Source: Chloroflexota bacterium (GTDB lineage Bacteria > Chloroflexota > Limnocylindria > P2-11E). From it: a DNA stretch of 61,610 bases. The translations under genes were made by a program, and so were the position numbers. The stretch is from the NCBI GenBank assembly GCA_021787445.1, contig JAJYLV010000006.1:1-61610 (forward strand), read 5' to 3'. Below the pieces are notes generated by a model. It was not told the DNA's origin. It was given only the letters and a program-made list of their open reading frames with translations, and did not search any database. Position 1 is the stretch's first letter. Each line of letters opens with the position of its first letter. Of this stretch, positions 1 to 61,610 are shown piece after piece.

Positions 1-973
1 GGTCGACCTCGCGCGCGGCTACGCGGGCGACGGCGCGGCGCACGCCCTCGGCGCCGACGCGCTGCTCGAGCCGCCGCACGAGCGCGTCGCGCAGGAGCGC
101 CTCGACCTCGACGCGCGCGGCGTCGGCGCGGCGGCGCTCGCGCTCGCCGCTCCGCGCCGCCCACTCGCGGTGCCGGTCGACCGCGGCGACGAGCTCGTCG
201 ATCCCCTCGCCGGTCGCGGCCACGGTGCGGACGATGGGCGGCTTCCAGCCGGTGTCCTCCTCCGGCTCGGCGTGCGGCGGGCCGGCCGCGCGGTGATGGC
301 CGGACCCGTCCTCGGCATATCGGCGCGAGCCGAGCGTGAGCATCTGGGCGAGGTCGCGCACGGTCTCGTCCGCCCCGGGGCGGTCGCCCTTGTTGACGAC
401 GAGGAGGTCGGCGATCTCGAGGATCCCCGCCTTGATGGCCTGGATGTCGTCGCCGAGGCCGGGCACGGTGACGAGCGCGACGGTGTCGGCGACGCGTACG
501 ACGTCGATCTCCTCCTGCCCCACCCCGACGGTCTCGACGAGGACGACGTCGAAGCCGATGGCGTCGAGCACGTTCACGACGCGCACGCTCGCGCGCGCGA
601 GCCCGCCGACGTGGCCGCGGCTCGCCATGCTGCGGATGAAGACGCCCTCGTCGAGCGCGCGGTCGACCATGCGGATGCGGTCGCCGAGGATCGCGCCGCC
701 GGTGAACGGGCTCGAGGGATCGACCGCGACGACGGCGACGCGCGAGACGCGCGCACGGTACGCGCCGACGAGCCGCGAGACGAGCGTGCTCTTGCCGCCG
801 CCGGGCGGCCCCGTCACGCCGAGGACGAGCGCGCGGCCGGTCTGGGGGAAGGTCTCGCGCACGACGTCGGCGGCACCGGCGGAGTCGTTCTCGACGACGC
901 TGAGGACGCGCGCGATGGCGCGCTTGTCGCCCGTGCGCGCGCGGGCGAGGAGGTCGCCGGCGGCGACGGCCAC
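1..973 (-). CDS. meaB: MeaB/ArgK-type methylmalonyl-CoA mutase-associated GTPase (C-terminus cut by window edge)
   Basis: This is a P-loop GTPase that protects and reloads methylmalonyl-CoA mutase with adenosylcobalamin. Translation from the GTG at 973 shows a Walker A motif GPPGGGKST near residues 55-63. It is followed by the family segment VDPSSPFTGGAILGDR, then VETVGVGQ, and an NKGD guanine-specificity motif near residue 195. About 323 codons are visible and the frame is open at position 1, so the C-terminal dimerisation part is incomplete. The GTG shares one base with the TAG of the upstream acyl-CoA dehydrogenase, so it is the last visible gene of the mutase operon. Its presence with the mutase genes supports a working propionyl-CoA route. 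Confidence 0.93.
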   Translation of the reverse strand, partial: MAVAAGDLLARARTGDKRAIARVLSVVENDSAGAADVVRETFPQTGRALVLGVTGPPGGGKSTLVSRLVGAYRARVSRVAVVAVDPSSPFTGGAILGDRIRMVDRALDEGVFIRSMASRGHVGGLARASVRVVNVLDAIGFDVVLVETVGVGQEEIDVVRVADTVALVTVPGLGDDIQAIKAGILEIADLLVVNKGDRPGADETVRDLAQMLTLGSRRYAEDGSGHHRAAGPPHAEPEEDTGWKPPIVRTVAATGEGIDELVAAVDRHREWAARSGERERRRADAARVEVEALLRDALVRRLEQRVGAEGVRRAVARVAAREVD

Positions 974-2106
974 TAGGAGGCGCGGAGGAGGTCGCGCGCG
1001 ATGACGACGCGCTGGATCTCGCTCGTCCCCTCGCCGATCTCCATGAGGCGCGCGTCGCGCACGATCCGCTCGACCGGCTGGTCGCGCATGTACCCGTACC
1101 CGCCGAGGACCTGCAGCGAGGCCGTCGCGGCGCGGCTCGCGGCCTCGGACGCGTAGAGCTTGGCCATCGACGCCTCGCGCCGGAAGCGACGGCCGGCGTC
1201 GGCGAGGCGCGCCGCGCGGTGCACGAGGAGGCGCGCGGCCTCGAGCTCGGTCCGCGCGCGGACGAGGTGCGCGCGCACGAGCTCGAAGTCGCCGATGGGT
1301 CGCCCGAACTGCGTGCGCTCGCGGGCGTACGCGGTCGCGACGTCGAGCGCGGCGCGTCCGAGCCCGAGGGCGAGCGCGCCGATCCCGATGCGTCCCTTGT
1401 CGAGGACCTTCTTGACGTCCTCGAACGCGTTCCCCTCCGCGCCGATGCGGTCCTCGTCGGCGACGCGAAGGTCCTCGATGGCGAGCGGCGCCGTGTCCGA
1501 GGCGTGAAGCCCCATCTTTACTTCGGGCTTCCCCGCGCGGATCCCGGGCGTGCCCGCGACGACGCCGAACGCGGAGAGAGCGCGCTCGCCGGTCGAGGCG
1601 ACGATGAGGTAGAAGCCGGCGATGGAGGCGTTGGTGATGAACTGCTTCGATCCGTTCAGCACCCAGTCGTTCCCGCGGCGCTCCGCGCGCGTGCGCGCGG
1701 CCGCGGCGTCCGAGCCGGACCCCGGCTCCGTCAGCCCCCACGCGCCGATGCGCTCGCCCGACGCGAGGGCGGGGAGCCAGCGGCGGCGCTGCTCCTCGGA
1801 CGCCGCGACCAGGAGGTGGCCGAGGCAGAGCGAGTTGTGGGCGGCGACGGTGAGCGCGACCGAGCCGTCCCCCGCGCCGAGCTCCTCCACGATGAGCGCG
1901 GTCGTGAGCGCGTCGAGCCCCGCGCCGCCGTGCTCGGGCGGCACGGCGAGCCCGAAGAGGCCGAGCCGGGCGAGCTCGCCCGCGATCCCGCTCGGGAAGT
2001 GCCCCGCCTCGTTCCACGCGCGCGCGTTCGGCAGGACGCGGTCGCGGACGAACGCGCGCACGGCGTCGCGCGCTAGGAGCTGTTCGCTCGAGTAGCGGAG
2101 GTCCAG
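973..2106 (-). CDS. acyl-CoA dehydrogenase (first of three)
   Basis: FAD-dependent acyl-CoA dehydrogenase that passes electrons to ETF; 377 residues if started at the CTG at 2106. That CTG directly follows the TAG of the preceding gene and restores the normal N-terminus (LDLRYSSEQ...). The first GTG, at 2061, would remove 15 residues of the N-terminal helical domain. Diagnostic segments are [12 protein letters not shown], the C-terminal [11 protein letters not shown], and [18 protein letters not shown] followed by GEGTSEIQ, the flavin and active-site end. The chain-length or branched-chain preference cannot be read from sequence alone. Neighbours (mutase, MeaB, ETF) suggest branched-chain or odd-chain acyl-CoA substrates. 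Confidence 0.93.
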
Positions 2107-2487
2107 CTACGCCCCCCTCTCGCGCGCCATCTCCTGCGCGCCGGGGACCTCGGGCGCGAGCTGCGCGACGAGCTCGTCGTCGCTCTTCACCAGCTCCGGG
2201 TCGGTCGCGAGGGCGAGCGCGTTCGCCGACGCCAGGCGCTGGCGCTGGTCGGCGGGGAGCGCGACGAACGCCTGGATCCGCGCCTTGGTCAGGCGCCGCC
2301 GCTCCTCCGCCGTGAACCGCGACAGCTGGCGCAGCGCGGGCAGCAGCGCGCCCGCGCGCGCGACGTCGCTCGGGACCGCGGCGACGAGGGCGAAGCGCTT
2401 CTTCCACCACTCGGTCGCGGCGGCCCCGTCGAGACCCTTGTTCTCCCACAGGCCGGAGTCGACCGGGCGTTCCTCTAGCTTCGCCAT
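2107..2487 (-). CDS. uncharacterised 126-residue protein of the mutase operon
   Basis: I do not recognise this family. It is a soluble, mostly helical, Arg/Ala-rich protein without cysteines, signal peptide or membrane segment. The ATG at 2487 is preceded by a good ribosome site (GAGGAGA about 5 bases upstream), which is unusual in this tightly overlapping operon. It sits between the B12-binding mutase subunit and an acyl-CoA dehydrogenase, and its TAG abuts the dehydrogenase start. Position suggests a role linked to mutase or acyl-CoA turnover, but that is only context. Confidence 0.75.
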   Translation of the reverse strand: MAKLEERPVDSGLWENKGLDGAAATEWWKKRFALVAAVPSDVARAGALLPALRQLSRFTAEERRRLTKARIQAFVALPADQRQRLASANALALATDPELVKSDDELVAQLAPEVPGAQEMARERGA

Positions 2488-2507
2488 CTTCTTCTCCTCG
2501 TGTTCCC

Positions 2508-2927
2508 TTACGCCGGCGCGGCTTCGCCGCGCCGCCGACCGACCGCTTCGCGCACGTAGTCGACGATGTCCTCGAGCGACGAGCCCGGCGGGAAGATCCG
2601 CTCGACGCCGTGCTCGCGCAGCCGCGGGATGTCGTCCTCGGGGATGATCCCGCCGCCGAAGAGCAGGACGTCGTCCATGCCCTTCTCGCGCATGAGCTCG
2701 TTGATCCGCGGGAAGAGGTAGTTGTGCGCACCCGACAGGAGCGAGAGCCCGACGGCGTCGGCGTCCTCTTGGAGCGCGGTCTCGACGACCTGCTCCGGCG
2801 TCTGGTGCACGCCGGTGTAGATCACTTCCATGCCCGCGTCGCGCAGCGCGCGGGCGACGACCTTGGCGCCGCGGTCGTGGCCGTCGAGGCCGGCCTTGGC
2901 GACGACGACGCGGATCGGCCTCTTCAC
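2508..2927 (-). CDS. mcmA2: methylmalonyl-CoA mutase, B12-binding subunit
   Basis: 139-residue cobalamin-binding domain. It contains the DxHxxG signature (GLDGHDRG, residues about 13-20) that supplies the lower axial histidine, followed by GLSLLSG and the loop GGGIIPEDD. It is the separate C-terminal half of a split mutase, as in archaeal-type and many Gram-positive enzymes. The start is GTG at 2927, directly after the TAG of the catalytic subunit with no intervening base, so the two are translationally coupled. With the large subunit it interconverts methylmalonyl-CoA and succinyl-CoA. An isobutyryl-CoA or ethylmalonyl-CoA mutase specificity cannot be fully excluded. Confidence 0.93.
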
Positions 2928-4682
2928 CTAGAAATACCCGGGGTCGCGGTACTCACCGAAGACCTCCTTCAGGACCGTCACCTGCTCGCCGATGCTCGCG
3001 TACGCGTGCGCGCACTCGAGGAAGGCGGGCATGAGCTCGGCCTGGCTCGAGCCGCGCGCGGCGACCGCGGCCTCGCGGAGGCGGTCCATCGCCTCACGCC
3101 AGCGCCCGGCGTCGCGCTTCGCGCGCACCGCGGCGAGGCGCTCGATCTGCCGCCGCTCGACGTCGGGGTCGATCTTCAGGACGGGGATCGGCGTCTCCTC
3201 GGGCGTCTGGTACTTGTTGACCCCCACGACCACCTTCTCGCCCTCCTCGACCTGCCGCTGGAAGTGGAAGGACGACTCGGTGATCTCGCGCTGCGGGTAG
3301 CCGCGCTCGACCGCCTCGACCATCCCGCCCATGGCCTCGATCTGGTCGAGGTAGCGCTGGAAGCCCGTCTCCATCTCGTTCGTGAGGTGCTCGAGGTAGT
3401 AGGAGCCGGCGAGCGGGTCGATGGTGTCGGCGACGCCCGACTCGCACGCGATGATCTGCTGCGTCCGGAGCGCGAGCGTGACCGCCTCCTCGGTGGGAAG
3501 GGCATACGTCTCGTCGAGCGAGTTCGTGTGCAGCGACTGCGTGCCGCCGAGGACGGCCGCGAGCGCCTGGAGCGTGACGCGGACGACGTTGTCGTACGGC
3601 TGCTGCGCCGTGAGCGAGACGCCGGCGGTCTGCGCGTGCGTGCGCAGCATGAGGGCGCGCTCGTTCGCCGGGTGGTAGCGGCGCTCGATCTCGCGCGCCC
3701 AGATCCGCCGCGCCGCGCGGAACTTGGCGATCTCCTCGAAGAGGTCGTTGTGGACGTCGAAGAAGAAGCTGATCCGCGGCACGAAGGCACCGGGGTCGAG
3801 CCCGGCCGCGACGCCCCACTTCACGTACTCGAGCCCGTCGATGAGCGTGAAGGCGAGCTCCTGCAGCGCCGTCGCGCCCGCCTCGCGCATGTGGTAGCCG
3901 GAGACGGAGATGGGGTTCCAGCGCGGCGTGCGCGCGGCGCCGAAGCGCAGCGTGTCGACGACGAGGCGCATCGCCGGACGGATGGGGACGATCCACTCGC
4001 GCTGCGCGATGTACTCCTTGAGGCAGTCGTTCTGGATCGTTCCGCCCATCTTCTCGAGCGGCACGCCCTTGTTCTCGCCGTTCGCGAGGTACATCGCCCA
4101 CACGATCGACGCCGGCGCGTTGATCGTCATGGACGTCGTGACCTCGTCGAGCGGGATGCGGTCGAAGAGGACCTCGAGGTCGGCGAGCGTCGCGACCGCG
4201 ACGCCCTCGCGTCCGACCTCGCCGCGCGAGAGGGGGTCGTCGGGGTCGCGCCCCATCAGCGCGGGCATGTCGAACGCGGTCGAGAGCCCGGTCACCCCGT
4301 GCTTCAGGAGGTAGTGGAAGCGCGCGTTGGTGTCCTCGGGCGACCCGAACCCGGCGAACTCGCGCATCGTCCAGAGGCGGCCGCGGTACATCGAGGGGTA
4401 CACGCCGCGCGTGTACGGGAACTCGCCGGGGTAGCCGAGGTCGCGGTCGACGTCGAAGCCGGCGAGGTCCTCCCCGGTGTACAGCGGGTCGACCGCGGCG
4501 TCGGAGATCGTGCTGAAGCGTGACTTGCGCTCCGCCGTCTTCGCCGTCGCGGGCGCGTATGTGCCCTCGAGCCACTCTTTCTTCGACCGCGTGCTCGGGG
4601 AGACCCCTCGCTGCGCGCCTCGGTGCTCGACCTCGTCGTCGCGCGCCTCGGTCTGCGCGCCGAGGGGACGGTCGGTCTTCAT
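2928..4682 (-). CDS. mcmA1: methylmalonyl-CoA mutase, catalytic (large) subunit
   Basis: 584-residue TIM-barrel catalytic subunit of a split B12-dependent mutase. Visible family segments include [18 protein letters not shown] near residue 90, [36 protein letters not shown], and [15 protein letters not shown] followed by SLHTNSLDE. About 35 residues of low-complexity sequence precede the conserved [12 protein letters not shown] start of the family domain. The ATG at 4682 overlaps the TGA of the preceding acyl-CoA dehydrogenase (ATGA). The [14 protein letters not shown]-type segment is typical of methylmalonyl-CoA rather than isobutyryl-CoA mutases, which is family knowledge. Together with MeaB it closes the propionyl-CoA to succinyl-CoA path. 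Confidence 0.95.
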
Positions 4683-5830
4683 AGCGAAAGCATCCCTCGC
4701 GCGATGACGAGGCGCTGGATCTCGCTCGTCCCCTCGTAGATCGTCGTCGCGCGCGCGTCGCGCGCCATGCGCTCGACGGCCGCCTCGCGCATGTAGCCGT
4801 AGCCGCCCAGCGTCTGCACCGCGACGTGCGTCGCGCGCTGCGCCATCTCGGAGGCGAACAGCTTCGCCTTCGACGCCTCCGTCGTGAACGGGCGCCCGCG
4901 GTCCTTCAGCCACGCCGCGCGCAGCGTGAGGAGGCGCGCCGCGGAGATGTCCGTCTGCGCGCGCGCGAGCGCGTTGCGGACGAGCTGGAAGTCGCCGATG
5001 GGCCGCCCGAACTGCCGGCGCTCTCGCGCGTAGGCGGCCGCCCGGTCGATCGCGCCGCGCGCGATCCCGACGGCCTGCGCCGCGATCCCGATGCGGCCGC
5101 CGTCGAGGCCGGCCATCGCGACGGCGCCGAAGGCCGTGCCCTGCGGGCCGAGGACCGCGTCCGCGCCGACGCGCGCGTCCTCCAGCGTGAGCGGGCTCGT
5201 GTCCGAGGCGAGGAGGCCCATCTTGCTCTCCGCTCTGCCGATGACGACGCCGGGCGCGTCGGTCGGGACGAGGAACGCGGTGATGCCGGCGTGCGGGCGG
5301 TGCGCATCCATCTCTCCCACCCGTGCCAGCACGATCGCGACCGGCGCGTAGCGGAGGTTCGTCACGAACATCTTCCGGCCATTCAGCACCCACGTGGGGC
5401 CGTCTCTCCGCGCCGTCGTCCGCAGCGCCGCGGCGTCGGACCCGGACCCGGGCTCGGTGAGCGCGAACGAGGCGAGGCCCGATCCGTCGATGAGGCGCGG
5501 CAGCCAGCGCTTCTTCTGCTCCGGCGTGCCGAGCCGGACGATCGTCCCCTCGGCGATGCCGGAGTTGACGGAGACGCCGACCGCGAGCGAGGGCCACACC
5601 GCGGCGATCTCCTCGAGGACGAGCGCGAAGGCGACGCTGCTCGCGCCGAGACCACCGTCCGGCTCCGGGATCGTCATCCCGAGCACGCCGAGACGGCCGA
5701 GGTCGGCGATGACCTCACGCGGGATCGCGCCCGCCTCCTCGGCCGCCGGGATCCGCGGCGCGAGGTCGCGGGCGTACGCCGCGACGGCGTCGGCGAGCAG
5801 GCGCTCGTCGGATCCCGCGACGGGGAGCAT
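4679..5830 (-). CDS. acyl-CoA dehydrogenase (second of three)
   Basis: 383-residue acyl-CoA dehydrogenase starting [12 protein letters not shown], with its ATG sharing one base with the TGA of etfA (TGATG). It shows [15 protein letters not shown], the substrate-pocket segment [33 protein letters not shown], and the C-terminal [20 protein letters not shown] with [18 protein letters not shown]. This is full length for the short/branched-chain dehydrogenase class. It sits between etfA and the mutase, so its electron acceptor is probably the adjacent ETF. Paralogues at 973 and 9520 likely take different chain lengths or branches; sequence alone does not assign them. Confidence 0.94.
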
Positions 5831-6717
5831 CAGGAGGCCGCTTTGGCCTTCTTCACCTCGTCGGTGAAGGCGGGCAGGAACTCGAACACGTCGGCGACGA
5901 CGCCGTAGTCGGCGACCTTGAAGATGTCGGCGTCGGGGTCCTTGTTGACCGCGACGATCACCTTGCTCGAGGTCATCCCCGCGAGGTGCTGGATCGCGCC
6001 CGAGATGCCGAGCGCGATGTACAGGTCGGGCGCGACGGTCTTGCCGGTCTGCCCCACCTGCTCCTCGTTCGGGCGCCAGCCCGCGTCGGTGACCGCGCGC
6101 GACGCGCCGAGCGCCGCGCCGAGGACGTCGGCGAGCTCCTCGACCATCTTCCAGCTCTCGGGTCCGCGCAGACCTCTCCCGCCGGAGACGACGACGCTCG
6201 CCTCGGTGAGCGGGACGCGCCCGCTCGCGGCCGCCGTCGGCTCGAAGCGCTGGAAGGCGAGCTTCTCCGCGGATGCGTCGGCCGCGACCGGCTCGACGGT
6301 CGGCTCGGCCGCGCCGCCCGGGAGCGTGAAGGCGCCGGGGCGGACGCTCACGACGGCGGGCAGCTTCGCCTGGACCGTCGCGCGCACCTTGCCCGCGTAC
6401 ATCATCCGCGAGACGAGCGCGGCGTCGCCGTCGACGGCGACGTCCGTCGCCTCCGAGGCGTACGTCCAGCCGAGGCGCGCGGCGAGGCTCGCGCCGAGGT
6501 CGCGCCCCGACGGCGTCGCGCCGATGAGCACGAGCGACGGCTGGTCCTGCTTCGCCCGCGCCGCGAGCGCGGCGACGGCGGGGAGCGGCGAGTACCGCTC
6601 GAGGCCGGTCACCTCGAGGACGGTCGCGTCGCCCAGCTGCGCGGCCTTCGCCGCGATCTCGCGGCTCACGCGCCGCAGCTCGCTGCCCTTGCGCTCGACG
6701 ACGACCCACGTCTTCAC
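5830..6717 (-). CDS. etfA: electron transfer flavoprotein alpha subunit
   Basis: 295-residue ETF alpha, a little shorter than the usual 310-330. The C-terminal FAD domain is clear: VVSGGRGL, then [31 protein letters not shown], and [18 protein letters not shown]. The start is GTG at 6717 in a GTGA overlap with the end of etfB. It receives electrons from the three acyl-CoA dehydrogenases of this operon and hands them to the membrane EtfD-like protein two genes upstream. Order and overlaps show stoichiometric co-translation with etfB. Confidence 0.95.
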
Positions 6718-7511
6718 AGGACCTTCGCCTCCTCGCGCAGGAGCCGTGCGAGCTCCTGCGCCGTCCGCTTCGCGTCGCCGTCCTTCATGATCTTCCCGCC
6801 TCCGCGCGCCGCCGGCGGCTCCATCTTCACGATCTCCGGCTTCGGCAGCGATGCGCCGATGCCGAGCGACGCCACGTCCTTCTCGGGGATCTCCTTCTTC
6901 TTCGCCTTCATGATCCCGGGGAGCGACGGGTAGCGCGGCTCCTTCTCGCTCTTCTGCACGGTGAGGACGACGGGGCCGGGTGCGCGCCACACCTCATGGC
7001 CGCCCTCGACCTCCTTCCACACGTCGATCCCGTTGACGCTCCCGGCGGGACCCCCATCCGCCGGCGCGAACTTCGTGACCGTCGCGACGTGCGGCCACCC
7101 GAGCGCCTCGGCGAGAGCGGCGCCGACGAGGCCCTGGTCGTCGTCGGACGCCTGCCGCCCGCAGAGGACGACGTCGGGCTTCGCTTCCTGGGCGACCGCG
7201 GCGAGCGCCTTCGCGACGCCGAGGCCCTCGAGCGCCTCCGCGCCTGGGCCCGAGACGAGGATCGCCTCGTCGCAGCCCATCGCGAGCGCCTGGCGCAGCG
7301 AGTCCTTCGCGCGCGCCGCGCCGAGGCTGACGACGGCGACGGTCGTCGACGCGTCGGCGTCCTTGCGCTCGAGCGCCATCTCGACCGCGTACTCGTCGTA
7401 CGGCGAGACGGCCCATGTGATCTGCGCCGCGTCGACGGACCGGCCGTCGGGCGCGACCTTCACGCGCACCGTGGAATCGGGGGTCTGCTTCGCGCACACG
7501 AGGATCTTCAC
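6714..7511 (-). CDS. etfB: electron transfer flavoprotein beta subunit
   Basis: 265-residue ETF beta. It begins [17 protein letters not shown] and has the signature block [21 protein letters not shown] and the AMP-binding/recognition-loop region. The C-terminus [18 protein letters not shown] is typical of the Rossmann-like family end. The start is GTG at 7511 in a GTGA overlap with the EtfD-like gene. It forms the ETF heterodimer with the next gene. Nothing here suggests a bifurcating ETF: no second flavin motif or butyryl-CoA dehydrogenase/Bcd-EtfAB arrangement is seen, and the partner is a quinone-linked membrane protein. Confidence 0.94.
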
Positions 7512-9523
7512 GCGCTCACCTCCAAGCGGGACGCCACCATCTCGAGCACGTCGACCGGCTTGAGCTCTTCCGCGACGCCCTTCGCGCCGACGCCCTCGTC
7601 CAGCATGATCAAGCAGAAGGGACAGCCGCTGGCGACCTTCGACACCTTCGCCCCCTCGCTCGCGACGAGGTCGCGGACGGAGACGATCTGGTCGACGCGC
7701 TTGTGGTTGACGCGCTGGCCGACCTTCTCCTCCATCCACATCCGGCCGCCGCCCGCGCCGCAGCAGAAGCCGCGCTCCCTGTTGTGCGGCGCGATCTCGA
7801 CGACCTCGACGCCGTCGAGCGCGCCGAGCGCCTCGCGCGGCTCGTCGTAGATCTTGTTGTGCCGCCCCAGGTAGCAGGGGTCGTGATACGCGACGAGCTC
7901 GCGCGGCGCCGCGCCGCGAGCCAGCTTCAGCTTCCCGTCGTTCACGAGGCGCCGCACGAGCTGCACGGCGTGGACGACCTCGTACTCGCCGCCCAGCTGC
8001 GGGTACTCGTTCGCGATGGTGTTGAAGCAGTGCGGGCAGGACGCGATGACCTTGCGGACGCCGTACTTCGCGAAGGTCTCCATGTTCTGCCGCGCCTGTG
8101 TCTGCCACAGGTACTCGTTGCCCATGCGCCGCGCGGGGTCGCCGTTGCACGTCTCCTCGGTGCCGAGGATCGCGAACGACACCTCCGCCGCGCGCAGGAT
8201 CCGCACCAGCGCCTCGGCGACCTTCTGGTTGCGGCGGTCGAACGACGCGGCGCAGCCGACGAAGTACAGGTACTCGGCGTCGGGCTTCTCGGCGAACGTG
8301 GGCACGCCGAGGTCCTTCGCCCAGTCGGCGCGCGTGTCGGGCGGCTGGCCCCACGGGTTGCCCGCGCGCTCGATCGCCGTGAGCGACCGCTGGGCCTCGG
8401 CGGGGACGTCGCCCTCCATCATCGTCAGCCAGCGCCGCATGTCGACGATCTTGTCGATGTGCTCGATCGTGACCGGGCACACCTCCACGCAGCCCGCGCA
8501 CGTCGTGCACGACCACAGCTCCTCCGCCTTCGTCGGCGCCCACCGCGCCGGCGGCGTCCCGCGGTCGCCGGGAGCGCCGACGAGCTTCGGGCCCTCGCGC
8601 AGGAGCTGGTCGCGGATGTCGAGGACGATCTTCTGCGGGTCGAGCGGCTTCCCCGTCGCGAGTGCCGGGCACTGCTGCGAGCAGCGCCCGCACTCGGTGC
8701 ACGTGTACGCGTCGAGGAGCTGCTTCCACGACAGGTCGCGCACCGACCCGGCGCCGAACGTCTCCCTGCCCTCGATGTCGTCGATGAGGTCGAGCGCGCC
8801 GCGCGGCCGCTGCGTGCGGAAGAAGACGTTCGGCAGCGTCGTCGCGATGTGCAGGTGCTTGCTCTGGGGCAGGTACGCCGCGAAGGCGAGGACCGTGACG
8901 ACGTGCACCCACCACGCGCCGGAGAAGACGGCCAGCGCGAGGTCGTGCGAGTACCCGAGGTGGACGAGGCCCGCGAGAGGCGGCGGGGTCTGCCCGGGCT
9001 CGAGGATGCCCGCGGCGATCCCGGCGTTCTCGAACACGAGGAGCGACACCATGAGAAGCCCGATGAGGCCGAGGATCACGTAGCCGTCGAGCGCGATGTG
9101 CATGCGCGACGGCCGGATGACGAGCCGGCGGTACGCGGCGATGACGATCGAGGCGAGGACCGCCACGGCGAAGAGGTCGAGGATCCACACGTACACGCCG
9201 CTCTCCGTCCCGGGCATGCGCCGCCCGAAGATGCCCGAGAGGAGGAGGTCGCACGTACCGTAGGTGATGACGAGGAACCCCCAGAAGGTGAGGGCGTGCG
9301 TGAGCCCTCGCCCGTAGTACCGCCGCGTCAGGAGGCGGCGCTGGCCCAGGTAGACGACGATCTCGTCGCGCACCCGGCGCCAGAAGTGGTCGGTGCGGTC
9401 CTCGTTCCGCCCGAGGCGCAGGTAGCGGTACAGCTGGTAGGCGCGCCACAAGAAGGCGCCGAAGCCCACGATCGCGAAGAGCGCGAGGACGGCCGCGCCG
9501 ATGCCGCTCGTCGGCGGGATCAC
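7508..9523 (-). CDS. etfD: EtfD-like membrane iron-sulfur ETF:quinone oxidoreductase
   Basis: 671-residue fusion of a membrane domain and an HdrD-type iron-sulfur domain. The N-terminal 240 residues hold about five or six hydrophobic helices with conserved His-containing segments, as in NarI/HdrE cytochrome domains. Two ferredoxin-like clusters follow, CTECGRCSQQCP and CTTCAGCVEVCP, then two CCG-type domains (FVGCAAS...CPHCFNT, and DPCYLGRH...GFCCGAGGG...CPFC). This matches EtfD of mycobacterial beta-oxidation, which transfers electrons from ETF to menaquinone; that homology is family knowledge. The location directly upstream of etfB-etfA, with a GTGA overlap, supports the role. A heterodisulfide-reductase-like activity is the alternative. 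Confidence 0.9.
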   Translation of the reverse strand: MIPPTSGIGAAVLALFAIVGFGAFLWRAYQLYRYLRLGRNEDRTDHFWRRVRDEIVVYLGQRRLLTRRYYGRGLTHALTFWGFLVITYGTCDLLLSGIFGRRMPGTESGVYVWILDLFAVAVLASIVIAAYRRLVIRPSRMHIALDGYVILGLIGLLMVSLLVFENAGIAAGILEPGQTPPPLAGLVHLGYSHDLALAVFSGAWWVHVVTVLAFAAYLPQSKHLHIATTLPNVFFRTQRPRGALDLIDDIEGRETFGAGSVRDLSWKQLLDAYTCTECGRCSQQCPALATGKPLDPQKIVLDIRDQLLREGPKLVGAPGDRGTPPARWAPTKAEELWSCTTCAGCVEVCPVTIEHIDKIVDMRRWLTMMEGDVPAEAQRSLTAIERAGNPWGQPPDTRADWAKDLGVPTFAEKPDAEYLYFVGCAASFDRRNQKVAEALVRILRAAEVSFAILGTEETCNGDPARRMGNEYLWQTQARQNMETFAKYGVRKVIASCPHCFNTIANEYPQLGGEYEVVHAVQLVRRLVNDGKLKLARGAAPRELVAYHDPCYLGRHNKIYDEPREALGALDGVEVVEIAPHNRERGFCCGAGGGRMWMEEKVGQRVNHKRVDQIVSVRDLVASEGAKVSKVASGCPFCLIMLDEGVGAKGVAEELKPVDVLEMVASRLEVSA

Positions 9524-10697
9524 CCCTTGGCCCTCAGCATGTCGTCCGCGATGACCAGCTGCATGATCTCGCTCGTCCCTTCGTAGATCTCGGTGATCTT
9601 CGCGTCGCGGTAGTGGCGCTCGGCCGGGTAGTCGCGCAGGTAGCCGTAGCCGCCGAAGATCTGCACGCACTCGCGCGCGGCGCGGACCGCGACATCGGAG
9701 GCGAAGAGCTTGGCCATCGCCGCCTCGGGCCCGTAGCGCTCGCCGCGGTCGCGCATCGAGGCCGCGCGCCAGGTGAGGAGCCGCGCGGCGTCGATCTCGG
9801 TCGCCATGTCCGCGAGCTTCCCCTGGATCGCCTGGAAGTCGGCGATCCGCTGCCCGAACGCCTCGCGCTCCTTCGCGTAGGCGAGCGCGTCCTCGAGCGA
9901 CGCGCGCCCGATCCCCACGGCCTGCGCCGCGATCCCGACGCGGCCGCCGTCGAGCGTCGACATCGCGATGGCGAAGCCCTGCCCCACCTCTCCGAGACGG
10001 TGGTCGTCGGGGACGCGGACGTCGGCGAAGTGGAGCTGCGCGGTGTCGCTGCCGCGGATGCCGAGCTTCTTCTCGAGCTTGCCGACGCTGAAGCCCGGCG
10101 TCCCCTTCTCGACGACGAAGGCGACGATGCCGCGGTGCCGCTTCGCCGGGTCGGTCTGCGCGAAGACGACGGTGAGGTCGGCGAAGGCGCCGTTCGTGAT
10201 GAAGTTCTTCGTCCCGCTGAGCACCCACGCGTCGCCGTCGCGCCGCGCCGCCGTGCGCATCGCCGCGGCGTCGCTCCCCGACGCCGGCTCGGAGAGCGCG
10301 AAGCAGCCGAGCTTCTCGCCGCGCGCGAGCGGCGCCAGGAACCGGTCCTTCTGCTCGTCCGTCCCGTAGCGGAGGATCGGCGCGCACGCCAGGGAGACGT
10401 GCGACGCGAGGATGACGCCCGTCGACGCGCAGGCCCGATCGACCTCCTCGAGCACGAGCGCGTAGCTCAGCGTGTCGAGCCCCGCGCCGCCCCAGCGCTC
10501 CGGCACGTCGATGCCCATGAAGCCGAGCTTCGCCATCTCGGCGACTAGCTCGCGCGGGACCGCCGCCTTCTCGTCGATCTCGCCCGCGAGCGGGAGCACC
10601 CGCTCGCGCGCCCAGTCGCGCGCGGTGCGCTGGACGAGCTCCTGCTCCTCGCTCAGCTCGAGATCGAAGGAGCCCTCGGCCACGGGCGCGTCGACGG

Positions 10698-10701
<4 letters not shown>
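9520..10701 (-). CDS. acyl-CoA dehydrogenase (third of three)
   Basis: 393-residue acyl-CoA dehydrogenase. Recognisable segments are FALSEPASGSDAAAM, KKLGIRGSDTAQLHFADVRV, REAFGQRIADFQAI, and the C-terminus IFGGYGYLRDYPAERHYRDAKITEIYEG. The FGQ/IADFQ and YPAERHYRD wording is typical of short-chain butyryl-CoA-type enzymes. The ATG at 10701 overlaps the thiolase TGA (ATGA), and its own TGA overlaps the GTG of etfD. It is the first dehydrogenase after the regulator and thiolase, so it is the best candidate for the general straight-chain short-chain step. Confidence 0.94.
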
Positions 10702-11873
<1,172 letters not shown>

Positions 11874-11874
11874 G

Positions 11875-12270
11875 TCAGATCCCTTCTTCCAGCAGGCGCC
11901 GCGCGACGTGCTCGCGATAGGAGCGGATCTCGTCGCGCAGCGCTTCGAGCGATGTGATGCGGTCTTCGGTCGCGTCGATGTGGGCGTCGAGCAGCTGGAT
12001 GAGGCGCGGCAGCATCTTCCGGTTCGATCCGTCCTGCCGGTAGAGGCGCTCGAGCTCGTGCATCTCCTGGAGCGAGAGGCCGAGCACCTTCAGCCGCTGG
12101 ATGAACCTCAGCCGCTGGACGTCGTCGTCGGTGTAGACGCGGCGCCCGCCCTCGGCGCGGCGCACCGACCCCAGGAGGCCCATCTCCTCGTAGTAGCGGA
12201 TCGTCCGCTCGGTCAGCCCCAGGCGGGCCGCGAGCTCCCCGATGCGGTATCCGGCGGCGGCCATGCTCAC
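11875..12270 (-). CDS. MerR-family transcriptional regulator heading the acyl-CoA operon
   Basis: 131-residue MerR regulator (129 from the ATG at 12264). The winged helix covers residues about 8-75 (YRIGELAARLGLTERTIRYYEEMGLL, then GGRRVYTDDDVQRLRFI). It is followed by a long helix and a C-terminal stretch without the metal-binding cysteines of MerR, ZntR or CueR. It resembles the LiuR type that controls branched-chain and fatty-acid degradation; this is inference from context and from the missing cysteines. A -10-like TAAACT lies 8 bases before GTG 12270, inside the palindromic operator, so leaderless expression from that GTG with autorepression is plausible. Confidence 0.92.
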   Translation of the reverse strand: MSMAAAGYRIGELAARLGLTERTIRYYEEMGLLGSVRRAEGGRRVYTDDDVQRLRFIQRLKVLGLSLQEMHELERLYRQDGSNRKMLPRLIQLLDAHIDATEDRITSLEALRDEIRSYREHVARRLLEEGI

Positions 12271-12274
12271 CGGC

Positions 12275-12296
12275 CGCCAGTTTACGTGAACTGGCG
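12275..12296 (-). promoter_or_regulatory. 22-bp palindromic operator upstream of merR
   Basis: Arms CGCCAGTT and AACTGGCG flank a TACGTG/CACGTA centre; only one symmetric pair of the 22 positions is mismatched. It lies in the 47-base gap between the end of the upstream amidohydrolase gene and merR. It overlaps the -10-like TAAACT (12279-12284). No other copy was noticed in the window. It is the likely binding site of the MerR protein, controlling itself and the 12-kb operon below it. Confidence 0.75.
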
Positions 12297-12311
12297 AAGG
12301 CGCCTCCGGGG

Positions 12312-13526
12312 TCAGCCGCAGAGCTCGCGCAGGGCTTCGGCGAGCGCGGCCGCCGCTCGAGCGGCGTCACGCGGGTCGGCCGCCTCGCGGGGCGAGTGGC
12401 TGCCGCCGCGCGAGCGGATGAAGATCATCCCCGCCGGCACGCCGTCGAGCTGCGCGTTCATCGCGTCGTGCCCGGCGCCCGAGACGAGCTCCGGGGCGTC
12501 GACGCCGGCGGCGGCGCAGGCCCGTCGGAGGAGGCCGCGCAGGGAGCGGTCGAGCGCGGTGACGGGCACGCGGTCCATGCGGCCGAGGCTCGTCCTGACG
12601 CCGCGCTCGCGGTCGAGGGCGGCCGCCGCGACGCGCACGGCGCGCAGGACCGCGGCGACGTCGCGCTCGCGCGGCGCGCGCACGTCGAGCGAGAAGGCGC
12701 ACTCGCCGGGAACGACGTTCTTCGCGCCCGGACGTACGGCGATCTCCCCGACCGTAGCGACGGCGTCCCGTCGCGCGGCGGCGGCGCGGGCGATCGCCGC
12801 GATGAGGTCCGCGGCGGCGGCGAGGGCGTCGCGGCGCTCGCTCATGGGCGTCGTGCCCGCGTGGTCCTGCCGTCCGCGCACGGTGACGCGGCCGTGCGCG
12901 ATGCCGACGATCGTCGTCACGACGGCGAGCGCCCTCCCCTGCCGCGCGAGGCGCGGCCCCTGCTCGATGTGGGGCTCGATGTATGCGCGCAGCGAGCCCT
13001 TCCGGATCCGCGCGCGCGCCGGATCGCCTCGCAGGCCGAGCGCGCGCAACGCCTCGCGGATCGACACGCCGCGCGCGTCGGTGCGCTCCGCCGCCTGGGC
13101 GGGCAGACGCCCGAACGCGGCCGAGCTCCCGTAAAGGCCGAGCCCGAAGCGCACGCCCTCCTCGTCGGCCCAGCCGACCACCTCGACCGGCCGCCGCAGC
13201 ACGACCTTCGCCGCGCGGAGCGCCTCCAGCGCCTCGACCGCGACCACCACGCCGAGCGCGCCGTCGTACCGGCCGCCCTCCGGCACCGAGTCGAGGTGGG
13301 AGCCGATGAGCACCGGCGATCCGCCGCCGCCGACGCGCGCGAAGACGTTCCCCGCCTCGTCGCGGCGCACGCGGCCGCCGAGCTCCGCGAGCCAGCGCGC
13401 GACGAGCGCGTGGGCGCGGCGCTCCTCGGGCGTCAGGCCGAGGCGCGTGACGCCCTCGCCGACGGCGCCGATGCGCGCGAGCGCGGCGGCGCGCTCGGCG
13501 ATGCGGCGAGCGCTCGGCCCGATCAC
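12312..13526 (-). CDS. M20-family allantoate amidohydrolase / N-carbamoyl-L-amino-acid hydrolase
   Basis: 404-residue zinc amidohydrolase of the HyuC/AllC group. Metal ligands are visible in SHLDSVPEGGRYDGALGV near residues 76-93 and in GWADEEGVRFG. The dimer-lid segment EPHIEQGPRL, DHAGTTPM and a C-terminal GAGHDA His are also present. The GTG at 13526 overlaps the TGA of the HD-domain gene (GTGA). Substrate could be allantoate, an N-carbamoyl amino acid or ureidoglycolate. The class V aminotransferase at 15980 is of the type also used in ureide breakdown, a weak hint toward purine catabolism; no allantoinase is present. Confidence 0.88.
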   Translation of the reverse strand: MIGPSARRIAERAAALARIGAVGEGVTRLGLTPEERRAHALVARWLAELGGRVRRDEAGNVFARVGGGGSPVLIGSHLDSVPEGGRYDGALGVVVAVEALEALRAAKVVLRRPVEVVGWADEEGVRFGLGLYGSSAAFGRLPAQAAERTDARGVSIREALRALGLRGDPARARIRKGSLRAYIEPHIEQGPRLARQGRALAVVTTIVGIAHGRVTVRGRQDHAGTTPMSERRDALAAAADLIAAIARAAAARRDAVATVGEIAVRPGAKNVVPGECAFSLDVRAPRERDVAAVLRAVRVAAAALDRERGVRTSLGRMDRVPVTALDRSLRGLLRRACAAAGVDAPELVSGAGHDAMNAQLDGVPAGMIFIRSRGGSHSPREAADPRDAARAAAALAEALRELCG

Positions 13527-14179
13527 GGCCACCGCTCGGCAACCGATCGCGCGAGGTCGCCGGGCCGCGACGCGATCCCCGCGTACACCGCACGCTCGAC
13601 CTGGTGCGCGAGCGGACGCGCGCGCTCGATGGGATCCGCGTACTCGGGGTGGCGCACCGCCGTCTCCGTGATGCGCTCGTCCATCCCGAGGATGGTCATC
13701 CCGGCGCGGCGGTCGGCGTAGTAGACGATCCTCTCGGCGAGGTCGCGCGGCGCCGTCCGCGGGTCGTGCACGGCGTACACGGGGTGACAGAGCGCGAGGC
13801 GAGCGCACTCCGGCAGCCCCTCCGCCGCGAGGATGAGCTGGGAGAGCTCGTTGTGGTCACGCGCGTCGCCGGCGAGGAGCGGACTGCGGCCGATGTCGTG
13901 AAGGTAGCCCCCGAGCGCGACGGTCGGCAGGTCCACCGCGTCCTGGTGCTCGAGCGCGAGGACGAACGCGGTCCGCCCGACGAGGAGACTGTGCGCGCGG
14001 AGCCAGCCGGGGAAGCCGTAGCGCTCATAGAAGCGGGTCGCGCGCGCTTCGAGGCGTGTGGATAAATCGTCGATCTCAAGTGTCGATCGGAGGTTGACAG
14101 TGCCGGGCGCGGCTTCGTAGCGTGGCCGCGCCGTGGTCCCCCTGCGCGGCGGCCCTCCCGCCGACGATCCCGCCGTCAT
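13523..14179 (-). CDS. HD-domain phosphohydrolase-like protein (start uncertain)
   Basis: The HD superfamily core is clear: RAHSLLVGRTAF, GGYLHDIGRSPLL, a histidine in HNELSQLI, LALCHPVYAVH, and YYADRRAGM. These give the H...HD...H...D metal set of small HD phosphohydrolases. The reading frame enters the core without any ATG, GTG, TTG or CTG after 14179. The usable starts are therefore ATGs at 14179 or further upstream, inside the 5' end of the divergent sigma gene. I chose 14179. Its end overlaps the amidohydrolase start (GTGA), so the two are co-transcribed. The substrate is unknown. Confidence 0.75.
   Translation of the reverse strand: MTAGSSAGGPPRRGTTARPRYEAAPGTVNLRSTLEIDDLSTRLEARATRFYERYGFPGWLRAHSLLVGRTAFVLALEHQDAVDLPTVALGGYLHDIGRSPLLAGDARDHNELSQLILAAEGLPECARLALCHPVYAVHDPRTAPRDLAERIVYYADRRAGMTILGMDERITETAVRHPEYADPIERARPLAHQVERAVYAGIASRPGDLARSVAERWP
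14094..14123 (+). promoter_or_regulatory. promoter of the sigma-factor gene
   Basis: TTGACA at 14094-14099 and TAGCGT at 14118-14123 are separated by 18 bases. This is the best -35/-10 pair in the window. The GTG start lies 9 bases past the -10, so the transcript would have a leader of only a few bases. Confidence 0.65.
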
Positions 14180-14780
14180 CGCGGACCGCATCATGAGCCA
14201 CCTCAACTTCGCTCGCGCCGTGGCCTTCCGCACCATCGATCCGCGCTGCTTCGGAACGGACCGCGAGGACCTTCTGGCGTGGGGCGTCCTCGGCCTGGTG
14301 CAGGCGGCGCAGCGCTACCGCGACGACCGCGGCTCCTCCTTCAGCGCGTACGCCGCCCGCCGCGTCCGCGGGCAGGTCCTCGACGCCTTGCGCGAGCGCG
14401 ACCCGCTCACGCGCTCGGCGCGCCGCGCGTTCCGCTCCGCGCGCGAGGCGAACGCCGACCTCGAGAGCCCCTACAGCGAGATGTCGCTCGACAAGGCGCT
14501 CGACGCCGGGTACGAGCCGCGGCCGTCGCCGGAGGCGCGCCCCGGCCCGCGCTGTCCGCTCGATCCGCGCTGGCCCGCCGTCGCGCGGGGGCTCCGGTCG
14601 CTCCCCGGCCTCGAGCGCAAGGTCCTCGTGCTGTCCTACGCGCGAGGCCTCACGCTGAAGGAGATCGGCCGGCAGATCGGGCTCTCCGAATCGGGGGTGT
14701 GCCGCGTGCGCTCACGCGCGCTGCGGAAGATGCGACGGCGCTGCGGCGCGCGACCCGCCCCCGAGGAGGCCGCGTCGTGA
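14133..14780 (+). CDS. small sigma-70-family factor (FliA/SigB-like, regions 2 and 4)
   Basis: 215-residue sigma factor. Region 2 includes DREDLLAWGVLGLVQAAQRY and FSAYAARRVRGQVLDALRERDP, the -10 recognition and melting helices of FliA/SigB-type factors. Region 4 near the C-terminus reads LERKVLVLSYARGLTLKEIG, then SESGVCRVRSRAL, a helix-turn-helix for -35 contact. Region 3 is replaced by about 50 Pro/Glu-rich residues. The GTG at 14133 follows its own promoter closely; ATG 14193 is an alternative start. No anti-sigma gene is adjacent. Its TGA overlaps the GTG of a zincin peptidase gene, an unusual partnership. Confidence 0.88.
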   Translation: MVPLRGGPPADDPAVIADRIMSHLNFARAVAFRTIDPRCFGTDREDLLAWGVLGLVQAAQRYRDDRGSSFSAYAARRVRGQVLDALRERDPLTRSARRAFRSAREANADLESPYSEMSLDKALDAGYEPRPSPEARPGPRCPLDPRWPAVARGLRSLPGLERKVLVLSYARGLTLKEIGRQIGLSESGVCRVRSRALRKMRRRCGARPAPEEAAS

Positions 14781-15208
14781 TCGGCACGACGAGGTGGCCC
14801 GCGGCCCGCTGCCGCGCCTCGCTGTGGCGCAGCGTGTGCGAGAGTTCGCCCGTGTCGGATGTGCGCCGCGCGCGCTTCGCGCGCCTCGTCTCGCGCGCGC
14901 TCGCCGACCTCCCGCAGCGCTACCGCGAGAAGATGCGCAACGTCGAGATCGTCGTCGAGGACGCGCCCGACCCCGAGCGGGTGCCCGAGGGCACGGAGCT
15001 CCTCGGCCTCTACGAGGGCGTCCCGCTCACGGAGCGGCGTGAGGAGCCCTGGCTGCCGGACCGCATCTCGATCTTCCGCCGACCCATCGAGGCGATGAGC
15101 TCGTCGCCGCGCGTCCAGGCGAAGATCGTCCGCGACACCGTCATCCACGAGATCGCGCACCACTTCGGGATCTCCGACGAGCGCCTCGACGAGCTCGGCC
15201 GCGGCTAA
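14777..15208 (+). CDS. zincin-like metallopeptidase (PF06262-type)
   Basis: Small metallopeptidase with the zinc motif HEIAHHFG and a following acidic residue in DERLDELG at the extreme C-terminus. It is preceded by IFRRPIE and IVRDTVIHE, the layout of the minimal zincin family PF06262. The start is chosen at GTG 14777 because it forms a GTGA overlap with the sigma gene. The first 28 residues are atypical, and GTG 14852 or 14861 would give a protein beginning near the usual domain start. The last three bases overlap the convergent rpe gene. Its role next to a sigma factor is unknown; regulated proteolysis is a speculation. Confidence 0.82.
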   Translation: MIGTTRWPAARCRASLWRSVCESSPVSDVRRARFARLVSRALADLPQRYREKMRNVEIVVEDAPDPERVPEGTELLGLYEGVPLTERREEPWLPDRISIFRRPIEAMSSSPRVQAKIVRDTVIHEIAHHFGISDERLDELGRG

Positions 15209-15888
15209 GCCAGCATCCTCCTGAACTTCGCGATCGCGGCCGGGACGCCCTCGGCGTCGAGGTAGATCCCGGACCCCGCGACGATCACGCTCGCGCCCGC
15301 GTCGCGGACGTCGCGGCAGTTCCCCGGCTTGATGCCGCCGTCGACCGCGAGCTCCGCTCCGAGGTGCCGGGCGTCGAGAGCGCGGCGGACCGCGGCGATG
15401 CGCTCGAGCGAGCCGGGGATGAACCGCTGGCCGCCGAAGCCGGGGCGCACGCTCATGACGAGGACGAGGTCGGCGGCGCCGGCGTGCGGGAGAAGGCGCT
15501 CCAGCGGGGTGTCGGGATCGCACGTGACGCCGGGGTGGACGCCGCGGCGGCGTATCGCGTCGAGGGTCGCGGGGACGTCGGCGGTCGACTCGACGTGGAC
15601 GGTGAGGTAGGCGGCGCCGGCGTCGGCGTAGCGATCGATCCAGCGCTCGGGGCGCTCGATCATCAGGTGGACGTCGAGGGGCAGGGCGGTGGCGGCGTGC
15701 AGGTCGCCCACCATCTTGGCCCCGAATGTGAGATCCGGCACGTAGTGGCCGTCCATGACGTCGACGTGGATCCAGTCCGCGCCCGCCCGCTCGGCCTCTC
15801 CCACGGCCTCGGCGAGGCGCGCGAAGTCGGCCGAGAGGATGGACGGGGCGAGCTTGCAGGCGCGCGGCGCAGGCGTTGTTCCGGGCAT
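15205..15888 (-). CDS. rpe: ribulose-phosphate 3-epimerase
   Basis: 227-residue TIM-barrel epimerase of the pentose phosphate or Calvin cycle. Signature segments are KLAPSILSADFARL, HVDVMDGHYVPDLTFG with metal-binding His and Asp, VHLMIERPE, VMSVRPGFGGQRFI and AVDGGI. Length and motifs are normal. It stands alone on the minus strand; its 3' end overlaps the zincin stop by three bases. A TATGAT hexamer 11 bases before the ATG is a likely -10. Confidence 0.95.
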   Translation of the reverse strand: MPGTTPAPRACKLAPSILSADFARLAEAVGEAERAGADWIHVDVMDGHYVPDLTFGAKMVGDLHAATALPLDVHLMIERPERWIDRYADAGAAYLTVHVESTADVPATLDAIRRRGVHPGVTCDPDTPLERLLPHAGAADLVLVMSVRPGFGGQRFIPGSLERIAAVRRALDARHLGAELAVDGGIKPGNCRDVRDAGASVIVAGSGIYLDAEGVPAAIAKFRRMLA

Positions 15889-15899
15889 GTGGGTCGGGC

Positions 15900-15905
15900 A
15901 TCATA
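15900..15905 (-). promoter_or_regulatory. -10-like TATGAT of rpe
   Basis: TATGAT (five of six consensus bases) on the minus strand ends 11 bases before the rpe ATG. No convincing -35 was seen. The predicted leader is about 4 bases. Confidence 0.5.
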
Positions 15906-15979
15906 GACGCAGCAGGGGGCTTCCGGCGCCGAGGGGGAGGGGCTCGCCGAGGTCCTTCATCACGCCAAGGGAGACCGCT

Positions 15980-17194
15980 TTGTACCGTCCGCAGAACCTC
16001 AGGATCCCCGGGCCGACGTTCGTTCCCGGTCCCGTTCTGGCCGCGTCCGCGCGGCCGATGATCAACCACCGCGGACCCGAGTTCGCGTCGCTGATCGCCG
16101 CGCTCACCCGCGCGCTCCAGGACGTCCTGAAGACGCAGGGCGACGTGCTCCTCCTCACCGCCTCGGGCAGCGGCGGCATGGAAGCCGCGGTGGCGAACAC
16201 GCTCGCGCGCAACGACAAGGTGCTCCTCTTCGTGAACGGCGCCTTCGGCGAGCGCTTCCACTCGATCTGCCGCGCCTACGGGGTGGACGCGCGCCGGGTC
16301 GACGTGCCGTGGGGACGCGCGGTCGAGCCCGACCTCGTGCGTGACGAGCTCGCCAAGGAGAAGGGCAAGGACGGCGCGAAGGCCGTCCTGCTCCAACACG
16401 GCGAGACGTCCACCGGGGTCCTCAACCCGCTCAAGGAGATCGCCGAGGTCGTCCGCGACGCGGGCAAGCTCCTCATCGTCGACAGCGTCTCGGCGGCGGG
16501 CGCCGTCGAGCTCGAGGTCGACCAGTGGGGCATCGACGTCCTCGTCACGGCATCGCAGAAGGCGTGGGGCGCCCCTCCCGGAGTCGCCATCGTCACCATG
16601 AGCCCCCGCGCGTGGAAGGCATACGACCGCTCCGACCTCCCCAAGGCGTACTTCGACCTGCAGCAGGCGAAGGCGTCGCTCGAGAAGGCGCAGACGCCGA
16701 CGACGCCGGCGGTCAGCGTGTTCATCGCGCTCCAGGAGTCGCTCAAGCTCATGGCCGAGGAGGGCATCGACGCGATCGTCCGCCGCCACCGCGACCTCGC
16801 GTACGCGACGCGCCGCGGGGTCCAGGCGGTGGGCCTGCCGCTCTTCGCCGACGAGGCGCACGCCTCGCCCTGCGTGACGTCGTTCCGCCCGCCGACGCGC
16901 GTCGACTCGCGGAACCTCATCCGCATCCTGCGCGAGAGCTACGACACCATCGTCGCGGGCGGACAGGGACGGCTCGAGGGCCAGATCGTCCGCGTCGGCC
17001 ACATGGGCTTCGTCACCGTGCCGGACGTGGTGTCGTTCTTCAGCGCGCTCGAGTTCACGCTGCGCGACCTGCACCAGGCCGTGGAGCCCGGCCAGGGGAT
17101 CGCGGCCTTCCTCCGCGCGTACGACGAGGCGACGCAGCCGCCGCCGAAGATCGGACGCACCGCTCCGAAGACCGCGACGCTCGCCCGGCGCTAG
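15980..17194 (+). CDS. class V aminotransferase (alanine/serine-glyoxylate family)
   Basis: 404-residue PLP enzyme of the AGT/SPT/PucG family. The start is TTG at 15980, chosen because it gives the family N-terminus YRPQNLRIPGPT and has AAGGGAG about 7 bases upstream. Key segments are MINHRGPEF, ASGSGGMEAA, QHGETSTGVLNPL, DSVSAAGA, and the PLP lysine in TASQKAWGAPPG. The C-terminus IVRVGHMGFVTVPDV carries the family's substrate-binding region. Alanine-glyoxylate, serine-pyruvate, phosphoserine-like or ureidoglycine-glyoxylate activity are all possible. It is convergent with nothing and divergent from rpe. Confidence 0.9.
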   Translation: MYRPQNLRIPGPTFVPGPVLAASARPMINHRGPEFASLIAALTRALQDVLKTQGDVLLLTASGSGGMEAAVANTLARNDKVLLFVNGAFGERFHSICRAYGVDARRVDVPWGRAVEPDLVRDELAKEKGKDGAKAVLLQHGETSTGVLNPLKEIAEVVRDAGKLLIVDSVSAAGAVELEVDQWGIDVLVTASQKAWGAPPGVAIVTMSPRAWKAYDRSDLPKAYFDLQQAKASLEKAQTPTTPAVSVFIALQESLKLMAEEGIDAIVRRHRDLAYATRRGVQAVGLPLFADEAHASPCVTSFRPPTRVDSRNLIRILRESYDTIVAGGQGRLEGQIVRVGHMGFVTVPDVVSFFSALEFTLRDLHQAVEPGQGIAAFLRAYDEATQPPPKIGRTAPKTATLARR

Positions 17195-17214
17195 TCGCTC
17201 ATACTGACGCGGCC

Positions 17215-17535
17215 GTGGAGGCCGCGCGGTTCGAGCGACAGGTCCGCACCGAGACGAGCGAGGTGTTCGTCGTCTACGGCGGCGCGCGTCGCGTGGGACG
17301 GCTCGACGTCCACTACGGCCGCTTCGAGGTGCACGGCACGCTCGTCCTCGAGGTCGAGCTGACCGACGACGAGGTGCAGCAGCTCATCGACCAGGTCGAC
17401 GAGGAGCTGGTGCAGACGCACGACCCGGAGCGCGAGGACTTCCTCGTCACGGTCTATCGCGGCGAGGAGCTCGGCTTCTACTCGGACGAGTACGACTCCG
17501 AGGACGAGGAGGAGGACGGCGACGACGAGGAGTAG
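17215..17535 (+). CDS. uncharacterised small acidic protein
   Basis: 106 residues from GTG 17215. The body (EVFVVYGGARRVGRLDVHYG, FEVHGTLVLEVELTDDEVQ) looks like a compact beta-rich fold. It ends in an extremely acidic tail, DEYDSEDEEEDGDDEE. A CATACT hexamer 9 bases upstream could be its -10, in the 20-base gap after the aminotransferase. I do not recognise the family. The acidic tail may mimic nucleic acid or bind a basic partner; this is speculation. Confidence 0.7.
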   Translation: MEAARFERQVRTETSEVFVVYGGARRVGRLDVHYGRFEVHGTLVLEVELTDDEVQQLIDQVDEELVQTHDPEREDFLVTVYRGEELGFYSDEYDSEDEEEDGDDEE

Positions 17536-17541
17536 CGCGAC

Positions 17542-18015
17542 CTAGACGCGGACGTCGGCCTCCGTCGCGCTCGCCAGGCGCACCAGATCCGCGGGGCGGA
17601 CCGGGAACACGGCATCGGGCAGGCCCGCCGCGGCCCACACCTCGTCGTGGCGCAGGAGCGCGCTGTCGACGACGACGGGGATCGGCGCCTTGTGCCCGAA
17701 CGGCGGCACGCCGCCGACGACGAAGCCCGTCGCGTCGCGCGCCTCGTTCGCCGTCGCGCGACGGACCGACGAGGCCCCGAGGACGGCGGCGAGCTTCGAC
17801 TCGTCGACGCGGTCGCTCCCCGAGACGAGGACGACGACGGGGTCGCCGGCCGCGAGGAACACGAGCGACTTCACGATCTGCGCGACGTCGCAGCCGATCG
17901 CGGCCGCGGCGTCCTGCGCCGTGTGGGTGCCCGCGGGATAGCGGCGGATCTCGACCGGCGCGCCGTGCGCCTGCGCGTGCGCGCGGACGCGCTCGACGGC
18001 GGGGTGATCGGCCAT
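17542..18015 (-). CDS. YbaK/ProX-type aminoacyl-tRNA deacylase
   Basis: 157-residue trans-editing domain that hydrolyses mischarged aminoacyl-tRNA such as Cys-tRNA(Pro) or Ala-tRNA(Pro). Conserved features include IVKSLVFLA, LVSGSDRVDESKLA, and the GFVVGGVPPFGH glycine-rich loop that shapes the 3'-CCA pocket. It is full length for the YbaK-only class. It is convergent with the acidic-protein gene. The ATG lies 6 bases after a TAGGGT hexamer. Confidence 0.92.
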   Translation of the reverse strand: MADHPAVERVRAHAQAHGAPVEIRRYPAGTHTAQDAAAAIGCDVAQIVKSLVFLAAGDPVVVLVSGSDRVDESKLAAVLGASSVRRATANEARDATGFVVGGVPPFGHKAPIPVVVDSALLRHDEVWAAAGLPDAVFPVRPADLVRLASATEADVRV

Positions 18016-18021
18016 CGGACG

Positions 18022-18027
18022 ACCCTA
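18022..18027 (-). promoter_or_regulatory. -10-like TAGGGT of the YbaK gene
   Basis: TAGGGT on the minus strand ends 6 bases before the ATG at 18015, so transcription would begin at or next to the start codon. There is no clear -35. Confidence 0.5.
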
Positions 18028-18040
18028 GCGCGGCCACGCG

Positions 18041-18236
18041 GGGAGCATCGTCGGCATCCTCGGTCCGAACGGCGCGGGCAACACGACGACCGTGCGGATG
18101 CTCGCGGCGCTCATCGCCGCCAGCGGCGGCGAGGCGATCGTCGCCGGCGTCTTCCCTCGTCGCGCTCGCGGTCCTGGCGCTGCGCGTCGCGTGACAGCTC
18201 TTCCAGCGCGAGGCGATCCTCACGGCCTGGAGGTGA
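18041..18236 (+). pseudogene. remnant of an ABC exporter: ATPase N-terminus joined to permease C-terminus
   Basis: From 18044 one frame reads IVGILGPNGAGNTTTVRML and then LIAASGGEAIVAG, the Walker A region of a DrrA-like ABC ATPase. The invariant Walker lysine is replaced by Asn (GAGNTTT instead of GAGKTTT). At about 18156, in another frame, it becomes LVALAVLALRVA-stop-QLFQREAILTAWR, the characteristic C-terminal end of the ABC-2 permease normally encoded downstream. Roughly 500 codons between the two are gone and there is an internal TGA where Trp is usual. This is a deletion scar, not a gene. Confidence 0.8.
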
Positions 18237-18274
18237 TCGCGTCCTCACGCGACGGAGGGACGGACGGCAAGGTC

Positions 18275-18303
18275 ATGCCGATCGGCATACCGTACGGTAC
18301 GAT
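18275..18303 (+). promoter_or_regulatory. paired palindromic operators and -10 of the Xre-RES module
   Basis: ATGCCGATCGGCAT (18275-18288) and TACCGTACGGTA (18288-18299) are two perfect palindromes sharing one base. The second runs into a -10-like TACGAT (18298-18303) that lies 9 bases before the antitoxin ATG. This is the expected layout for autoregulation by the antitoxin or its toxin complex. Confidence 0.75.
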
Positions 18304-18312
18304 CTGGCACGT

Positions 18313-18753
18313 ATGGCCCTGCTCCGAGCTCGCGATATCGTCGAGGTCCTCGGCGGTCGGAAAGTGCTCCGAGGGGCCTCCGACTCTGCGCCGGCGCTCC
18401 TTCAGCGCGTGGAGGCGGGCCTGCCCTACGGCTCGCTGGAGGCGGTCATCACGCGGTTCCGGCTCAGCCGCGGTGAGCTCGCCGACGCGCTGCGTCTGCC
18501 GCCACGGACCCTTGCGAGGCGGAAGCGGGAGCACAGGCTCCGTACCGACGAGTCCGATCGCCTCGTCCGATTCGCGCGGATCGCCGCGGAGGCGGACCGG
18601 ATCCTCGGCGGCGAGGACAAGGCCGGAGAGTGGCTGCGGCGTCCCAACGGAGCGTTCGGCGGCCGGCGGCCGCTCGAGCTCCTCCGCACGGATCTCGGGA
18701 CGAGGCAGGTGGAGGGGGTCCTGGGGCGGATCGAGTTCGGCGTCGTGAGCTGA
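18313..18753 (+). CDS. Xre/MbcA/ParS-type antitoxin of a RES toxin-antitoxin pair
   Basis: 146 residues. An N-terminal helix-turn-helix lies around LEAVITRFRLSRGELADALRL and LPPRTLARRKREHRL. It is followed by the C-terminal toxin-binding domain with DESDRLVRFARIAAEADRILGG, AGEWLRRPNGAFGGRRPLELL and the typical end RQVEGVLGRIEFGVVS. This is the standard architecture of antitoxins paired with RES toxins. The ATG at 18313 follows two palindromes and a -10-like hexamer, consistent with autorepression. Its TGA overlaps the toxin ATG (TGATG). Confidence 0.92.
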   Translation: MALLRARDIVEVLGGRKVLRGASDSAPALLQRVEAGLPYGSLEAVITRFRLSRGELADALRLPPRTLARRKREHRLRTDESDRLVRFARIAAEADRILGGEDKAGEWLRRPNGAFGGRRPLELLRTDLGTRQVEGVLGRIEFGVVS

Positions 18754-19220
18754 TGCGGCTCTGGCGGCTGTCGGCGCACGCCAGGTTCGACGCGCAAGGC
18801 GCCCGACGCTTCGGCGGACGCTGGAACCCCGCGGGCGTCAGCGTGATCTACACCGCCGCGACCCTCGCGCTCGCGACGCTCGAGCTCCTCGTCCACGTCG
18901 ACCGCGAGCTCGTGCCGCGTCACGCGGTCGCCCACTACGTCGACGCTCCCGACGACGTGCCCGTGGAGCGCCTCGACGCCGCGCGGCTTCCGACCGGCTG
19001 GCAGCGCTACCCGGCGCCGGAGGCGCTCCAAGAGATCGGCCTGCGCTGGGTCAGCGCGGCGAAGAGCCTGCTCCTGGCCGTGCCGTCCTCCGTGCTGCGC
19101 GTCCCCACCGACCTCACTCCCGGCGAGCGCAACTACCTCGTGAATCCGGCCCATCCCGACTTCGCGCGGCTCCGGGTGCGTTCCGTGAGGATCGCGCTCG
19201 ATCCGCGGATGTGGCGCTAG
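18753..19220 (+). CDS. RES-domain toxin
   Basis: 155-residue RES domain. Conserved positions seen are the Arg in FGGRWNPAGVSVIYTA, the Glu in LATLELLVH and the Ser in SAAKSLLLAVPSS, the three residues that give the family its name. RES toxins degrade or ADP-ribosylate via NAD+, depleting it in growing cells; this is family knowledge. The C-terminus (GERNYLVNPAHPDFARL) matches the family and no residue is missing, so the toxin looks intact. The TGATG overlap with the antitoxin ensures coupled synthesis. Confidence 0.93.
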   Translation: MRLWRLSAHARFDAQGARRFGGRWNPAGVSVIYTAATLALATLELLVHVDRELVPRHAVAHYVDAPDDVPVERLDAARLPTGWQRYPAPEALQEIGLRWVSAAKSLLLAVPSSVLRVPTDLTPGERNYLVNPAHPDFARLRVRSVRIALDPRMWR

Positions 19221-19282
19221 AAGCCCGACGCCGGCTCCGCGCTAAGGTGTAGCCCGACCTCTCGTTCCGCCGCCGCCTGCGG

Positions 19283-21544
19283 CTAGTGGCGTTCGCCCCT
19301 ACCCGTGGGAAGGAGACCGCTCACGAACGCGAGCACGCGGTGCGGCACGAGCGCGAGGAGCTCGCGCGCCACGTTCCACCACGCGTCCTCGGCCTTGGCG
19401 CGGTCCTCGTCCGACGCGCCGCCGGGCGCGTAGCGCTCGCGCACGCGCGCGTTCGCGATCGTCTCGATGGGCGCGCGCGCCTCCGGCACCGCGCGTCCGA
19501 GGGCGGCGGCGAACTCGTACGTCGTCTCGGACGCCGTCGAGGGGTGGCCGACGTACGACGCCAGCAGGCGCGCCTTGCCCCAGGACGCCTCGATGGGGCT
19601 GAGGCCGCGGAACCGGAACTCGAAGCGCGCCACGAACGCGAGGATCGCGAGGAGGATCGCGCCGAGGAGGGCGACGAGCGGCGTCGGGTCGAGCGGGAGC
19701 GAGCTCGTCGCGCCGCCGGACCCGCTCGCGTCACCGCCCTGTCCGATCTGGTCCTCCTTGCTGATGGCGTCGCCGCCGGGGGTGAGGTCGTTCGGCTCGC
19801 TCGTCGTGCCGCCGGCGGCAGCCGACCCGTTCGCCGGAGCGTCGGGCCGCGCGAACGGCGTTTCGGAGGGTGTTGGCTCGAACTCGATCCAGCCGTACCC
19901 GGGGAAGTAGGCCTCGACCCACGCGTGCGCGTTGGCCTGCTTGACGACGTACTTGCCCAGCGACGGGTCGAACGTGCCCGTCGTGAAGCCCTCGACGAGC
20001 CGCGCGGGAACGCCGTCGGCCCGCAGCATCATCACCATCGAGGACGCGAAGTACTCGCAGAAGTCCTCCTTGAGGTTGAAGAGGAAGAAGTCGACGGGGT
20101 CCTCTCCGGGCGGCGGCGGCCGCACCACCGGCGCGTAGCGGTAGTTCGTACGGAGGAAGGACTCGATCGCCTCGGCCTTGTCGTAGTTGTTGTCCGTGCC
20201 GGCGACCACCTTCTGCGCGAGGTCGCGCACGCGCTGCGGCAGCGTGCTCGGGATCTGCAGGTACTGCTTCTTGATCGCGTCGGGGATCGCGGTCGACGCC
20301 CGCCGCAGCGACTCCTTGTCGGCGACGGAGACGTCGGAGGTGACGGTGTAGGTCTGCCCGGCCCGCGGCGGCTCCAGCGCGCGGAGCGCGCTCGAGAAGG
20401 TGTGGTCGTCGCCGGTGACGAACTGCGCGGGGATGCTCACCTTCGCCGGCTCGTTGGCGGCGAAGAGCCGGTCCCCCAGCGGCTCCTCGATCTGGAACGT
20501 CGCGTCGACGGGCTGGCGGTCGAGGACCTTGTCGACGCCCACCTGGCCGACGCGGTCCGCGTCCGTCGACCGCCAGCCCTGCCCGGTGTAGAAGTCGTAG
20601 GTGACGGCGCGCCAGAAGTGGCCCTGCGACGAGTCGACGAGCATCACCGTCTGGTCGCCGAGGTTCGGCGACTGCCCGAGCCGTATCGAGTCGGAGAACG
20701 AGACGCCGCGGATCCGGCTGGGCCCCGAGACGCCGGCGAAGAAGAGCTGCCACTCGGTCTCGACGTGCGAGTATGGCGTGTCGAACACGTTGAACGCGTT
20801 GCCGACGACGTCCGCCGCGCCGACGCGCGGCGTGACGAGGGCGGTGATGACCAGGACCGTCGTCCAGGTGAGGCCGCCGCGGAGGACGCGCCAGTCCATC
20901 TCCCCCGTCGGCTGGATGTTCCGCTGCTGCCAGCGCTCCTGGAGCATGACGATGTGCATCCGGACGAGAAGGACGAGGGCGCACAGCGTGAAGACCACGA
21001 GGTCGAGCAGGAGCGGCGTGAGCGCGAGCGACACGTTCAGCGTGAGGCAGGCGCCGTTCAGGACGATCGCCTCCCAGGCGCGTCCGGTGCGCGCCAGGGC
21101 GAAGGCGCCGATGAACGCGCTCGCCCACACCGTCGCGCCGAGGAACAGCGCGAACACCGACTGTCCTCGCGCCGCCTCTCCGGCGAGGACCTGCGTGAGC
21201 CACGTGTTCACGTCGATGCCGAGGCGGACGGCGCGCTCGCGGAAAGGCCCGTCGCCCGCGGCCCCGACGGTGAACAGGATGACGAAGATGACGCCCAGCC
21301 CCGCGCCCAGCGCGACGCCGCGGACGGGCCGCAGCGAGGCGTTCCCGATGAGCGTGCCCGCGACGATCGCCGCGACGGCGACGATCGTGAACTGCCCCGA
21401 GAGGTCGACCCACTGGGCCTGCTGGAGCGAGACCGGATAGACGAGGCTGAGGATGACGAAGATCGGCAGGCCGGACCAGCCGCCGCGGAAGCGCAGCCGT
21501 CCGAGGTCGAGCGGCGGGAAGAGCGCGCGCAGCGCCGCGCTCAT
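19283..21544 (-). CDS. membrane transglutaminase-like protein (TgpA family)
   Basis: 753-residue integral membrane protein. About six transmembrane helices lie in residues 15-230. An extracytoplasmic region follows with a transglutaminase-like core: Cys in DFCEYFASSMVMMLRADGVPAR near residue 494, and His in NAHAWVEAYFPGYGWIEFEPTP near residue 540. A Gly/Ser-rich linker precedes another transmembrane helix near residue 630 and a DUF4129-like cytoplasmic tail. It is the last gene of the envelope operon; the ATG overlaps the DUF58 TGA (ATGA). MoxR-DUF58-transglutaminase trios are widespread, with incompletely known function. Confidence 0.9.
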   Translation of the reverse strand: MSAALRALFPPLDLGRLRFRGGWSGLPIFVILSLVYPVSLQQAQWVDLSGQFTIVAVAAIVAGTLIGNASLRPVRGVALGAGLGVIFVILFTVGAAGDGPFRERAVRLGIDVNTWLTQVLAGEAARGQSVFALFLGATVWASAFIGAFALARTGRAWEAIVLNGACLTLNVSLALTPLLLDLVVFTLCALVLLVRMHIVMLQERWQQRNIQPTGEMDWRVLRGGLTWTTVLVITALVTPRVGAADVVGNAFNVFDTPYSHVETEWQLFFAGVSGPSRIRGVSFSDSIRLGQSPNLGDQTVMLVDSSQGHFWRAVTYDFYTGQGWRSTDADRVGQVGVDKVLDRQPVDATFQIEEPLGDRLFAANEPAKVSIPAQFVTGDDHTFSSALRALEPPRAGQTYTVTSDVSVADKESLRRASTAIPDAIKKQYLQIPSTLPQRVRDLAQKVVAGTDNNYDKAEAIESFLRTNYRYAPVVRPPPPGEDPVDFFLFNLKEDFCEYFASSMVMMLRADGVPARLVEGFTTGTFDPSLGKYVVKQANAHAWVEAYFPGYGWIEFEPTPSETPFARPDAPANGSAAAGGTTSEPNDLTPGGDAISKEDQIGQGGDASGSGGATSSLPLDPTPLVALLGAILLAILAFVARFEFRFRGLSPIEASWGKARLLASYVGHPSTASETTYEFAAALGRAVPEARAPIETIANARVRERYAPGGASDEDRAKAEDAWWNVARELLALVPHRVLAFVSGLLPTGRGERH

Positions 21545-22743
21545 GCCGCCGCGACCTCCGCGAACAGCTCCTCGATCCGGTCCCCCGGGCCCAGGTACGC
21601 CGCGGGGATCCCGGCGACCGCCAGCTCCCCGAGCACCGCGTGGCGACGGGCGCGCTCACGCTCGTCGACGGCGAGGGGAGAGCCGACGACGACGGCCTGC
21701 GTGCTGATCGCGGACTCACGCAGCGTCGCCGCGGGGCGGACCCACTGGCGGTCGAGCGACGGGGTGACGATGAGGCACGAGGAGCCGCGACGGATACGCG
21801 GCGTCGTCTCGATGAGCGTCTCGGCCACGGGCAGGACGCCGTCCGCCTGCACCTCGGCCAGGAGCTGCATGATCTTCCCGAGCTGCTTCGTGCCCCGGTC
21901 GGGCTGCAGGACCTCTGCCCGCGCCCCGCTCGTCACGAGCCCGACGCTGCGGTGCTCGCGCAGCGCCTTCGAGACGACGGACGCGACGACCGTGACGGCG
22001 CGCTCGATCGTCGCGGTCTCCCCCTCCCCGCGGTGCCAGTGCGCGTCGACGTCGAGGTAGATCCACATGTCCGCGGTCTTGTCGAGCTCGAACTCCTTGA
22101 CGTGGAGGGCACGGTGCCGCGCCGAGGAGCGCCAGTGGATGCGGTTGTACGCATCTCCGGGCCGGTACTCGCGGATGCCCATGACCATGCTCGTCGCCTG
22201 CAGCGAGCGCTGCCCGGTGAGCACCCCGCCCTCGAGCTGCGAGCCCGGCAGCTGCCAGTGCGGGAGCTGCTCGATCTTGGGGTAGACGAGGATGAGCGCG
22301 GGGGCCTCGACGCGCTCCTCCGTCGCGAAGAGCCCGAAGGGGTCGCCGGAGCGGAGCACGATCGGCCCGAGCTCGAAACGACCGCGGCGAAGGGCCTTGA
22401 CGAGGACCTTCCACTTGCGTTCCCTGCTCCCGGCTATGGAGAGGACGCGCCCGGGCAGATGCTCGGGCCAGTTCGACTCCTCGAACACCTCGAGCCACAG
22501 CTTCCCCAGCCGCTTGCGGTTGCGCAGCTCGTAGCGGAGCTCGATCGTGTCGCCGAGGTGCGCGTAGGCCTGGCCGACCTGCCGCGAGACGGAGAGGCCC
22601 TCGAGCGTCTGGCGCGACACCAGCCACATCGCGACGCCGACGAACAGGATGAGGTAGGCGAGGTACGACAGGAGGTCGACGCCGCTCGCAACGGCCGCGA
22701 CGAAGAGGGCGATCCACAGCAGCGCGAAGTGCCAGGGACGCAC
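21541..22743 (-). CDS. DUF58-domain membrane protein
   Basis: 400 residues. Two N-terminal transmembrane helices lie within the first 50 residues, followed by a cytoplasmic beta-domain. The DUF58 signature is REYRPGDAYNRIHWRSSARH near residue 195, ahead of a von Willebrand A-like fold. It partners the MoxR ATPase directly upstream (7-base gap) and the transglutaminase downstream (ATGA overlap). The trio is thought to assemble or modify envelope proteins; this is family knowledge, and its substrate here is unknown. Confidence 0.9.
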   Translation of the reverse strand: MRPWHFALLWIALFVAAVASGVDLLSYLAYLILFVGVAMWLVSRQTLEGLSVSRQVGQAYAHLGDTIELRYELRNRKRLGKLWLEVFEESNWPEHLPGRVLSIAGSRERKWKVLVKALRRGRFELGPIVLRSGDPFGLFATEERVEAPALILVYPKIEQLPHWQLPGSQLEGGVLTGQRSLQATSMVMGIREYRPGDAYNRIHWRSSARHRALHVKEFELDKTADMWIYLDVDAHWHRGEGETATIERAVTVVASVVSKALREHRSVGLVTSGARAEVLQPDRGTKQLGKIMQLLAEVQADGVLPVAETLIETTPRIRRGSSCLIVTPSLDRQWVRPAATLRESAISTQAVVVGSPLAVDERERARRHAVLGELAVAGIPAAYLGPGDRIEELFAEVAAA

Positions 22744-22750
22744 GGAGCCC

Positions 22751-23713
22751 CTAGGCGCGCGCGGCCGCCGGCGACGTCTCCACGGGCACGCTGGCGAGCA
22801 CCTCGGCGATGACCGTCGGGGCCGCGAGGTCCTTCAGCCGCGCCTGCGGCTGGAGGATGAGCCGGTGGGACAGCGTGGGCGCGGCGAGCGCCTTGACGTC
22901 GTCGGGGAGGACGAAGTCGCGTCCGCGGATGGCCGCATACGCCTGCGACGCGCGCGTCAGCGCGAGCGAGCCGCGCGGCGAGGCGCCGAGGTAGACGTCG
23001 GGGTGGGAGCGGGTCGCGGCGACGACGCTGACGATGTAGCGCTTCACCGCCGGCGCGAGGTGGATGTCGCGCACGCGCAGCTGCGCTTCGATGAGGTCGT
23101 CGGCCGACATGACCTGGCCGAGCGTGTCGATGGGGTGCTGCACGCGCTGCGCGTCGAGGATCTCCACCTCCTCGGCCTCGGCGGGGTACCCGAGATGCAG
23201 CCGCAGAAAGAATCGGTCGAGCTGCGCCTCCGGCAGCGGGAAGGTCCCCTCGTACTCGATCGGGTTCTGGGTGGCCATGACGAGGAAGGGGTCCGGGAGG
23301 CGGTAGGTCACGCCGTCGACGGTGACCTGGTGCTCTTCCATCGCCTCGAGCAGCGCCGACTGCGTCTTCGGCGTCGCGCGGTTGATCTCGTCGGCGAGGA
23401 CGATCTGGGTCATGATCGGGCCGGGCCGGAACTCGAAGCTGTTCGTCCGCTGGTCGAAGATCGCGACGCCGGTGACGTCGGACGGCAGCAGGTCGGGCGT
23501 GAACTGGATCCGCCGGAAGCTGCAGCCGAGCGAGCGCGCCAGGGACTTCGCGAGGACGGTCTTCCCGGTGCCGGGAACGTCCTCGATGAGGATGTGCCCC
23601 CGGCACAGGAGCGCGACGAAGGCGAGCTCGACCTCGTGGTGCTTCCCGAAGATGACCTTCTCGACGTTCGAGACGACGTCGTCGACGCGCCTAGAGAGCT
23701 CGGATCCGTCCAC
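22751..23713 (-). CDS. MoxR-family AAA+ ATPase
   Basis: 320-residue AAA+ chaperone-like ATPase. Walker A is [17 protein letters not shown] near residues 44-60 and the Walker B region is [21 protein letters not shown]. Sensor 1 is [23 protein letters not shown] and the C-terminal lid includes [20 protein letters not shown] 23713 has GGGGAG about 10 bases upstream. A 101-base gap separates it from pbpA, the largest break in this operon. It holds a short stem (23731-23744) and a TTGACC (23747-23752) but no convincing -10, so a secondary promoter is possible but unproven. Confidence 0.93.
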
Positions 23714-23814
23714 GTGTGTCTATCTCCCCGGGCCCCGTAGGGCCTTGGTCAATGGTATGGGCTGAGATCGTCGTTCCTCCCTATACGTAACGAAGAGCTC
23801 GAAAGTTCGCTCGC

Positions 23815-25254
23815 CTACTTTCCAAGCGCCGCGCGCATGACCGTCCCGCCGACGGCTGCGGCGTCCAGCCCTCCGCCCGGGTCGTACTCGATGACCACGG
23901 CAACGACGATGCTCGGGGACGCCGCCGGCGCGAAGCCGACGAACCAGCCGTGGGGGAAGCCGGGCCGCCCGTTCTCCGCCGTCCCCGTCTTGCCCGCGAC
24001 CTGCACGCCCGGGATCTTCGCCGGGTAGGCGAAGGCGCCCGGCGCCTCGACGGCGGCCACCATGTCGGCCGTCACCGTCGCCGCCGTCCGGGCTGAGACG
24101 ACCTGGCCCGCCGACCCCGGATCGACGAGCCGCAGCGGACGGCCGTTCGCGTCGAGGACCGCCGTCGCGTAGTGCGGGATGGGGAGCGAGCCGCCGCGCG
24201 CGATCGTCGCGGCGATGAGCGCCATGCGCAGCGGCGACACCAGGAGCTGCCCCTGCCCGTACGACGTATCCGCGACGAGGATCGGCCGGTCGAGCTGTCC
24301 GCTGTCCGAGAGCTGGCCCGCGGCGCCGCCCAGGTCCGCGCCCGGGGACGCGCCGACGCCGAAGCGCGAGGCGTACTCCGCGAGCCGCGCGCCGCCGATC
24401 TGCAGCCCGAGCTTCGCGAAGTAGATGTTCTCGGAGCGCTGGAAGGCGAGCGACATGTTGAAGAAGCCGTGGGCGTGCGTGGGCGAGCGCACGTAGTAGT
24501 TGCCCCACGACTTGTCGGCCTGGAACGGGTCGTCCACGCGTACCTCGGCGTTCGGATCCCAACCGCTCTCGAGGCCCGCGGATGCGGTGACGAGCTTGAA
24601 CGTCGAGCCCGGCGGGTAGAGGCCGTTGCGCGCGCGGTCGAGGAGCGGCCGGTCGGCGGCGGAGCTCACCTGCTGCCAGGCCTGGTCCTGCGTCGCCGCG
24701 GTGACGATGAGGTTCGGGTCGTAGGTCGGATCGCTCACCGACGCGACGACCGCGCCGGTGCGCGGGTCGAGCGCGATGACCGCGCCCTTTCGGCCGGCAA
24801 GGGCGGACGCGGCGGCGCGCTGCACCGCGGGCACGATCCCGAGCTGGACGCTCCCCGGCGTGGGCTGCTCCCGCAGGTAGCGCTCCCGCCACTGCCCGAG
24901 CGGATCGGAGGGGTCGCGCCCGACGAGCGCTTCGGCGTAGGCGCCCTCGATCCCCGTCGCGCCGTACTTGAAGGACGCGTAGCCGACGACCTGCGCGAGC
25001 GTAGGGTCGGTGTAGCGCCGCTGATAGCCGTTCGGCGTCCGCACGCTCTCGGCGAGGACGGTCCCGTCCGCGGCGACGATCCGGCCCCGCGGACGGTCGT
25101 GGAGGGTCGCGAGGAGGCGGGGATTGTACGGATCGCTCGAGAGCTGTGCGGCGTCGACGAGGCTCCAGTACCCGACGCCGATCGACGTCACGAGGAACGC
25201 GAGGGCGATGAGGAGGGTGACGCGCCGCACGTTCGTGCCGATCGGCGGGATCAT
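23815..25254 (-). CDS. pbpA: penicillin-binding protein, PbpA-type transpeptidase
   Basis: 479-residue class B penicillin-binding protein. It has one N-terminal transmembrane helix (residues about 11-33) and a dimerisation region with GRIVAADGTVLAES. The transpeptidase domain shows all three motifs: SxxK in PPGSTFKLV near residue 216, SxN (SEN) near residue 274 and KTG in VAGKTGTAENG near residue 423. It cross-links peptidoglycan together with the RodA/FtsW glycosyltransferase encoded just upstream (ATGA overlap). Size and order match actinobacterial PbpA rather than FtsI. Confidence 0.93.
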   Translation of the reverse strand: MIPPIGTNVRRVTLLIALAFLVTSIGVGYWSLVDAAQLSSDPYNPRLLATLHDRPRGRIVAADGTVLAESVRTPNGYQRRYTDPTLAQVVGYASFKYGATGIEGAYAEALVGRDPSDPLGQWRERYLREQPTPGSVQLGIVPAVQRAAASALAGRKGAVIALDPRTGAVVASVSDPTYDPNLIVTAATQDQAWQQVSSAADRPLLDRARNGLYPPGSTFKLVTASAGLESGWDPNAEVRVDDPFQADKSWGNYYVRSPTHAHGFFNMSLAFQRSENIYFAKLGLQIGGARLAEYASRFGVGASPGADLGGAAGQLSDSGQLDRPILVADTSYGQGQLLVSPLRMALIAATIARGGSLPIPHYATAVLDANGRPLRLVDPGSAGQVVSARTAATVTADMVAAVEAPGAFAYPAKIPGVQVAGKTGTAENGRPGFPHGWFVGFAPAASPSIVVAVVIEYDPGGGLDAAAVGGTVMRAALGK

Positions 25255-26588
25255 CCTGATCCGCCCCGGACGCGCGCGGTGGCGTCGCTGATGCGCAGGA
25301 GCAGAGCGATGATGAGGAAGTTCGTCACGAGCGAGCTGCCCCCGTAGCTCACGAAGGGCAGCGTCACGCCCGTGAGCGGTATGAGCTTCGCGTTGCCGGC
25401 GACGATGACGAGCGTCTGGAACGCCAGGGTGAACGACAGCCCCGCGGCGAGGAGCTGCAGGAACGGCGTCGGCGCGCGGAGCGAGATCGCCATCCCGCGG
25501 AAGACCAGGACGAGGTACAGCGCGAGCAGGGCCAGCGCTCCGAGGAAGCCGACCTCCTCGGTGAACGCGTTGAAGACGAAGTCGCTCCACACCACCGGGA
25601 TGCGCTCGGGCATGCCGTTCCCGAGGCCGGCGCCGATGAGGCCGGCGTTGCCGAGCGCGAAGAGACCCTGGATGAGCTGGTAGCTGGGGCCGAAGCGCAG
25701 GTCGTTGGAGAAGGGCGTCAGCCAGATGTCCACGCGGACGCGGACGTGGCGGAAGATCTCGATGGCGCCCCACGACCCGACGAGGAGCAGGAGGAGCCCG
25801 ACGAGCGAGTACTCCCAGCGGCCGGTCGCGAAGTAGAGCATCGCGACGAAGACCACGAAGAGGATGAGCGTCGCGCCGATGTCGTTCTGGAGGACCATGA
25901 CCGCCATCCCGAGCCCCCACATGAGGACGATCGGGAGCAGGTACGGGATCGGCGGCAGGCGCAGCGGGCCGAAGCGGCGCGGCGGCGCCGCGAGGAGCTC
26001 GCGGTGCTCCTCGAGGTACGCGGCGAAGAAGACGACGAGGAACACCTTGACGACCTCGAGCGGCTCGAAGCTGACGGGTCCGAGGTGGATCCAGATCCGC
26101 GCTCCGTTGATGTCGCGTCCGACGACGGGGAGCATCGGGAGCGCGAGGAGCGCGAGCCCGAGGAGCGCCCACGAGTACTTGTAGCGGGCGAGCGTCGCGA
26201 GGTCGCGCGGCCAGAGGATCGCGACGACGAACACCCCCGCGGCGACGACGGTCCAGGTGAGCTGCTGGACGAGGAGCGTCTCCGGCGCGAGGCGCTCGAC
26301 CTCGACGAGCCCGATCGCGGTGAGGGCCAGCGCGAGCGGAAGGAGGATCTGGTCGCCCCGGAAGCCGCGAGCGACGAGGAAGACGTGCAGCGCGATGGCG
26401 AGGGCGACGAACGTCGCCGGGATGACGAGCGCTGAGGGCGTGAGCGCGGCGGTGATGCCGATGGGCGCGGGCTCGGCGGCGGAGAGCGCCGCGCCGGAGA
26501 CCGCGATGAACCCGAAGAGGATCAGGAGCGCGACCCATACCAGGAGGCCGAGCTCGGTGAAGCGCGAGCGCGGTCCCGCCGCTATCAC
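25251..26588 (-). CDS. rodA: RodA/FtsW-type SEDS peptidoglycan glycosyltransferase
   Basis: 445-residue SEDS polymerase with about ten to twelve transmembrane helices. Conserved segments are GARIWIHLGPVSFEPLEVVKV, LQNDIGATLILF, the catalytic loop around WSDFVFNAFTEEVGFLGAL and the end TLPFVSYGGSSLVTNF. There are two or three extra N-terminal helices, as in actinobacterial RodA. The GTG at 26588 overlaps the FHA gene (GTGA). It is paired with pbpA; RodA is preferred over FtsW because of the fhaA-fhaB-rodA-pbpA order. Confidence 0.92.
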   Translation of the reverse strand: MIAAGPRSRFTELGLLVWVALLILFGFIAVSGAALSAAEPAPIGITAALTPSALVIPATFVALAIALHVFLVARGFRGDQILLPLALALTAIGLVEVERLAPETLLVQQLTWTVVAAGVFVVAILWPRDLATLARYKYSWALLGLALLALPMLPVVGRDINGARIWIHLGPVSFEPLEVVKVFLVVFFAAYLEEHRELLAAPPRRFGPLRLPPIPYLLPIVLMWGLGMAVMVLQNDIGATLILFVVFVAMLYFATGRWEYSLVGLLLLLVGSWGAIEIFRHVRVRVDIWLTPFSNDLRFGPSYQLIQGLFALGNAGLIGAGLGNGMPERIPVVWSDFVFNAFTEEVGFLGALALLALYLVLVFRGMAISLRAPTPFLQLLAAGLSFTLAFQTLVIVAGNAKLIPLTGVTLPFVSYGGSSLVTNFLIIALLLRISDATARVRGGSG

Positions 26589-27025
26589 AGGGTCGCCTCG
26601 AAGCGCAGCGCGACGCGGCCGACGTCGAGGACGTCGCCGTCGCGGATGCGCTCGCGTCGCGCGAGACGCGAGCCGTTGAGGAGAGTCCCGTTCGTGCTCC
26701 CCTGGTCCTCGATCCACCACGACCCGTCCGCGAGCTGGATGAGCGCGTGCCGCGCCGACGCGGCGTCGTCGTTGATGACGACGTCGTTGCCGGAGTCGCG
26801 ACCGATGGTGCTCGCCGCGCGGAGCGGGAGACGCTCTCCGACGCGTGGCCCCGTGGCGTGGCTGCGCTGCACGATCAGGTAGGCCAGCGCGGGGCGTGCC
26901 GCGAGCTCGCTCTCCGTGCGGAGCGTCCGCCACAGCGCGCCGAAGGAGCGCACCAGCAGGATGTAGAGGACGAGCAGGAACGCGATGCGAACGCCCCACA
27001 GGGCGAGCTGATACGGGATCTCCAT
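26585..27025 (-). CDS. fhaB: membrane-anchored FHA-domain protein (FhaB/FipA-like)
   Basis: 146 residues from ATG 27025 (longer upstream starts run into fhaA). One transmembrane helix (LALWGVRIAFLLVLYILLV) precedes a cytoplasmic FHA domain with the phosphothreonine-binding pattern: IGRDSGNDVVINDD, SARHA, GSTNGTLLNG. In mycobacteria the equivalent protein ties Ser/Thr-kinase signals to septal and wall synthesis. Here it lies directly before rodA. No phosphatase or kinase gene is adjacent, unlike the mycobacterial locus. Confidence 0.9.
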   Translation of the reverse strand: MEIPYQLALWGVRIAFLLVLYILLVRSFGALWRTLRTESELAARPALAYLIVQRSHATGPRVGERLPLRAASTIGRDSGNDVVINDDAASARHALIQLADGSWWIEDQGSTNGTLLNGSRLARRERIRDGDVLDVGRVALRFEATL

Positions 27026-27032
27026 CCCGCGG

Positions 27033-27785
27033 CTAGGCCCCTTCCTGCTGAACGACGATCTCGCTCCCGCCGATCGTGATGCGGTCACCGTCGGAGAGGG
27101 CGACCTCCGCGACGCGCCGCCCGTTCACGAACGTCCCGTTGGTGCTCTGCAGGTCGTAGAGCGTGTAGCGGCCGAGGCGCAGCCGGATCTCGGCGTGGCG
27201 CCGCGACACGCGGCGGTCGTCGAGGACGAGGTCGTTCTCGACGTCGCGGCCGATCGCGAGGGGCTCGGCGCCGAGCGCGAGCCGACGCCGCTCCGCGGGG
27301 ACCTCGAGGAAGCCCTTCGGGGCGCGCGGACGCTCACGGAGGAGCGCGTCCCGATCGAGCACCGTCGTGTGCCCCGCCGCGACCGATCCGAGCTCGGACG
27401 ACCCGGGCGCGACCTCGTCGCCGGACGCGTCGACGAGCGCGCACGACACGCGGACGTCGCCGCGCGCGACGTCGTCGGCGCGCTCGACCTCGACCGAAGG
27501 GAACGCGAGGAGCGTGAAGCTGCGCTCACGGGCCGCGCCGAGGAGGGCCTCGGAGAGGTCACGCTCGAGGCTCCGGCGGTACGGCTCGAACTGCGCGAAG
27601 TCCGTGGGCGACAGCGACACGACGTACGAGTTGGGCACGAACGTCTTCTGCAGCGAGATCGTCTGGTGCGACTCCATCGCCCGGATGAGGCGCTTCGCCA
27701 GCTGCACCGGCTGCATCCGCGTGCGAAAGATCCGTGCCGTCCAGCCCTCGAGGATCTGGCTCGCGACGCGCTCCACCCTATCCAC
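27033..27785 (-). CDS. fhaA: DUF3662-FHA protein (FhaA-like)
   Basis: 250 residues. The N-terminal DUF3662 domain (EGWTARIFRTRMQPVQLAKRL, TFVPNSYVVSLSPTDFA) covers residues 10-130. It is joined by a linker to a C-terminal FHA domain with IGRDVENDLVLDDRRVSRRHAE and STNGTFVNGRRV. Actinobacterial FhaA binds phosphorylated MviN/MurJ and wall-synthesis proteins; this is family knowledge. The GTG start overlaps the yihY end by 8 bases. Confidence 0.92.
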   Translation of the reverse strand: MDRVERVASQILEGWTARIFRTRMQPVQLAKRLIRAMESHQTISLQKTFVPNSYVVSLSPTDFAQFEPYRRSLERDLSEALLGAARERSFTLLAFPSVEVERADDVARGDVRVSCALVDASGDEVAPGSSELGSVAAGHTTVLDRDALLRERPRAPKGFLEVPAERRRLALGAEPLAIGRDVENDLVLDDRRVSRRHAEIRLRLGRYTLYDLQSTNGTFVNGRRVAEVALSDGDRITIGGSEIVVQQEGA

Positions 27786-28602
27786 GCTCGACCCGTCCGA
27801 TCTTCATGACCTCCGCGCCGATCAAGATGATGACCGCCGTCATATAGATCCAGGTGAGAAGTCCCGCCGCGAACGCGAGCGGCCCGTAGGCCGTGAACGC
27901 CCCGACGGCCGCGGTGAAGGCGCCGAACCCCAGCTTCGCCGCCTCCCAGAGCACGGCGGATACCAGCGCGCCGCGGCGCGCCAACGCGGGCGGGACCGGG
28001 GAGCGCGGAACGGTCCGGCAGATGAGAAGGAAGAGGAGGTAGCCGGCGGCGATCCCCAGGGCGATCCCGAGGACGGCGAAGGCCGTTCGGCCGGAGGGCG
28101 CGACGCCGGCCGACCGCAGGAGATGTCCGGCGGCCGCGGCGCCGTACGAGGCCGCCAGCGACGCGAACGCGATGACCATGACGGCCGCGACGAAGCCGAG
28201 GGCCTTGAGGTAGCGTCGCGCGAGGGACGGGGCGCCGCCCCGGCCGAGGACGGCGGCGACGGCAGAGTCGAGGGACCCGAAGATCGCGCTCGCCCCGAGG
28301 ACGGTCCCGATGAGGCCGAGGCCGAGGGACACCGCCCGGCCCGCGACGATCTGGTGGACGATGCGCAGCTCCTCGTTCGTCGCCGACGGGTAGATGCCGC
28401 GCATCACGCGCGCGAGCTCGCGCGACCCGCTCTCGTTCCCGAGGACGAAGCCGAGGACACCGAGGACGAGGGCGAGCAGGGGAATGAGCGAGAAGAAGAT
28501 CTGGTAGGCGACGGCGGCCGCGAGGAACGGGCAGTCGTCGTTGAGGAACGAGCGGACGACGTGGGATGGCGCGCTCCCTGTGACCAGCGCCGCGACCGAC
28601 AC
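27778..28602 (-). CDS. YihY/UPF0761-family membrane protein
   Basis: 274-residue protein with about six transmembrane helices. It carries the YihY pattern DDCPFLAAAVAYQIFFSLIPLL near the N-terminus, a mid-protein GSLDSAV, then PGA-like GALVSAVLWEAAKLGFGAF and YGPLAFAAGLLTWIYM. The family was once called ribonuclease BN, which is not supported by the membrane topology; its true role is unknown. It starts at GTG 28602, 5 bases after fmdB. Co-transcription with the FHA and wall-synthesis genes points to an envelope function. Confidence 0.9.
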   Translation of the reverse strand: MSVAALVTGSAPSHVVRSFLNDDCPFLAAAVAYQIFFSLIPLLALVLGVLGFVLGNESGSRELARVMRGIYPSATNEELRIVHQIVAGRAVSLGLGLIGTVLGASAIFGSLDSAVAAVLGRGGAPSLARRYLKALGFVAAVMVIAFASLAASYGAAAAGHLLRSAGVAPSGRTAFAVLGIALGIAAGYLLFLLICRTVPRSPVPPALARRGALVSAVLWEAAKLGFGAFTAAVGAFTAYGPLAFAAGLLTWIYMTAVIILIGAEVMKIGRVERG

Positions 28603-28607
28603 GCGCT

Positions 28608-28898
28608 CTAGCCGCCCGGCGCGGTCGAGCCTCCGCTGGAGCCGGCCGGTTTGTCCTTCGCTGACGTATCGCTCTTCTTCGTCTCGGACGCCTTCGACGA
28701 CGACGCGCTCTCCGGCGGCGTGGACCGGCTATCGGTCTTGTACCAGCCGGATCCCTTGAAGACGATCGCCGGTAGCGAGAAGAGGCGCGTCGGCCGTTCA
28801 CCGCAGCTCGGGCACGTCTCGAGGGCGCCCTCCGTGAACGACTGCACCTTGCTGAACTCGTGGCCGCAGTGATCGCAGCGATAGTCGTACGTCGGCAT
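28608..28898 (-). CDS. FmdB-family zinc ribbon protein
   Basis: 96 residues from ATG 28898. The N-terminal zinc ribbon reads MPTYDYRCDHCGHEF, then CPSCGE, with the family's FKGSGWYKTD. The last 40 residues are a disordered Ser/Lys/Gly/Pro tail. It is the first gene of the envelope operon. A GATGAT hexamer 8 bases before the ATG is a weak -10 candidate. FmdB proteins are putative regulators of unknown target. Confidence 0.88.
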   Translation of the reverse strand: MPTYDYRCDHCGHEFSKVQSFTEGALETCPSCGERPTRLFSLPAIVFKGSGWYKTDSRSTPPESASSSKASETKKSDTSAKDKPAGSSGGSTAPGG

Positions 28899-28973
28899 AC
28901 ACACCTATCATCGCTGACGGTGGCCGCGGAGGTCGAGGCCGACATCGCGCTCGGCGGCTCCGCCACCGTGACG

Positions 28974-29068
28974 GCTTCAGCGCGCCGCCGCAGACGTGGA
29001 ACGACCTCGAGCGGCATGCGAGGGCGGCGATGCGGAGGGATCCCGCCGGGAGGGTGACGCGCCGGGGC
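28974..29068 (+). pseudogene. possible fragment of an ABC-transporter solute-binding protein gene
   Basis: In the 228-base intergenic space one frame reads FSAPPQTWNDLERHARAAMR, then DPAGRVTRRGM. This resembles the segment APPKTWDEL...GKVTxWG common in sugar-binding proteins of ABC transporters. It has no start, no domain and stops being protein-like on both sides. It may be a relic of a deleted transporter or chance in GC-rich DNA. Confidence 0.35.
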
Positions 29069-29114
29069 ATGCCGGCGTTTGCGCGAGAGCAAGTAGCACG
29101 CTCCGGCGGCGCGA

Positions 29115-29120
29115 TACCCT
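29115..29120 (+). promoter_or_regulatory. -10-like TACCCT of the aldehyde dehydrogenase gene
   Basis: TACCCT ends 6 bases before ATG 29127, placing the expected transcription start at the start codon itself. No good -35 is visible. Confidence 0.45.
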
Positions 29121-29126
29121 GTGCCC

Positions 29127-30551
29127 ATGGCGCTCACCGCGACGCAGATCCTCTCCGTCGATCCGGCGACCGAAGAGGTCACCGCGCGCTTCGACGCGTT
29201 CACGCCCGAGCAGGCGGAGGCGAAGGTCCGCGGAGCCCACGAGGCGTTCCTCGAGTGGCGGCGCGAGAGCTTCGCCGAGCGCGCCGTCCCGACGCGGAAC
29301 CTCGCCGTGCTCCTGCGCGAGCGCAAGGAGCGCTACGCGTCGCTCATGACGCTCGAGATGGGCAAGCCGATCACGCAGGCGCGGGCCGAGGTCGAGAAGT
29401 GCGCATGGAACGCGGACTTCTACGCCGAGAATGCCGAGCGCTTCCTGGGCGACGAGCCGATCGGGACGAACGCGCGCTCGAGCTTCGTCGCGTACGAGCC
29501 GCTCGGCGTCGTCCTCGCCGTCATGCCCTGGAACTACCCCTTCTGGCAGGTCATCCGCTTCGCCGCCCCCGCGCTCATGGCCGGCAACGCGGCCGTGCTC
29601 AAGCACGCCTCGAACGTCCCGCAGTCGGCGCTCGCGCTGGAGGAGCTCTTCCGCGACGCCGGCTTCCCCGACGGCCTCTTCGGCACCGTCCTCCTCGCGG
29701 GCGGCGCCGTCGAGCCGCTCATCGCCGACGAGCGCGTCAAGGCGGTCACGCTCACCGGCAGCTCGGCGACCGGCGAGCGCATCGCCGCCGTCGCCGGACG
29801 GCACCTCAAGAAGGTCGTCCTCGAGCTCGGCGGATCGGATCCCTTCATCGTCCTCTCCGACGCCGACATCGCCGCCGCGGCCGCGACCGGAGTGAACGCA
29901 CGCACGCAGAACAACGGCCAGTCGTGCATCGCGGCCAAGCGCTTCATCGTCACCGCCGACGCCGCCGGCGCGTTCGAGCGCGCGTTCGCGGCGGCGCTCG
30001 AGAGGCTCGTCGTCGGCGACCCCAAGGACGACCGCACCCAGGTGGGCCCGCTGGCGCGCGGCGACCTGCGCGAGACGCTCGAGCGCCAGGTCGCGGAGAG
30101 CGTGCGCATGGGGGCGCGCGTCGTCACCGGCGGCCGGCGCCTCGACCGAAAGGGCTACTTCTACCCGCCGACGCTCCTCGCCGACGTGACGGCCGAGATG
30201 CCCGTCCTCGCCGAGGAGACCTTCGGACCCGTCGCAGCGCTCGTGCGCGCGCGCGACGCGGACGACGCCGTCCGCATCGCCAACGCGACGCCCTACGGGC
30301 TCGGGTCGAGCCTGTGGACGCGCGACGACGCCCTCGCGCGCCGGCTCGCGAAGCGCATCGAGGCCGGGTCCGTCTTCGTGAACTCGATGGTCTTCTCGGA
30401 CCCGCGCCTGCCGTTCGGCGGCATCAAGCACTCCGGGTACGGACGCGAGCTCTCGGCCCACGGCATCCGCGAGTTCACCAACGTGAAGACGGTGTGGCTC
30501 GGCCCGGCGACGGGCCCCCAGATGGCGCAGATCGAGGCGCCCGCGGAGTAG
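29127..30551 (+). CDS. NAD(P)-dependent aldehyde dehydrogenase, succinate-semialdehyde type
   Basis: 474 residues from ATG 29127 (GTG 29121 adds two). The cofactor domain has MPWNYPFWQVIRFAAPALMAGN. The general-base Glu is in VVLELGGSDPF and the catalytic Cys in NNGQSCIAAKRF. The C-terminus has FGGIKHSGYGRELS. The EMGKPITQAR and GGSDPF wording is typical of succinate-semialdehyde dehydrogenases (GabD/Sad); the exact aldehyde is not proven. It is a single-gene unit convergent with valS, with 40 bases between stops and no evident terminator hairpin. Confidence 0.92.
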   Translation: MALTATQILSVDPATEEVTARFDAFTPEQAEAKVRGAHEAFLEWRRESFAERAVPTRNLAVLLRERKERYASLMTLEMGKPITQARAEVEKCAWNADFYAENAERFLGDEPIGTNARSSFVAYEPLGVVLAVMPWNYPFWQVIRFAAPALMAGNAAVLKHASNVPQSALALEELFRDAGFPDGLFGTVLLAGGAVEPLIADERVKAVTLTGSSATGERIAAVAGRHLKKVVLELGGSDPFIVLSDADIAAAAATGVNARTQNNGQSCIAAKRFIVTADAAGAFERAFAAALERLVVGDPKDDRTQVGPLARGDLRETLERQVAESVRMGARVVTGGRRLDRKGYFYPPTLLADVTAEMPVLAEETFGPVAALVRARDADDAVRIANATPYGLGSSLWTRDDALARRLAKRIEAGSVFVNSMVFSDPRLPFGGIKHSGYGRELSAHGIREFTNVKTVWLGPATGPQMAQIEAPAE

Positions 30552-30591
30552 CTACCTCGCCAGAGCCGGGCCGGGTCGTGCGCGGAACGGA

Positions 30592-33276
30592 TCAGGTGGA
30601 CCGAGCCAGCTGCTCCTCCAACAGACGCACCTGTGCTCGACGCTCCTGGAGACGTGCCCGCTCCTTCTCGACGACCGCTTTCGGCGCCTTTTCGGCGAAG
30701 CCCGCACGCGTGAACAACTCCTCAGACCGGCGCAAAGAATCGCGAGCGGCCGTCAGTGCCGCTTCGAGCTCGTCACGTGCCGGCCCTACGAACTCCGTCT
30801 GGAACCGCACCGAGTAGTCGGATCCGGCGAACGCGAGTCGCTCTCCGCCTTCCCCGCGCTCGTTGCGCACCTCCGCACCCAGCAGATGACCGACCGCTTC
30901 GCGCTGGTCCGGGGAGAACGGTGAGTTCGGTCCCATATAGAGCGTCAACCTCGCGCGGTGATCTATCGCCTTCTCTTGCCGGAGGTTCCGTATCGCCTTG
31001 ACGAGCTGAAGTGCCTCGGCAAAGCCCACCTCCAGCCGCACATCCCGGGCCGCAGCGATCGGCCAGCGCGAGACGACGAGCGAGACGTCGTCGGCGAGCG
31101 TGCGGCGCCCCTGCCACAGCTGGAGCGCGAGGGTCTCGGTGATGAACGGCATGATCGGGTGCAGCAGGCGCAGCACGCGGTCGAGCACGTACGCCAGAGT
31201 GCGGACCGTGCTCGCGCGACGCCCCTCGTCGCGCATACCGGCCTTCGACATCTCGACGTACGCGTCCGCCAGCTCGCTCCAGGTGAACTGCTGGAGGAAG
31301 TGCGTGTACTCGCCGAAGAGGTAGCCCTCGAGGAGCCGCGTCGACTCGGCGACGGCGTACTCGGTCCGCGAGAGGATCCACCGCTCGGCCTCGTGCAGGT
31401 CGCCCATCGGAGGCTCGTCGGCGGCGTGGCCGGCGAGGGCGTCGGGATACGCCTCGAGCTGGCGCAGCACGAAGCGCCCGATGTTCCAGAGCTTGTTCCC
31501 GAAGTTGCGCGCGTTGACGAGCTTGGCCTCGGAGAGCTCGGTGTCCATGCCGGGCGCCGTGTCGAGGACGAGGGCGAAGCGGAGCGCGTCCGCGCCCCAC
31601 TCCTCGACGAGGCCGACGGGGCTGACGACGTTCCCCTTCGACTTGCTCATCTTCTCGCCGCCGGTGCGCACCAGGCCGTGGAGGTACACGGCGCGGAACG
31701 GCACGTCGCCCATCTCGAAGAGCCCCATCGCGATCATGCGCGCGACCCAGAAGAAGAGGATGTCGTAGCCCGTCTCGAGCATCGACCCGGGATAGAAGCG
31801 CGCGAGGTCGGGCGTCCGGTCGGGCCAGCCGAGGGTCGTGAAGGGCCAGAGCGCGCTCGAGAACCAGGTGTCGAGCACGTCGGGGTCCTTGCGCAGGTCG
31901 TCGGAGCGGCACTTCGGGCAGCGCGCCGGGTCGGGCGCACCCTCGTCGGGGACGATCGTCTCGCTGCAGTCGCGGCAGTACCAGACCGGGATCTCGTGGC
32001 CCCACCAGATCTGCCGCGAGACGGCCCAGTCGCGGATGTTCTCCATCCAGTTGAAGTAGACGCGCTCCTGGAACTCGGGGACGATGCGAACGCGGCCGTC
32101 GCGCACGGCGGCCATCGCCGGATCGGCGAGCGGCTTCATGCGCACCCACCACTGCGGCATGACGAGCGGCTCGTCGACGGTGTCGCAGCGATCGTGCACG
32201 CCGACGGCGTGGAAGATCGGCTCCTCCTTCACCAGGAGGCCGTCACGGCGCAGGCGCTCGACCATGTCCTTCCGCGCGCGGTCGCGGTCGAGCCCCGCGA
32301 AAGGACCGGCGCCCGCGAGCATGCGTCCGTCCTTGCCGATGACGGTGAGGACGGGCAGGTGATGGCGCTGCCCGATCTCGAAGTCGGTCTGATCGTGCCC
32401 GGGCGTGATCTTGAGCGCGCCGGTGCCGAACGCGGGGTCGACGGCCTCGTCGGCGATGACCTTCACGCGCCGCTCCACGACCGGGACGAGCAGGTCGCGG
32501 CCGACGAGCGGCTTCCAGCGCTCGTCGTCGGGGTGCGTCGCGACGGCGACGTCGGCGAGGATCGTCTCGGGGCGCGTCGTCGCGATGACCACGTCGGGGC
32601 CGCTCGAGCCCTCGGCCCACGGATAGCGGACGTAGTAGAGGGTGTCGGTGCGGTCGACGTGCTTGACCTCGAGGTCGGAGTACGTCGTCCGGCAGGTGAG
32701 GCACCAGTGGACGATGCGGTCCGCGCGGTAGAGGAGACCCGCCTTGTAGAGGCGGATGAAGTGGGCCCGCACGGCGCGCTGCTTGGAGCGCTCCATCGTG
32801 AAGTTCGGGCGGCTCCAGTCGAGCGAGCACCCGAGCATCCGCAGCTGCTGCTCGATGCGCGGGCGGTAGAAGTCCATCCACTTCCACATCTCGGCGAGGA
32901 ACTGCTCGCGCGTCAGTCCGGTGTCCCGGCCGACCCCCTCCTTCGCGAGCTCCTTCTCGACGACGATCTGCGCGATGATCCCGGCGTGGTCGGTCCCGGG
33001 CATCCACAGCGTCGCGTCGCCGAGCATGCGATGCCAGCGCGCCATGATGTCCTCGTACCCGCCGAACCCGAGGGCATGCCCGAGGTGCAGGTCGCCGGTC
33101 ACGTTCGGCAGCGGCAGCATCATCACGAAGGTCTTCTCCCCCGGGGTCGCCTCCGCCGGCGGCGTGAAGAAGCCGGAGCGGTCCCACCAGTCGTAGAGGT
33201 CCTTCTCGACGGCGGACGGTCGGAAGTTCTTCTCGTTGTGCTCCAGTGCGGAGCGCGGTGCTTCTCGCTTCGCCAT
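30592..33276 (-). CDS. valS: valyl-tRNA synthetase
   Basis: 894-residue class Ia synthetase. The HIGH motif appears as HLGHAL in VTGDLHLGHALGFGGYED near residue 60 and KMSKS as KMSKSKGNV near residue 540. The CP1 editing domain (ATTRPETILADVAVATHPDD) lies between them. The anticodon-binding domain and a C-terminal coiled-coil (DELEAALTAARDSL..., ERARLQERRAQVRLLEEQ) complete it. ATG 33276 is chosen because upstream in-frame sequence is the T-box leader. Expression is controlled by that leader in response to uncharged tRNA-Val. Confidence 0.96.
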   Translation of the reverse strand: MAKREAPRSALEHNEKNFRPSAVEKDLYDWWDRSGFFTPPAEATPGEKTFVMMLPLPNVTGDLHLGHALGFGGYEDIMARWHRMLGDATLWMPGTDHAGIIAQIVVEKELAKEGVGRDTGLTREQFLAEMWKWMDFYRPRIEQQLRMLGCSLDWSRPNFTMERSKQRAVRAHFIRLYKAGLLYRADRIVHWCLTCRTTYSDLEVKHVDRTDTLYYVRYPWAEGSSGPDVVIATTRPETILADVAVATHPDDERWKPLVGRDLLVPVVERRVKVIADEAVDPAFGTGALKITPGHDQTDFEIGQRHHLPVLTVIGKDGRMLAGAGPFAGLDRDRARKDMVERLRRDGLLVKEEPIFHAVGVHDRCDTVDEPLVMPQWWVRMKPLADPAMAAVRDGRVRIVPEFQERVYFNWMENIRDWAVSRQIWWGHEIPVWYCRDCSETIVPDEGAPDPARCPKCRSDDLRKDPDVLDTWFSSALWPFTTLGWPDRTPDLARFYPGSMLETGYDILFFWVARMIAMGLFEMGDVPFRAVYLHGLVRTGGEKMSKSKGNVVSPVGLVEEWGADALRFALVLDTAPGMDTELSEAKLVNARNFGNKLWNIGRFVLRQLEAYPDALAGHAADEPPMGDLHEAERWILSRTEYAVAESTRLLEGYLFGEYTHFLQQFTWSELADAYVEMSKAGMRDEGRRASTVRTLAYVLDRVLRLLHPIMPFITETLALQLWQGRRTLADDVSLVVSRWPIAAARDVRLEVGFAEALQLVKAIRNLRQEKAIDHRARLTLYMGPNSPFSPDQREAVGHLLGAEVRNERGEGGERLAFAGSDYSVRFQTEFVGPARDELEAALTAARDSLRRSEELFTRAGFAEKAPKAVVEKERARLQERRAQVRLLEEQLARST

Positions 33277-33309
33277 CGGTCGCCGCCTTTCTCTCGCTCT
33301 TCGCCGTTC

Positions 33310-33543
33310 CCGCCCGATCGGGAACGAAAAAGGCCCGCATCGTCCTCCCGGGACGAGCGAGCCTCGTGGTACCACCCTGGTTCGCGCGCGCCTGAGCGCG
33401 CGCCTCGTTCCGGCGATAACGGGCCGGACCGACCCGGCTCGCGGGCGACCTTCCTCGCCCATCGTGCCGAGGAGCGCTTCCAGCCGCTGGCGCTCCGTCT
33501 CTATCGGCGCTGAGCGAGTACTCCTCCCGGTCGCGGCCGGTGC
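33310..33543 (-). promoter_or_regulatory. T-box riboswitch leader of valS (Val specifier GTC)
   Basis: Read on the minus strand. Stem I has an AGTA S-turn (33522-33519), a helix CTCGCTC/GGGCGAG (33512-33518 with 33454-33460), then GAA-G-GTC (33453-33447) as the specifier loop strand, GTC being a valine codon. The distal part has GCCGA/TCGGC, an AGAGA bulge (33498-33502) and GGAGCGC/GCGCTCC closing the apical loop. The T-box antiterminator sequence AGGGTGGTACCACG is at about 33365-33378. An intrinsic terminator follows. Uncharged tRNA-Val should favour antitermination. The structure was drawn by eye. Confidence 0.9.
33327..33363 (-). terminator. regulated intrinsic terminator of the valS T-box
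   Basis: On the minus strand GGCTCGCTCGTCC, loop CGGGA, then GGACGATGCGGGCC pairs as a 13-bp stem with one bulged U and one G-U pair, followed by TTTTT. Its 5' arm adjoins the T-box element, so antiterminator and terminator are mutually exclusive. Confidence 0.88.
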
Positions 33544-33549
33544 GGCCGC

Positions 33550-33555
33550 AGTCTA
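33550..33555 (-). promoter_or_regulatory. -10-like TAGACT of the valS leader
   Basis: TAGACT overlaps the stop codon of the upstream GGDEF gene and would start transcription near 33543, just before Stem I. The identical hexamer precedes the membrane-protein gene at 42910. Confidence 0.5.
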
Positions 33556-36500
33556 TCCGGTCTGCGCCCTCGCGCGCCGCTTGTGCCGGTACATCGCGCG
33601 GTCCGCCGCGTCGATCACCCCGTCGACCGTCGGCGCCGCCGTCTCGTCCGCCAAGCCCCACGAGATCGAAGGCAGCCGAGCACGATCGCCGAGCGCCGCC
33701 TGGGAGATCGCCGTCGCGAGGCGGCGCATGACGCGCTCGGCGACGAGGACCGGCTCGCCGGCGAAGAGGATCGCGAACTCGTCGCCGCCGAGCCGCGCGA
33801 CCACGTCCTGCTCTCGCACGCCCGCGTCGAGGATCTTGGCGATCCCCTGCAAGGCCTCGTCCCCGGCGCCGTGGCCCATCAGGTCGTTGACCTGCTTCAG
33901 GAGGTCGACGTCGACCAGCGCGACAGTGAGGTGGCTGCCGCCCGCGCGGGCCGCACGGAGAGCGGACTCGAGACGCTGGAAGAACACGCGCCGGTTGCGG
34001 AGCCCCGTGAGGGGGTCCGTCGACGCGGCTCGCTGGGCCGCGCGGTGGACGCTCGCGACGCGGACGGCCGCCGCGACCTGGCGGGAGACGGAGGTGAGCA
34101 GGCTCTCGTCGTCGGGACCGAACGCGTTGACGCGCGGGCTCTCCACACCGAGCACCCCCATGCGCTCGTCACCGATCTGGAGCGGGACGATGAGGCTCGA
34201 GACGACGCCGGGAGGCCCGATGAACCTGGGGTCGGCGCGCACGTCCGGCATGTTCTGGGGGATGCCGTGGTCCAACACCCACCAGCTGATGCCCTGACCG
34301 CGCTCGAGGTCTTGTCCGACGTAGGCCTGCGACGCGCCGACCGCGGCGCGGACCGCGAGGCGCTCCCCCGCCTCGTCGAGGATGAGGAGGAAGCCGTTCT
34401 CGTAGCCCTGGGCGTCGCACACGATCTCGAGCAGCCGCGCGGCGAGGCTGTCGAGGTCGAGGACCGTCGTGATCTCTCCCGCGATGCGCTGGAGGATGGC
34501 GAGCTGCCGCGCGTGCGTCCGGGTCGATCTCGCCAGACGCTCCAGAACGTCACCGGGTCCAGGGACGTTCTCGATCTCCTCATGCTCCATCGTGCTGACG
34601 CGCGAGAAGAACTGCGCGCCCTCGGATCTGTCCCGCTGAATGACGCGCAGGAACGCGTCGACGACGGCGGGATGGAACTGCGTCCCCCGGCACTGCCGCA
34701 GCTCATCGATGGCGAACGCGACGGGTTGCGGCTCCTTGTACGACCGACGGCTCACGATCACCTCGAAGGCATCCGCGACCGCGACGATGTAGGACGCGAG
34801 CGGTACGGCCTCGCCCGAGAGGCCGTCGGGATAGCCGAGGCCGTCGTAGCGCTCGTGGTGGCCGCGGATGACCGGCGCGAGCTCGGCGAGCGGCTCGACG
34901 GAGGACACGACCGAGCCGCCGAGCGCGGGGTGCGCGCGCATGATCACCCACTCCTCCTCCGAGAGCGGTCCCGGCCGGTTGAGGATGGCGTCCGGCACGC
35001 CGATCTTCCCGATGTCGTGCAGGAGCGCACCGAGCTGGACGCGGCGGATCTCGTCCGCGGGCAGGTCCATCTCTTCGGCGATGGTCCGCGCAAGCGCGGC
35101 GACCCGCGCGGAGTGGCTGCGTGTGTACGGGTCGCGGGCGTCGACGGCTGCCGCGAGCGCCCGGACGGATGCGAGGTACAGCTCTCGCGTGCGCGCGATG
35201 AGCGACGCGTTCTCGAATGCCGACGCCACGACCGTGGCGAGCGAGCGGAGCGTCGCGACGTCGCCCTCGTCGTACGCGTCGGGCGTGTACGACTGCGCCG
35301 AGAGCACACCGATGACGCGACGCCCGACGAGCAGCGGCACATGGACGGCCGACGCGCTCGCCTTCGAGCGGCCGCCGAAGGTACGGCCCGCGGACACGGC
35401 GGCCGCGCCCGCCGGCCCGACCAGGTACGGCTCTCCCGTCCGCACGACGTGACTGGTGGGGCCGTCGCCGAGCGGGAGGACATGGTGCTCGGTGTCGACC
35501 TCGCCGCGGTCCTCCTCGAAGATGAGCTCGAGCTCCTGCCGCACGTCGTCGTACTGCGCCAGGTAGAAGGCGTCGCGCGCCACGAGGCGACCCGCAGCAT
35601 CGTGCGCGAGCCGCGCGATCTCCGAAGCGTCGTGGACGAGCGCGAGGCGCCCCGCGAGGTCGTTGAGGAGCGTGAGCCTCTCGATGTGGCGCTCCCGCTC
35701 GCGGCGGGCGTCGGCCGCGCGGAGCGTCGCGCGCGCCGAATCGGCGAAGGCCGCGACCATCTGCTGGTCGACCTGGTCGAACGTTCGATATGGATCAGTC
35801 GTCCCGACGACGAGAACGGCGACGACCTCGCCGTGCCGACGGATGGGTGCGAGGACCGCGGCACGTCCGCCGACCTCGTCGAAGAACAGCTCGCTCCGGA
35901 CCTCGCCCGACCCGCCGCGCTCGTGCCCGTAGCCGTGGACGGCCATGAGCTCGCCGGACCGAACGACCTCGCGGACCAGCGGCCCGACTGGTCCGCGAAC
36001 GCCGCGCAGCCTAGCGGCCAAGCCCGCCGCGGCGACGACCTCGATCTCGCCGTGGGAGACGCGGCCGACCAGCGCGGCGTCGATGGCGAACGACGCCTGT
36101 GCGGCCTCGACCACGCGCGGAAGGATCTCCTCGGGTCGGCCGCCGATCGCGGCCCGCGACACCTCGTCGAGCCTGCGGGCCTGCGCGAGACGGCGTGCGT
36201 TGCGCAGAGCGATGGACGCGTGGGCGGCGAGGCTGTTCACCGCGGACAGCTCGTCGGTATCGAACGGTCGCGTCGTCGTCCTCGCGACGGTGAGGCACGC
36301 GGCCATCTCGCCCGAGACGAAGATCGGCACGCCGACGAGGGTGCGGATGCCGAGGTCGACGACGCTCGCGACACGCCTCGCGTGCCGGACGTAGTCCTCG
36401 CACACGACGGTCGATCGCCGTGCGAGCACCTCGCCGGACACGCCGTCCGTGCTGCTGCGCCTCATCCCGACGATCTGCTGCGCGAGGCCGGCGCCGGCCA

Positions 36501-37173
36501 CGACCTCGAACTCGTCTCCGCGGCGCAGGACCATGGCGGAATAGTCCGCGTCGACGACGGCGAGCGCGTCGTGCGGGATGGACCGCAGCACGGCGTCGGG
36601 CTCGCTCGCCGCCGCGATCTCTCGCGCCACGAGCTCGAGGTCGCGCGCGCGGCTCAACGCGGCGCTCGCGCGCCGCCGCTCACCGGTGTAGGTGCCGACC
36701 GCCGCGACGAACACGATGGAGATGCCCACCAGAGCGCCCGCCTCGGGGACGAGCGTCACGACGGGCGTCGCCGCGCCGTGGACGATGCGGTACCACTCCT
36801 CGCCGACGCGACCGATCAGGTATGCGGCGAGCGTCGGGAGCAGGGCGCGAGGACCGAAGCGTGGGAAGCCGAGGGCGCCGACCATGATCGGGACGACGAA
36901 CGCGATGCTGTCGCTGCGACCCGCCGCCGCGATCATCCAGAAGGCCCCCGCGAGCAGATCGGTGACGAAGACGGTCTTCGGGAACGTCAACACGCTGACC
37001 GGGCGGGGAGCGCGCGCGTCGATCCAGGCCAGGTACGCGGCGCTCACGCCCAGGAGCGCGACCGACCCGATGCCGGTGACGTCGCGGACGACCAGGACGA
37101 GCCACAAGGCCGCGAAGAACGCGGCCGCGACGTGCCCGACCAGAAAGAGATGCCGCAGAAGCCATCCCACCAC
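33553..37173 (-). CDS. membrane GAF/HD-GYP/GAF/GGDEF cyclic-di-GMP enzyme
   Basis: 1206 residues from GTG 37173. Several transmembrane helices fill residues 1-165. Three GAF-like domains follow (about 180-325, 340-480 and 500-650). An HD-GYP phosphodiesterase domain has LLHDIGKIGVPD near residue 718 and HHERYDGLGYPDGLSG. A further GAF (about 870-1030) and a C-terminal GGDEF domain complete it. The cyclase motif RLGGDEF near residue 1131 is intact. It has REQD five residues ahead, the RxxD I-site for product inhibition. Both synthesis and breakdown of c-di-GMP therefore appear possible in one chain. It lies 8 bases after the cupin gene and its end overlaps the valS promoter. Confidence 0.93.
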   Translation of the reverse strand: MVGWLLRHLFLVGHVAAAFFAALWLVLVVRDVTGIGSVALLGVSAAYLAWIDARAPRPVSVLTFPKTVFVTDLLAGAFWMIAAAGRSDSIAFVVPIMVGALGFPRFGPRALLPTLAAYLIGRVGEEWYRIVHGAATPVVTLVPEAGALVGISIVFVAAVGTYTGERRRASAALSRARDLELVAREIAAASEPDAVLRSIPHDALAVVDADYSAMVLRRGDEFEVVAGAGLAQQIVGMRRSSTDGVSGEVLARRSTVVCEDYVRHARRVASVVDLGIRTLVGVPIFVSGEMAACLTVARTTTRPFDTDELSAVNSLAAHASIALRNARRLAQARRLDEVSRAAIGGRPEEILPRVVEAAQASFAIDAALVGRVSHGEIEVVAAAGLAARLRGVRGPVGPLVREVVRSGELMAVHGYGHERGGSGEVRSELFFDEVGGRAAVLAPIRRHGEVVAVLVVGTTDPYRTFDQVDQQMVAAFADSARATLRAADARRERERHIERLTLLNDLAGRLALVHDASEIARLAHDAAGRLVARDAFYLAQYDDVRQELELIFEEDRGEVDTEHHVLPLGDGPTSHVVRTGEPYLVGPAGAAAVSAGRTFGGRSKASASAVHVPLLVGRRVIGVLSAQSYTPDAYDEGDVATLRSLATVVASAFENASLIARTRELYLASVRALAAAVDARDPYTRSHSARVAALARTIAEEMDLPADEIRRVQLGALLHDIGKIGVPDAILNRPGPLSEEEWVIMRAHPALGGSVVSSVEPLAELAPVIRGHHERYDGLGYPDGLSGEAVPLASYIVAVADAFEVIVSRRSYKEPQPVAFAIDELRQCRGTQFHPAVVDAFLRVIQRDRSEGAQFFSRVSTMEHEEIENVPGPGDVLERLARSTRTHARQLAILQRIAGEITTVLDLDSLAARLLEIVCDAQGYENGFLLILDEAGERLAVRAAVGASQAYVGQDLERGQGISWWVLDHGIPQNMPDVRADPRFIGPPGVVSSLIVPLQIGDERMGVLGVESPRVNAFGPDDESLLTSVSRQVAAAVRVASVHRAAQRAASTDPLTGLRNRRVFFQRLESALRAARAGGSHLTVALVDVDLLKQVNDLMGHGAGDEALQGIAKILDAGVREQDVVARLGGDEFAILFAGEPVLVAERVMRRLATAISQAALGDRARLPSISWGLADETAAPTVDGVIDAADRAMYRHKRRARAQTG

Positions 37174-37181
37174 GCAGAACG

Positions 37182-37562
37182 CTAGGTCGCGCGCCCGCCG
37201 CGCGCCGCGTCAGGGGGGTGGCTGTCCGGCGGAGAGGGAGGGTACGGGCGCTCCGCCCGCGACGCCTCGATGACCTGCGCGCCGTGCTCGAGCACGCGGA
37301 TCCCATGGGCCGCGCCGGCGGGGACGATGAACGTGTCGCCTTCGGTGAGGATGCGCTGCTCCCCGGCGATGACCATCGCGATGCTGCCGCGCGTCACCAT
37401 GCCGATGCGCTCGTCGTCGTGCTTGTGGGTCTCGACGATCGTGCGCGCGTCGAGGTCCTCGCGTCGCAGCGTCAGGTGCTCGCCGCGCAGGCTCCGCTCG
37501 ATGGCGCCCGGCCGCTCCGTCGTCGGGAGGTCGCGCGCGCTGGCAAAGAAGAGTCTTGGCAC
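37182..37562 (-). CDS. small cupin-domain protein
   Basis: 126 residues from GTG 37562. The cupin motif 1 is THKHDDERIGMVTRGSIAMVI and motif 2 is GDTFIVPAGAAHGIRVLE, giving His/His/Glu-like and His metal ligands. The C-terminus is a Pro-rich tail. It lies between clpX (9-base gap) and the c-di-GMP gene (8-base gap) on the same strand. Its ligand is unknown; a metal-dependent sugar or small-molecule sensor or isomerase is possible. Confidence 0.88.
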   Translation of the reverse strand: MPRLFFASARDLPTTERPGAIERSLRGEHLTLRREDLDARTIVETHKHDDERIGMVTRGSIAMVIAGEQRILTEGDTFIVPAGAAHGIRVLEHGAQVIEASRAERPYPPSPPDSHPPDAARGGRAT

Positions 37563-37571
37563 GAGCGCGTG

Positions 37572-38846
37572 CTAAGCGCTGCTCGCCTGCTCGCCCTCGA
37601 GGACCAGCTGCTCGTTCTTGCTGAGCAGCAGGGGCTTCATCTTCCCCTCGATGCTCTCGTCCGTCACGACGACGCGGCGCACGTCGCTGCGCGACGGGAT
37701 CTCGTACATCACGTCGAGGAGGACCTCCTCGATGATCGTGCGGAGCCCGCGCGCGCCGGTCTTGCGCTTGACCGCGCCGCGCGCGGCGGCGCTCAGCGCG
37801 TCGTCGGTGAGCTGCAGCTCGACCTTGTCGAGCGCGAGGAACTTCTGGTACTGCTTCACGATCGCGTTCTTCGGCTCGGTGAGGATGCGCAGCAGGTCGT
37901 TCTCATCGAGCGCGTGGAGCGGAACGATGACCGGAAGGCGGCCGATGAACTCGGGGATAAGGCCGTACTTCAGCAGGTCGTCGGGCATGACCTGCTCGAG
38001 CACCGCCGTCGTCTCCTTGGTGTTGTCGCGGAGGGTCGCGCCGAAACCCATCGTCTTCTTGCCGACACGCGACTCGACGATCTTCTCGAGCCCTTCGAAC
38101 GCGCCGCCGCAGATGAAGAGGATGTTCGTCGTGTCGATCTGGATGAAGTCCTGGTGCGGATGCTTGCGGCCGCCCTGCGGCGGGACGTTCGCGACCGTGC
38201 CCTCGAGGATCTTCAGCAGGGCCTGCTGGACGCCCTCGCCGGAGACGTCGCGCGTGATCGAGGGGTTGTCGCTCTTGCGGGCGATCTTGTCGATCTCGTC
38301 GATGTAGATGATCCCGCGCTGCGCGCGATTCAGGTCGAAGTCGGCCGCCTGGATGAGCCGTAGAAGGATGTTCTCCACGTCCTCGCCGACATAGCCGGCT
38401 TCGGTGAGGCTCGTCGCGTCCGCGATGGAGAACGGGACGTCGAGGATGCGCGCGAGGGTCTGAGCGAGCAGCGTCTTGCCGCAGCCGGTCGGCCCGATGA
38501 GGAGGATGTTCGACTTCCCGAGCTCGACGTCGTCGACGCGGTGTCCCGCGCCGACGCGCTTGTAGTGGTTGTACACGGCGACGGAGAGCACGCGCTTCGC
38601 CTTCTCCTGGCCGATGACGTACTGGTCGAGGATCTCGTTGATCCGGCGAGGGCTCGGGATCTTCGCTCCCGTGACACGCGCCTTCGGCGTGTCCATGAAC
38701 TCTTCGTCGACGATCTCGCGGCAGAGGGTGATGCACTCGTCGCAGATGTAGACGCCCTGCCCCGCGATCAGCTTACGGACCTGGTCCTGGCTCTTGCCGC
38801 AGAAGGAGCAGCGGTAGGGCTTGCCGCCCTTGGCGGGAGTGGTCAC
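37572..38846 (-). CDS. clpX: ATP-dependent Clp protease ATP-binding subunit ClpX
   Basis: 424-residue AAA+ unfoldase. The N-terminal zinc-binding domain shows CSFCGKSQ and CDECITLC. Walker A is [14 protein letters not shown], Walker B is [12 protein letters not shown], and pore and sensor segments are [15 protein letters not shown] and [12 protein letters not shown]. An IGL/F-type ClpP-binding loop (KKTMGFGA region) is present. The GTG at 38846 overlaps the clpP TGA (GTGA), so protease and unfoldase are coupled. The tig-clpP-clpX order is classical. Confidence 0.96.
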
Positions 38847-39478
38847 GGGACGCTCACCGGCTCGGCCACCCGGTCGTGCTGGAGCGAGATGAGCGATTCC
38901 TTGCCGACGTAGACGTCGTCGATGAGCCCGTAGGCCTTGGCCTCCTCGGCGCTCATGAAGCGGTCGCGCTCGGAGTCGCGCCGGATGCGCTCGACCGGCT
39001 GCCCGCTGTGGTGGGCGAGGATCCGCGTGAGCTTGTCGACGAGCGTCTCGAGCTCCTTCACCTGGATGAGGACGTCCGGCGTGTTCCCACGGAACCCGCC
39101 CGACCCCTGGTGGATCATGATCCGCGAGTTCGGCAGCGCGAAGCGCTTTCCCTTCGCGCCCGCGGCGAGGAGCACCGCGGCCATCGACGCCGCCTGCCCG
39201 ATGCACACCGTGTTCACCGGTGCCTTGATGTACTGCATCGTGTCGTAGATGGCGAGGCCGCTCGTAACCACTCCGCCCGGCGAGTTGATGTAGAGGTAGA
39301 TGTCCTTCTCGGGGTCCTCCGACTCGAGGAAGAGGAGCTGGGCGATCACGAGGTTCGCCATCGTGTCCTCGATCGGATCGCCGATGAAGATGATGCGGTC
39401 CTTCAGCAGGCGGGAGAAGATGTCGTAGGCCCGCTCGCCGCGTCCCGACTGCTCTACGACCATGGGCACCAGCGTCAT
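38843..39478 (-). CDS. clpP: ATP-dependent Clp protease proteolytic subunit
   Basis: 211-residue serine protease that forms the ClpP barrel. The catalytic triad is Ser98 in GQAASMAAV, His123 in [10 protein letters not shown] and Asp172 in ERDRFM. A short propeptide precedes the conserved [19 protein letters not shown] 39478 has GAGGAGG about 7 bases upstream. It lies 85 bases after tig and overlaps clpX. Confidence 0.97.
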
Positions 39479-39563
39479 CCGGACCCTCCTCAGCGGTAGA
39501 CCTTTTGAGCGTACCAGACCCCTGGCGCGCGAAGGCCCTCTCCGTGCGGATGATCCCGCCTGG

Positions 39564-41141
39564 CTACTCCTTCTTGGTGAGGAGCTCCCGGATGGCCTCG
39601 CGACCTTCGGCCGTCGCGTTCGACCGCTCGGGGACGACGATCCCGGACGGTCCGTGCGGCGGAGCCGGCTGCGCGCTCTCGAGCGCCTGCTCGGCGTCGT
39701 CGCCTGCGCGCTCGGCCGGTCCGTGAACGTCGACGTCGGCGCCGAGCTCGCGCAGGATGGCGCGCTCCGCCTCCGGCGTCTCCAGGCCGATGAGCTTGTC
39801 GACGACCTTGCGGTCGCGCATCGAGCGGGCCATCGCCGCGAGGACCTGCGGCGAGCGGAGCGCCTGCGGGTCCTGCTGCGCGAGGGGCGTGAGGGCGACC
39901 TCTTGCGCGAGCTCGGTGCTCGAGACGGTGACGCCCTCCTTCTTCGCGATCGCGTCGAGGACGAGGAGCGAGCGCGCGCGCCGCTCGGCGGCGGAACGCC
40001 ACTGCTCGCGGATCTCGGCCTCGGTCCGCTTCGCCTGGAGGAGGAAGCGCTCCCAGGTGAGGCCGCGCTCCTCGACCCGCTGGCGGAGGTCGGCGAGGAG
40101 GTGCTCGATCTCGTCCTGGACGAGGACTTCGGGCACCTCGACCTCGCTCGTGGCGAGGGCGTGGTCCACGGCCGTGTCCGCCGCCGCGTCGCGGGCCTCG
40201 TGGAAGGCGCCGTGCGCGAGCTCGTCGCGCACCGCCTTGCGTAGCGCGGCGAGGTCGGCGACGCCGACGGTGCGGGCGAAGCTCTCGTCGAGCGGCGGGA
40301 GGACCTTTTCCGCGACCTGCGACACGCGCACGCTGAAGCTGCCCGTCCGCCCGCGCAGGTCCTCGTCGGCGTCCTCCGGGAAGGTCAGCTCCAGGGCGCG
40401 CTCCTCGGTCGCCTTCATGCCCACGATCCCCTCGGCGAGCCCGGGGACGACATTCGTCCGGCCGAGCTCGAGGTGCCCGTTGCGCGCCAGGGTCAGCTCG
40501 CGCGGCTTCGCGTCGGCAGGCTCCGACGGCAGCGGCGCGATCTTCGCGTCGATGTCGACGGTCACGACGTCGTCCTTCTCCGCCGGACGGTCGACCGGCC
40601 GCAGCTCGGCGTGGTGCTCGCGCATGTCCTCGATCACACGCTCGACATCCTCGTCGGTGGGGGCCTTCGGCTCGACCTTCGCGCCGTGCGACGCGTAGTC
40701 ACCGAGCTTCACCTCGGGGCGGACCGCGACGGTCGCGGTGTACGTCAGGTCCTTGCCGGGCTCGAAGGTGCCCATCTCGACGTTCGGGCGGTCGAGCGGA
40801 TCGACGTCGTGGGCCTGGAGGATCTCGCGGTACGTCTCGTCGATGACGTCCTCCGCGCCCTCGTTCCACAGGTGCTGCGTGCCGTAGTGCCGCTCGTAGA
40901 TGGCGCGCGGCGCCTTCCCGGGCCGGAAGCCGGGGATGTTCGCCTGCCGGTTGTGCTTCTCGAACTGGCGGTCGGCGGCCGAACGGAGGCGAGTCGCGTC
41001 GACCTCGACCTCGATCTTCGCGAGCGACCCCGCGAGCCGCTCGAAGCGGTAGCGGAACGAGCCGTCGGGCGACGTCGTGCGCTCGCCGCCGTCGGCGTGC
41101 GCGCTCGCGGTCGGGTCGGCTGTCTGGGGATCGGTCGACAT
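39564..41141 (-). CDS. tig: trigger factor
   Basis: 525-residue ribosome-associated chaperone and peptidyl-prolyl isomerase. The N-terminal ribosome-binding domain has the signature [20 protein letters not shown] near residue 90. The PPIase domain spans about 185-275 ([29 protein letters not shown]) and the helical C-domain follows. About 35 N-terminal residues and an 80-residue Pro/Glu-rich tail exceed the E. coli protein. ATG 41141 lies 10 bases after TACACT. It leads the tig-clpP-clpX group. Confidence 0.94.
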
Positions 41142-41150
41142 GGAGAGGTC

Positions 41151-41157
41151 TAGTGTA
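41151..41157. promoter_or_regulatory. overlapping divergent -10-like hexamers between tig and a small gene
   Basis: The plus strand reads TAGTGT (41151-41156) and the minus strand TACACT (41157-41152). The first is 16 bases before ATG 41173, the second 10 bases before the tig ATG. Two polymerases could not occupy both at once, so the two genes may be reciprocally expressed. Confidence 0.4.
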
Positions 41158-41172
41158 TGGCCGGTCACCCTC

Positions 41173-41496
41173 ATGTACTTCTACGAGATCCACGAAGGCG
41201 ACGACGACCTCAGTACGGCCGTCCTCTTGGCGCACGAGCGGGCTTTCACCCCGGACGAGTTCTTCGCGCTGGTGAAGAAGGCGCGCGCGCTCCTCGTCGA
41301 CAGCCACGAGGAGGACTCGCTCTCCGAGGCCGTCGCGAACGAGCTCGAGCGCTCGAGCGGCTTCATCCACGTGACCGACGACAAGCTCCTCGCGTCGGTG
41401 AACGTCGACGAGACCGAGGAGGGGACGTTCCTCGTCACCGCCGACGAGGCGGCGCGCACGGTCTACGTGCGCAGGGACGACCCCGGCGACAACTAG
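41173..41496 (+). CDS. uncharacterised small acidic protein
   Basis: 107 residues beginning MYFYEIHEGDDDLSTAVLLA. The predicted fold is alpha/beta with a helix in FTPDEFFALVKKARALLVD and strands near the end (GTFLVTADEAARTVYV). No catalytic motif, membrane segment or known family is recognised. It is divergent from tig with a 31-base gap. Confidence 0.7.
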   Translation: MYFYEIHEGDDDLSTAVLLAHERAFTPDEFFALVKKARALLVDSHEEDSLSEAVANELERSSGFIHVTDDKLLASVNVDETEEGTFLVTADEAARTVYVRRDDPGDN

Positions 41497-41503
41497 CCCG
41501 CGG

Positions 41504-41793
41504 GAGCGCATCGGCTTCGCCGGCCTCGGGATCATTGGGCCATGGCCGACTACGCGCCGAAGATCCTCGACGGCGACTTCGCGCCCGGCTTCATGGTCGA
41601 TCTCCAGCAGAAGGACCTGCGCCTCGTGCTCGACGCGGCCTACGCGTCGAAGACGCCGCTGCCGGGCACGTCTTTGTCACACGAGCTCTACACGTCGCTG
41701 CAGCGGAGCGGCGAGGGTCGCCTCGGGGATCACGCGCTCATCAAGGCGATCGAGCAGCTCGCAAGGACGGAGGCGCGCGCGAAGAAGGCGTAG
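41504..41793 (+). pseudogene. internally deleted 3-hydroxyisobutyrate dehydrogenase-family gene
   Basis: From 41504 one frame reads ERIGFAGLGIIG, the Rossmann start of beta-hydroxyacid dehydrogenases (normally IGFIGLGxMG). It breaks at about 41540. From ATG 41542 another frame gives 83 residues beginning MADYAPKILDGDFAPGF, then KDLRLVLDAAYASKTPLPG, the C-terminal part of the same family. About 200 central residues, including the catalytic Lys, are missing. The C-terminal piece could still be translated, but cannot be an enzyme. Confidence 0.82.
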
Positions 41794-41819
41794 CCGCCGA
41801 CACCCGTCCGGGTAACCTT

Positions 41820-41825
41820 TATGGT
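41820..41825 (+). promoter_or_regulatory. -10-like TATGGT of tRNA-Leu
   Basis: TATGGT lies 13 bases before the mature tRNA 5' end, a normal spacing for a short precursor leader. Confidence 0.4.
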
Positions 41826-41838
41826 GCGCTCGTCATTA

Positions 41839-41925
41839 GCCCGAGTGGCGGAATTGGCTTTACGCGTCGGCCCTAGGAGCCGATGGGGGTAACACCCCGT
41901 GTGGGTTCGAGTCCCACCTCGGGCA
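41839..41925 (+). tRNA. tRNA-Leu (anticodon TAG) with C at position 33
   Basis: Acceptor arms GCCCGAG and CTCGGGC pair perfectly, followed by discriminator A; CCA is not encoded. The anticodon stem is TCGGC/GCCGA with loop CCTAGGA, so the anticodon is TAG (41874-41876). A long variable arm (GGGG...CCCC) and a T arm with GTTCGAGTCC identify a class II leucine tRNA. Position 33 is C (41873) instead of the almost invariant U. Confidence 0.92.
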
Positions 41926-41943
41926 CAGCGCGGTACGAGACGC

Positions 41944-42333
41944 CTACGGACTGGCGGCGGGCAGGCCGAGAAGACGAGCGCCTTCGGTCATTCGAGCGTC
42001 GTAGGTCACGATCGCGTCCAGGTCGTCACCGAGCGAGGCGGCCGTAGCGAGGTGGATCGCGTCGAGCGTCCGGACGATGCGGGGCTCGAGCGATCCGGCC
42101 GCGTCCAGGATCTGGTCCGCGACGGCGACGAGGTCGATGGCCCTCAGCGCTTGTCGCGTCCGGCCGAGGGCTTCAGGACCGAGGTGGCGTACGGCGCGCA
42201 CCGCCTCCGCGCGAAGGAGCGCCGACGAGACGCGCCGGCCGCGTTCGCGCCCGAGATAGGATCGCAGCGCGCTTGAGCGTGGCTCCTCGATGACGAGCTT
42301 GACGAACGCCGACGTATCGAGGTAGAGCGTCAA
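41944..42333 (-). CDS. VapC-type PIN-domain toxin
   Basis: 129-residue PIN ribonuclease. The acidic residues are Asp6 in LYLDTSAFVKLV, Glu in LLRAEAVRAVRHL, Asp in TLDAIHLATAASLG and Asp in VTYDARMTEGA. All four metal ligands are present, so it looks active. The ATG overlaps the antitoxin TGA (ATGA). Its stop lies 19 bases beyond the tRNA-Leu 3' end, on the other strand. Confidence 0.92.
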   Translation of the reverse strand: MTLYLDTSAFVKLVIEEPRSSALRSYLGRERGRRVSSALLRAEAVRAVRHLGPEALGRTRQALRAIDLVAVADQILDAAGSLEPRIVRTLDAIHLATAASLGDDLDAIVTYDARMTEGARLLGLPAASP

Positions 42334-42602
42334 TCTCGTTCGGACCTGCCCTCATCTACGACCGCACTCGGCCGTCGCTGGCCGCGGCGCAGCCGCAGCG
42401 GCCGGACGCTCAAGAGGTCACCCTCGGCCCTGCGCACCAGCCCGCGGCGCTCGAGCTCCTTCAACCCGGACGCGCGCGGAGGCACCAGCAGACCCGCGGG
42501 ACGCCCGCGGTCAGTGATCTCGTACGTCTCGCCCTCCTCGGCGACCCTGCGCACGATCTCGCTCGCGCGCTGACGAAGCTCGCGGATCCCGACCGACCTC
42601 AT
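42330..42602 (-). CDS. Phd/YefM-type antitoxin
   Basis: 90 residues with the Phd/YefM pattern MRSVGIRELRQRASEIVRRV, then GETYEITDRGRPAGLLVPP. This is the DNA-binding dimerisation domain; a basic, disordered C-terminus for toxin neutralisation follows. It is paired with a VapC toxin. ATG 42602 directly abuts a 17-base palindrome that also covers its -10. Confidence 0.9.
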   Translation of the reverse strand: MRSVGIRELRQRASEIVRRVAEEGETYEITDRGRPAGLLVPPRASGLKELERRGLVRRAEGDLLSVRPLRLRRGQRRPSAVVDEGRSERD

Positions 42603-42619
42603 GTGCTACATCGTAGCAC
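42603..42619 (-). promoter_or_regulatory. operator and extended -10 of the Phd-VapC module
   Basis: GTGCTAC-ATC-GTAGCAC is a perfect inverted repeat ending at the antitoxin start codon. On the minus strand it contains TGCTACGAT, an extended -10 with TACGAT ending 7 bases before the ATG. Antitoxin binding would block its own promoter. Confidence 0.75.
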
Positions 42620-42634
42620 TTGTCGGATGCGCGC

Positions 42635-42910
42635 TTAGATCCACCTCCGACTGCGGTAGCCGCCGCCGTAGGAGCTCAGGTCGATGACCAGCGCCAGCAC
42701 GAGCCACAGCAGGCCTATGCCGTGGATCGCGCCGAGCGGCGCGAGCCACACGTAGACGAGCGTCGTCCAGGGCAGGAACAGGAAGCCGAGAACGGCGAGC
42801 GGCCACCCCGCGCGGAACGCGAACGCCCATCGCACGGGATCGAGGAGCCACCAGAAGACGATCGCGATGCGCGGGCCGATGAGCGCCCCGAGGGCGACGA
42901 CGCAGCACAT
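42635..42910 (-). CDS. small membrane protein with three predicted helices
   Basis: 91 residues. Hydrophobic stretches MCCVVALGALIGPRIAIVFW, then WPLAVLGFLFLPWTTLVYVWL, and IGLLWLVLALVIDL are joined by short loops. A GGYRSRRW tail ends it. Similar small multi-span proteins occur in actinobacteria without known function. It is divergent from the DUF922 lipoprotein gene. Confidence 0.75.
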   Translation of the reverse strand: MCCVVALGALIGPRIAIVFWWLLDPVRWAFAFRAGWPLAVLGFLFLPWTTLVYVWLAPLGAIHGIGLLWLVLALVIDLSSYGGGYRSRRWI

Positions 42911-42919
42911 GAGGCGCCG

Positions 42920-42925
42920 AGTCTA
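42920..42925 (-). promoter_or_regulatory. -10-like TAGACT of the small membrane protein gene
   Basis: TAGACT ends 9 bases before ATG 42910 and is identical to the hexamer at the start of the valS leader. Confidence 0.45.
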
Positions 42926-42972
42926 GGCACCGCGCGGCCCAACGCGGTCGCGCGGCATGCTATCAACAGGGT

Positions 42973-43764
42973 ATGAGGGGATGCGCGGATCGCGGCAGGC
43001 TTCTCCTTCCGGCGGTCGTCGCGCTCATGCTCGCGACGTGCACCCCTGCTCGCTCGACGCCGGGCGCCACGGCGAGCGCGTCGTCGGGGGCCGTCGCCGC
43101 CACGGCGTCGCCGAGCGTCCCGGCCGTTCCATCGCCCGCGCCGACGGCGACCCCGGCACCCGCCTCGACCGCGCCGGCGAGCGCGCAGGCCGTCCGGAAT
43201 GCCCCATGCGGCTCACATACGGACGCGACGGCATCGACACCGAGCGGGCCCATCCCCCTGAGCGTGACGTACGTCTGCTACGAGGTCAGCGGCGCGACCC
43301 CGGACGAGATCCGCGCCAGCATGGACGCGAGCCCCTCGCGGCCGAGGGACATCCACGAGAACACTTTCGAGGATGCGCTCACGCTCTGGAACTACCACGT
43401 GGATTGGACCGATGCGATGAGCGGAGGCGCCTGCCGCGCGACCTCCGTCACGCCGACGGTCGCCGTGTCGTTCACGTTCCCACGCTGGGTCGCGCCGCCG
43501 GACCCGCTTCCGGCGACCGTGTCCCGCTGGGACGCCTACGTCGCGGCGCTGGAGACGCACGAGAAGGGGCACGAGCAGAACGGGATCGACGCCGCGAGCG
43601 ACGCCATCATCCGCATCCGCGCGGTGAGCGTCAGCGACTGCGCGGACTTCGACGCCGCCGCGCAGGCGGCGACCGCCGCCGCGACCGCGGACGGCAACGC
43701 CGCGGACCAGCGCTACGACGCGACGACGGATCACGGCGCGACACAGGGCGCACGCTTCCCGTGA
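42973..43764 (+). CDS. DUF922 secreted zinc-protease-like lipoprotein
   Basis: 263 residues. A signal peptide with a possible lipobox (MLATC, Cys near residue 22) is followed by about 50 residues of Ala/Pro/Ser/Thr linker. The DUF922 domain then has ENTFEDALTLWNYHVDW and the zinc motif HEKGHEQNG near residues 196-200. DUF922 proteins are predicted secreted zinc-dependent proteases; no substrate is known. A TATCAA lies 6 bases before the ATG. It is convergent with the large propeller gene (19-base gap). Confidence 0.87.
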   Translation: MRGCADRGRLLLPAVVALMLATCTPARSTPGATASASSGAVAATASPSVPAVPSPAPTATPAPASTAPASAQAVRNAPCGSHTDATASTPSGPIPLSVTYVCYEVSGATPDEIRASMDASPSRPRDIHENTFEDALTLWNYHVDWTDAMSGGACRATSVTPTVAVSFTFPRWVAPPDPLPATVSRWDAYVAALETHEKGHEQNGIDAASDAIIRIRAVSVSDCADFDAAAQAATAAATADGNAADQRYDATTDHGATQGARFP

Positions 43765-43783
43765 GCCCCCGGCGCGTCGCGGC

Positions 43784-46700
43784 CTAGGTGCGCGCGGCCG
43801 CCCGCCCCGGGCGCCGCCCCGTCCGGAGAGCGAACGCGCTCGTGAGGACGAACACCGCGAGTCCGACGACGACCCCGATGACGCCGGGCAGCGGCGACGC
43901 GGCGGGTGCCGGCGGGACGACCGCGTGCAGGCTCGCGGCGAAGGCCGGCGGTCTCGTCGGCGCCGGCGGCGTGGTCGGGAGCGGGTGCCAGCCGAGCTGC
44001 GCGGCCAGGGCGGTCGCCTGCCGCGCCGTCGCGCGATCGCCGGCGGCATCGAACAGGGCGGCCGCGATGGCGGCCTGACGCGCCCGGTCCGCGCGCGCGC
44101 TTGCCACGGGGCCCGCGGAGGGAGCACCCGCCGCTGATCCGCCCGCGAGCGCGTACGCCTCCTGCGCCAGCGCCAGGGCGATGTTCGCGGCCGGCATCTG
44201 CACGGCGGTCAACCGCCCCGTCGCGCAGGCGACGTAGTACAGCCACTGGCCGGCGACCGTGACGGGTGTCACCGTGTTCGCCGCCTGCGCGGAGCACGAC
44301 TCGTCCGGGAGCGCGCCGATCACGGATCCGGTGGTCGCGTCGATCGCCGAGCCGCCGGCGAAGATGAGCCCACCGCCGGCGGTGGCGTGGGCACCCGCCG
44401 CCGGGAACGCGAAGGACAGGCCGGCGCGCCAGAAGATCGAGCGGCCGTCGGTGCGATCGAGCGCGGCCACTACGTCGCCGAGGGGCTTGTACGCCGACGG
44501 CGGGAGCGGAGGGGGAGGCGTCGAGGACACGACGACCGGCGGATGTGTCGACGCCTGGCTGGGGTGGACGGACACGAGCAGCACCCGCTGCGGCGTGAGA
44601 ACGAGCTGGAAACCGGTGTCGAACCACAGGACCGTCTCCCAGAGAGGACGCCCGGTCGTCGCATCGACCGCGACGATGCCGTCGGCGACCGGGCCCACGC
44701 CGCCCGGCTGCGCTCGGCTGAGGCCGAGCTGCACGCTCAGGTACACGGTCCCATCGGACGCGGCCATGTCGACGAGCGACGCGACGATCAAGTGGTGAGC
44801 GGCCTGATCGAGGGTCGAGTACGCACCGTGGCTGACGGCTCGGAGGTAGGCGGAGACGCTCTGGTCCGTCCCGAACGCGCCGAGGTCGCGGTCGATGACC
44901 TGCGAGGCGGGACCCTGCCCGTAGGGGAAGTCCGTGAGCGCACGCTGCCAGAGCCACCGTCCGCCGGAGGCCGCGCCGATCCACAGGGGCGGCGGCTGCA
45001 ATGCGTAGCCCGCAGCGCAGCTCGAGCGCAGGAGCGTGCAGTTCGCGATCAGGACCACGTCGCCTCGAGACGAGCTCGTCACGCGCAAGGTCGGCGCATC
45101 GGCATAGCCGCCGGACCTCGTGTTCCAGTAGGGGCGCGCGACCGGCGCGGGCAGCGGAAGCGTCCACAGCGGCGCCGCGCTCGACGCGCGGAGCGCCTCG
45201 AGCCGCAGCGGGAACGTTGGCGCGGCGGACGTCGCGCCCGATGCGCCCGGAAGGCCGCCGCCGGTACGTACGGCGTAGAGGGTCCCGTTCACGGCGGCCA
45301 TCTGCGCGCAGCCGGCGCTCGTCGGGAGCGGTCCCCAGGCCGGGTCTCCGCTCAGCGTCATCGCCTCCGGTCCCTCAAAGGGTGACGCCGTACCGAGACG
45401 GCTCCACGAGGGCGGCCACCAGATGCTGTCGCGCCGCTGCCCGCAGACGACGGCCGCGCGTCCGTCCGTAACGGCTGGCTCGGACCGGTAGTCGTGCTCG
45501 GCCCACAGGAGCTGCCCCGTCTCCGCGGCGAGGCCGGCGAGCCAGCCGGGGACGAGCACACCATCCGCGACGACCGGCGGAGCGCTTGAGGTCAGACTCG
45601 GCGTGTCCGTGCACTGGGGCACGACACCGGGCTTGCACGCCCGGCCCAGGTCCGTCGGCACGCGGAACGCGACCTTCGCGTTGGCCACGCTCGAGGAGAA
45701 GAGGAGCGCACTCGGATCGTCGTTCGTCGCTCCGGCGTCGTGGCCGGGCTGCGGCCACGATCCGGGATCGGGAAGCGGCGAGGGGAGCACGACGTCGAAG
45801 GGCGGGCTCGACCCGCTGAAGGGCGCGTAGATCGGCCAACCTCCCGAGGGGTCTCCGGCGGTGAGGACGTCGCCTTTCACCAGGACCGGCACGCTGAGCC
45901 GCCCTGTCCACGTGCCGCCGCGGAAGGGACCGATCTGCTGGTAGAGGAAGCCGCTCCGGTCCGCGATCCAAGGACTGCCGGCGTAGAGGGACACGGTCGT
46001 GCCTCTCATGTCGACGGCGCGGACCGTCACGCCGAAAGGCTGATCGAGGTGCTGCGTCCCGATGGGCGAGAACGCGAACGCCGAGGGCGGCCGCTCGACC
46101 TGGAACGGCGGCGAGGTCGTGCGCGGCGTGCCGTCGCGGTCGGCGACCGTGAGGCGGTCGTTGCCGGGAACGTCTAGGAAGTAGTCGACCTTGGCGACGC
46201 CGGCGCTGAAGGTGATGCTCTCGCCCGCGGCGCCCGAGCGGTCGACGCCGTCGAGCGCGTCGGTCAGGGTCGCGACGGCACCGGAGTAGTCGTTAAGAAC
46301 GGACCCGTCAGCGGCGAGCGCCGTGATGGTCGTGGTCGTGCCCTGGTCGCGGAAGACGTCCGGCAGGCGCGTCGGGGCGAACGAGAACGACGATGGGACG
46401 GGCACGTCGATCCGCGCTCCGAGCGTCCCCGACGTCTGGGCGCCGTCGCTCGAGGCCCTGACGACGATCTCGTCGTTCCCAAGCGTCGCCGACTGCGCCG
46501 CAGCGATCGTCACCGTCGACGTCGCGCCCCCGGAGGAGATGTCGACGATCGCCGGCGAGAACCTGGCGTTCACCCCCGCCGGGAGAGGGCCCGCGATCGA
46601 CAGCGCCACCCGGCGGTACGCGCTGGTCCAGCTCGGTCCCGGGGACACGGTCACCGTCGCGCTCGCGGACGTTCCGGCGCGGACCGCGAGGAAGCTGGGA

Positions 46701-48346
46701 GAGATCGGGGGGATGAGGAGGTAGACGGGCGGCGGCGCGATGGCGACCGTTTGCGTGAGGTCGCCGACGTACGCGCTCTTGTCCGCCGCGGCGGCGACGG
46801 GGTACACGAGCCACGAGCCCGGAGGGGACACGCTGGTGGTCGAGAGCGCGTAAGAGGCCGAGGCGGACGATCCGCGGCCGAGTTGAGCCGACGGTGTCGT
46901 GACGCTGAACGCCCCCGCCGGCCCCCGTGGATCCGCGAAGTCCACGGTCCCCGACCAGCCGTTCACGCTGGTGACGCGGGCCGTCGCCGAGATCGCGCTC
47001 CCTTGGTAGACAGGGGAAGGAAGACCGCCGACGGTCATCGCCAGGCCGGGCACATTCACAGAGGGCGCAACGTCGAGGCGGTAGGCGTACCGGCCGTCGA
47101 AGACGAACGCCACCGGGCCGCTCGAGCTGGCTCCGGCCGCGAGGGCCTGCGTCCCGGTCGGCGAGCCCACCAGTCGCGACCAGAAGTCCCCCGTGGAGTC
47201 GACGCCGCCGACGTAGATCCCCGACGCGGTGGCGGCGAACGCGAGCCCGCGCTTGTGTCCTGGTATCGCGAACGGCGGGTCCGCCGCGACCGCGGTCACC
47301 ATCTGGTCGTACAGCGACGTCAGAGCGGAACCTTGGTAGACGAGGGTCCCTGGCCCGGTCGCGTAGCCGCCGCACTGCGGGCCGGCCAGACCGAGGAGGT
47401 AGCTTTGCGCCCCGGACCAGCTCGCGAACGTGGGCGAGCTCAAGGGACCGAAGGGGAACGCTCCCGGAGGACCGTTCCAGCTGCCTCCCCCGTTCCCCGT
47501 CCACCACACCGCGCCGGTCCGGTCGAAGAAGTAGCCCGTCCCGTACGCATCGAAGGCGAGGCCGCAGGCGCCGTTGTCGGGGAGGACGTACGACCAGTTG
47601 TTCCCGGCGTCCGGCGACATCCAGAGGCCCGGCTGCTCGACGTCGATGGTCGGCTCGCCTTCCGTCCCGACGCTCCACCGCGCCCAGATCCCGTATTCCC
47701 CCGGCACGCTCATGAAGAGCTGGCCCTGTGCGTTCACCGCCAGAGCGTCGATCTCGGGTGCCGCGTATACGTGGGTCGGGATCCACCTCTGCGCGGACAC
47801 GTTCTGGATGAACCAGACCTGAGCGTTGCCATAGCCGCCGTTGCCGACCACGCCGATCGGGGTCGTCGCCTGCGTGGCGGCGACGTAGATCGCGCCGGAC
47901 GACCCGTTCTTGAAGTTCGGGCTTACGGCGATGGCGGAGATGGCCTGACCCGCGAAGCCGATCGTCTGCCACGTGACGCCGCCGTCCGTCGTGGCCATGA
48001 CGCCCTGGTCCGTCGCGAGGACCGCGGTGCCGTCGCTGGCGAAGCTCGGGGAGACGACGATCTGTGGATCGCCCGACGACCCGAGCGGCGTCCGGGCCGT
48101 GATGACGCGTCCCCAGGGCTCCGAGCGCGTCTCGCTCGCCTCCGCCACCCGGCGCCCCAGGCGCGCCGAGCCGAAGCCTGCGGCGGTACCGGAAGCCGCG
48201 CCGAGGAGGGCCGGAATGGCGACGGCGACCAGTAGCCCGCGCAGATGAACGTCCTTCCTGGTCCTCAGCCCGGACGACACGTCCCGGATGGTACGTGCGC
48301 CCCTCGTGACATCAACCTGGCGCGTCGGGCTCTCGTCGCGTCGCAT
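43784..48346 (-). CDS. giant secreted propeller/Ig-like protein with C-terminal membrane anchor
   Basis: 1520 residues from ATG 48346; an in-frame GTG about 22 codons later would place the signal sequence (LLVAVAIPALLGAASGTAAG) closer to the N-terminus. Residues 80-430 form sialidase/VPS10-like propeller repeats (ATTDGGVTWQTIG, LWMSPDAGNNWSYV). Residues 440-850 are Ig-like beta-domains. Residues 870-1400 are a PQQ-type propeller (AVDATTGRPLWET, ALDRTDGRSIFW). The C-terminus has an Ala/Pro linker, one transmembrane helix (PGVIGVVVGLAVFVLTSAFAL) and an Arg-rich tail. It is probably anchored on the cell surface. No enzyme motif is seen; a binding or adhesion role is inference. Confidence 0.85.
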   Translation of the reverse strand: MRRDESPTRQVDVTRGARTIRDVSSGLRTRKDVHLRGLLVAVAIPALLGAASGTAAGFGSARLGRRVAEASETRSEPWGRVITARTPLGSSGDPQIVVSPSFASDGTAVLATDQGVMATTDGGVTWQTIGFAGQAISAIAVSPNFKNGSSGAIYVAATQATTPIGVVGNGGYGNAQVWFIQNVSAQRWIPTHVYAAPEIDALAVNAQGQLFMSVPGEYGIWARWSVGTEGEPTIDVEQPGLWMSPDAGNNWSYVLPDNGACGLAFDAYGTGYFFDRTGAVWWTGNGGGSWNGPPGAFPFGPLSSPTFASWSGAQSYLLGLAGPQCGGYATGPGTLVYQGSALTSLYDQMVTAVAADPPFAIPGHKRGLAFAATASGIYVGGVDSTGDFWSRLVGSPTGTQALAAGASSSGPVAFVFDGRYAYRLDVAPSVNVPGLAMTVGGLPSPVYQGSAISATARVTSVNGWSGTVDFADPRGPAGAFSVTTPSAQLGRGSSASASYALSTTSVSPPGSWLVYPVAAAADKSAYVGDLTQTVAIAPPPVYLLIPPISPSFLAVRAGTSASATVTVSPGPSWTSAYRRVALSIAGPLPAGVNARFSPAIVDISSGGATSTVTIAAAQSATLGNDEIVVRASSDGAQTSGTLGARIDVPVPSSFSFAPTRLPDVFRDQGTTTTITALAADGSVLNDYSGAVATLTDALDGVDRSGAAGESITFSAGVAKVDYFLDVPGNDRLTVADRDGTPRTTSPPFQVERPPSAFAFSPIGTQHLDQPFGVTVRAVDMRGTTVSLYAGSPWIADRSGFLYQQIGPFRGGTWTGRLSVPVLVKGDVLTAGDPSGGWPIYAPFSGSSPPFDVVLPSPLPDPGSWPQPGHDAGATNDDPSALLFSSSVANAKVAFRVPTDLGRACKPGVVPQCTDTPSLTSSAPPVVADGVLVPGWLAGLAAETGQLLWAEHDYRSEPAVTDGRAAVVCGQRRDSIWWPPSWSRLGTASPFEGPEAMTLSGDPAWGPLPTSAGCAQMAAVNGTLYAVRTGGGLPGASGATSAAPTFPLRLEALRASSAAPLWTLPLPAPVARPYWNTRSGGYADAPTLRVTSSSRGDVVLIANCTLLRSSCAAGYALQPPPLWIGAASGGRWLWQRALTDFPYGQGPASQVIDRDLGAFGTDQSVSAYLRAVSHGAYSTLDQAAHHLIVASLVDMAASDGTVYLSVQLGLSRAQPGGVGPVADGIVAVDATTGRPLWETVLWFDTGFQLVLTPQRVLLVSVHPSQASTHPPVVVSSTPPPPLPPSAYKPLGDVVAALDRTDGRSIFWRAGLSFAFPAAGAHATAGGGLIFAGGSAIDATTGSVIGALPDESCSAQAANTVTPVTVAGQWLYYVACATGRLTAVQMPAANIALALAQEAYALAGGSAAGAPSAGPVASARADRARQAAIAAALFDAAGDRATARQATALAAQLGWHPLPTTPPAPTRPPAFAASLHAVVPPAPAASPLPGVIGVVVGLAVFVLTSAFALRTGRRPGRAAART

Positions 48347-48362
48347 CGTCGGATCGACCGCG

Positions 48363-49190
48363 CTATAGGGCGAGCTCCATCCCCTCGTACGCGACGAGCA
48401 CCTCGAGATCGCCGGCGCGCTCTCGCGCGAGCTCCTGCGCGCGCTTCCCGATCTCGTCGAGCGCGTCGTCGGATCGATCGGGATCGTGGTGATAGAGCAC
48501 GAGCCGGCGGACGCCGGCGCGCGCGGCGACGTCGACGGCGCTCGCGATCGTCGAGTGGCCCCAACCCTTCTTGTAGTCGTCGTCCTGGTACTGCGCGTCG
48601 TGGATGAGGCAGTCGGCGCCCGACGCGAGCGCGATGACGGGGTTCTCCCTGCCGGAGAAGGGGTCCTCCGTGTCCGTCGCGTAGACGAGAGAGCGACCGT
48701 CCGCCTCGACGCGATACGCGAGCGCGGGTGCCGGGTGATAGAGGAGCGTGGAGCGGACGTGGAAGGGGCCGGCGTCCCGCACGCCGTCGTGGGGCATCTC
48801 TTCGATGTCCAGCCTCGCGGGGATGGCGTCGAGGTCGACGGGGAAGAACGGATCGTCCATCCCGATCCCGAGCAGATCCTTCAGCGGGTGGGCGTGCGCG
48901 GGCGCGTGGATACGGATCGCGGTGCGCGGGTCGTACGCCGGACGGAAGAAAGGGATGCCCTGGATGTGATCCCAGTGCAGGTGCGAGAGGAACATCTCGA
49001 GCGAGAGCGGGCCGTTCGCCTTCTGCGCGAGATGGAGGCCGAGCTCGCGCAGGCCCGTCCCGGCGTCGAGCACGAGGATCGATCCGCGCGCGTCGCGCAC
49101 CTCGACGCACGCGGTGTTGCCGCCGTATCGCACCGTGCGCTGCCCCGGCGTGGGGATCGACCCCCGCGTGCCCCAGAAGCGGGCCCTCAC
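48363..49190 (-). CDS. metallo-beta-lactamase-fold hydrolase, phosphodiesterase-like
   Basis: 275-residue MBL-fold protein. The metal motif SHLHWDHIQG near residues 90-99 is the HxHxDH signature, with later ligands in YATDTEDPF and ADCLIHDAQY and a C-terminal YHHDPDRSDDAL. The N-terminus FWGTRGSIPTPG, then RYGGNTACVEV, is that of the PhnP/TaR3-like branch, which includes phosphodiesterases. The ATG overlaps the GAF-HD-GYP TGA (ATGA). Hydrolysis of the cyclic nucleotide made by the cyclase of the same operon is a reasonable but untested guess. Confidence 0.88.
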   Translation of the reverse strand: MRARFWGTRGSIPTPGQRTVRYGGNTACVEVRDARGSILVLDAGTGLRELGLHLAQKANGPLSLEMFLSHLHWDHIQGIPFFRPAYDPRTAIRIHAPAHAHPLKDLLGIGMDDPFFPVDLDAIPARLDIEEMPHDGVRDAGPFHVRSTLLYHPAPALAYRVEADGRSLVYATDTEDPFSGRENPVIALASGADCLIHDAQYQDDDYKKGWGHSTIASAVDVAARAGVRRLVLYHHDPDRSDDALDEIGKRAQELARERAGDLEVLVAYEGMELAL

Positions 49191-50605
49191 GCAGCACCGC
49201 CCGCGGGCTTCGCCGCGGCCTGGTCGCGCTCCGAGAGCTCCGCCGATTCCTGGAGCGAGCCCATGCCCTCGTCGCTCGGCTTGGGCCAGGTGGATCTCAG
49301 CTCCTCGAGCGTCGCGACGAGCCGCGGCAGCGCGCGCTCCACTGCGGCGAAGACGTCGGGGTCGAGGTGCTCCCCCGTCATCGATCGCATGATCTCGACC
49401 GTCTTCTCGATCGCGTACGCCGGCTTGTAGTAGCGCGGCGCCGTGAGCGCGTCGAAGACGTCCGCCGCCGCGACGATCCGCGCCCCCAGCGTGATCTGGT
49501 CGCCCTTGAGCCCGAGCGGGTAGCCCTTCCCGTCCATCCGCTCGTGGTGCTGCGCCGCCATGAGCGGGACCTCGCGCATGTCGGCGGGGAAGCGCAGGTG
49601 GCGCAGGAACTCCCCCGTCTTCTCGGCATGCGCCTTCATGTACGCGAACTCCGCGTCGTCGAGCTTACCCGCCTTCTGGAGGAAGCGGTCGCGCACGGCG
49701 ATCTTCCCGTAGTCGTGCAGGAGGCCGGCGGTGCGCACGCGCTCGATCTCGGCGGACGAGAGCCCGACCGCCTCGGCGATGACCTCGGCGTAGCGCGTCA
49801 CGCGGCGGCTGTGGCCGGCGGTCTGCTGGTCGCGCGCGTCGACGGTGGCGGCGAGGGTCTCGACGAGCGACATCCACAGCCCGCGCTGGCCCTCGACGAG
49901 CTGCGCGTTCTCGACGCACACGGCCGCGGACGCGGCGAGCGACGAGAGCGTGCCCTCGTCCTCCTCGCTGAACGCGCCGCCGCGCTTGTTCACCGCCTGG
50001 AACACGCCGATGACCGTGCCGTCGTGACCCGTCATCGGGAAGGTCAGGAGGTTGCGGGTCCGGTATCCCGTCCGGCGGTCGACCTCCTGATCGAACCGAG
50101 GGTCCGCGTACGCGTCGGGGACCGCGATCGTCGTCCCCGTCGCGGCGACGGTGCCCGCGATGCCCGCGCCGAGCGGCACGCGTATCTCGTCGGCGCCGAG
50201 CGCGACCTTCGACCAAAGCTCGCCCTTCTCGCGGTCGACGAGGAAGACGGTCGCGCGGTCGCAGTCGATGATCTTCGTCGTCGCGGTGGCGATCTCGCGG
50301 AGGAGCGCCGCCAGGTCGGTGACGCCCATGAGCTTGCGGGTGACATCGAGGATGAGGTCCAGCCGGCCCGCATCGGAGACCGTGCGGCCGGCCCGAGGCT
50401 GTGCCTCTCCGGAGCCGGCCTCTCCCGACGCTTCCGCGTCGCGGCGGTCCCCGTCGCGCCGCTGGCCGGCGCGTCGCTGGCCCTGCCGGCGGTCGGGTCC
50501 CGCCCGCCGCTGCGCCTGTCGCCGATCCGCGGCCGTCCGCCGGTCGCCGGCGCGCCGCTCGCGCCCGCGGCGATCCGCGCTGCGGCGGCGCTCGCTCTCG
50601 TTCAT
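49187..50605 (-). CDS. GAF-HD-GYP cyclic-di-GMP phosphodiesterase
   Basis: 472 residues. The first 65 are Arg-rich repeats of the RRxGDRR type. A GAF domain (about 80-235) contains VNKRGGAFSEEDE, which fits the NKxnFx3DE motif of cyclic-nucleotide-binding GAFs. The HD-GYP domain (about 265-430) has LLHDYGKIAVRD and HHERMDGKGYPLGL, followed by ADVFDALTA. All metal positions look intact. ATG 50605 has a GGGGAGG ribosome site. Overlaps at both ends (ATGA) lock it between the GAF and MBL genes. Confidence 0.93.
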   Translation of the reverse strand: MNESERRRSADRRGRERRAGDRRTAADRRQAQRRAGPDRRQGQRRAGQRRDGDRRDAEASGEAGSGEAQPRAGRTVSDAGRLDLILDVTRKLMGVTDLAALLREIATATTKIIDCDRATVFLVDREKGELWSKVALGADEIRVPLGAGIAGTVAATGTTIAVPDAYADPRFDQEVDRRTGYRTRNLLTFPMTGHDGTVIGVFQAVNKRGGAFSEEDEGTLSSLAASAAVCVENAQLVEGQRGLWMSLVETLAATVDARDQQTAGHSRRVTRYAEVIAEAVGLSSAEIERVRTAGLLHDYGKIAVRDRFLQKAGKLDDAEFAYMKAHAEKTGEFLRHLRFPADMREVPLMAAQHHERMDGKGYPLGLKGDQITLGARIVAAADVFDALTAPRYYKPAYAIEKTVEIMRSMTGEHLDPDVFAAVERALPRLVATLEELRSTWPKPSDEGMGSLQESAELSERDQAAAKPAGGAA

Positions 50606-51105
50606 CTCGCCCCTCCCCTGGGTAGCGTCCAGTGCTCGAGCACAGGTCCCACCGCTTCCGCGATCCGCTCGATGAGGATCTGGTCGTGACGCTCGAAGGC
50701 GCCACCGCCCTTGTTCAGGACCTGGATCACGCCCACGACGTTCCGGCCGTCTGCCGACCAGACAGGCACGGCAAGGATATTCGACGTTCGGTATCCGGTC
50801 ATCCGGTCGACGGCGGGATCGAAGCGCGGGTCGGCGTAGGCCTGCGGCACGTTGATCGTCTCACCCGTCGCCGCGACCTGGCCCGCGAGACCGCGCCCGA
50901 TGGGAAGGCGGATCTCGACGCCGATCCGCTGCGCGACCGCCGAGCGGAGCTCCCCCTGATCGTGGTCGACGATGTACACGGTGCAGCGGTCGGCGTCCGT
51001 CGCGTGCGCGCAGAGGTCGGTGACCCGCTCGAGGTACGCGTGCCGATCGTGCTCGACCGCGAGGTGACCCAGGGTCACCATGACGAGCATCTCCTTGTCG
51101 TCCAC
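50602..51105 (-). CDS. stand-alone GAF-domain protein
   Basis: 167 residues from GTG 51105, essentially a single GAF domain. Strand and helix segments TDADRCTVYIVDHDQGELRS, PIGRGLAGQVAATGETINVP and DPAVDRMTGYRTSNIL parallel those of the adjacent GAF-HD-GYP protein. It ends with LNKGGGAFERHDQ, close to the NKxnFx3DE motif. The two GAFs look like a duplication. It has no output domain, so it may sense a nucleotide and act on a partner such as the cyclase. Confidence 0.9.
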   Translation of the reverse strand: MDDKEMLVMVTLGHLAVEHDRHAYLERVTDLCAHATDADRCTVYIVDHDQGELRSAVAQRIGVEIRLPIGRGLAGQVAATGETINVPQAYADPRFDPAVDRMTGYRTSNILAVPVWSADGRNVVGVIQVLNKGGGAFERHDQILIERIAEAVGPVLEHWTLPRGGAR

Positions 51106-51129
51106 CTGATCAGCCGTCGCCTCGGCCCG

Positions 51130-53151
51130 TCAGTGGAAGCCGGCCACCGTCGCGCGGCCCACGGGGAGCTCGGGCGGCGGAGCGGGGTTGGGGTTGGCGA
51201 CGAGGCCGACCCGGTCGACCTGGTAGCACGCGACGGGCTCGCTCCGCCCCTTGACGAAGATCGAGCCGAGGTCGATCGCGACGACGTCGTCACCGAGACG
51301 GGCGAGGGTGTCCTTGCTGCACGCGACCTGGTCCCGCCGCGCGATGTCGCTCGAGGTGAGGCGCGACGCGACGTTCACCGTGTCGCCGATGACCGTGTAC
51401 TCCATGCGCCCGTGCGCTCCGAGGAACCCGGCGACCGCGGCACCGGTGTTGATCCCGAAGCCGAACGAGACGTCGGGGCCGCCCTTCGCGCGCTCCGCCA
51501 CGACGAGCTTCTGGATCTCGAGCGCGCACTCGACCGCCTTGCGCGCGTGGTCCGGGACCTCCACGGGCGCGTTCCAGATGACCATGATGTTGTCGCCGTT
51601 GTACTTGTTGACGGTCCCTTGGTACCTGTTCACGACCTCGACCATCCCGTCGAAGTAGCGGTTGAGCGTCGCCATGAGGGCCTGCGGATCCATCCCCTCG
51701 GAGATCGTCGTGAACCCGCGGATGTCGCCGAAGAGAGCGGTGATCTCGCGCATCTGGCCGCCGAGCTGCAGGCCGCCCTTCTCCTCCGTGTCCATGATGG
51801 TCCGGGCCACGGCGGGCGTCACGAAGCGGCCGAACGTCGACTGTGTGCGCGCGACGGCCAGCTGCTCCTCGACGAGGAGGTAGCCCAGCGTCACGACCCA
51901 CCAGAACACGCTCGGCGGCAGGTATCCGAGCGACGGTACGGCGACGGGCCCGTTCCCGATGAGCGGGGACACGGCGTTGATGAAGGCGCCGAGCTCGACG
52001 AAGGAGAAGACCGCGAGGAGGACGAGCCCCAGGAGGAACCCGATCAGCCGCAGCCGCACGACGAGGAAGATGCCCGCGATGGTCAGCAGCACGACCTCGA
52101 CGAGCGTCACCGGGAAGCCCTGGTCGGGGAGCGGGTACCTGTTCGTGAAGATGGACTGCGCGGCGTTGGCCCAGATCTCGACGCCCCACATCTTCTGCTG
52201 CGCGCTGTTCGGCACGGGGTAGTTGTCGGGCTCCGCGGAGAGGCCGTGCGCCCCGACGAAGACGGTGCGCCCGAGGATGAGCTGGCGCGGGATCCTGCCA
52301 TCGATGACGTCGAGCATCGAGACGACGCAGAACGCGTCCGGCTGCGTGCAGGGCGCCGGACCGCCGAGCGAGACGGGCTTCACCGGGTCGTGCGGCGGCG
52401 CCGCGAAGTACACGCGCGTCGAGCCGCCGGCGCTGAGCGGGATGACGCGGTCGCCGAACGCCGCCGTCGGAAGAACGAGCGAGTCGCCGGAGAGGTGGAT
52501 CCTGTCGACCTGCCCGCCGATCTGCCGCGCGGCGGTGAGGAGCGCTAGCCCGTAGTACGGCTTCCCGTCCGGACCCTTGATGACCATCTGCGCCTCGCGG
52601 ACCCGCGAGTCGGTCTCCGGGTTGACGTTCACCGTCCCCAGGCCCGCGGCCGCGTCGCGCAGCATGGGGATGGGCAGCTTCACGCTCGTCCACGTCTGCG
52701 CGTGGCCGCCATAGGTGCCCTCGCCGGTGCCCTGCATCGCGAGGTACACGTTCCCGAGATCCTTGATCGCCGCGGCGAAGGCGACGTCCTCGGTCGGGTG
52801 GTCGGAGGGGTCGTAGAAGGCGATGTCGAAGCCGATCGCCTTCGGGTCCATCGGCTTGAGCGCGTTGAGGAGGTCGACGTAGGCCTGGCGCGGGAGGGGC
52901 CAGCGACCGTACTTCTCGACCGTCGCGTCGTCGAGCGCGATGACCGTCACCTGGTTCCGCACCTTCGCCGGGGCGGCCGTGATCACGAAGTCGTAGGCGG
53001 CCGACTGGAGGCTGTCGTTGAAGTACCGCGTGTCGACGAAGTACGCGGAGATCAGGGTCGAGAGGACGATGATGGCCGCGAGGACGGCGCGCTGGCGGCT
53101 CTTGCGGTCGCGAAGCACCCTGCCCTCCTCATCCGTGCGACGCGTCCCCAA
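51130..53151 (-). CDS. CHASE2-domain class III adenylate/guanylate cyclase
   Basis: 673 residues from TTG 53151. One N-terminal transmembrane helix precedes an extracytoplasmic CHASE2 sensor (residues about 45-330). Three transmembrane helices (about 340-420) lead to the cyclase domain (about 445-630). Catalytic segments are TALFGDIRGFTTIS with metal Asp, NKYNGDNIMVIWNAP with a Lys typical of purine binding, and RMEYTVIGDTVNVASRL. The Thr in EYTVIGD suggests the class IIIb adenylate cyclase group. It is the first gene of the signalling operon, 24 bases before the GAF gene. Confidence 0.93.
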   Translation of the reverse strand: MGTRRTDEEGRVLRDRKSRQRAVLAAIIVLSTLISAYFVDTRYFNDSLQSAAYDFVITAAPAKVRNQVTVIALDDATVEKYGRWPLPRQAYVDLLNALKPMDPKAIGFDIAFYDPSDHPTEDVAFAAAIKDLGNVYLAMQGTGEGTYGGHAQTWTSVKLPIPMLRDAAAGLGTVNVNPETDSRVREAQMVIKGPDGKPYYGLALLTAARQIGGQVDRIHLSGDSLVLPTAAFGDRVIPLSAGGSTRVYFAAPPHDPVKPVSLGGPAPCTQPDAFCVVSMLDVIDGRIPRQLILGRTVFVGAHGLSAEPDNYPVPNSAQQKMWGVEIWANAAQSIFTNRYPLPDQGFPVTLVEVVLLTIAGIFLVVRLRLIGFLLGLVLLAVFSFVELGAFINAVSPLIGNGPVAVPSLGYLPPSVFWWVVTLGYLLVEEQLAVARTQSTFGRFVTPAVARTIMDTEEKGGLQLGGQMREITALFGDIRGFTTISEGMDPQALMATLNRYFDGMVEVVNRYQGTVNKYNGDNIMVIWNAPVEVPDHARKAVECALEIQKLVVAERAKGGPDVSFGFGINTGAAVAGFLGAHGRMEYTVIGDTVNVASRLTSSDIARRDQVACSKDTLARLGDDVVAIDLGSIFVKGRSEPVACYQVDRVGLVANPNPAPPPELPVGRATVAGFH

Positions 53152-53180
53152 AGGACGGGGCTAGCCTAGCTGATCGCCCT

Positions 53181-54248
53181 TCAGCCGTCGCCCCTCGCGA
53201 GGCGCGCGAGCACGGAGCGCAGCACCGCGATCGCCCGGGCGTGATCCTCGAGGCGCAGCCGCTCCATGGGTGTGTGGTCGTACGCGCTGTCGCCCGGGCC
53301 GTACGCGACCATCGGGCAGCGCCAGACCGGCGCGAGGACGTTCATGTCGCTCGTGCCGCTCTTCGCGAGCGTGCGCGCGGTACCGCCCGCCTCGGCGATC
53401 GCGCGCACGAAGGCGCGCGCGAGCGCGCTCGTGCGCTCCGTCCGCACCGGCTCCTCCGACGCGGCGCGCGTCACCGTCGCGCTCGTGCCCTCCTCGGCGG
53501 TCACCGCCGCGCGCAGCTCGCGCTCGATCTCGTCGACGGCGGCGCCCGGAGGGATCCGGTAGCCGACCTTCAGCCACGCGCGCTCCGCGAGGCCGTCGCT
53601 CTCGCCCGCGCGCATCCCCTCGAGTCGACAGTCGAGCCGGTCGAACGCACGCGCTCCCCCACGCGCGGCGGCGACGGCACGGACGCGCTCCCACACCGCG
53701 AGCGCCTCCTCCGTCAGCGTCGGCCCGGGCGCGGCGCCGTGACGCGCGGCGCGCTCGAGAGCGACCTCGGCCACGAGCCGTCCCTTGTACGCGACCGTTA
53801 GGCCGTCCCACCCCGACGGCTCGCCGACGACGCAGTGATCGGGCGCGGGCAGCGTCGCGCGGTAGCGCGCGCCGGCGCTCGTCGGCGACTCCTCCTCGAC
53901 CGCGCCGACGACGGTCACCCGCAGGCCGGGCAGCCGCACGCTCGCGGCCGAGACGAACGCCGCGAGGGGGCCTTTCGCGTCGACGGCGCCGCGTCCGACG
54001 AGCTCGCCGTCCTCGATCCGCACGGGGAAGATCCCGGGCACCGTGTCGATGTGCCCGAGGAGCACGACGTGCGTCGGCCCGTCGCCGATCTCCCCGACGG
54101 CGTTGCCCGCCGCGTCGACCTCGGAGCGGAAGCCGCGATCGCGCATGCGCTCGACGAGCCACGCGACCGCGCGCGCCTCGTCGCGCGAGGCGCTCGGGAT
54201 CTCGACGAGGCCGCGGACGAGGGCGAGGTCGGCGGGGTCGAGGCTCAC
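53181..54248 (-). CDS. lysK: LysW-carrier amino-acid hydrolase (LysK/ArgE-like M20)
   Basis: 355-residue M20 metallopeptidase that releases the finished amino acid from LysW. Metal ligands are in [10 protein letters not shown] and [10 protein letters not shown], with the catalytic Glu pair in GAVEEESP, and further residues in VGEPSGWDG and KSGTSDMNV. Family members without the dimerisation lid are usual for LysK. The GTG at 54248 overlaps the lysJ TGA (GTGA). Lysine or ornithine can be the product depending on the pathway. Confidence 0.88.
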
Positions 54249-55456
54249 GCGAGCGCCGCGGCCGTCGCGGCGACGACGCGGTCGACCTGCTCGGCGGTGA
54301 TGACGAGCGGCGGCAGGTAGCGCACGACGGTCGGCCCCGCGCCGAGGGCGAGGACGCCTCGGTCCTGCAGACCCTTGATCGTCGGCCCCGCGCTCTCCTT
54401 CAGCTCGATCCCGCACAGAAGGCCCAGGCCGCGGACCTCGCGCACGCGCGGGCTCTCGATCCCGCGCAGGCCGCCGAGCAGCTGGTCGCCGCGCGCGCGC
54501 GCGTTCCGCGCGAGGTCGAGCCGGCGCATCTCGCCGATGGCCGCGACCGACGCGGCGCACGCGAGCGGGTTCCCGCCGAACGTCGTCGAATGCGAGCGTT
54601 TGGGGAGGTCGCCGAACGCGCGCGAGAAGGCGACCGCGCCCATCGGGACCCCGCCGGCGATCGACTTCGCGAGGCAGAGCGCGTCCGGAACGATCCCGTA
54701 GCGCTCGATGGCGAACATCGCGCCCGTTCGGCAGAAGCCCGTCTGCACCTCGTCGACGATGAGGAGCGCGCCCCGCGCCTTGCAGACCCGCGCCGCCTCG
54801 CGCGCGAACTCCTCCGTCGCGGGGCGCACGCCGCCCTCGCCCTGCACGAGCTCGAGGACGAACGCCGCGGTGTCCGGCGTGATCGCGGCCTCGAGCGCCT
54901 CGACCTTGTTGAAGGGGACGTGCGCCGTCCCCGGGAAGAGCGCGTCGCCGCCGAGCGCGTCGCGATACTCGGGGCCCCACGTCGCCGCGAGCGCGCCCAT
55001 CGTCTTGCCGTGGAAGCCGCGCATCGTCGCGACGATCCGCGTGCGCTTCGTGGCCATGCGCGCGAACTTGAACGCCGCCTCGACGGCCTCGGCGCCGCTG
55101 TTGCAGAGGAAGACGCGGTCGAGGTCCGGGGGCAGGATCCGGGAGAGCACCGAGTACAGCTCGGCGCGGCGGTCGTTGTAGAAGAGCTCGGTGCACGACG
55201 CGAGCGTGCGAGCCTGCGCGGCGATCGCCTCGGCCACGGCGGCGTTGCCGTGACCCAGGTTCGCGGATCCCTGCCCGCCGACGCAGTCGATGTACTCGTT
55301 GCCCTCCGCATCCCACAGGCGCGCGCCCTCGCCCCGGACGATCGCGAGCCGGCGCTTCTGGTAGAGCCCGGAGGTGTGCGTGTCCTCCCGGGCGACGATG
55401 TCGCTTGTCGCCGCGCTCCGCGGCGGCGCGGGTGCCTCTGCGTCGGAAGGCCTCAT
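54245..55456 (-). CDS. lysJ: LysW-aminoadipate/glutamate semialdehyde aminotransferase
   Basis: 403-residue class III PLP aminotransferase. It has [47 protein letters not shown] and the PLP lysine in [18 protein letters not shown] 55456 is chosen because it forms an ATGA overlap with lysZ; a longer start at 55474 exists. It acts before LysK, aminating the carrier-bound semialdehyde. ArgD/acetylornithine transaminase is the closest alternative, but context decides for LysJ. Confidence 0.9.
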
Positions 55457-56301
55457 CGACGGACCTCCTGACAAAGGGCGGCGGCGGGGCCGCGTATGCG
55501 CGTTCCCTCAACGCTTCCCGTCGCCGCGCGGATCCGCACCTCGCCGACGCCCGCGTCGAGCGCCTCCCGCGCCGCGAGGACCTTCTTCTTCATGCGCCCG
55601 CGCGCGAGCGCATCCGCCTCGTCCGGCGTCGCGTCGGGCACGACCGATCCGGGATCGGCGACGTCGCGCAGGAGGCCCGGCACGTTGGTGAGGATGAGCA
55701 GCTCGCGCGCGCCGATCGCGGCGGCGACGCGCGCGGCGGCGCGGTCGCCGTCCACGTTGAGGGCTTCTCTCTCCGTCGAGAGCGCCAGCGGCGCGATCAC
55801 CGGCACGCGCCCCGCCGAGAGCTGCTCGCGGAGGAGACCGACGTTCACGGTGTCCACCGTACCGGTCAGGTCGTCGCGCAAGACGACCACCTTCTCGCCG
55901 CGTCGGGCGCGGACGTCCTTGCGCCGCCCGACGAGCAGGCGACCCGAGGGACCTGACATCCCGACCGCGTCGATCCCCCGCTTCTGGAGCAGCTCGACGT
56001 ACAGGAAGTTCTCGATCCCGAGCGCGGCCATGGCGAAGATCTCGAGCGTGCGCCGATCGGTGCGCCGGCTCTGGTGCCCAGAAGGTGAGACGAGCGTCTC
56101 GGGCGGATGGCCCAGCAGGACGGAGAGCCGGTCGGTCTCGGCCGATGCGCCGTGCACCAGCACGACCGGGCCGCGCGCGGCGAGGGCAGCGACCAGGTCG
56201 GCCACTGCGGCCCGATCGACGCCGGCGGACCCGCCCGCCTTGACGATGATCGGCGACGCGGCTGTGCTCCGAGCGTCACCGGCCCTCATCTCGCGCGGCA
56301 C
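55453..56301 (-). CDS. lysZ: LysW-aminoadipate/glutamate kinase (LysZ)
   Basis: 282-residue amino-acid kinase of the acetylglutamate kinase family. It carries [49 protein letters not shown] and [15 protein letters not shown]. It phosphorylates the carrier-bound amino acid. The GTG start at 56301 has no clear promoter or ribosome site. The gene is cut off from lysY by a 1.3-kb plus-strand insert, so it needs its own promoter or read-through. Confidence 0.9.
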
Positions 56302-56752
56302 TAGGATGCCGGACGTCCCGTGGTGAAGGGCACGCGCGGAGCTCGGTCCGCCGGCTCGAGGTCCGGCCGAGCGCGGCCGTGGCGCAAGCAGGTCGAGGAG
56401 GCGCGCTCGATATGCCGCCGGTCCGCGGCGGGACGAGCCCCCCTGAGCGCGCTGGCGCGGATCGCTCCTCTGCTCATCGACTCAGCACATTCTCACGAAT
56501 TGGCCGCGGTCCTAGGGCGAGTACCCGCCGAGGACGTCGCCTCGCACCCTCGCCTGGCTCTGGCGAAGGGTCGCCAGTGCCTTCTGACGGGCGATCCCGC
56601 GGCCGCGCTCGGGTCCGCCGCCTCGTCCGCGGCCGACCTCATCCACCTCGGCGCGCTCCTCGCCGATCGGCGCGGCGACCACGCGCGCGCGCTCCGCGAC
56701 CATCGACGGGCGGCCCGCGCGGGGCCACGTCACGATGATGTATAGAGCGATG
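56302..56752 (+). pseudogene. gap with a TPR/MalT-like coding fragment
   Basis: An open frame (56320-56745) contains LIDSAHSHELAAVLGRVPAEDV, then HPRLALAKGRQCLLTGDPAAAL, then LLADRRGDHARAL. This has the look of helical repeats of LuxR/MalT-type regulators. It has no DNA-binding or ATPase part and no proper start. I regard it as a decayed fragment carried with the adjacent VapBC; a real small gene is not excluded. Nothing else is seen in this gap. Confidence 0.35.
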
Positions 56753-56758
56753 TATGAT
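56753..56758 (+). promoter_or_regulatory. -10 TATGAT of the VapBC module
   Basis: TATGAT matches five of six consensus bases and ends 6 bases before the ATG at 56765, so the mRNA would start at or beside the start codon. Confidence 0.6.
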
Positions 56759-56764
56759 CTGCTC

Positions 56765-57058
56765 ATGGCGCGGATGGTCCGGAAGCAGGTCTACATCGAG
56801 GAGCGGCAGGAGAGGCTGCTGAAGAGGCGCGCCAAGGAGCTCGGGCTGGCGGAGGCCGCGCTCATCCGCCGGGGCATCGACGCGCTGGGTGCCCGGCCGC
56901 TGGCGAGGCCACGCGCACGCTGGAACCGGGCCCTCGCCGAGAGCGAGCGCTGGATCCGCCAACACCGTCGCCTCGAGGTACCTCAGTCGGGCCGCGCGTG
57001 GAAGCGGGAGGATCTGTACGAGGAACGGCTCGCGCGCTACGGTCCTGCTCGACACTGA
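56765..57058 (+). CDS. VapB-type antitoxin (ribbon-helix-helix)
   Basis: 97 residues from ATG 56765. The N-terminus MARMVRKQVYIEERQERLLK is a ribbon-helix-helix start, followed by AKELGLAEAALIRRGID. The basic C-terminal part with WNRALAESERWIRQHRR binds the toxin in such families. The longer frame start at 56735 is unlikely because the -10 hexamer lies inside it. Its stop overlaps the toxin start region. Confidence 0.87.
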   Translation: MARMVRKQVYIEERQERLLKRRAKELGLAEAALIRRGIDALGARPLARPRARWNRALAESERWIRQHRRLEVPQSGRAWKREDLYEERLARYGPARH

Positions 57059-57482
57059 CGTCCTCGTCTACCGCCACGACCCCCGCGACCGGGCCAAGCA
57101 GAACGCGGCCCTCAAGCTCTTCCGGAGCCTGGCCGAGGCCGAGCGCGCCGCGACGAGCGCCCAATGCCTGGCTGAGTTCTACCGGGTCGTAACGCGGCGC
57201 CTGCCCGAGCCGATCTCCCCGCGCGAAGCGCTGGCCGAGGTCGCGCGCTACGCCGAGATCGTCACGGTCCTCGACGTCACCGCCGTGGCGGTCCTCGAGG
57301 CCTGCCGCGGATCCGCCGAGCATGGGCTCTCGGTGTGGGATGCGCTGGTCTGGGCGTGCGCCAAGCTCGAGCAGATCCCCTTCCTCCTGACCGAGGACGG
57401 CGAGCACGGCCGGGCGATCGAAGGCGTCACGTACCTCGATCCGTTCGACCGGCGCTTCGACCTGGAGGGGCTCCTGGCCTGA
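57045..57482 (+). CDS. VapC-type PIN-domain toxin
   Basis: 145 residues from CTG 57045, the first plausible start before the conserved LLDTDVLVYRHDP. Acidic residues are the Asp in LDTDVLVY, Glu in CLAEFYRVV, Asp in SVWDALVWACA and Asp in LLTEDGEHGR. All appear intact. It overlaps the antitoxin gene by 14 bases. Its TGA starts an array of 12-bp repeats that contain the same CCTGAG sequence. Confidence 0.88.
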   Translation: MLDTDVLVYRHDPRDRAKQNAALKLFRSLAEAERAATSAQCLAEFYRVVTRRLPEPISPREALAEVARYAEIVTVLDVTAVAVLEACRGSAEHGLSVWDALVWACAKLEQIPFLLTEDGEHGRAIEGVTYLDPFDRRFDLEGLLA

Positions 57483-57576
57483 GTCCTCGCCTGAGTCCTC
57501 GCCTGAGTCCTCGCCTGAGTCCTCGCCTGAGTCCTCGCCTGAGTCCTCGCCTGAGTCCTCGCCTGAGTCCTCGGCC
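57481..57576. repeat. 12-bp tandem repeat, about eight units
   Basis: GAGTCCTCGCCT is repeated seven times exactly (57481-57564), followed by a variant unit ending GGCC. The array begins inside the vapC stop codon and ends 44 bases before the lysY stop, in the space between two convergent genes. Slipped-strand copying of the vapC end explains it; copy number probably varies between strains. Confidence 0.93.
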
Positions 57577-57620
57577 GTGTTCCTCGCCGGGCGGCTTTCC
57601 GTCCGGCCGGCGGCCTCGCC

Positions 57621-58661
57621 TTACGGGTGCAGGCCGACGAAGCCGAGGCCGGCGTCCTCGGGGAGACCGAGCGCCACGTTCATCGCCTGGACGCCGTTCC
57701 CCGCCGCGCCCTTGACGAGGTTGTCGATGGCGCACAGCGCCACGACCCGGTCGCCGCGCGCGTCCAGCGCGAACCCGACGTCGGCGAAGTTCGTTCCGGC
57801 GAGGAGCTTGGGCTCCGGGAAGCGGTAGATCCCCGTGCGCTCCTTCACGATGCGGACGAACGGCTCGGCCGCGTACGCCTCGCGGTAGGCGCGCCACAGG
57901 ACCTTCTCGTCGGCGACACCGGCGACGGGGACGTGCGCGGTCGCCAGGACGCCGCGCACGAGCTCGACGCTGGTGACGGAGAGCTGGACGCGCGGCGACC
58001 ACCCGTCGCACGAGAGCTCCTGCTCGATCTCCGCCGTGTGCCGGTGCCCGACCGGCCGGAAGCTGCGCACCACGCCGGAGCGCTCGGGGTGGTGCGAGTC
58101 CTCGCTGGCCTCGCGTCCGCCCTCGCTCGAGCCGACCTTGCACTCGACGACGATCGGCCTGGCGCGGTCGACGAGCCCGGCACGGGCGAGCGGGAGGAGC
58201 GCGAGGATCGCCGCTGTCGCGTTGCACCCCGCGCCGGTGACGAGCGTCGAGCCGCGGATGCGGTCGCGGTGCAGCTCGGGGATCCCGTACACGGCCTCCG
58301 CCAGGCGCGCGGGGTGCGGGTGCGGCGCGCCGTACCAGACCTCGTAGGCCTTCGGGTCGCGCAGGCGGTGGTCGGACGAGAGGTCGATGACCAGAGGCGC
58401 GCGCTCCCGGAACTCCTCGTAGCGCTGGGCGCCGTTCGGGAGCGAGAGGAAGACGACGTCGCAGGCGCGGACGTCGTCGTAGGGGACGAACGCGAGGTCG
58501 GTCCGCTTGCGCAGGTTGGGGTGCGCGCTCGTCACCGGCTTGCCGGCGAGCGACGAGCTGCCCGGGACGATCGCGCCGACCTCGGGGTGCGCGAGGAGGA
58601 GGCGCAGGAGCTCGCCGCCGGCGTACCCCGCCGCGCCGACGATGCCGATCCGCAGGCTCAC
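57621..58661 (-). CDS. lysY: LysW-aminoadipyl/glutamyl phosphate reductase (LysY/ArgC-like)
   Basis: 346-residue NADPH-dependent reductase of the ArgC family. The Rossmann start is [20 protein letters not shown]. The catalytic Cys is in [14 protein letters not shown] and the His in [32 protein letters not shown] is typical of LysY-type enzymes. The GTG overlaps the lysX TGA (GTGA). It reduces the phosphorylated carrier-bound acid to the semialdehyde. Confidence 0.91.
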
Positions 58662-59530
58662 GCGTCCGCCTGCTGGGCCTTCCGAGCGAGGGCGAGCGCG
58701 TGGTCGACGATCTTCGCGGGGATGTTCACGCCGGTCGTGTCGATGGAGTTCCGGAACTCCATCGTGTAGTTGACCTCGTTGACGAGCAGCCCCTCCGGGC
58801 CCTCGAGGACGTCGATGGCGACGACGCCTCCGCCGACCGCGCGCGCCGCGCGGACGCACAGGTCGTTCAGCTCGGGCGTGACGGGGCAGCGCGACGCCTT
58901 CCCGCCGCGCGCGGTGTTCGTGATCCAGTGCTCGGACGAGCGGTAGATCGCGCCGATCGTCTCGTCGCCGACGACGAAGGCGCGGATGTCGCGCCCCGGC
59001 TTCGGCACGTACTCCTGCACGTAATAGATGGAGTGGATGTACGTCCCCAGGACGTCCTTGTGCTCGAGGATGCTCTCGGCCGCGTCGCGGTCGTTCACCT
59101 TCGAGATGAGCCGGCCCCACGACCCCACGAGGGGCTTGAGGACCGCGGGGTAGCCGAGCGCCTCGATGGCCTCGAGCGCGGACTCCGGAGTGAAGGCGAG
59201 GCGCGTCCGCGGCGTCGGGACCCCGTCGCGGATGAGACGCATCGTCGTGAGGAGCTTGTTCCCGCAGACATCGGCGACCTCGAACGTGTTCACCGTCGGG
59301 ATACCCCAGGTGTTGAGCACGCTGAGGGCGTACAGAGCGCGGCTGTGCTGGATGCAGCGCTCGAGCACGACGTCGCACCCGAGCTCCGGGCGCCGCTCGG
59401 CCTCGAGCACGAGGGCCCGGTCGTCGATCGTCTTCGCGGGGATGCCCCTCCGCTCGAGGTCCTCGAGGAGGAGCTTCTCTTCCACGCGCACGCGCGAGAG
59501 GAGGACGCCGACCGTCGGGGTGCTACTCAC
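58658..59530 (-). CDS. lysX: LysW ligase (LysX/ArgX, ATP-grasp)
   Basis: 290-residue ATP-grasp ligase that joins the alpha-amino group of aminoadipate or glutamate to the C-terminal Glu of LysW. It has [53 protein letters not shown] and the metal region [24 protein letters not shown] 59530 overlaps the lysW end by 8 bases. I cannot assign LysX versus ArgX specificity by eye. Confidence 0.92.
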
Positions 59531-59687
59531 CCCAGTCTTCTTCTTCCTCCGGCGCGAGCGCGAGCGCAAGAGGTGAGGTCTCGGTGACCTCGAGCTCCGC
59601 CCCACAGTCGGGGCACGCCACGATCTCGCCCTTCACCGCATCGCCCCCCACCGTCACGTCGGCGTCACACTCGGGACACTTCGGCAT
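59523..59687 (-). CDS. lysW: amino-group carrier protein LysW
   Basis: 54-residue acidic carrier protein. A zinc finger is formed by CPECDADV and [10 protein letters not shown]. The C-terminus EDWGE ends in the Glu that is amidated by LysX, the hallmark of the family. ATG 59687 has AGGAAGG about 10 bases upstream. It lies 29 bases after the terminator of tRNA-Lys, so it is first in its operon. Confidence 0.95.
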
Positions 59688-59715
59688 CGATCCGACCCTT
59701 CCTCGCGCGAATATG

Positions 59716-59739
59716 AAAAAAGGACCCGGCGAAGGGTCC
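59716..59739 (-). terminator. intrinsic terminator between tRNA-Lys and lysW
   Basis: On the minus strand GGACCC, loop TTCGCC, GGGTCC and then TTTTTT. It lies 6 bases after the tRNA and ends its transcript before lysW. Confidence 0.9.
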
Positions 59740-59745
59740 ATACGG

Positions 59746-59817
59746 TGAGCCAGCAGGGATTCGAACCCTGGACCCAAGGATTAAGAGTCCTTTGCTCTAC
59801 CGCTGAGCTACTGGCCC
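59746..59817 (-). tRNA. tRNA-Lys (anticodon CTT)
   Basis: Minus-strand acceptor arms GGGCCAG and CTGGCTC pair with one G-U. The D arm is GCTC...GAGC, the anticodon arm AAGGA/TCCTT with loop CTCTTAA (anticodon CTT) and the T arm has GGTTCGAATCC. The discriminator is A and CCA is not encoded. It lies directly upstream of the LysW gene group. Confidence 0.95.
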
Positions 59818-59823
59818 GGGGTC

Positions 59824-59829
59824 ATTTTA
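59824..59829 (-). promoter_or_regulatory. -10 TAAAAT of tRNA-Lys
   Basis: TAAAAT matches five of six consensus bases and ends 6 bases before the tRNA 5' end. TTCCGT is the nearest weak -35 at 17-base spacing. Confidence 0.55.
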
Positions 59830-59958
59830 GGCGTCGCGGTCGCTGCACGGAAGGGCGGAGCGCGCGCTCCGTCCCCCTCCGCATCCACGACCGCGGGCGA
59901 GCGAGGGGCGTCCGTTCTTCGGCTCGCCGATCTTCGCCGGCGTCTCGCCGCTCCTTAC

Positions 59959-59975
59959 TTAGCCGGAATCCACCG
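59959..59975 (+). repeat. left inverted repeat of the IS1380-family element
   Basis: TTAGCCGGAATCCACCG, mirrored with two mismatches by the sequence at the other end of the element. Confidence 0.82.
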
Positions 59976-60008
59976 GGGGACTGGTGATCATCACCGAATA
60001 AGAACCAA

Positions 60009-60077
60009 CAGGTGCCCTCTTTCCTGAGAAGATCGGGCCGTTCAAGCAACCCACTCCTCAGGGAGAAAGGACACCTG
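60009..60077 (+). promoter_or_regulatory. hairpin that can hide the transposase ribosome site
   Basis: CAGGTGCCCTCTTTCCTGAG (60009-60028) is nearly the reverse complement of the segment 60057-60077, which contains the ribosome site GGGAGAAAGG just before ATG 60082. A read-through mRNA would fold and block translation. A transcript starting inside the element after the left arm would not. Confidence 0.65.
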
Positions 60078-60081
60078 TTAG

Positions 60082-61416
60082 ATGCGATCCTCTCACAGTC
60101 TCGACCGCATCGCCACCACCTTCGACGACGGCGGCCTCATCGCCGACGCGGGCCTCCTGCTCCCGGCCACGCTCGCCCAGCATCTCGGGCTGCGCGAGCT
60201 CTTCGACGCTCACGTCGACCTCGGACCCAACCCGGGCCGCGCCCACGTGGGCGACAAGGCGCTCACGCTCATCATGTCCGCCCTCGCCGGCGGGGACTGC
60301 ATCGATGACGCGGGCGCGCTGCGCGCGGGCGACAGCGCGGCGGTGCTCGGCCACTCCGTGCGCGCGCCCTCGACGCTCGGCACCTTCCTGCGCAGCTTCA
60401 GCTGGGCCCATGCCCGTCAGCTCGACGCCGTGAGCCGCGAGCTCCTCGTTCGCGCCTGGACCGCGGGAGCGGGCCCCGCACCGGACGCGCTCACCATCGA
60501 CGTCGACTCGACCATCTGCGAGACGTACGGCCTGCAGAAGCAGGGCGGCACGCACTTCACGTACACGCACGTGCGCGGCTACCACCCGCTCCTAGCCGTG
60601 GCCGCGGGGTCGGGCGACGTGCTGCACTCGCGCCTCCGCGGGGGCCGCGCCAAGAGCGGGAACGGCGCGGCCAGCTTCCTGGCCGAGACCTTCGCGCGCG
60701 TGCGCGGCGCGGGCTTCGGCGGCGCGCTCACGGTGCGCGCCGACTCCGGCTTCTACGCGGCGGCGGTCGTCCGCGCCTGCCGGCGGGCCGGGGCGCGCTT
60801 CTCCATCACCGTGGTCCTGCAGAAGGGCCTGCGTGCTCGCATCGAGGCCATCCCTGAGGCGGACTGGGCGCCCATCCCGTACTGGCAGGAGGGCGGCGCC
60901 GACGTGGCCGAGATGCCGTACATGCCCTTCGCCCACGACCACGCCGACGCCCCGGAGGTGCGGCTCATCGTGCGACGGGTGCGGCCCACTCCGGGGAGCC
61001 AGCTCGCGCTCTTCGTCCCGTACGCCTACCACGCCTTCATCACCGACCGTGCCGGCGAGATGCTCACGCTCGAGCGAGACCACCGCCGCCACGCCGAGGT
61101 CGAGAACACCATCCGCGACCTCAAGGACGGCGTCGGCCTCGCGCACCTGCCCTCGGGACGCTTCGGTGCCAACGCCGCGTGGCTCGCGCTCCAGGTCATG
61201 GCCCACGACCTCGCGCGCTGGACCAGCCGCATCGGCCTCGGCGAGACGCTCATCACCACGAAGACGCTGCGATCGCGCTTCCTCGCCCTGCCCGGACGCG
61301 TGGCCCGCTCCGCCCGCCGGCTCCTTCTGCACCTGCCGCAGCGGTGGCCGTGGGCGGACCGGTTCGCCGCCGCGCTGAGTGCGCTCCGCGCGATCTCGCT
61401 GCCGCTCACTGCCTGA
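60082..61416 (+). CDS. IS1380-family transposase
   Basis: 444-residue DDE transposase. Catalytic residues are visible: Asp in LTIDVDSTICETYG near residue 141, Asp in TVRADSGFYAAAV near residue 218 and Glu in HAEVENTIRDLKDG near residue 340. QKQGGTHFTYTHVRGYHPLL and SGRFGANAAWLALQVMAHDL are typical of the family. The reading frame is intact, so the element may be active. GGGAGAAAGG is its ribosome site, inside a hairpin. Confidence 0.95.
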   Translation: MRSSHSLDRIATTFDDGGLIADAGLLLPATLAQHLGLRELFDAHVDLGPNPGRAHVGDKALTLIMSALAGGDCIDDAGALRAGDSAAVLGHSVRAPSTLGTFLRSFSWAHARQLDAVSRELLVRAWTAGAGPAPDALTIDVDSTICETYGLQKQGGTHFTYTHVRGYHPLLAVAAGSGDVLHSRLRGGRAKSGNGAASFLAETFARVRGAGFGGALTVRADSGFYAAAVVRACRRAGARFSITVVLQKGLRARIEAIPEADWAPIPYWQEGGADVAEMPYMPFAHDHADAPEVRLIVRRVRPTPGSQLALFVPYAYHAFITDRAGEMLTLERDHRRHAEVENTIRDLKDGVGLAHLPSGRFGANAAWLALQVMAHDLARWTSRIGLGETLITTKTLRSRFLALPGRVARSARRLLLHLPQRWPWADRFAAALSALRAISLPLTA

Positions 61417-61592
61417 AGGCCTCGACTTCCCCGATCACGCGCCCCCGCCGCGCCTCAGCACGTCCTGCGGCCATCCCGATATCCGCTCTGATCGGCATGC
61501 GCATCCGCGCGCCGACCGATCCGGCCGGATCTCCCCGACGCGACGCTCATGACGCCGTGCGCAGCCATTGATCAGGCTGCTATCGCTGGGGA

Positions 61593-61610
61593 ACGGTGGA
61601 TTCGGGCTTA
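61593..61610 (-). repeat. right inverted repeat of the IS1380-family element
   Basis: Read on the minus strand TAAGCCCGAATCCACCGT; it matches the left end and finishes at the window edge. Confidence 0.82.

What the first reader, a model, noticed from the sequence alone, without database searches (positions are those of the whole stretch)
48363..53151. Four-gene operon linking a class III cyclase to c-di-GMP hydrolysis
CHASE2-cyclase, a lone GAF, GAF-HD-GYP and an MBL-fold hydrolase lie in one direction with ATGA overlaps at two of the three junctions and a 24-base gap at the third. Both GAFs carry a motif like NKxnFx3DE (NKRGGAFSEEDE is exact; NKGGGAFERHDQ is close), seen in cGMP/cAMP-binding GAFs. 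The layout suggests: an outside signal drives cyclic-nucleotide synthesis, GAFs sense it, HD-GYP lowers c-di-GMP, and the MBL protein may destroy the messenger. I do not know this exact combination as a described system.
Basis: partly seen in the sequence, partly recalled or inferred. Interest (0 to 1): 0.72.

Follow-up and report, generated by a model that had tools for sequence, protein, structure and literature searches.

The report
cAMP-controlled c-di-GMP breakdown operon
Four neighbouring genes in a soil and groundwater bacterium (Chloroflexota) appear to make the signal cAMP, sense it, use it to break down a second signal (c-di-GMP) and then destroy the cAMP; the parts resemble known ones, but this packaged set, and a wider pairing of the destroying enzyme with cAMP-type sensors in other phyla, seem undescribed.

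Summary
The four genes are real, on the minus strand, and in the stated order; one 4-base overlap is ATGA, the other GTGA. The order is conserved: 19 of 21 related loci keep all four genes on one contig. In another family of the order it survives without the neighbouring lysine genes, and there HD-GYP and MBL are one fused protein. The cyclase has every class III catalytic residue and the Lys/Thr pair expected of an adenylate cyclase. Both GAFs carry the cAMP-contact residues of CyaB2 (Arg, Thr, Val, Asp, Thr) plus NKFD[E/Q]; none of about 22 other GAFs aligned from this genome does. Their nearest relatives outside the order are, in both cases examined, GAF-GAF-PAS-cyclases built like CyaB1/CyaB2. 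HD-GYP keeps all PmGH residues checked except one metal ligand (Glu to Gln). The MBL model is among those closest to YhfI, a cAMP/cGMP phosphodiesterase. MBL relatives elsewhere sit directly before a GAF effector in 31 of 63 loci. A cAMP-activated GAF-HD-GYP (Tlr0485) is already published, so the core logic is known. The four-gene unit, lone GAF, MBL partner and the recurring MBL-GAF pairing appear new. No activity was tested.

The parts
51130..53151 (-). CHASE2-class III (IIIb, Lys/Thr type) adenylate cyclase; start more likely GTG at 53118; hydrophobic segments 22-40 and around 347-430, CHASE2 40-360, catalytic 467-645
   Evidence: D476, K516, D520, T586, N593, R597 invariant in 19 orthologues
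50602..51105 (-). Lone 167-aa GAF domain of the cAMP-binding (CyaB/PDE) type, no output domain
49187..50605 (-). GAF-HD-GYP c-di-GMP phosphodiesterase with a low-complexity Arg/Asp-rich N-terminus; GAF 97-230, HD-GYP 251-418
   Evidence: PmGH (4mcw) match E 3.2e-75 over residues 81-436
48363..49190 (-). MBL-fold hydrolase, candidate cyclic-nucleotide phosphodiesterase (SHLHWDH, H152, D173, H212, H234)
50602..50605 (-). 4-base ATGA overlap, GAF stop / HD-GYP start
49187..49190 (-). 4-base GTGA overlap, HD-GYP stop / MBL start
51106..51129 (-). 24-nt gap between cyclase and lone GAF; most often 1-13 nt, or a short overlap, in relatives; holds an IS481-type element in one relative
53181..54242 (-). 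Flanking gene, not part of the module: [LysW]-lysine hydrolase (LysK type), conserved upstream neighbour in the family but not in G028

Best explanation
A self-contained cAMP-to-c-di-GMP relay. (1) A membrane cyclase with a CHASE2 domain responds to an unknown signal and makes cAMP [cyclase identity shown by sequence; cAMP as product inferred from active-site residues; signal unknown]. (2) cAMP binds the GAF of the GAF-HD-GYP enzyme and stimulates c-di-GMP hydrolysis, as in the published Tlr0485 [pocket residues shown; binding and sign of regulation inferred]. (3) The lone GAF binds cAMP too, and most likely pairs in trans with the GAF of the HD-GYP enzyme (a split tandem GAF) or buffers cAMP [inferred, weak]. 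(4) The MBL protein hydrolyses cAMP and resets the switch [fold and metal ligands shown; substrate inferred from YhfI resemblance, operon position, fusion to HD-GYP, and recurrent pairing with cAMP-type GAF effectors].
For: Order conserved in 19 of 21 relatives and kept in another family without the lysine genes. HD-GYP and MBL are one ORF in G028. The cyclase has K516 where the CHASE2-regulated guanylate cyclase Cya2 has E488, and Cya2 E488K becomes an adenylate cyclase. The CyaB2 cAMP contacts R291, T293, I308, D356, N359 map to R, T, V, D, T in both GAFs, and to none of about 22 other GAFs aligned from the same genome. Closest solved structures are PmGH, PDE10A, CyaB2 and the Lcd1-cAMP complex. 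Nearest GAFs elsewhere in 400 Chloroflexota genomes belong, in the two cases examined, to GAF-GAF-PAS-cyclases. Operon, known cNMP-binding and MBL-adjacent GAFs form one clade, support 0.94. HD-GYP keeps the PmGH metal, catalytic and c-di-GMP residues checked but one. The genome has 9 GGDEF matches, so c-di-GMP is probably made. The MBL model's top PDB hits are YhfI and its Bacillus relative, then RNase Z and yeast PDE1; YhfI prefers cAMP/cGMP. Elsewhere 31 of 63 MBL relatives have a GAF starting within 450 nt downstream, against 4 GAFs elsewhere in 788 kb. Limnochordia has MBL, GAF-HD-GYP and CHASE2-cyclase side by side.
Against: No assay. PmGH, whose GAF ligand I could not establish, has nearly the same pocket residues, so the set does not prove cAMP. 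The MBL scores far below the NF041851 equivalog cut-off (67 vs 400 bits) and about equally with RNase Z profiles. The HD-GYP lacks the third-metal glutamate of PmGH (Q261). Genus g3 lacks the cyclase at the locus but keeps the other genes; these cells have other class III cyclases. No PilZ receptor was found. The related genomes are nearly all draft MAGs.
Confidence: 0.52

Rival explanations
1. The relay exists but the MBL does not destroy cAMP: it acts on another phosphodiester (for example an RNA or a linear dinucleotide left by HD-GYP) and is linked for a different reason.
For: RNase Z profiles score as high as the cyclic-nucleotide PDE profile (75 vs 67 bits); RNase Z is the best PDB sequence match.
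Against: Fold search puts YhfI and its Bacillus relative level with or above RNase Z; fusion to HD-GYP in G028; pairing with cAMP-type GAF effectors in Myxococcota where the partner has no HD-GYP.
Confidence: 0.25
2. The GAFs bind a ligand other than cAMP (cGMP or another small molecule) or serve only in dimerisation; the gene cluster is a loose signalling neighbourhood.
For: GAFs are promiscuous; NKFDE residues do not contact ligand; PmGH shares the pocket set; Val replaces CyaB2 Ile308.
Against: Full CyaB2 contact set present in both operon GAFs and absent from about 22 other aligned GAFs of the genome; nearest relatives elsewhere are the GAFs of CyaB-type cyclases; cyclase residues predict cAMP.
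Confidence: 0.15
3. Chance or lineage inertia: genes stay together only because they sit beside conserved lysine-biosynthesis genes.
For: LysK is directly upstream in nearly all family members.
Against: G028 keeps the four genes with LysK 5.6 kb away and fuses two of them; Limnochordia, deltaproteobacterial MAGs and Syntrophomonadaceae show some of the same partners together.
Confidence: 0.05
4. An anti-phage cyclic-nucleotide system (Pycsar-like) with a class III cyclase and an Apyc1-like MBL.
For: PADLOC PycC models match the cyclase domain (best 79 bits); Apyc1 is among the MBL fold hits.
Against: The PycC match covers only the general cyclase domain; no Pycsar effector present; CHASE2 sensor; K/T adenylate-type residues; lone GAF present in all 10 order genomes at least 90% complete, with a stable position, unlike defence islands.
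Confidence: 0.03

Closest known systems
[quoted passage not shown] reported in PMC8846402, ref. 194)
   Same: GAF fused to HD-GYP; predicted cAMP to c-di-GMP hydrolysis
   Different: Here encoded in one operon with a cyclase, a lone GAF and an MBL hydrolase; the Tlr0485 sequence and its gene context were not examined here
PmGH of Persephonella marina (4mcw; PMC4159591)
   Same: GAF-HD-GYP over the whole length (E 3.2e-75); same substrate and catalytic residues
   Different: Third-metal ligand E185 is Q261 here; the GAF ligand of PmGH was not established from what I read
CyaB1/CyaB2 of Anabaena (tandem GAF-PAS-adenylate cyclase)
   Same: Same GAF type and cAMP-contact residues; relatives in other Chloroflexota have this architecture
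   Different: Here the GAFs are on separate proteins from the cyclase, which has CHASE2 instead
Cya2 of Synechocystis (CHASE2-regulated class III cyclase)
   Same: CHASE2 sensor plus class III catalytic domain
   Different: Cya2 is a guanylate cyclase with Glu488; here the residue is Lys, as in the E488K adenylate variant
Atypical class-II PDEs YhfI, Rv1339, Corynebacterium CpdA
   Same: MBL fold, [T/S]HXHXDH; YhfI is among the top fold matches
   Different: 18-21% identity to YhfI in the fold alignments; far below the NF041851 cut-off; embedded in a signalling operon
Lcd1 (GAF-GGDEF) of Leptospira and Bd1971 (cNMP-EAL) of Bdellovibrio
   Same: cAMP controls c-di-GMP turnover
   Different: Opposite output (synthesis) or a different sensor domain and EAL catalysis; operon context not examined

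Membership tests
CHASE2-class III adenylate cyclase | CHASE2 and class III catalytic domains in one membrane protein | tested here: met
   Pfam PF05226 3.4e-35 and PF00211 3.4e-24; hydrophobic segments
CHASE2-class III adenylate cyclase | Two metal Asp, transition-state Asn/Arg, Lys (not Glu) at the base-selecting position | tested here: met
   D476, D520, N593, R597, K516, T586 invariant in 19 sequences
CHASE2-class III adenylate cyclase | Converts ATP to cAMP | not testable with these tools
   needs enzyme assay
cAMP-binding (CyaB/PDE type) GAF | NKFDE motif | tested here: met
   HD-GYP GAF exact; lone GAF NKFDQ with invariant Gln, so met in 4 of 5 positions there
cAMP-binding (CyaB/PDE type) GAF | CyaB2 cAMP-contact residues R291, T293, I308, D356, N359 | tested here: met
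   R, T, V, D, T in both; Val and Thr are the residues of PDE2A at those two positions
cAMP-binding (CyaB/PDE type) GAF | Groups with known cNMP-binding GAFs | tested here: met
   clade support 0.94 against other GAFs of the genome
cAMP-binding (CyaB/PDE type) GAF | Binds cAMP | not testable with these tools
   binding assay needed
HD-GYP c-di-GMP phosphodiesterase | HD dyad, GYP motif, substrate Arg/Lys | tested here: met
   H297 D298, G361 Y362 P363, R391, K394 present and invariant
HD-GYP, trinuclear (E/D-T-G) subgroup of PmGH | Glu/Asp at position 185 of PmGH | tested here: not met
   Q261, invariant
Atypical class-II cyclic-nucleotide PDE (Rv1339/YhfI/CpdA) | [T/S]HXHXDH metal motif | tested here: met
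   S69-HLHWDH, invariant
Atypical class-II cyclic-nucleotide PDE (Rv1339/YhfI/CpdA) | Curated NCBIfam NF041851 cut-off (400 bits) | tested here: not met
   67 bits; so not filed as a member, only as working like one
Atypical class-II cyclic-nucleotide PDE (Rv1339/YhfI/CpdA) | Closest fold | tested here: inconclusive
   YhfI and its Bacillus relative lead, RNase Z close behind
RNase Z | Curated TIGR02651 cut-off (293 bits) | tested here: not met
   75 bits, in two pieces
Pycsar anti-phage system | Pycsar cyclase plus dedicated effector | tested here: not met
   only generic cyclase-domain matches; no effector match among the five proteins scanned

The most novel reading that the evidence does not exclude
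The operon is one form of a widespread, undescribed cyclic-nucleotide signalling cassette: a dedicated MBL phosphodiesterase paired with a cAMP-type GAF effector, where the output is exchangeable (HD-GYP in Chloroflexota, Limnochordia and some deltaproteobacterial MAGs; sigma-54 activators in Myxococcota) and a CHASE2 adenylate cyclase is sometimes included.
Probability: 0.45. Interest if true: 0.75.

Novelty: new variant of a known kind. Interest (0 to 1): 0.6.

Why it matters
It would give a compact, genetically encoded link from an external signal through cAMP to c-di-GMP, with its own off-switch, in a phylum where second-messenger circuits are little studied. It would also assign a function to a large unnamed MBL family and predict cAMP as ligand for many GAF-sigma-54 activators of myxobacteria, where the ligand of such GAFs is usually unknown. 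Each prediction can be tested with one purified protein.

Tried and rejected
Chance clustering: rejected by conservation, by the G028 locus and by the HD-GYP-MBL fusion. Housekeeping RNase Z: rejected on score. Pycsar defence: rejected, no effector and a stable vertical pattern. Guanylate cyclase: rejected on K516. PDB sequence search of the MBL gave only weak RNase Z matches, so structure was used. NKFDE alone was set aside as evidence because its residues do not touch the ligand. Promoter and terminator scans found nothing. A taxonomy look-up failed on the name format; the phylum rests on the names of the matching records. Literature searches found no paper on this four-gene set or on MBL-GAF pairing, but subscription papers are not held.

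Full report
What is there. The region 48363-53151 encodes, on the minus strand, a 673-aa CHASE2-class III cyclase, a 167-aa lone GAF, a 472-aa GAF-HD-GYP protein and a 275-aa MBL hydrolase. The junctions are a 24-nt gap, an ATGA overlap and a GTGA overlap. The cyclase probably starts at GTG 53118, with GAGGAGG just upstream. Upstream in the same direction are the lysine-type genes LysK, an aminotransferase and an amino-acid kinase; downstream, 16 nt away, is a 1520-aa ORF without Pfam match. The window lies in a 2.5-Mb draft genome; its matching relatives are Chloroflexota MAGs.

Conservation. The lone GAF was found in 22 of 29 genomes of the order and in 10 of 10 of those at least 90% complete. 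Of 21 related loci read, 19 carry all four genes in the same order on one contig. One (G018) is split at a contig end between cyclase and GAF. One (G006) lacks the cyclase, and a second genome of the same genus (G012) shows the same gap before its contig ends. G008 has an IS481-type transposase gene between cyclase and GAF. In G028, of another family, the four genes persist although LysK is 5.6 kb away, and GAF-HD-GYP and MBL are a single open frame. In a sample of 400 Chloroflexota genomes no orthologue of the lone GAF was found outside the order.

Cyclase. Both metal aspartates (D476, D520), N593 and R597 are invariant among 19 orthologues, with K516 and T586 in the base-selecting positions. 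The solved Cya2 domain has Glu at the K516 position in the HMMER alignment (that 2w01 is Cya2 is from my own knowledge). Cya2 is CHASE2-regulated, and its E488K variant has adenylate cyclase activity (PMC5995499). This predicts cAMP.

GAFs. The NKFDE motif is present (exact in the HD-GYP GAF, NKFDQ in the lone GAF), but its residues do not contact ligand (PMC11977230). Stronger evidence is the set of cAMP contacts of CyaB2 GAFb (R291, T293, I308, D356, N359; PMC4411481). Both operon GAFs have R, T, V, D, T there, while none of about 22 other GAF domains aligned from the same genome has the set. One further GAF, in a histidine kinase, has the contacts but a broken NKFDE. PDB sequence and fold searches return PmGH, CyaB2, PDE10A, PDE2A, PDE5 and the Lcd1-cAMP complex. 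Among the closest GAFs elsewhere in the phylum, the two examined lie in GAF-GAF-PAS-cyclase proteins built like CyaB1/CyaB2, as does one in G012. In a FastTree analysis the operon GAFs, the known cNMP-binding GAFs and the MBL-adjacent GAFs form one clade with support 0.94, apart from the other GAFs of the genome. PmGH shares the residues except Ser for Thr, so cAMP is likely but not proven.

HD-GYP. It matches PmGH along its length (E 3.2e-75). Of 16 PmGH metal, catalytic, substrate and GYP-loop positions checked, all but one are conserved; E185, a ligand of the trinuclear centre, is an invariant Gln (Q261) here. It is therefore likely active, perhaps with a two-metal site. The genome has 9 GGDEF and 4 HD-GYP matches but no PilZ match.

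MBL. SHLHWDH, H152, D173, H212 and H234 are all present and invariant. The AlphaFold model (mean pLDDT 83) has as its best PDB matches B. anthracis BA1088 and B. subtilis YhfI, then RNase Z, with yeast PDE1, PhnP and Apyc1 further down. YhfI strongly prefers cAMP/cGMP (PMC9117128) and belongs to the atypical class-II PDEs with motif [T/S]HXHXDH (PMC9293780). The curated NF041851 cut-off is not reached (67 of 400 bits), so it is not filed as a member.

The wider pattern. One scan of 84,980 species for MBL relatives gave 63 loci outside these Chloroflexota. In 31 of them a GAF domain starts within 450 nt downstream of the MBL gene, whereas only 4 other GAFs occur in the 788 kb read. Of the 31 GAFs, 28 keep Arg and 28 Thr at the cAMP-contact positions, and 30 keep the Asp. 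Five GAF partners run through Pfam were GAF-sigma-54 activators (L098, L115, L116, L125, and L130, where the partner is about 1.2 kb away). Limnochordia (L094) has MBL, GAF-HD-GYP and CHASE2-cyclase in a row. Two deltaproteobacterial MAGs (L083, L087) have MBL next to GAF-HD-GYP. A Syntrophomonadaceae MAG (L133) has MBL overlapping a CHASE2-cyclase, with a GAF-HD-GYP nearby on the other strand. In L083, L087 and L094 the GAF pockets deviate (first contact Gly or Ala), so the ligand may differ there. The 63 loci are the best matches to this MBL, not a balanced sample.

How it most likely works. CHASE2 signal, then cAMP, then GAF-HD-GYP activation and c-di-GMP loss, with MBL degrading cAMP. Shown: genes, conservation, residues, folds, fusion, co-occurrence. 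Inferred: ligand, substrate, sign of regulation, role of the lone GAF. My separate estimates are: cyclase makes cAMP 0.85; HD-GYP GAF binds cAMP 0.75; HD-GYP hydrolyses c-di-GMP 0.8; MBL hydrolyses cAMP 0.6; lone GAF acts by pairing with the HD-GYP GAF 0.3. The loss of the local cyclase in one genus fits a diffusible messenger made by other cyclases, but also weakens a strict four-gene unit.

Comparison. The cAMP-activated GAF-HD-GYP Tlr0485 and the cAMP-activated GAF-GGDEF Lcd1 are published (PMC8846402), and Bd1971 is a cAMP-sensing EAL enzyme (PMC6717892). The relay is thus of a known kind. The four-gene packaging, the lone GAF, the MBL partner and the recurring MBL-GAF pairing were not found in the papers searched. 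Verdict: a real, conserved, well-supported new variant, with biochemistry still to be done.

Noticed in passing
window 34063-36600 (-): A 1218-aa open frame with several GAF domains and an HD-GYP (HD_5 at 34663-35157) lies in the same window; those of its GAFs that could be aligned lack the cAMP-contact set and served as an internal contrast.
   Followed up: partly
window 43784-48346 (-): A 1520-aa ORF with no Pfam match starts 16 nt after the MBL gene; it was not found next to the module in relatives.
   Followed up: partly
L045:10239-12197 (+): Natural fusion of GAF-HD-GYP with the MBL hydrolase in one ORF in another family of the order.
   Followed up: yes
L046 and L135: Genus g3 genomes (G006, G012) lack the CHASE2-cyclase between LysK and the lone GAF; G012 carries a CyaB-like GAF-GAF-PAS-cyclase elsewhere (L134).
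   Followed up: partly
L037:10628-11638 (+): IS481-type transposase gene inserted between cyclase and lone GAF in G008.
   Followed up: yes
L041:11637-12026 (+) and 13 other relatives: A small YtfJ-like protein (weak PF09579 match, just below cut-off) follows MBL directly in 14 relatives but was not found in the window.
   Followed up: partly
L098, L115, L116, L125, L130: MBL homologues directly followed (about 1.2 kb away in L130) by GAF-sigma-54 activators whose GAFs, where aligned, carry the cAMP-contact residues.
   Followed up: partly
L072:7025-8038 (+): A GAF-GGDEF protein near an MBL-GAF pair: a possible opposite output on c-di-GMP.
   Followed up: no
L177:3799-4986 (+): The genome's third cAMP-like GAF is in a HisKA_3 histidine kinase with broken NKFDE, near a GAF-GGDEF gene; similar GAF frames of about 400 aa are seen across the family.
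   Followed up: partly
window about 57380-57560: Short tandem repeat (SPRL / RRGL repeated) inside overlapping open frames.
   Followed up: no
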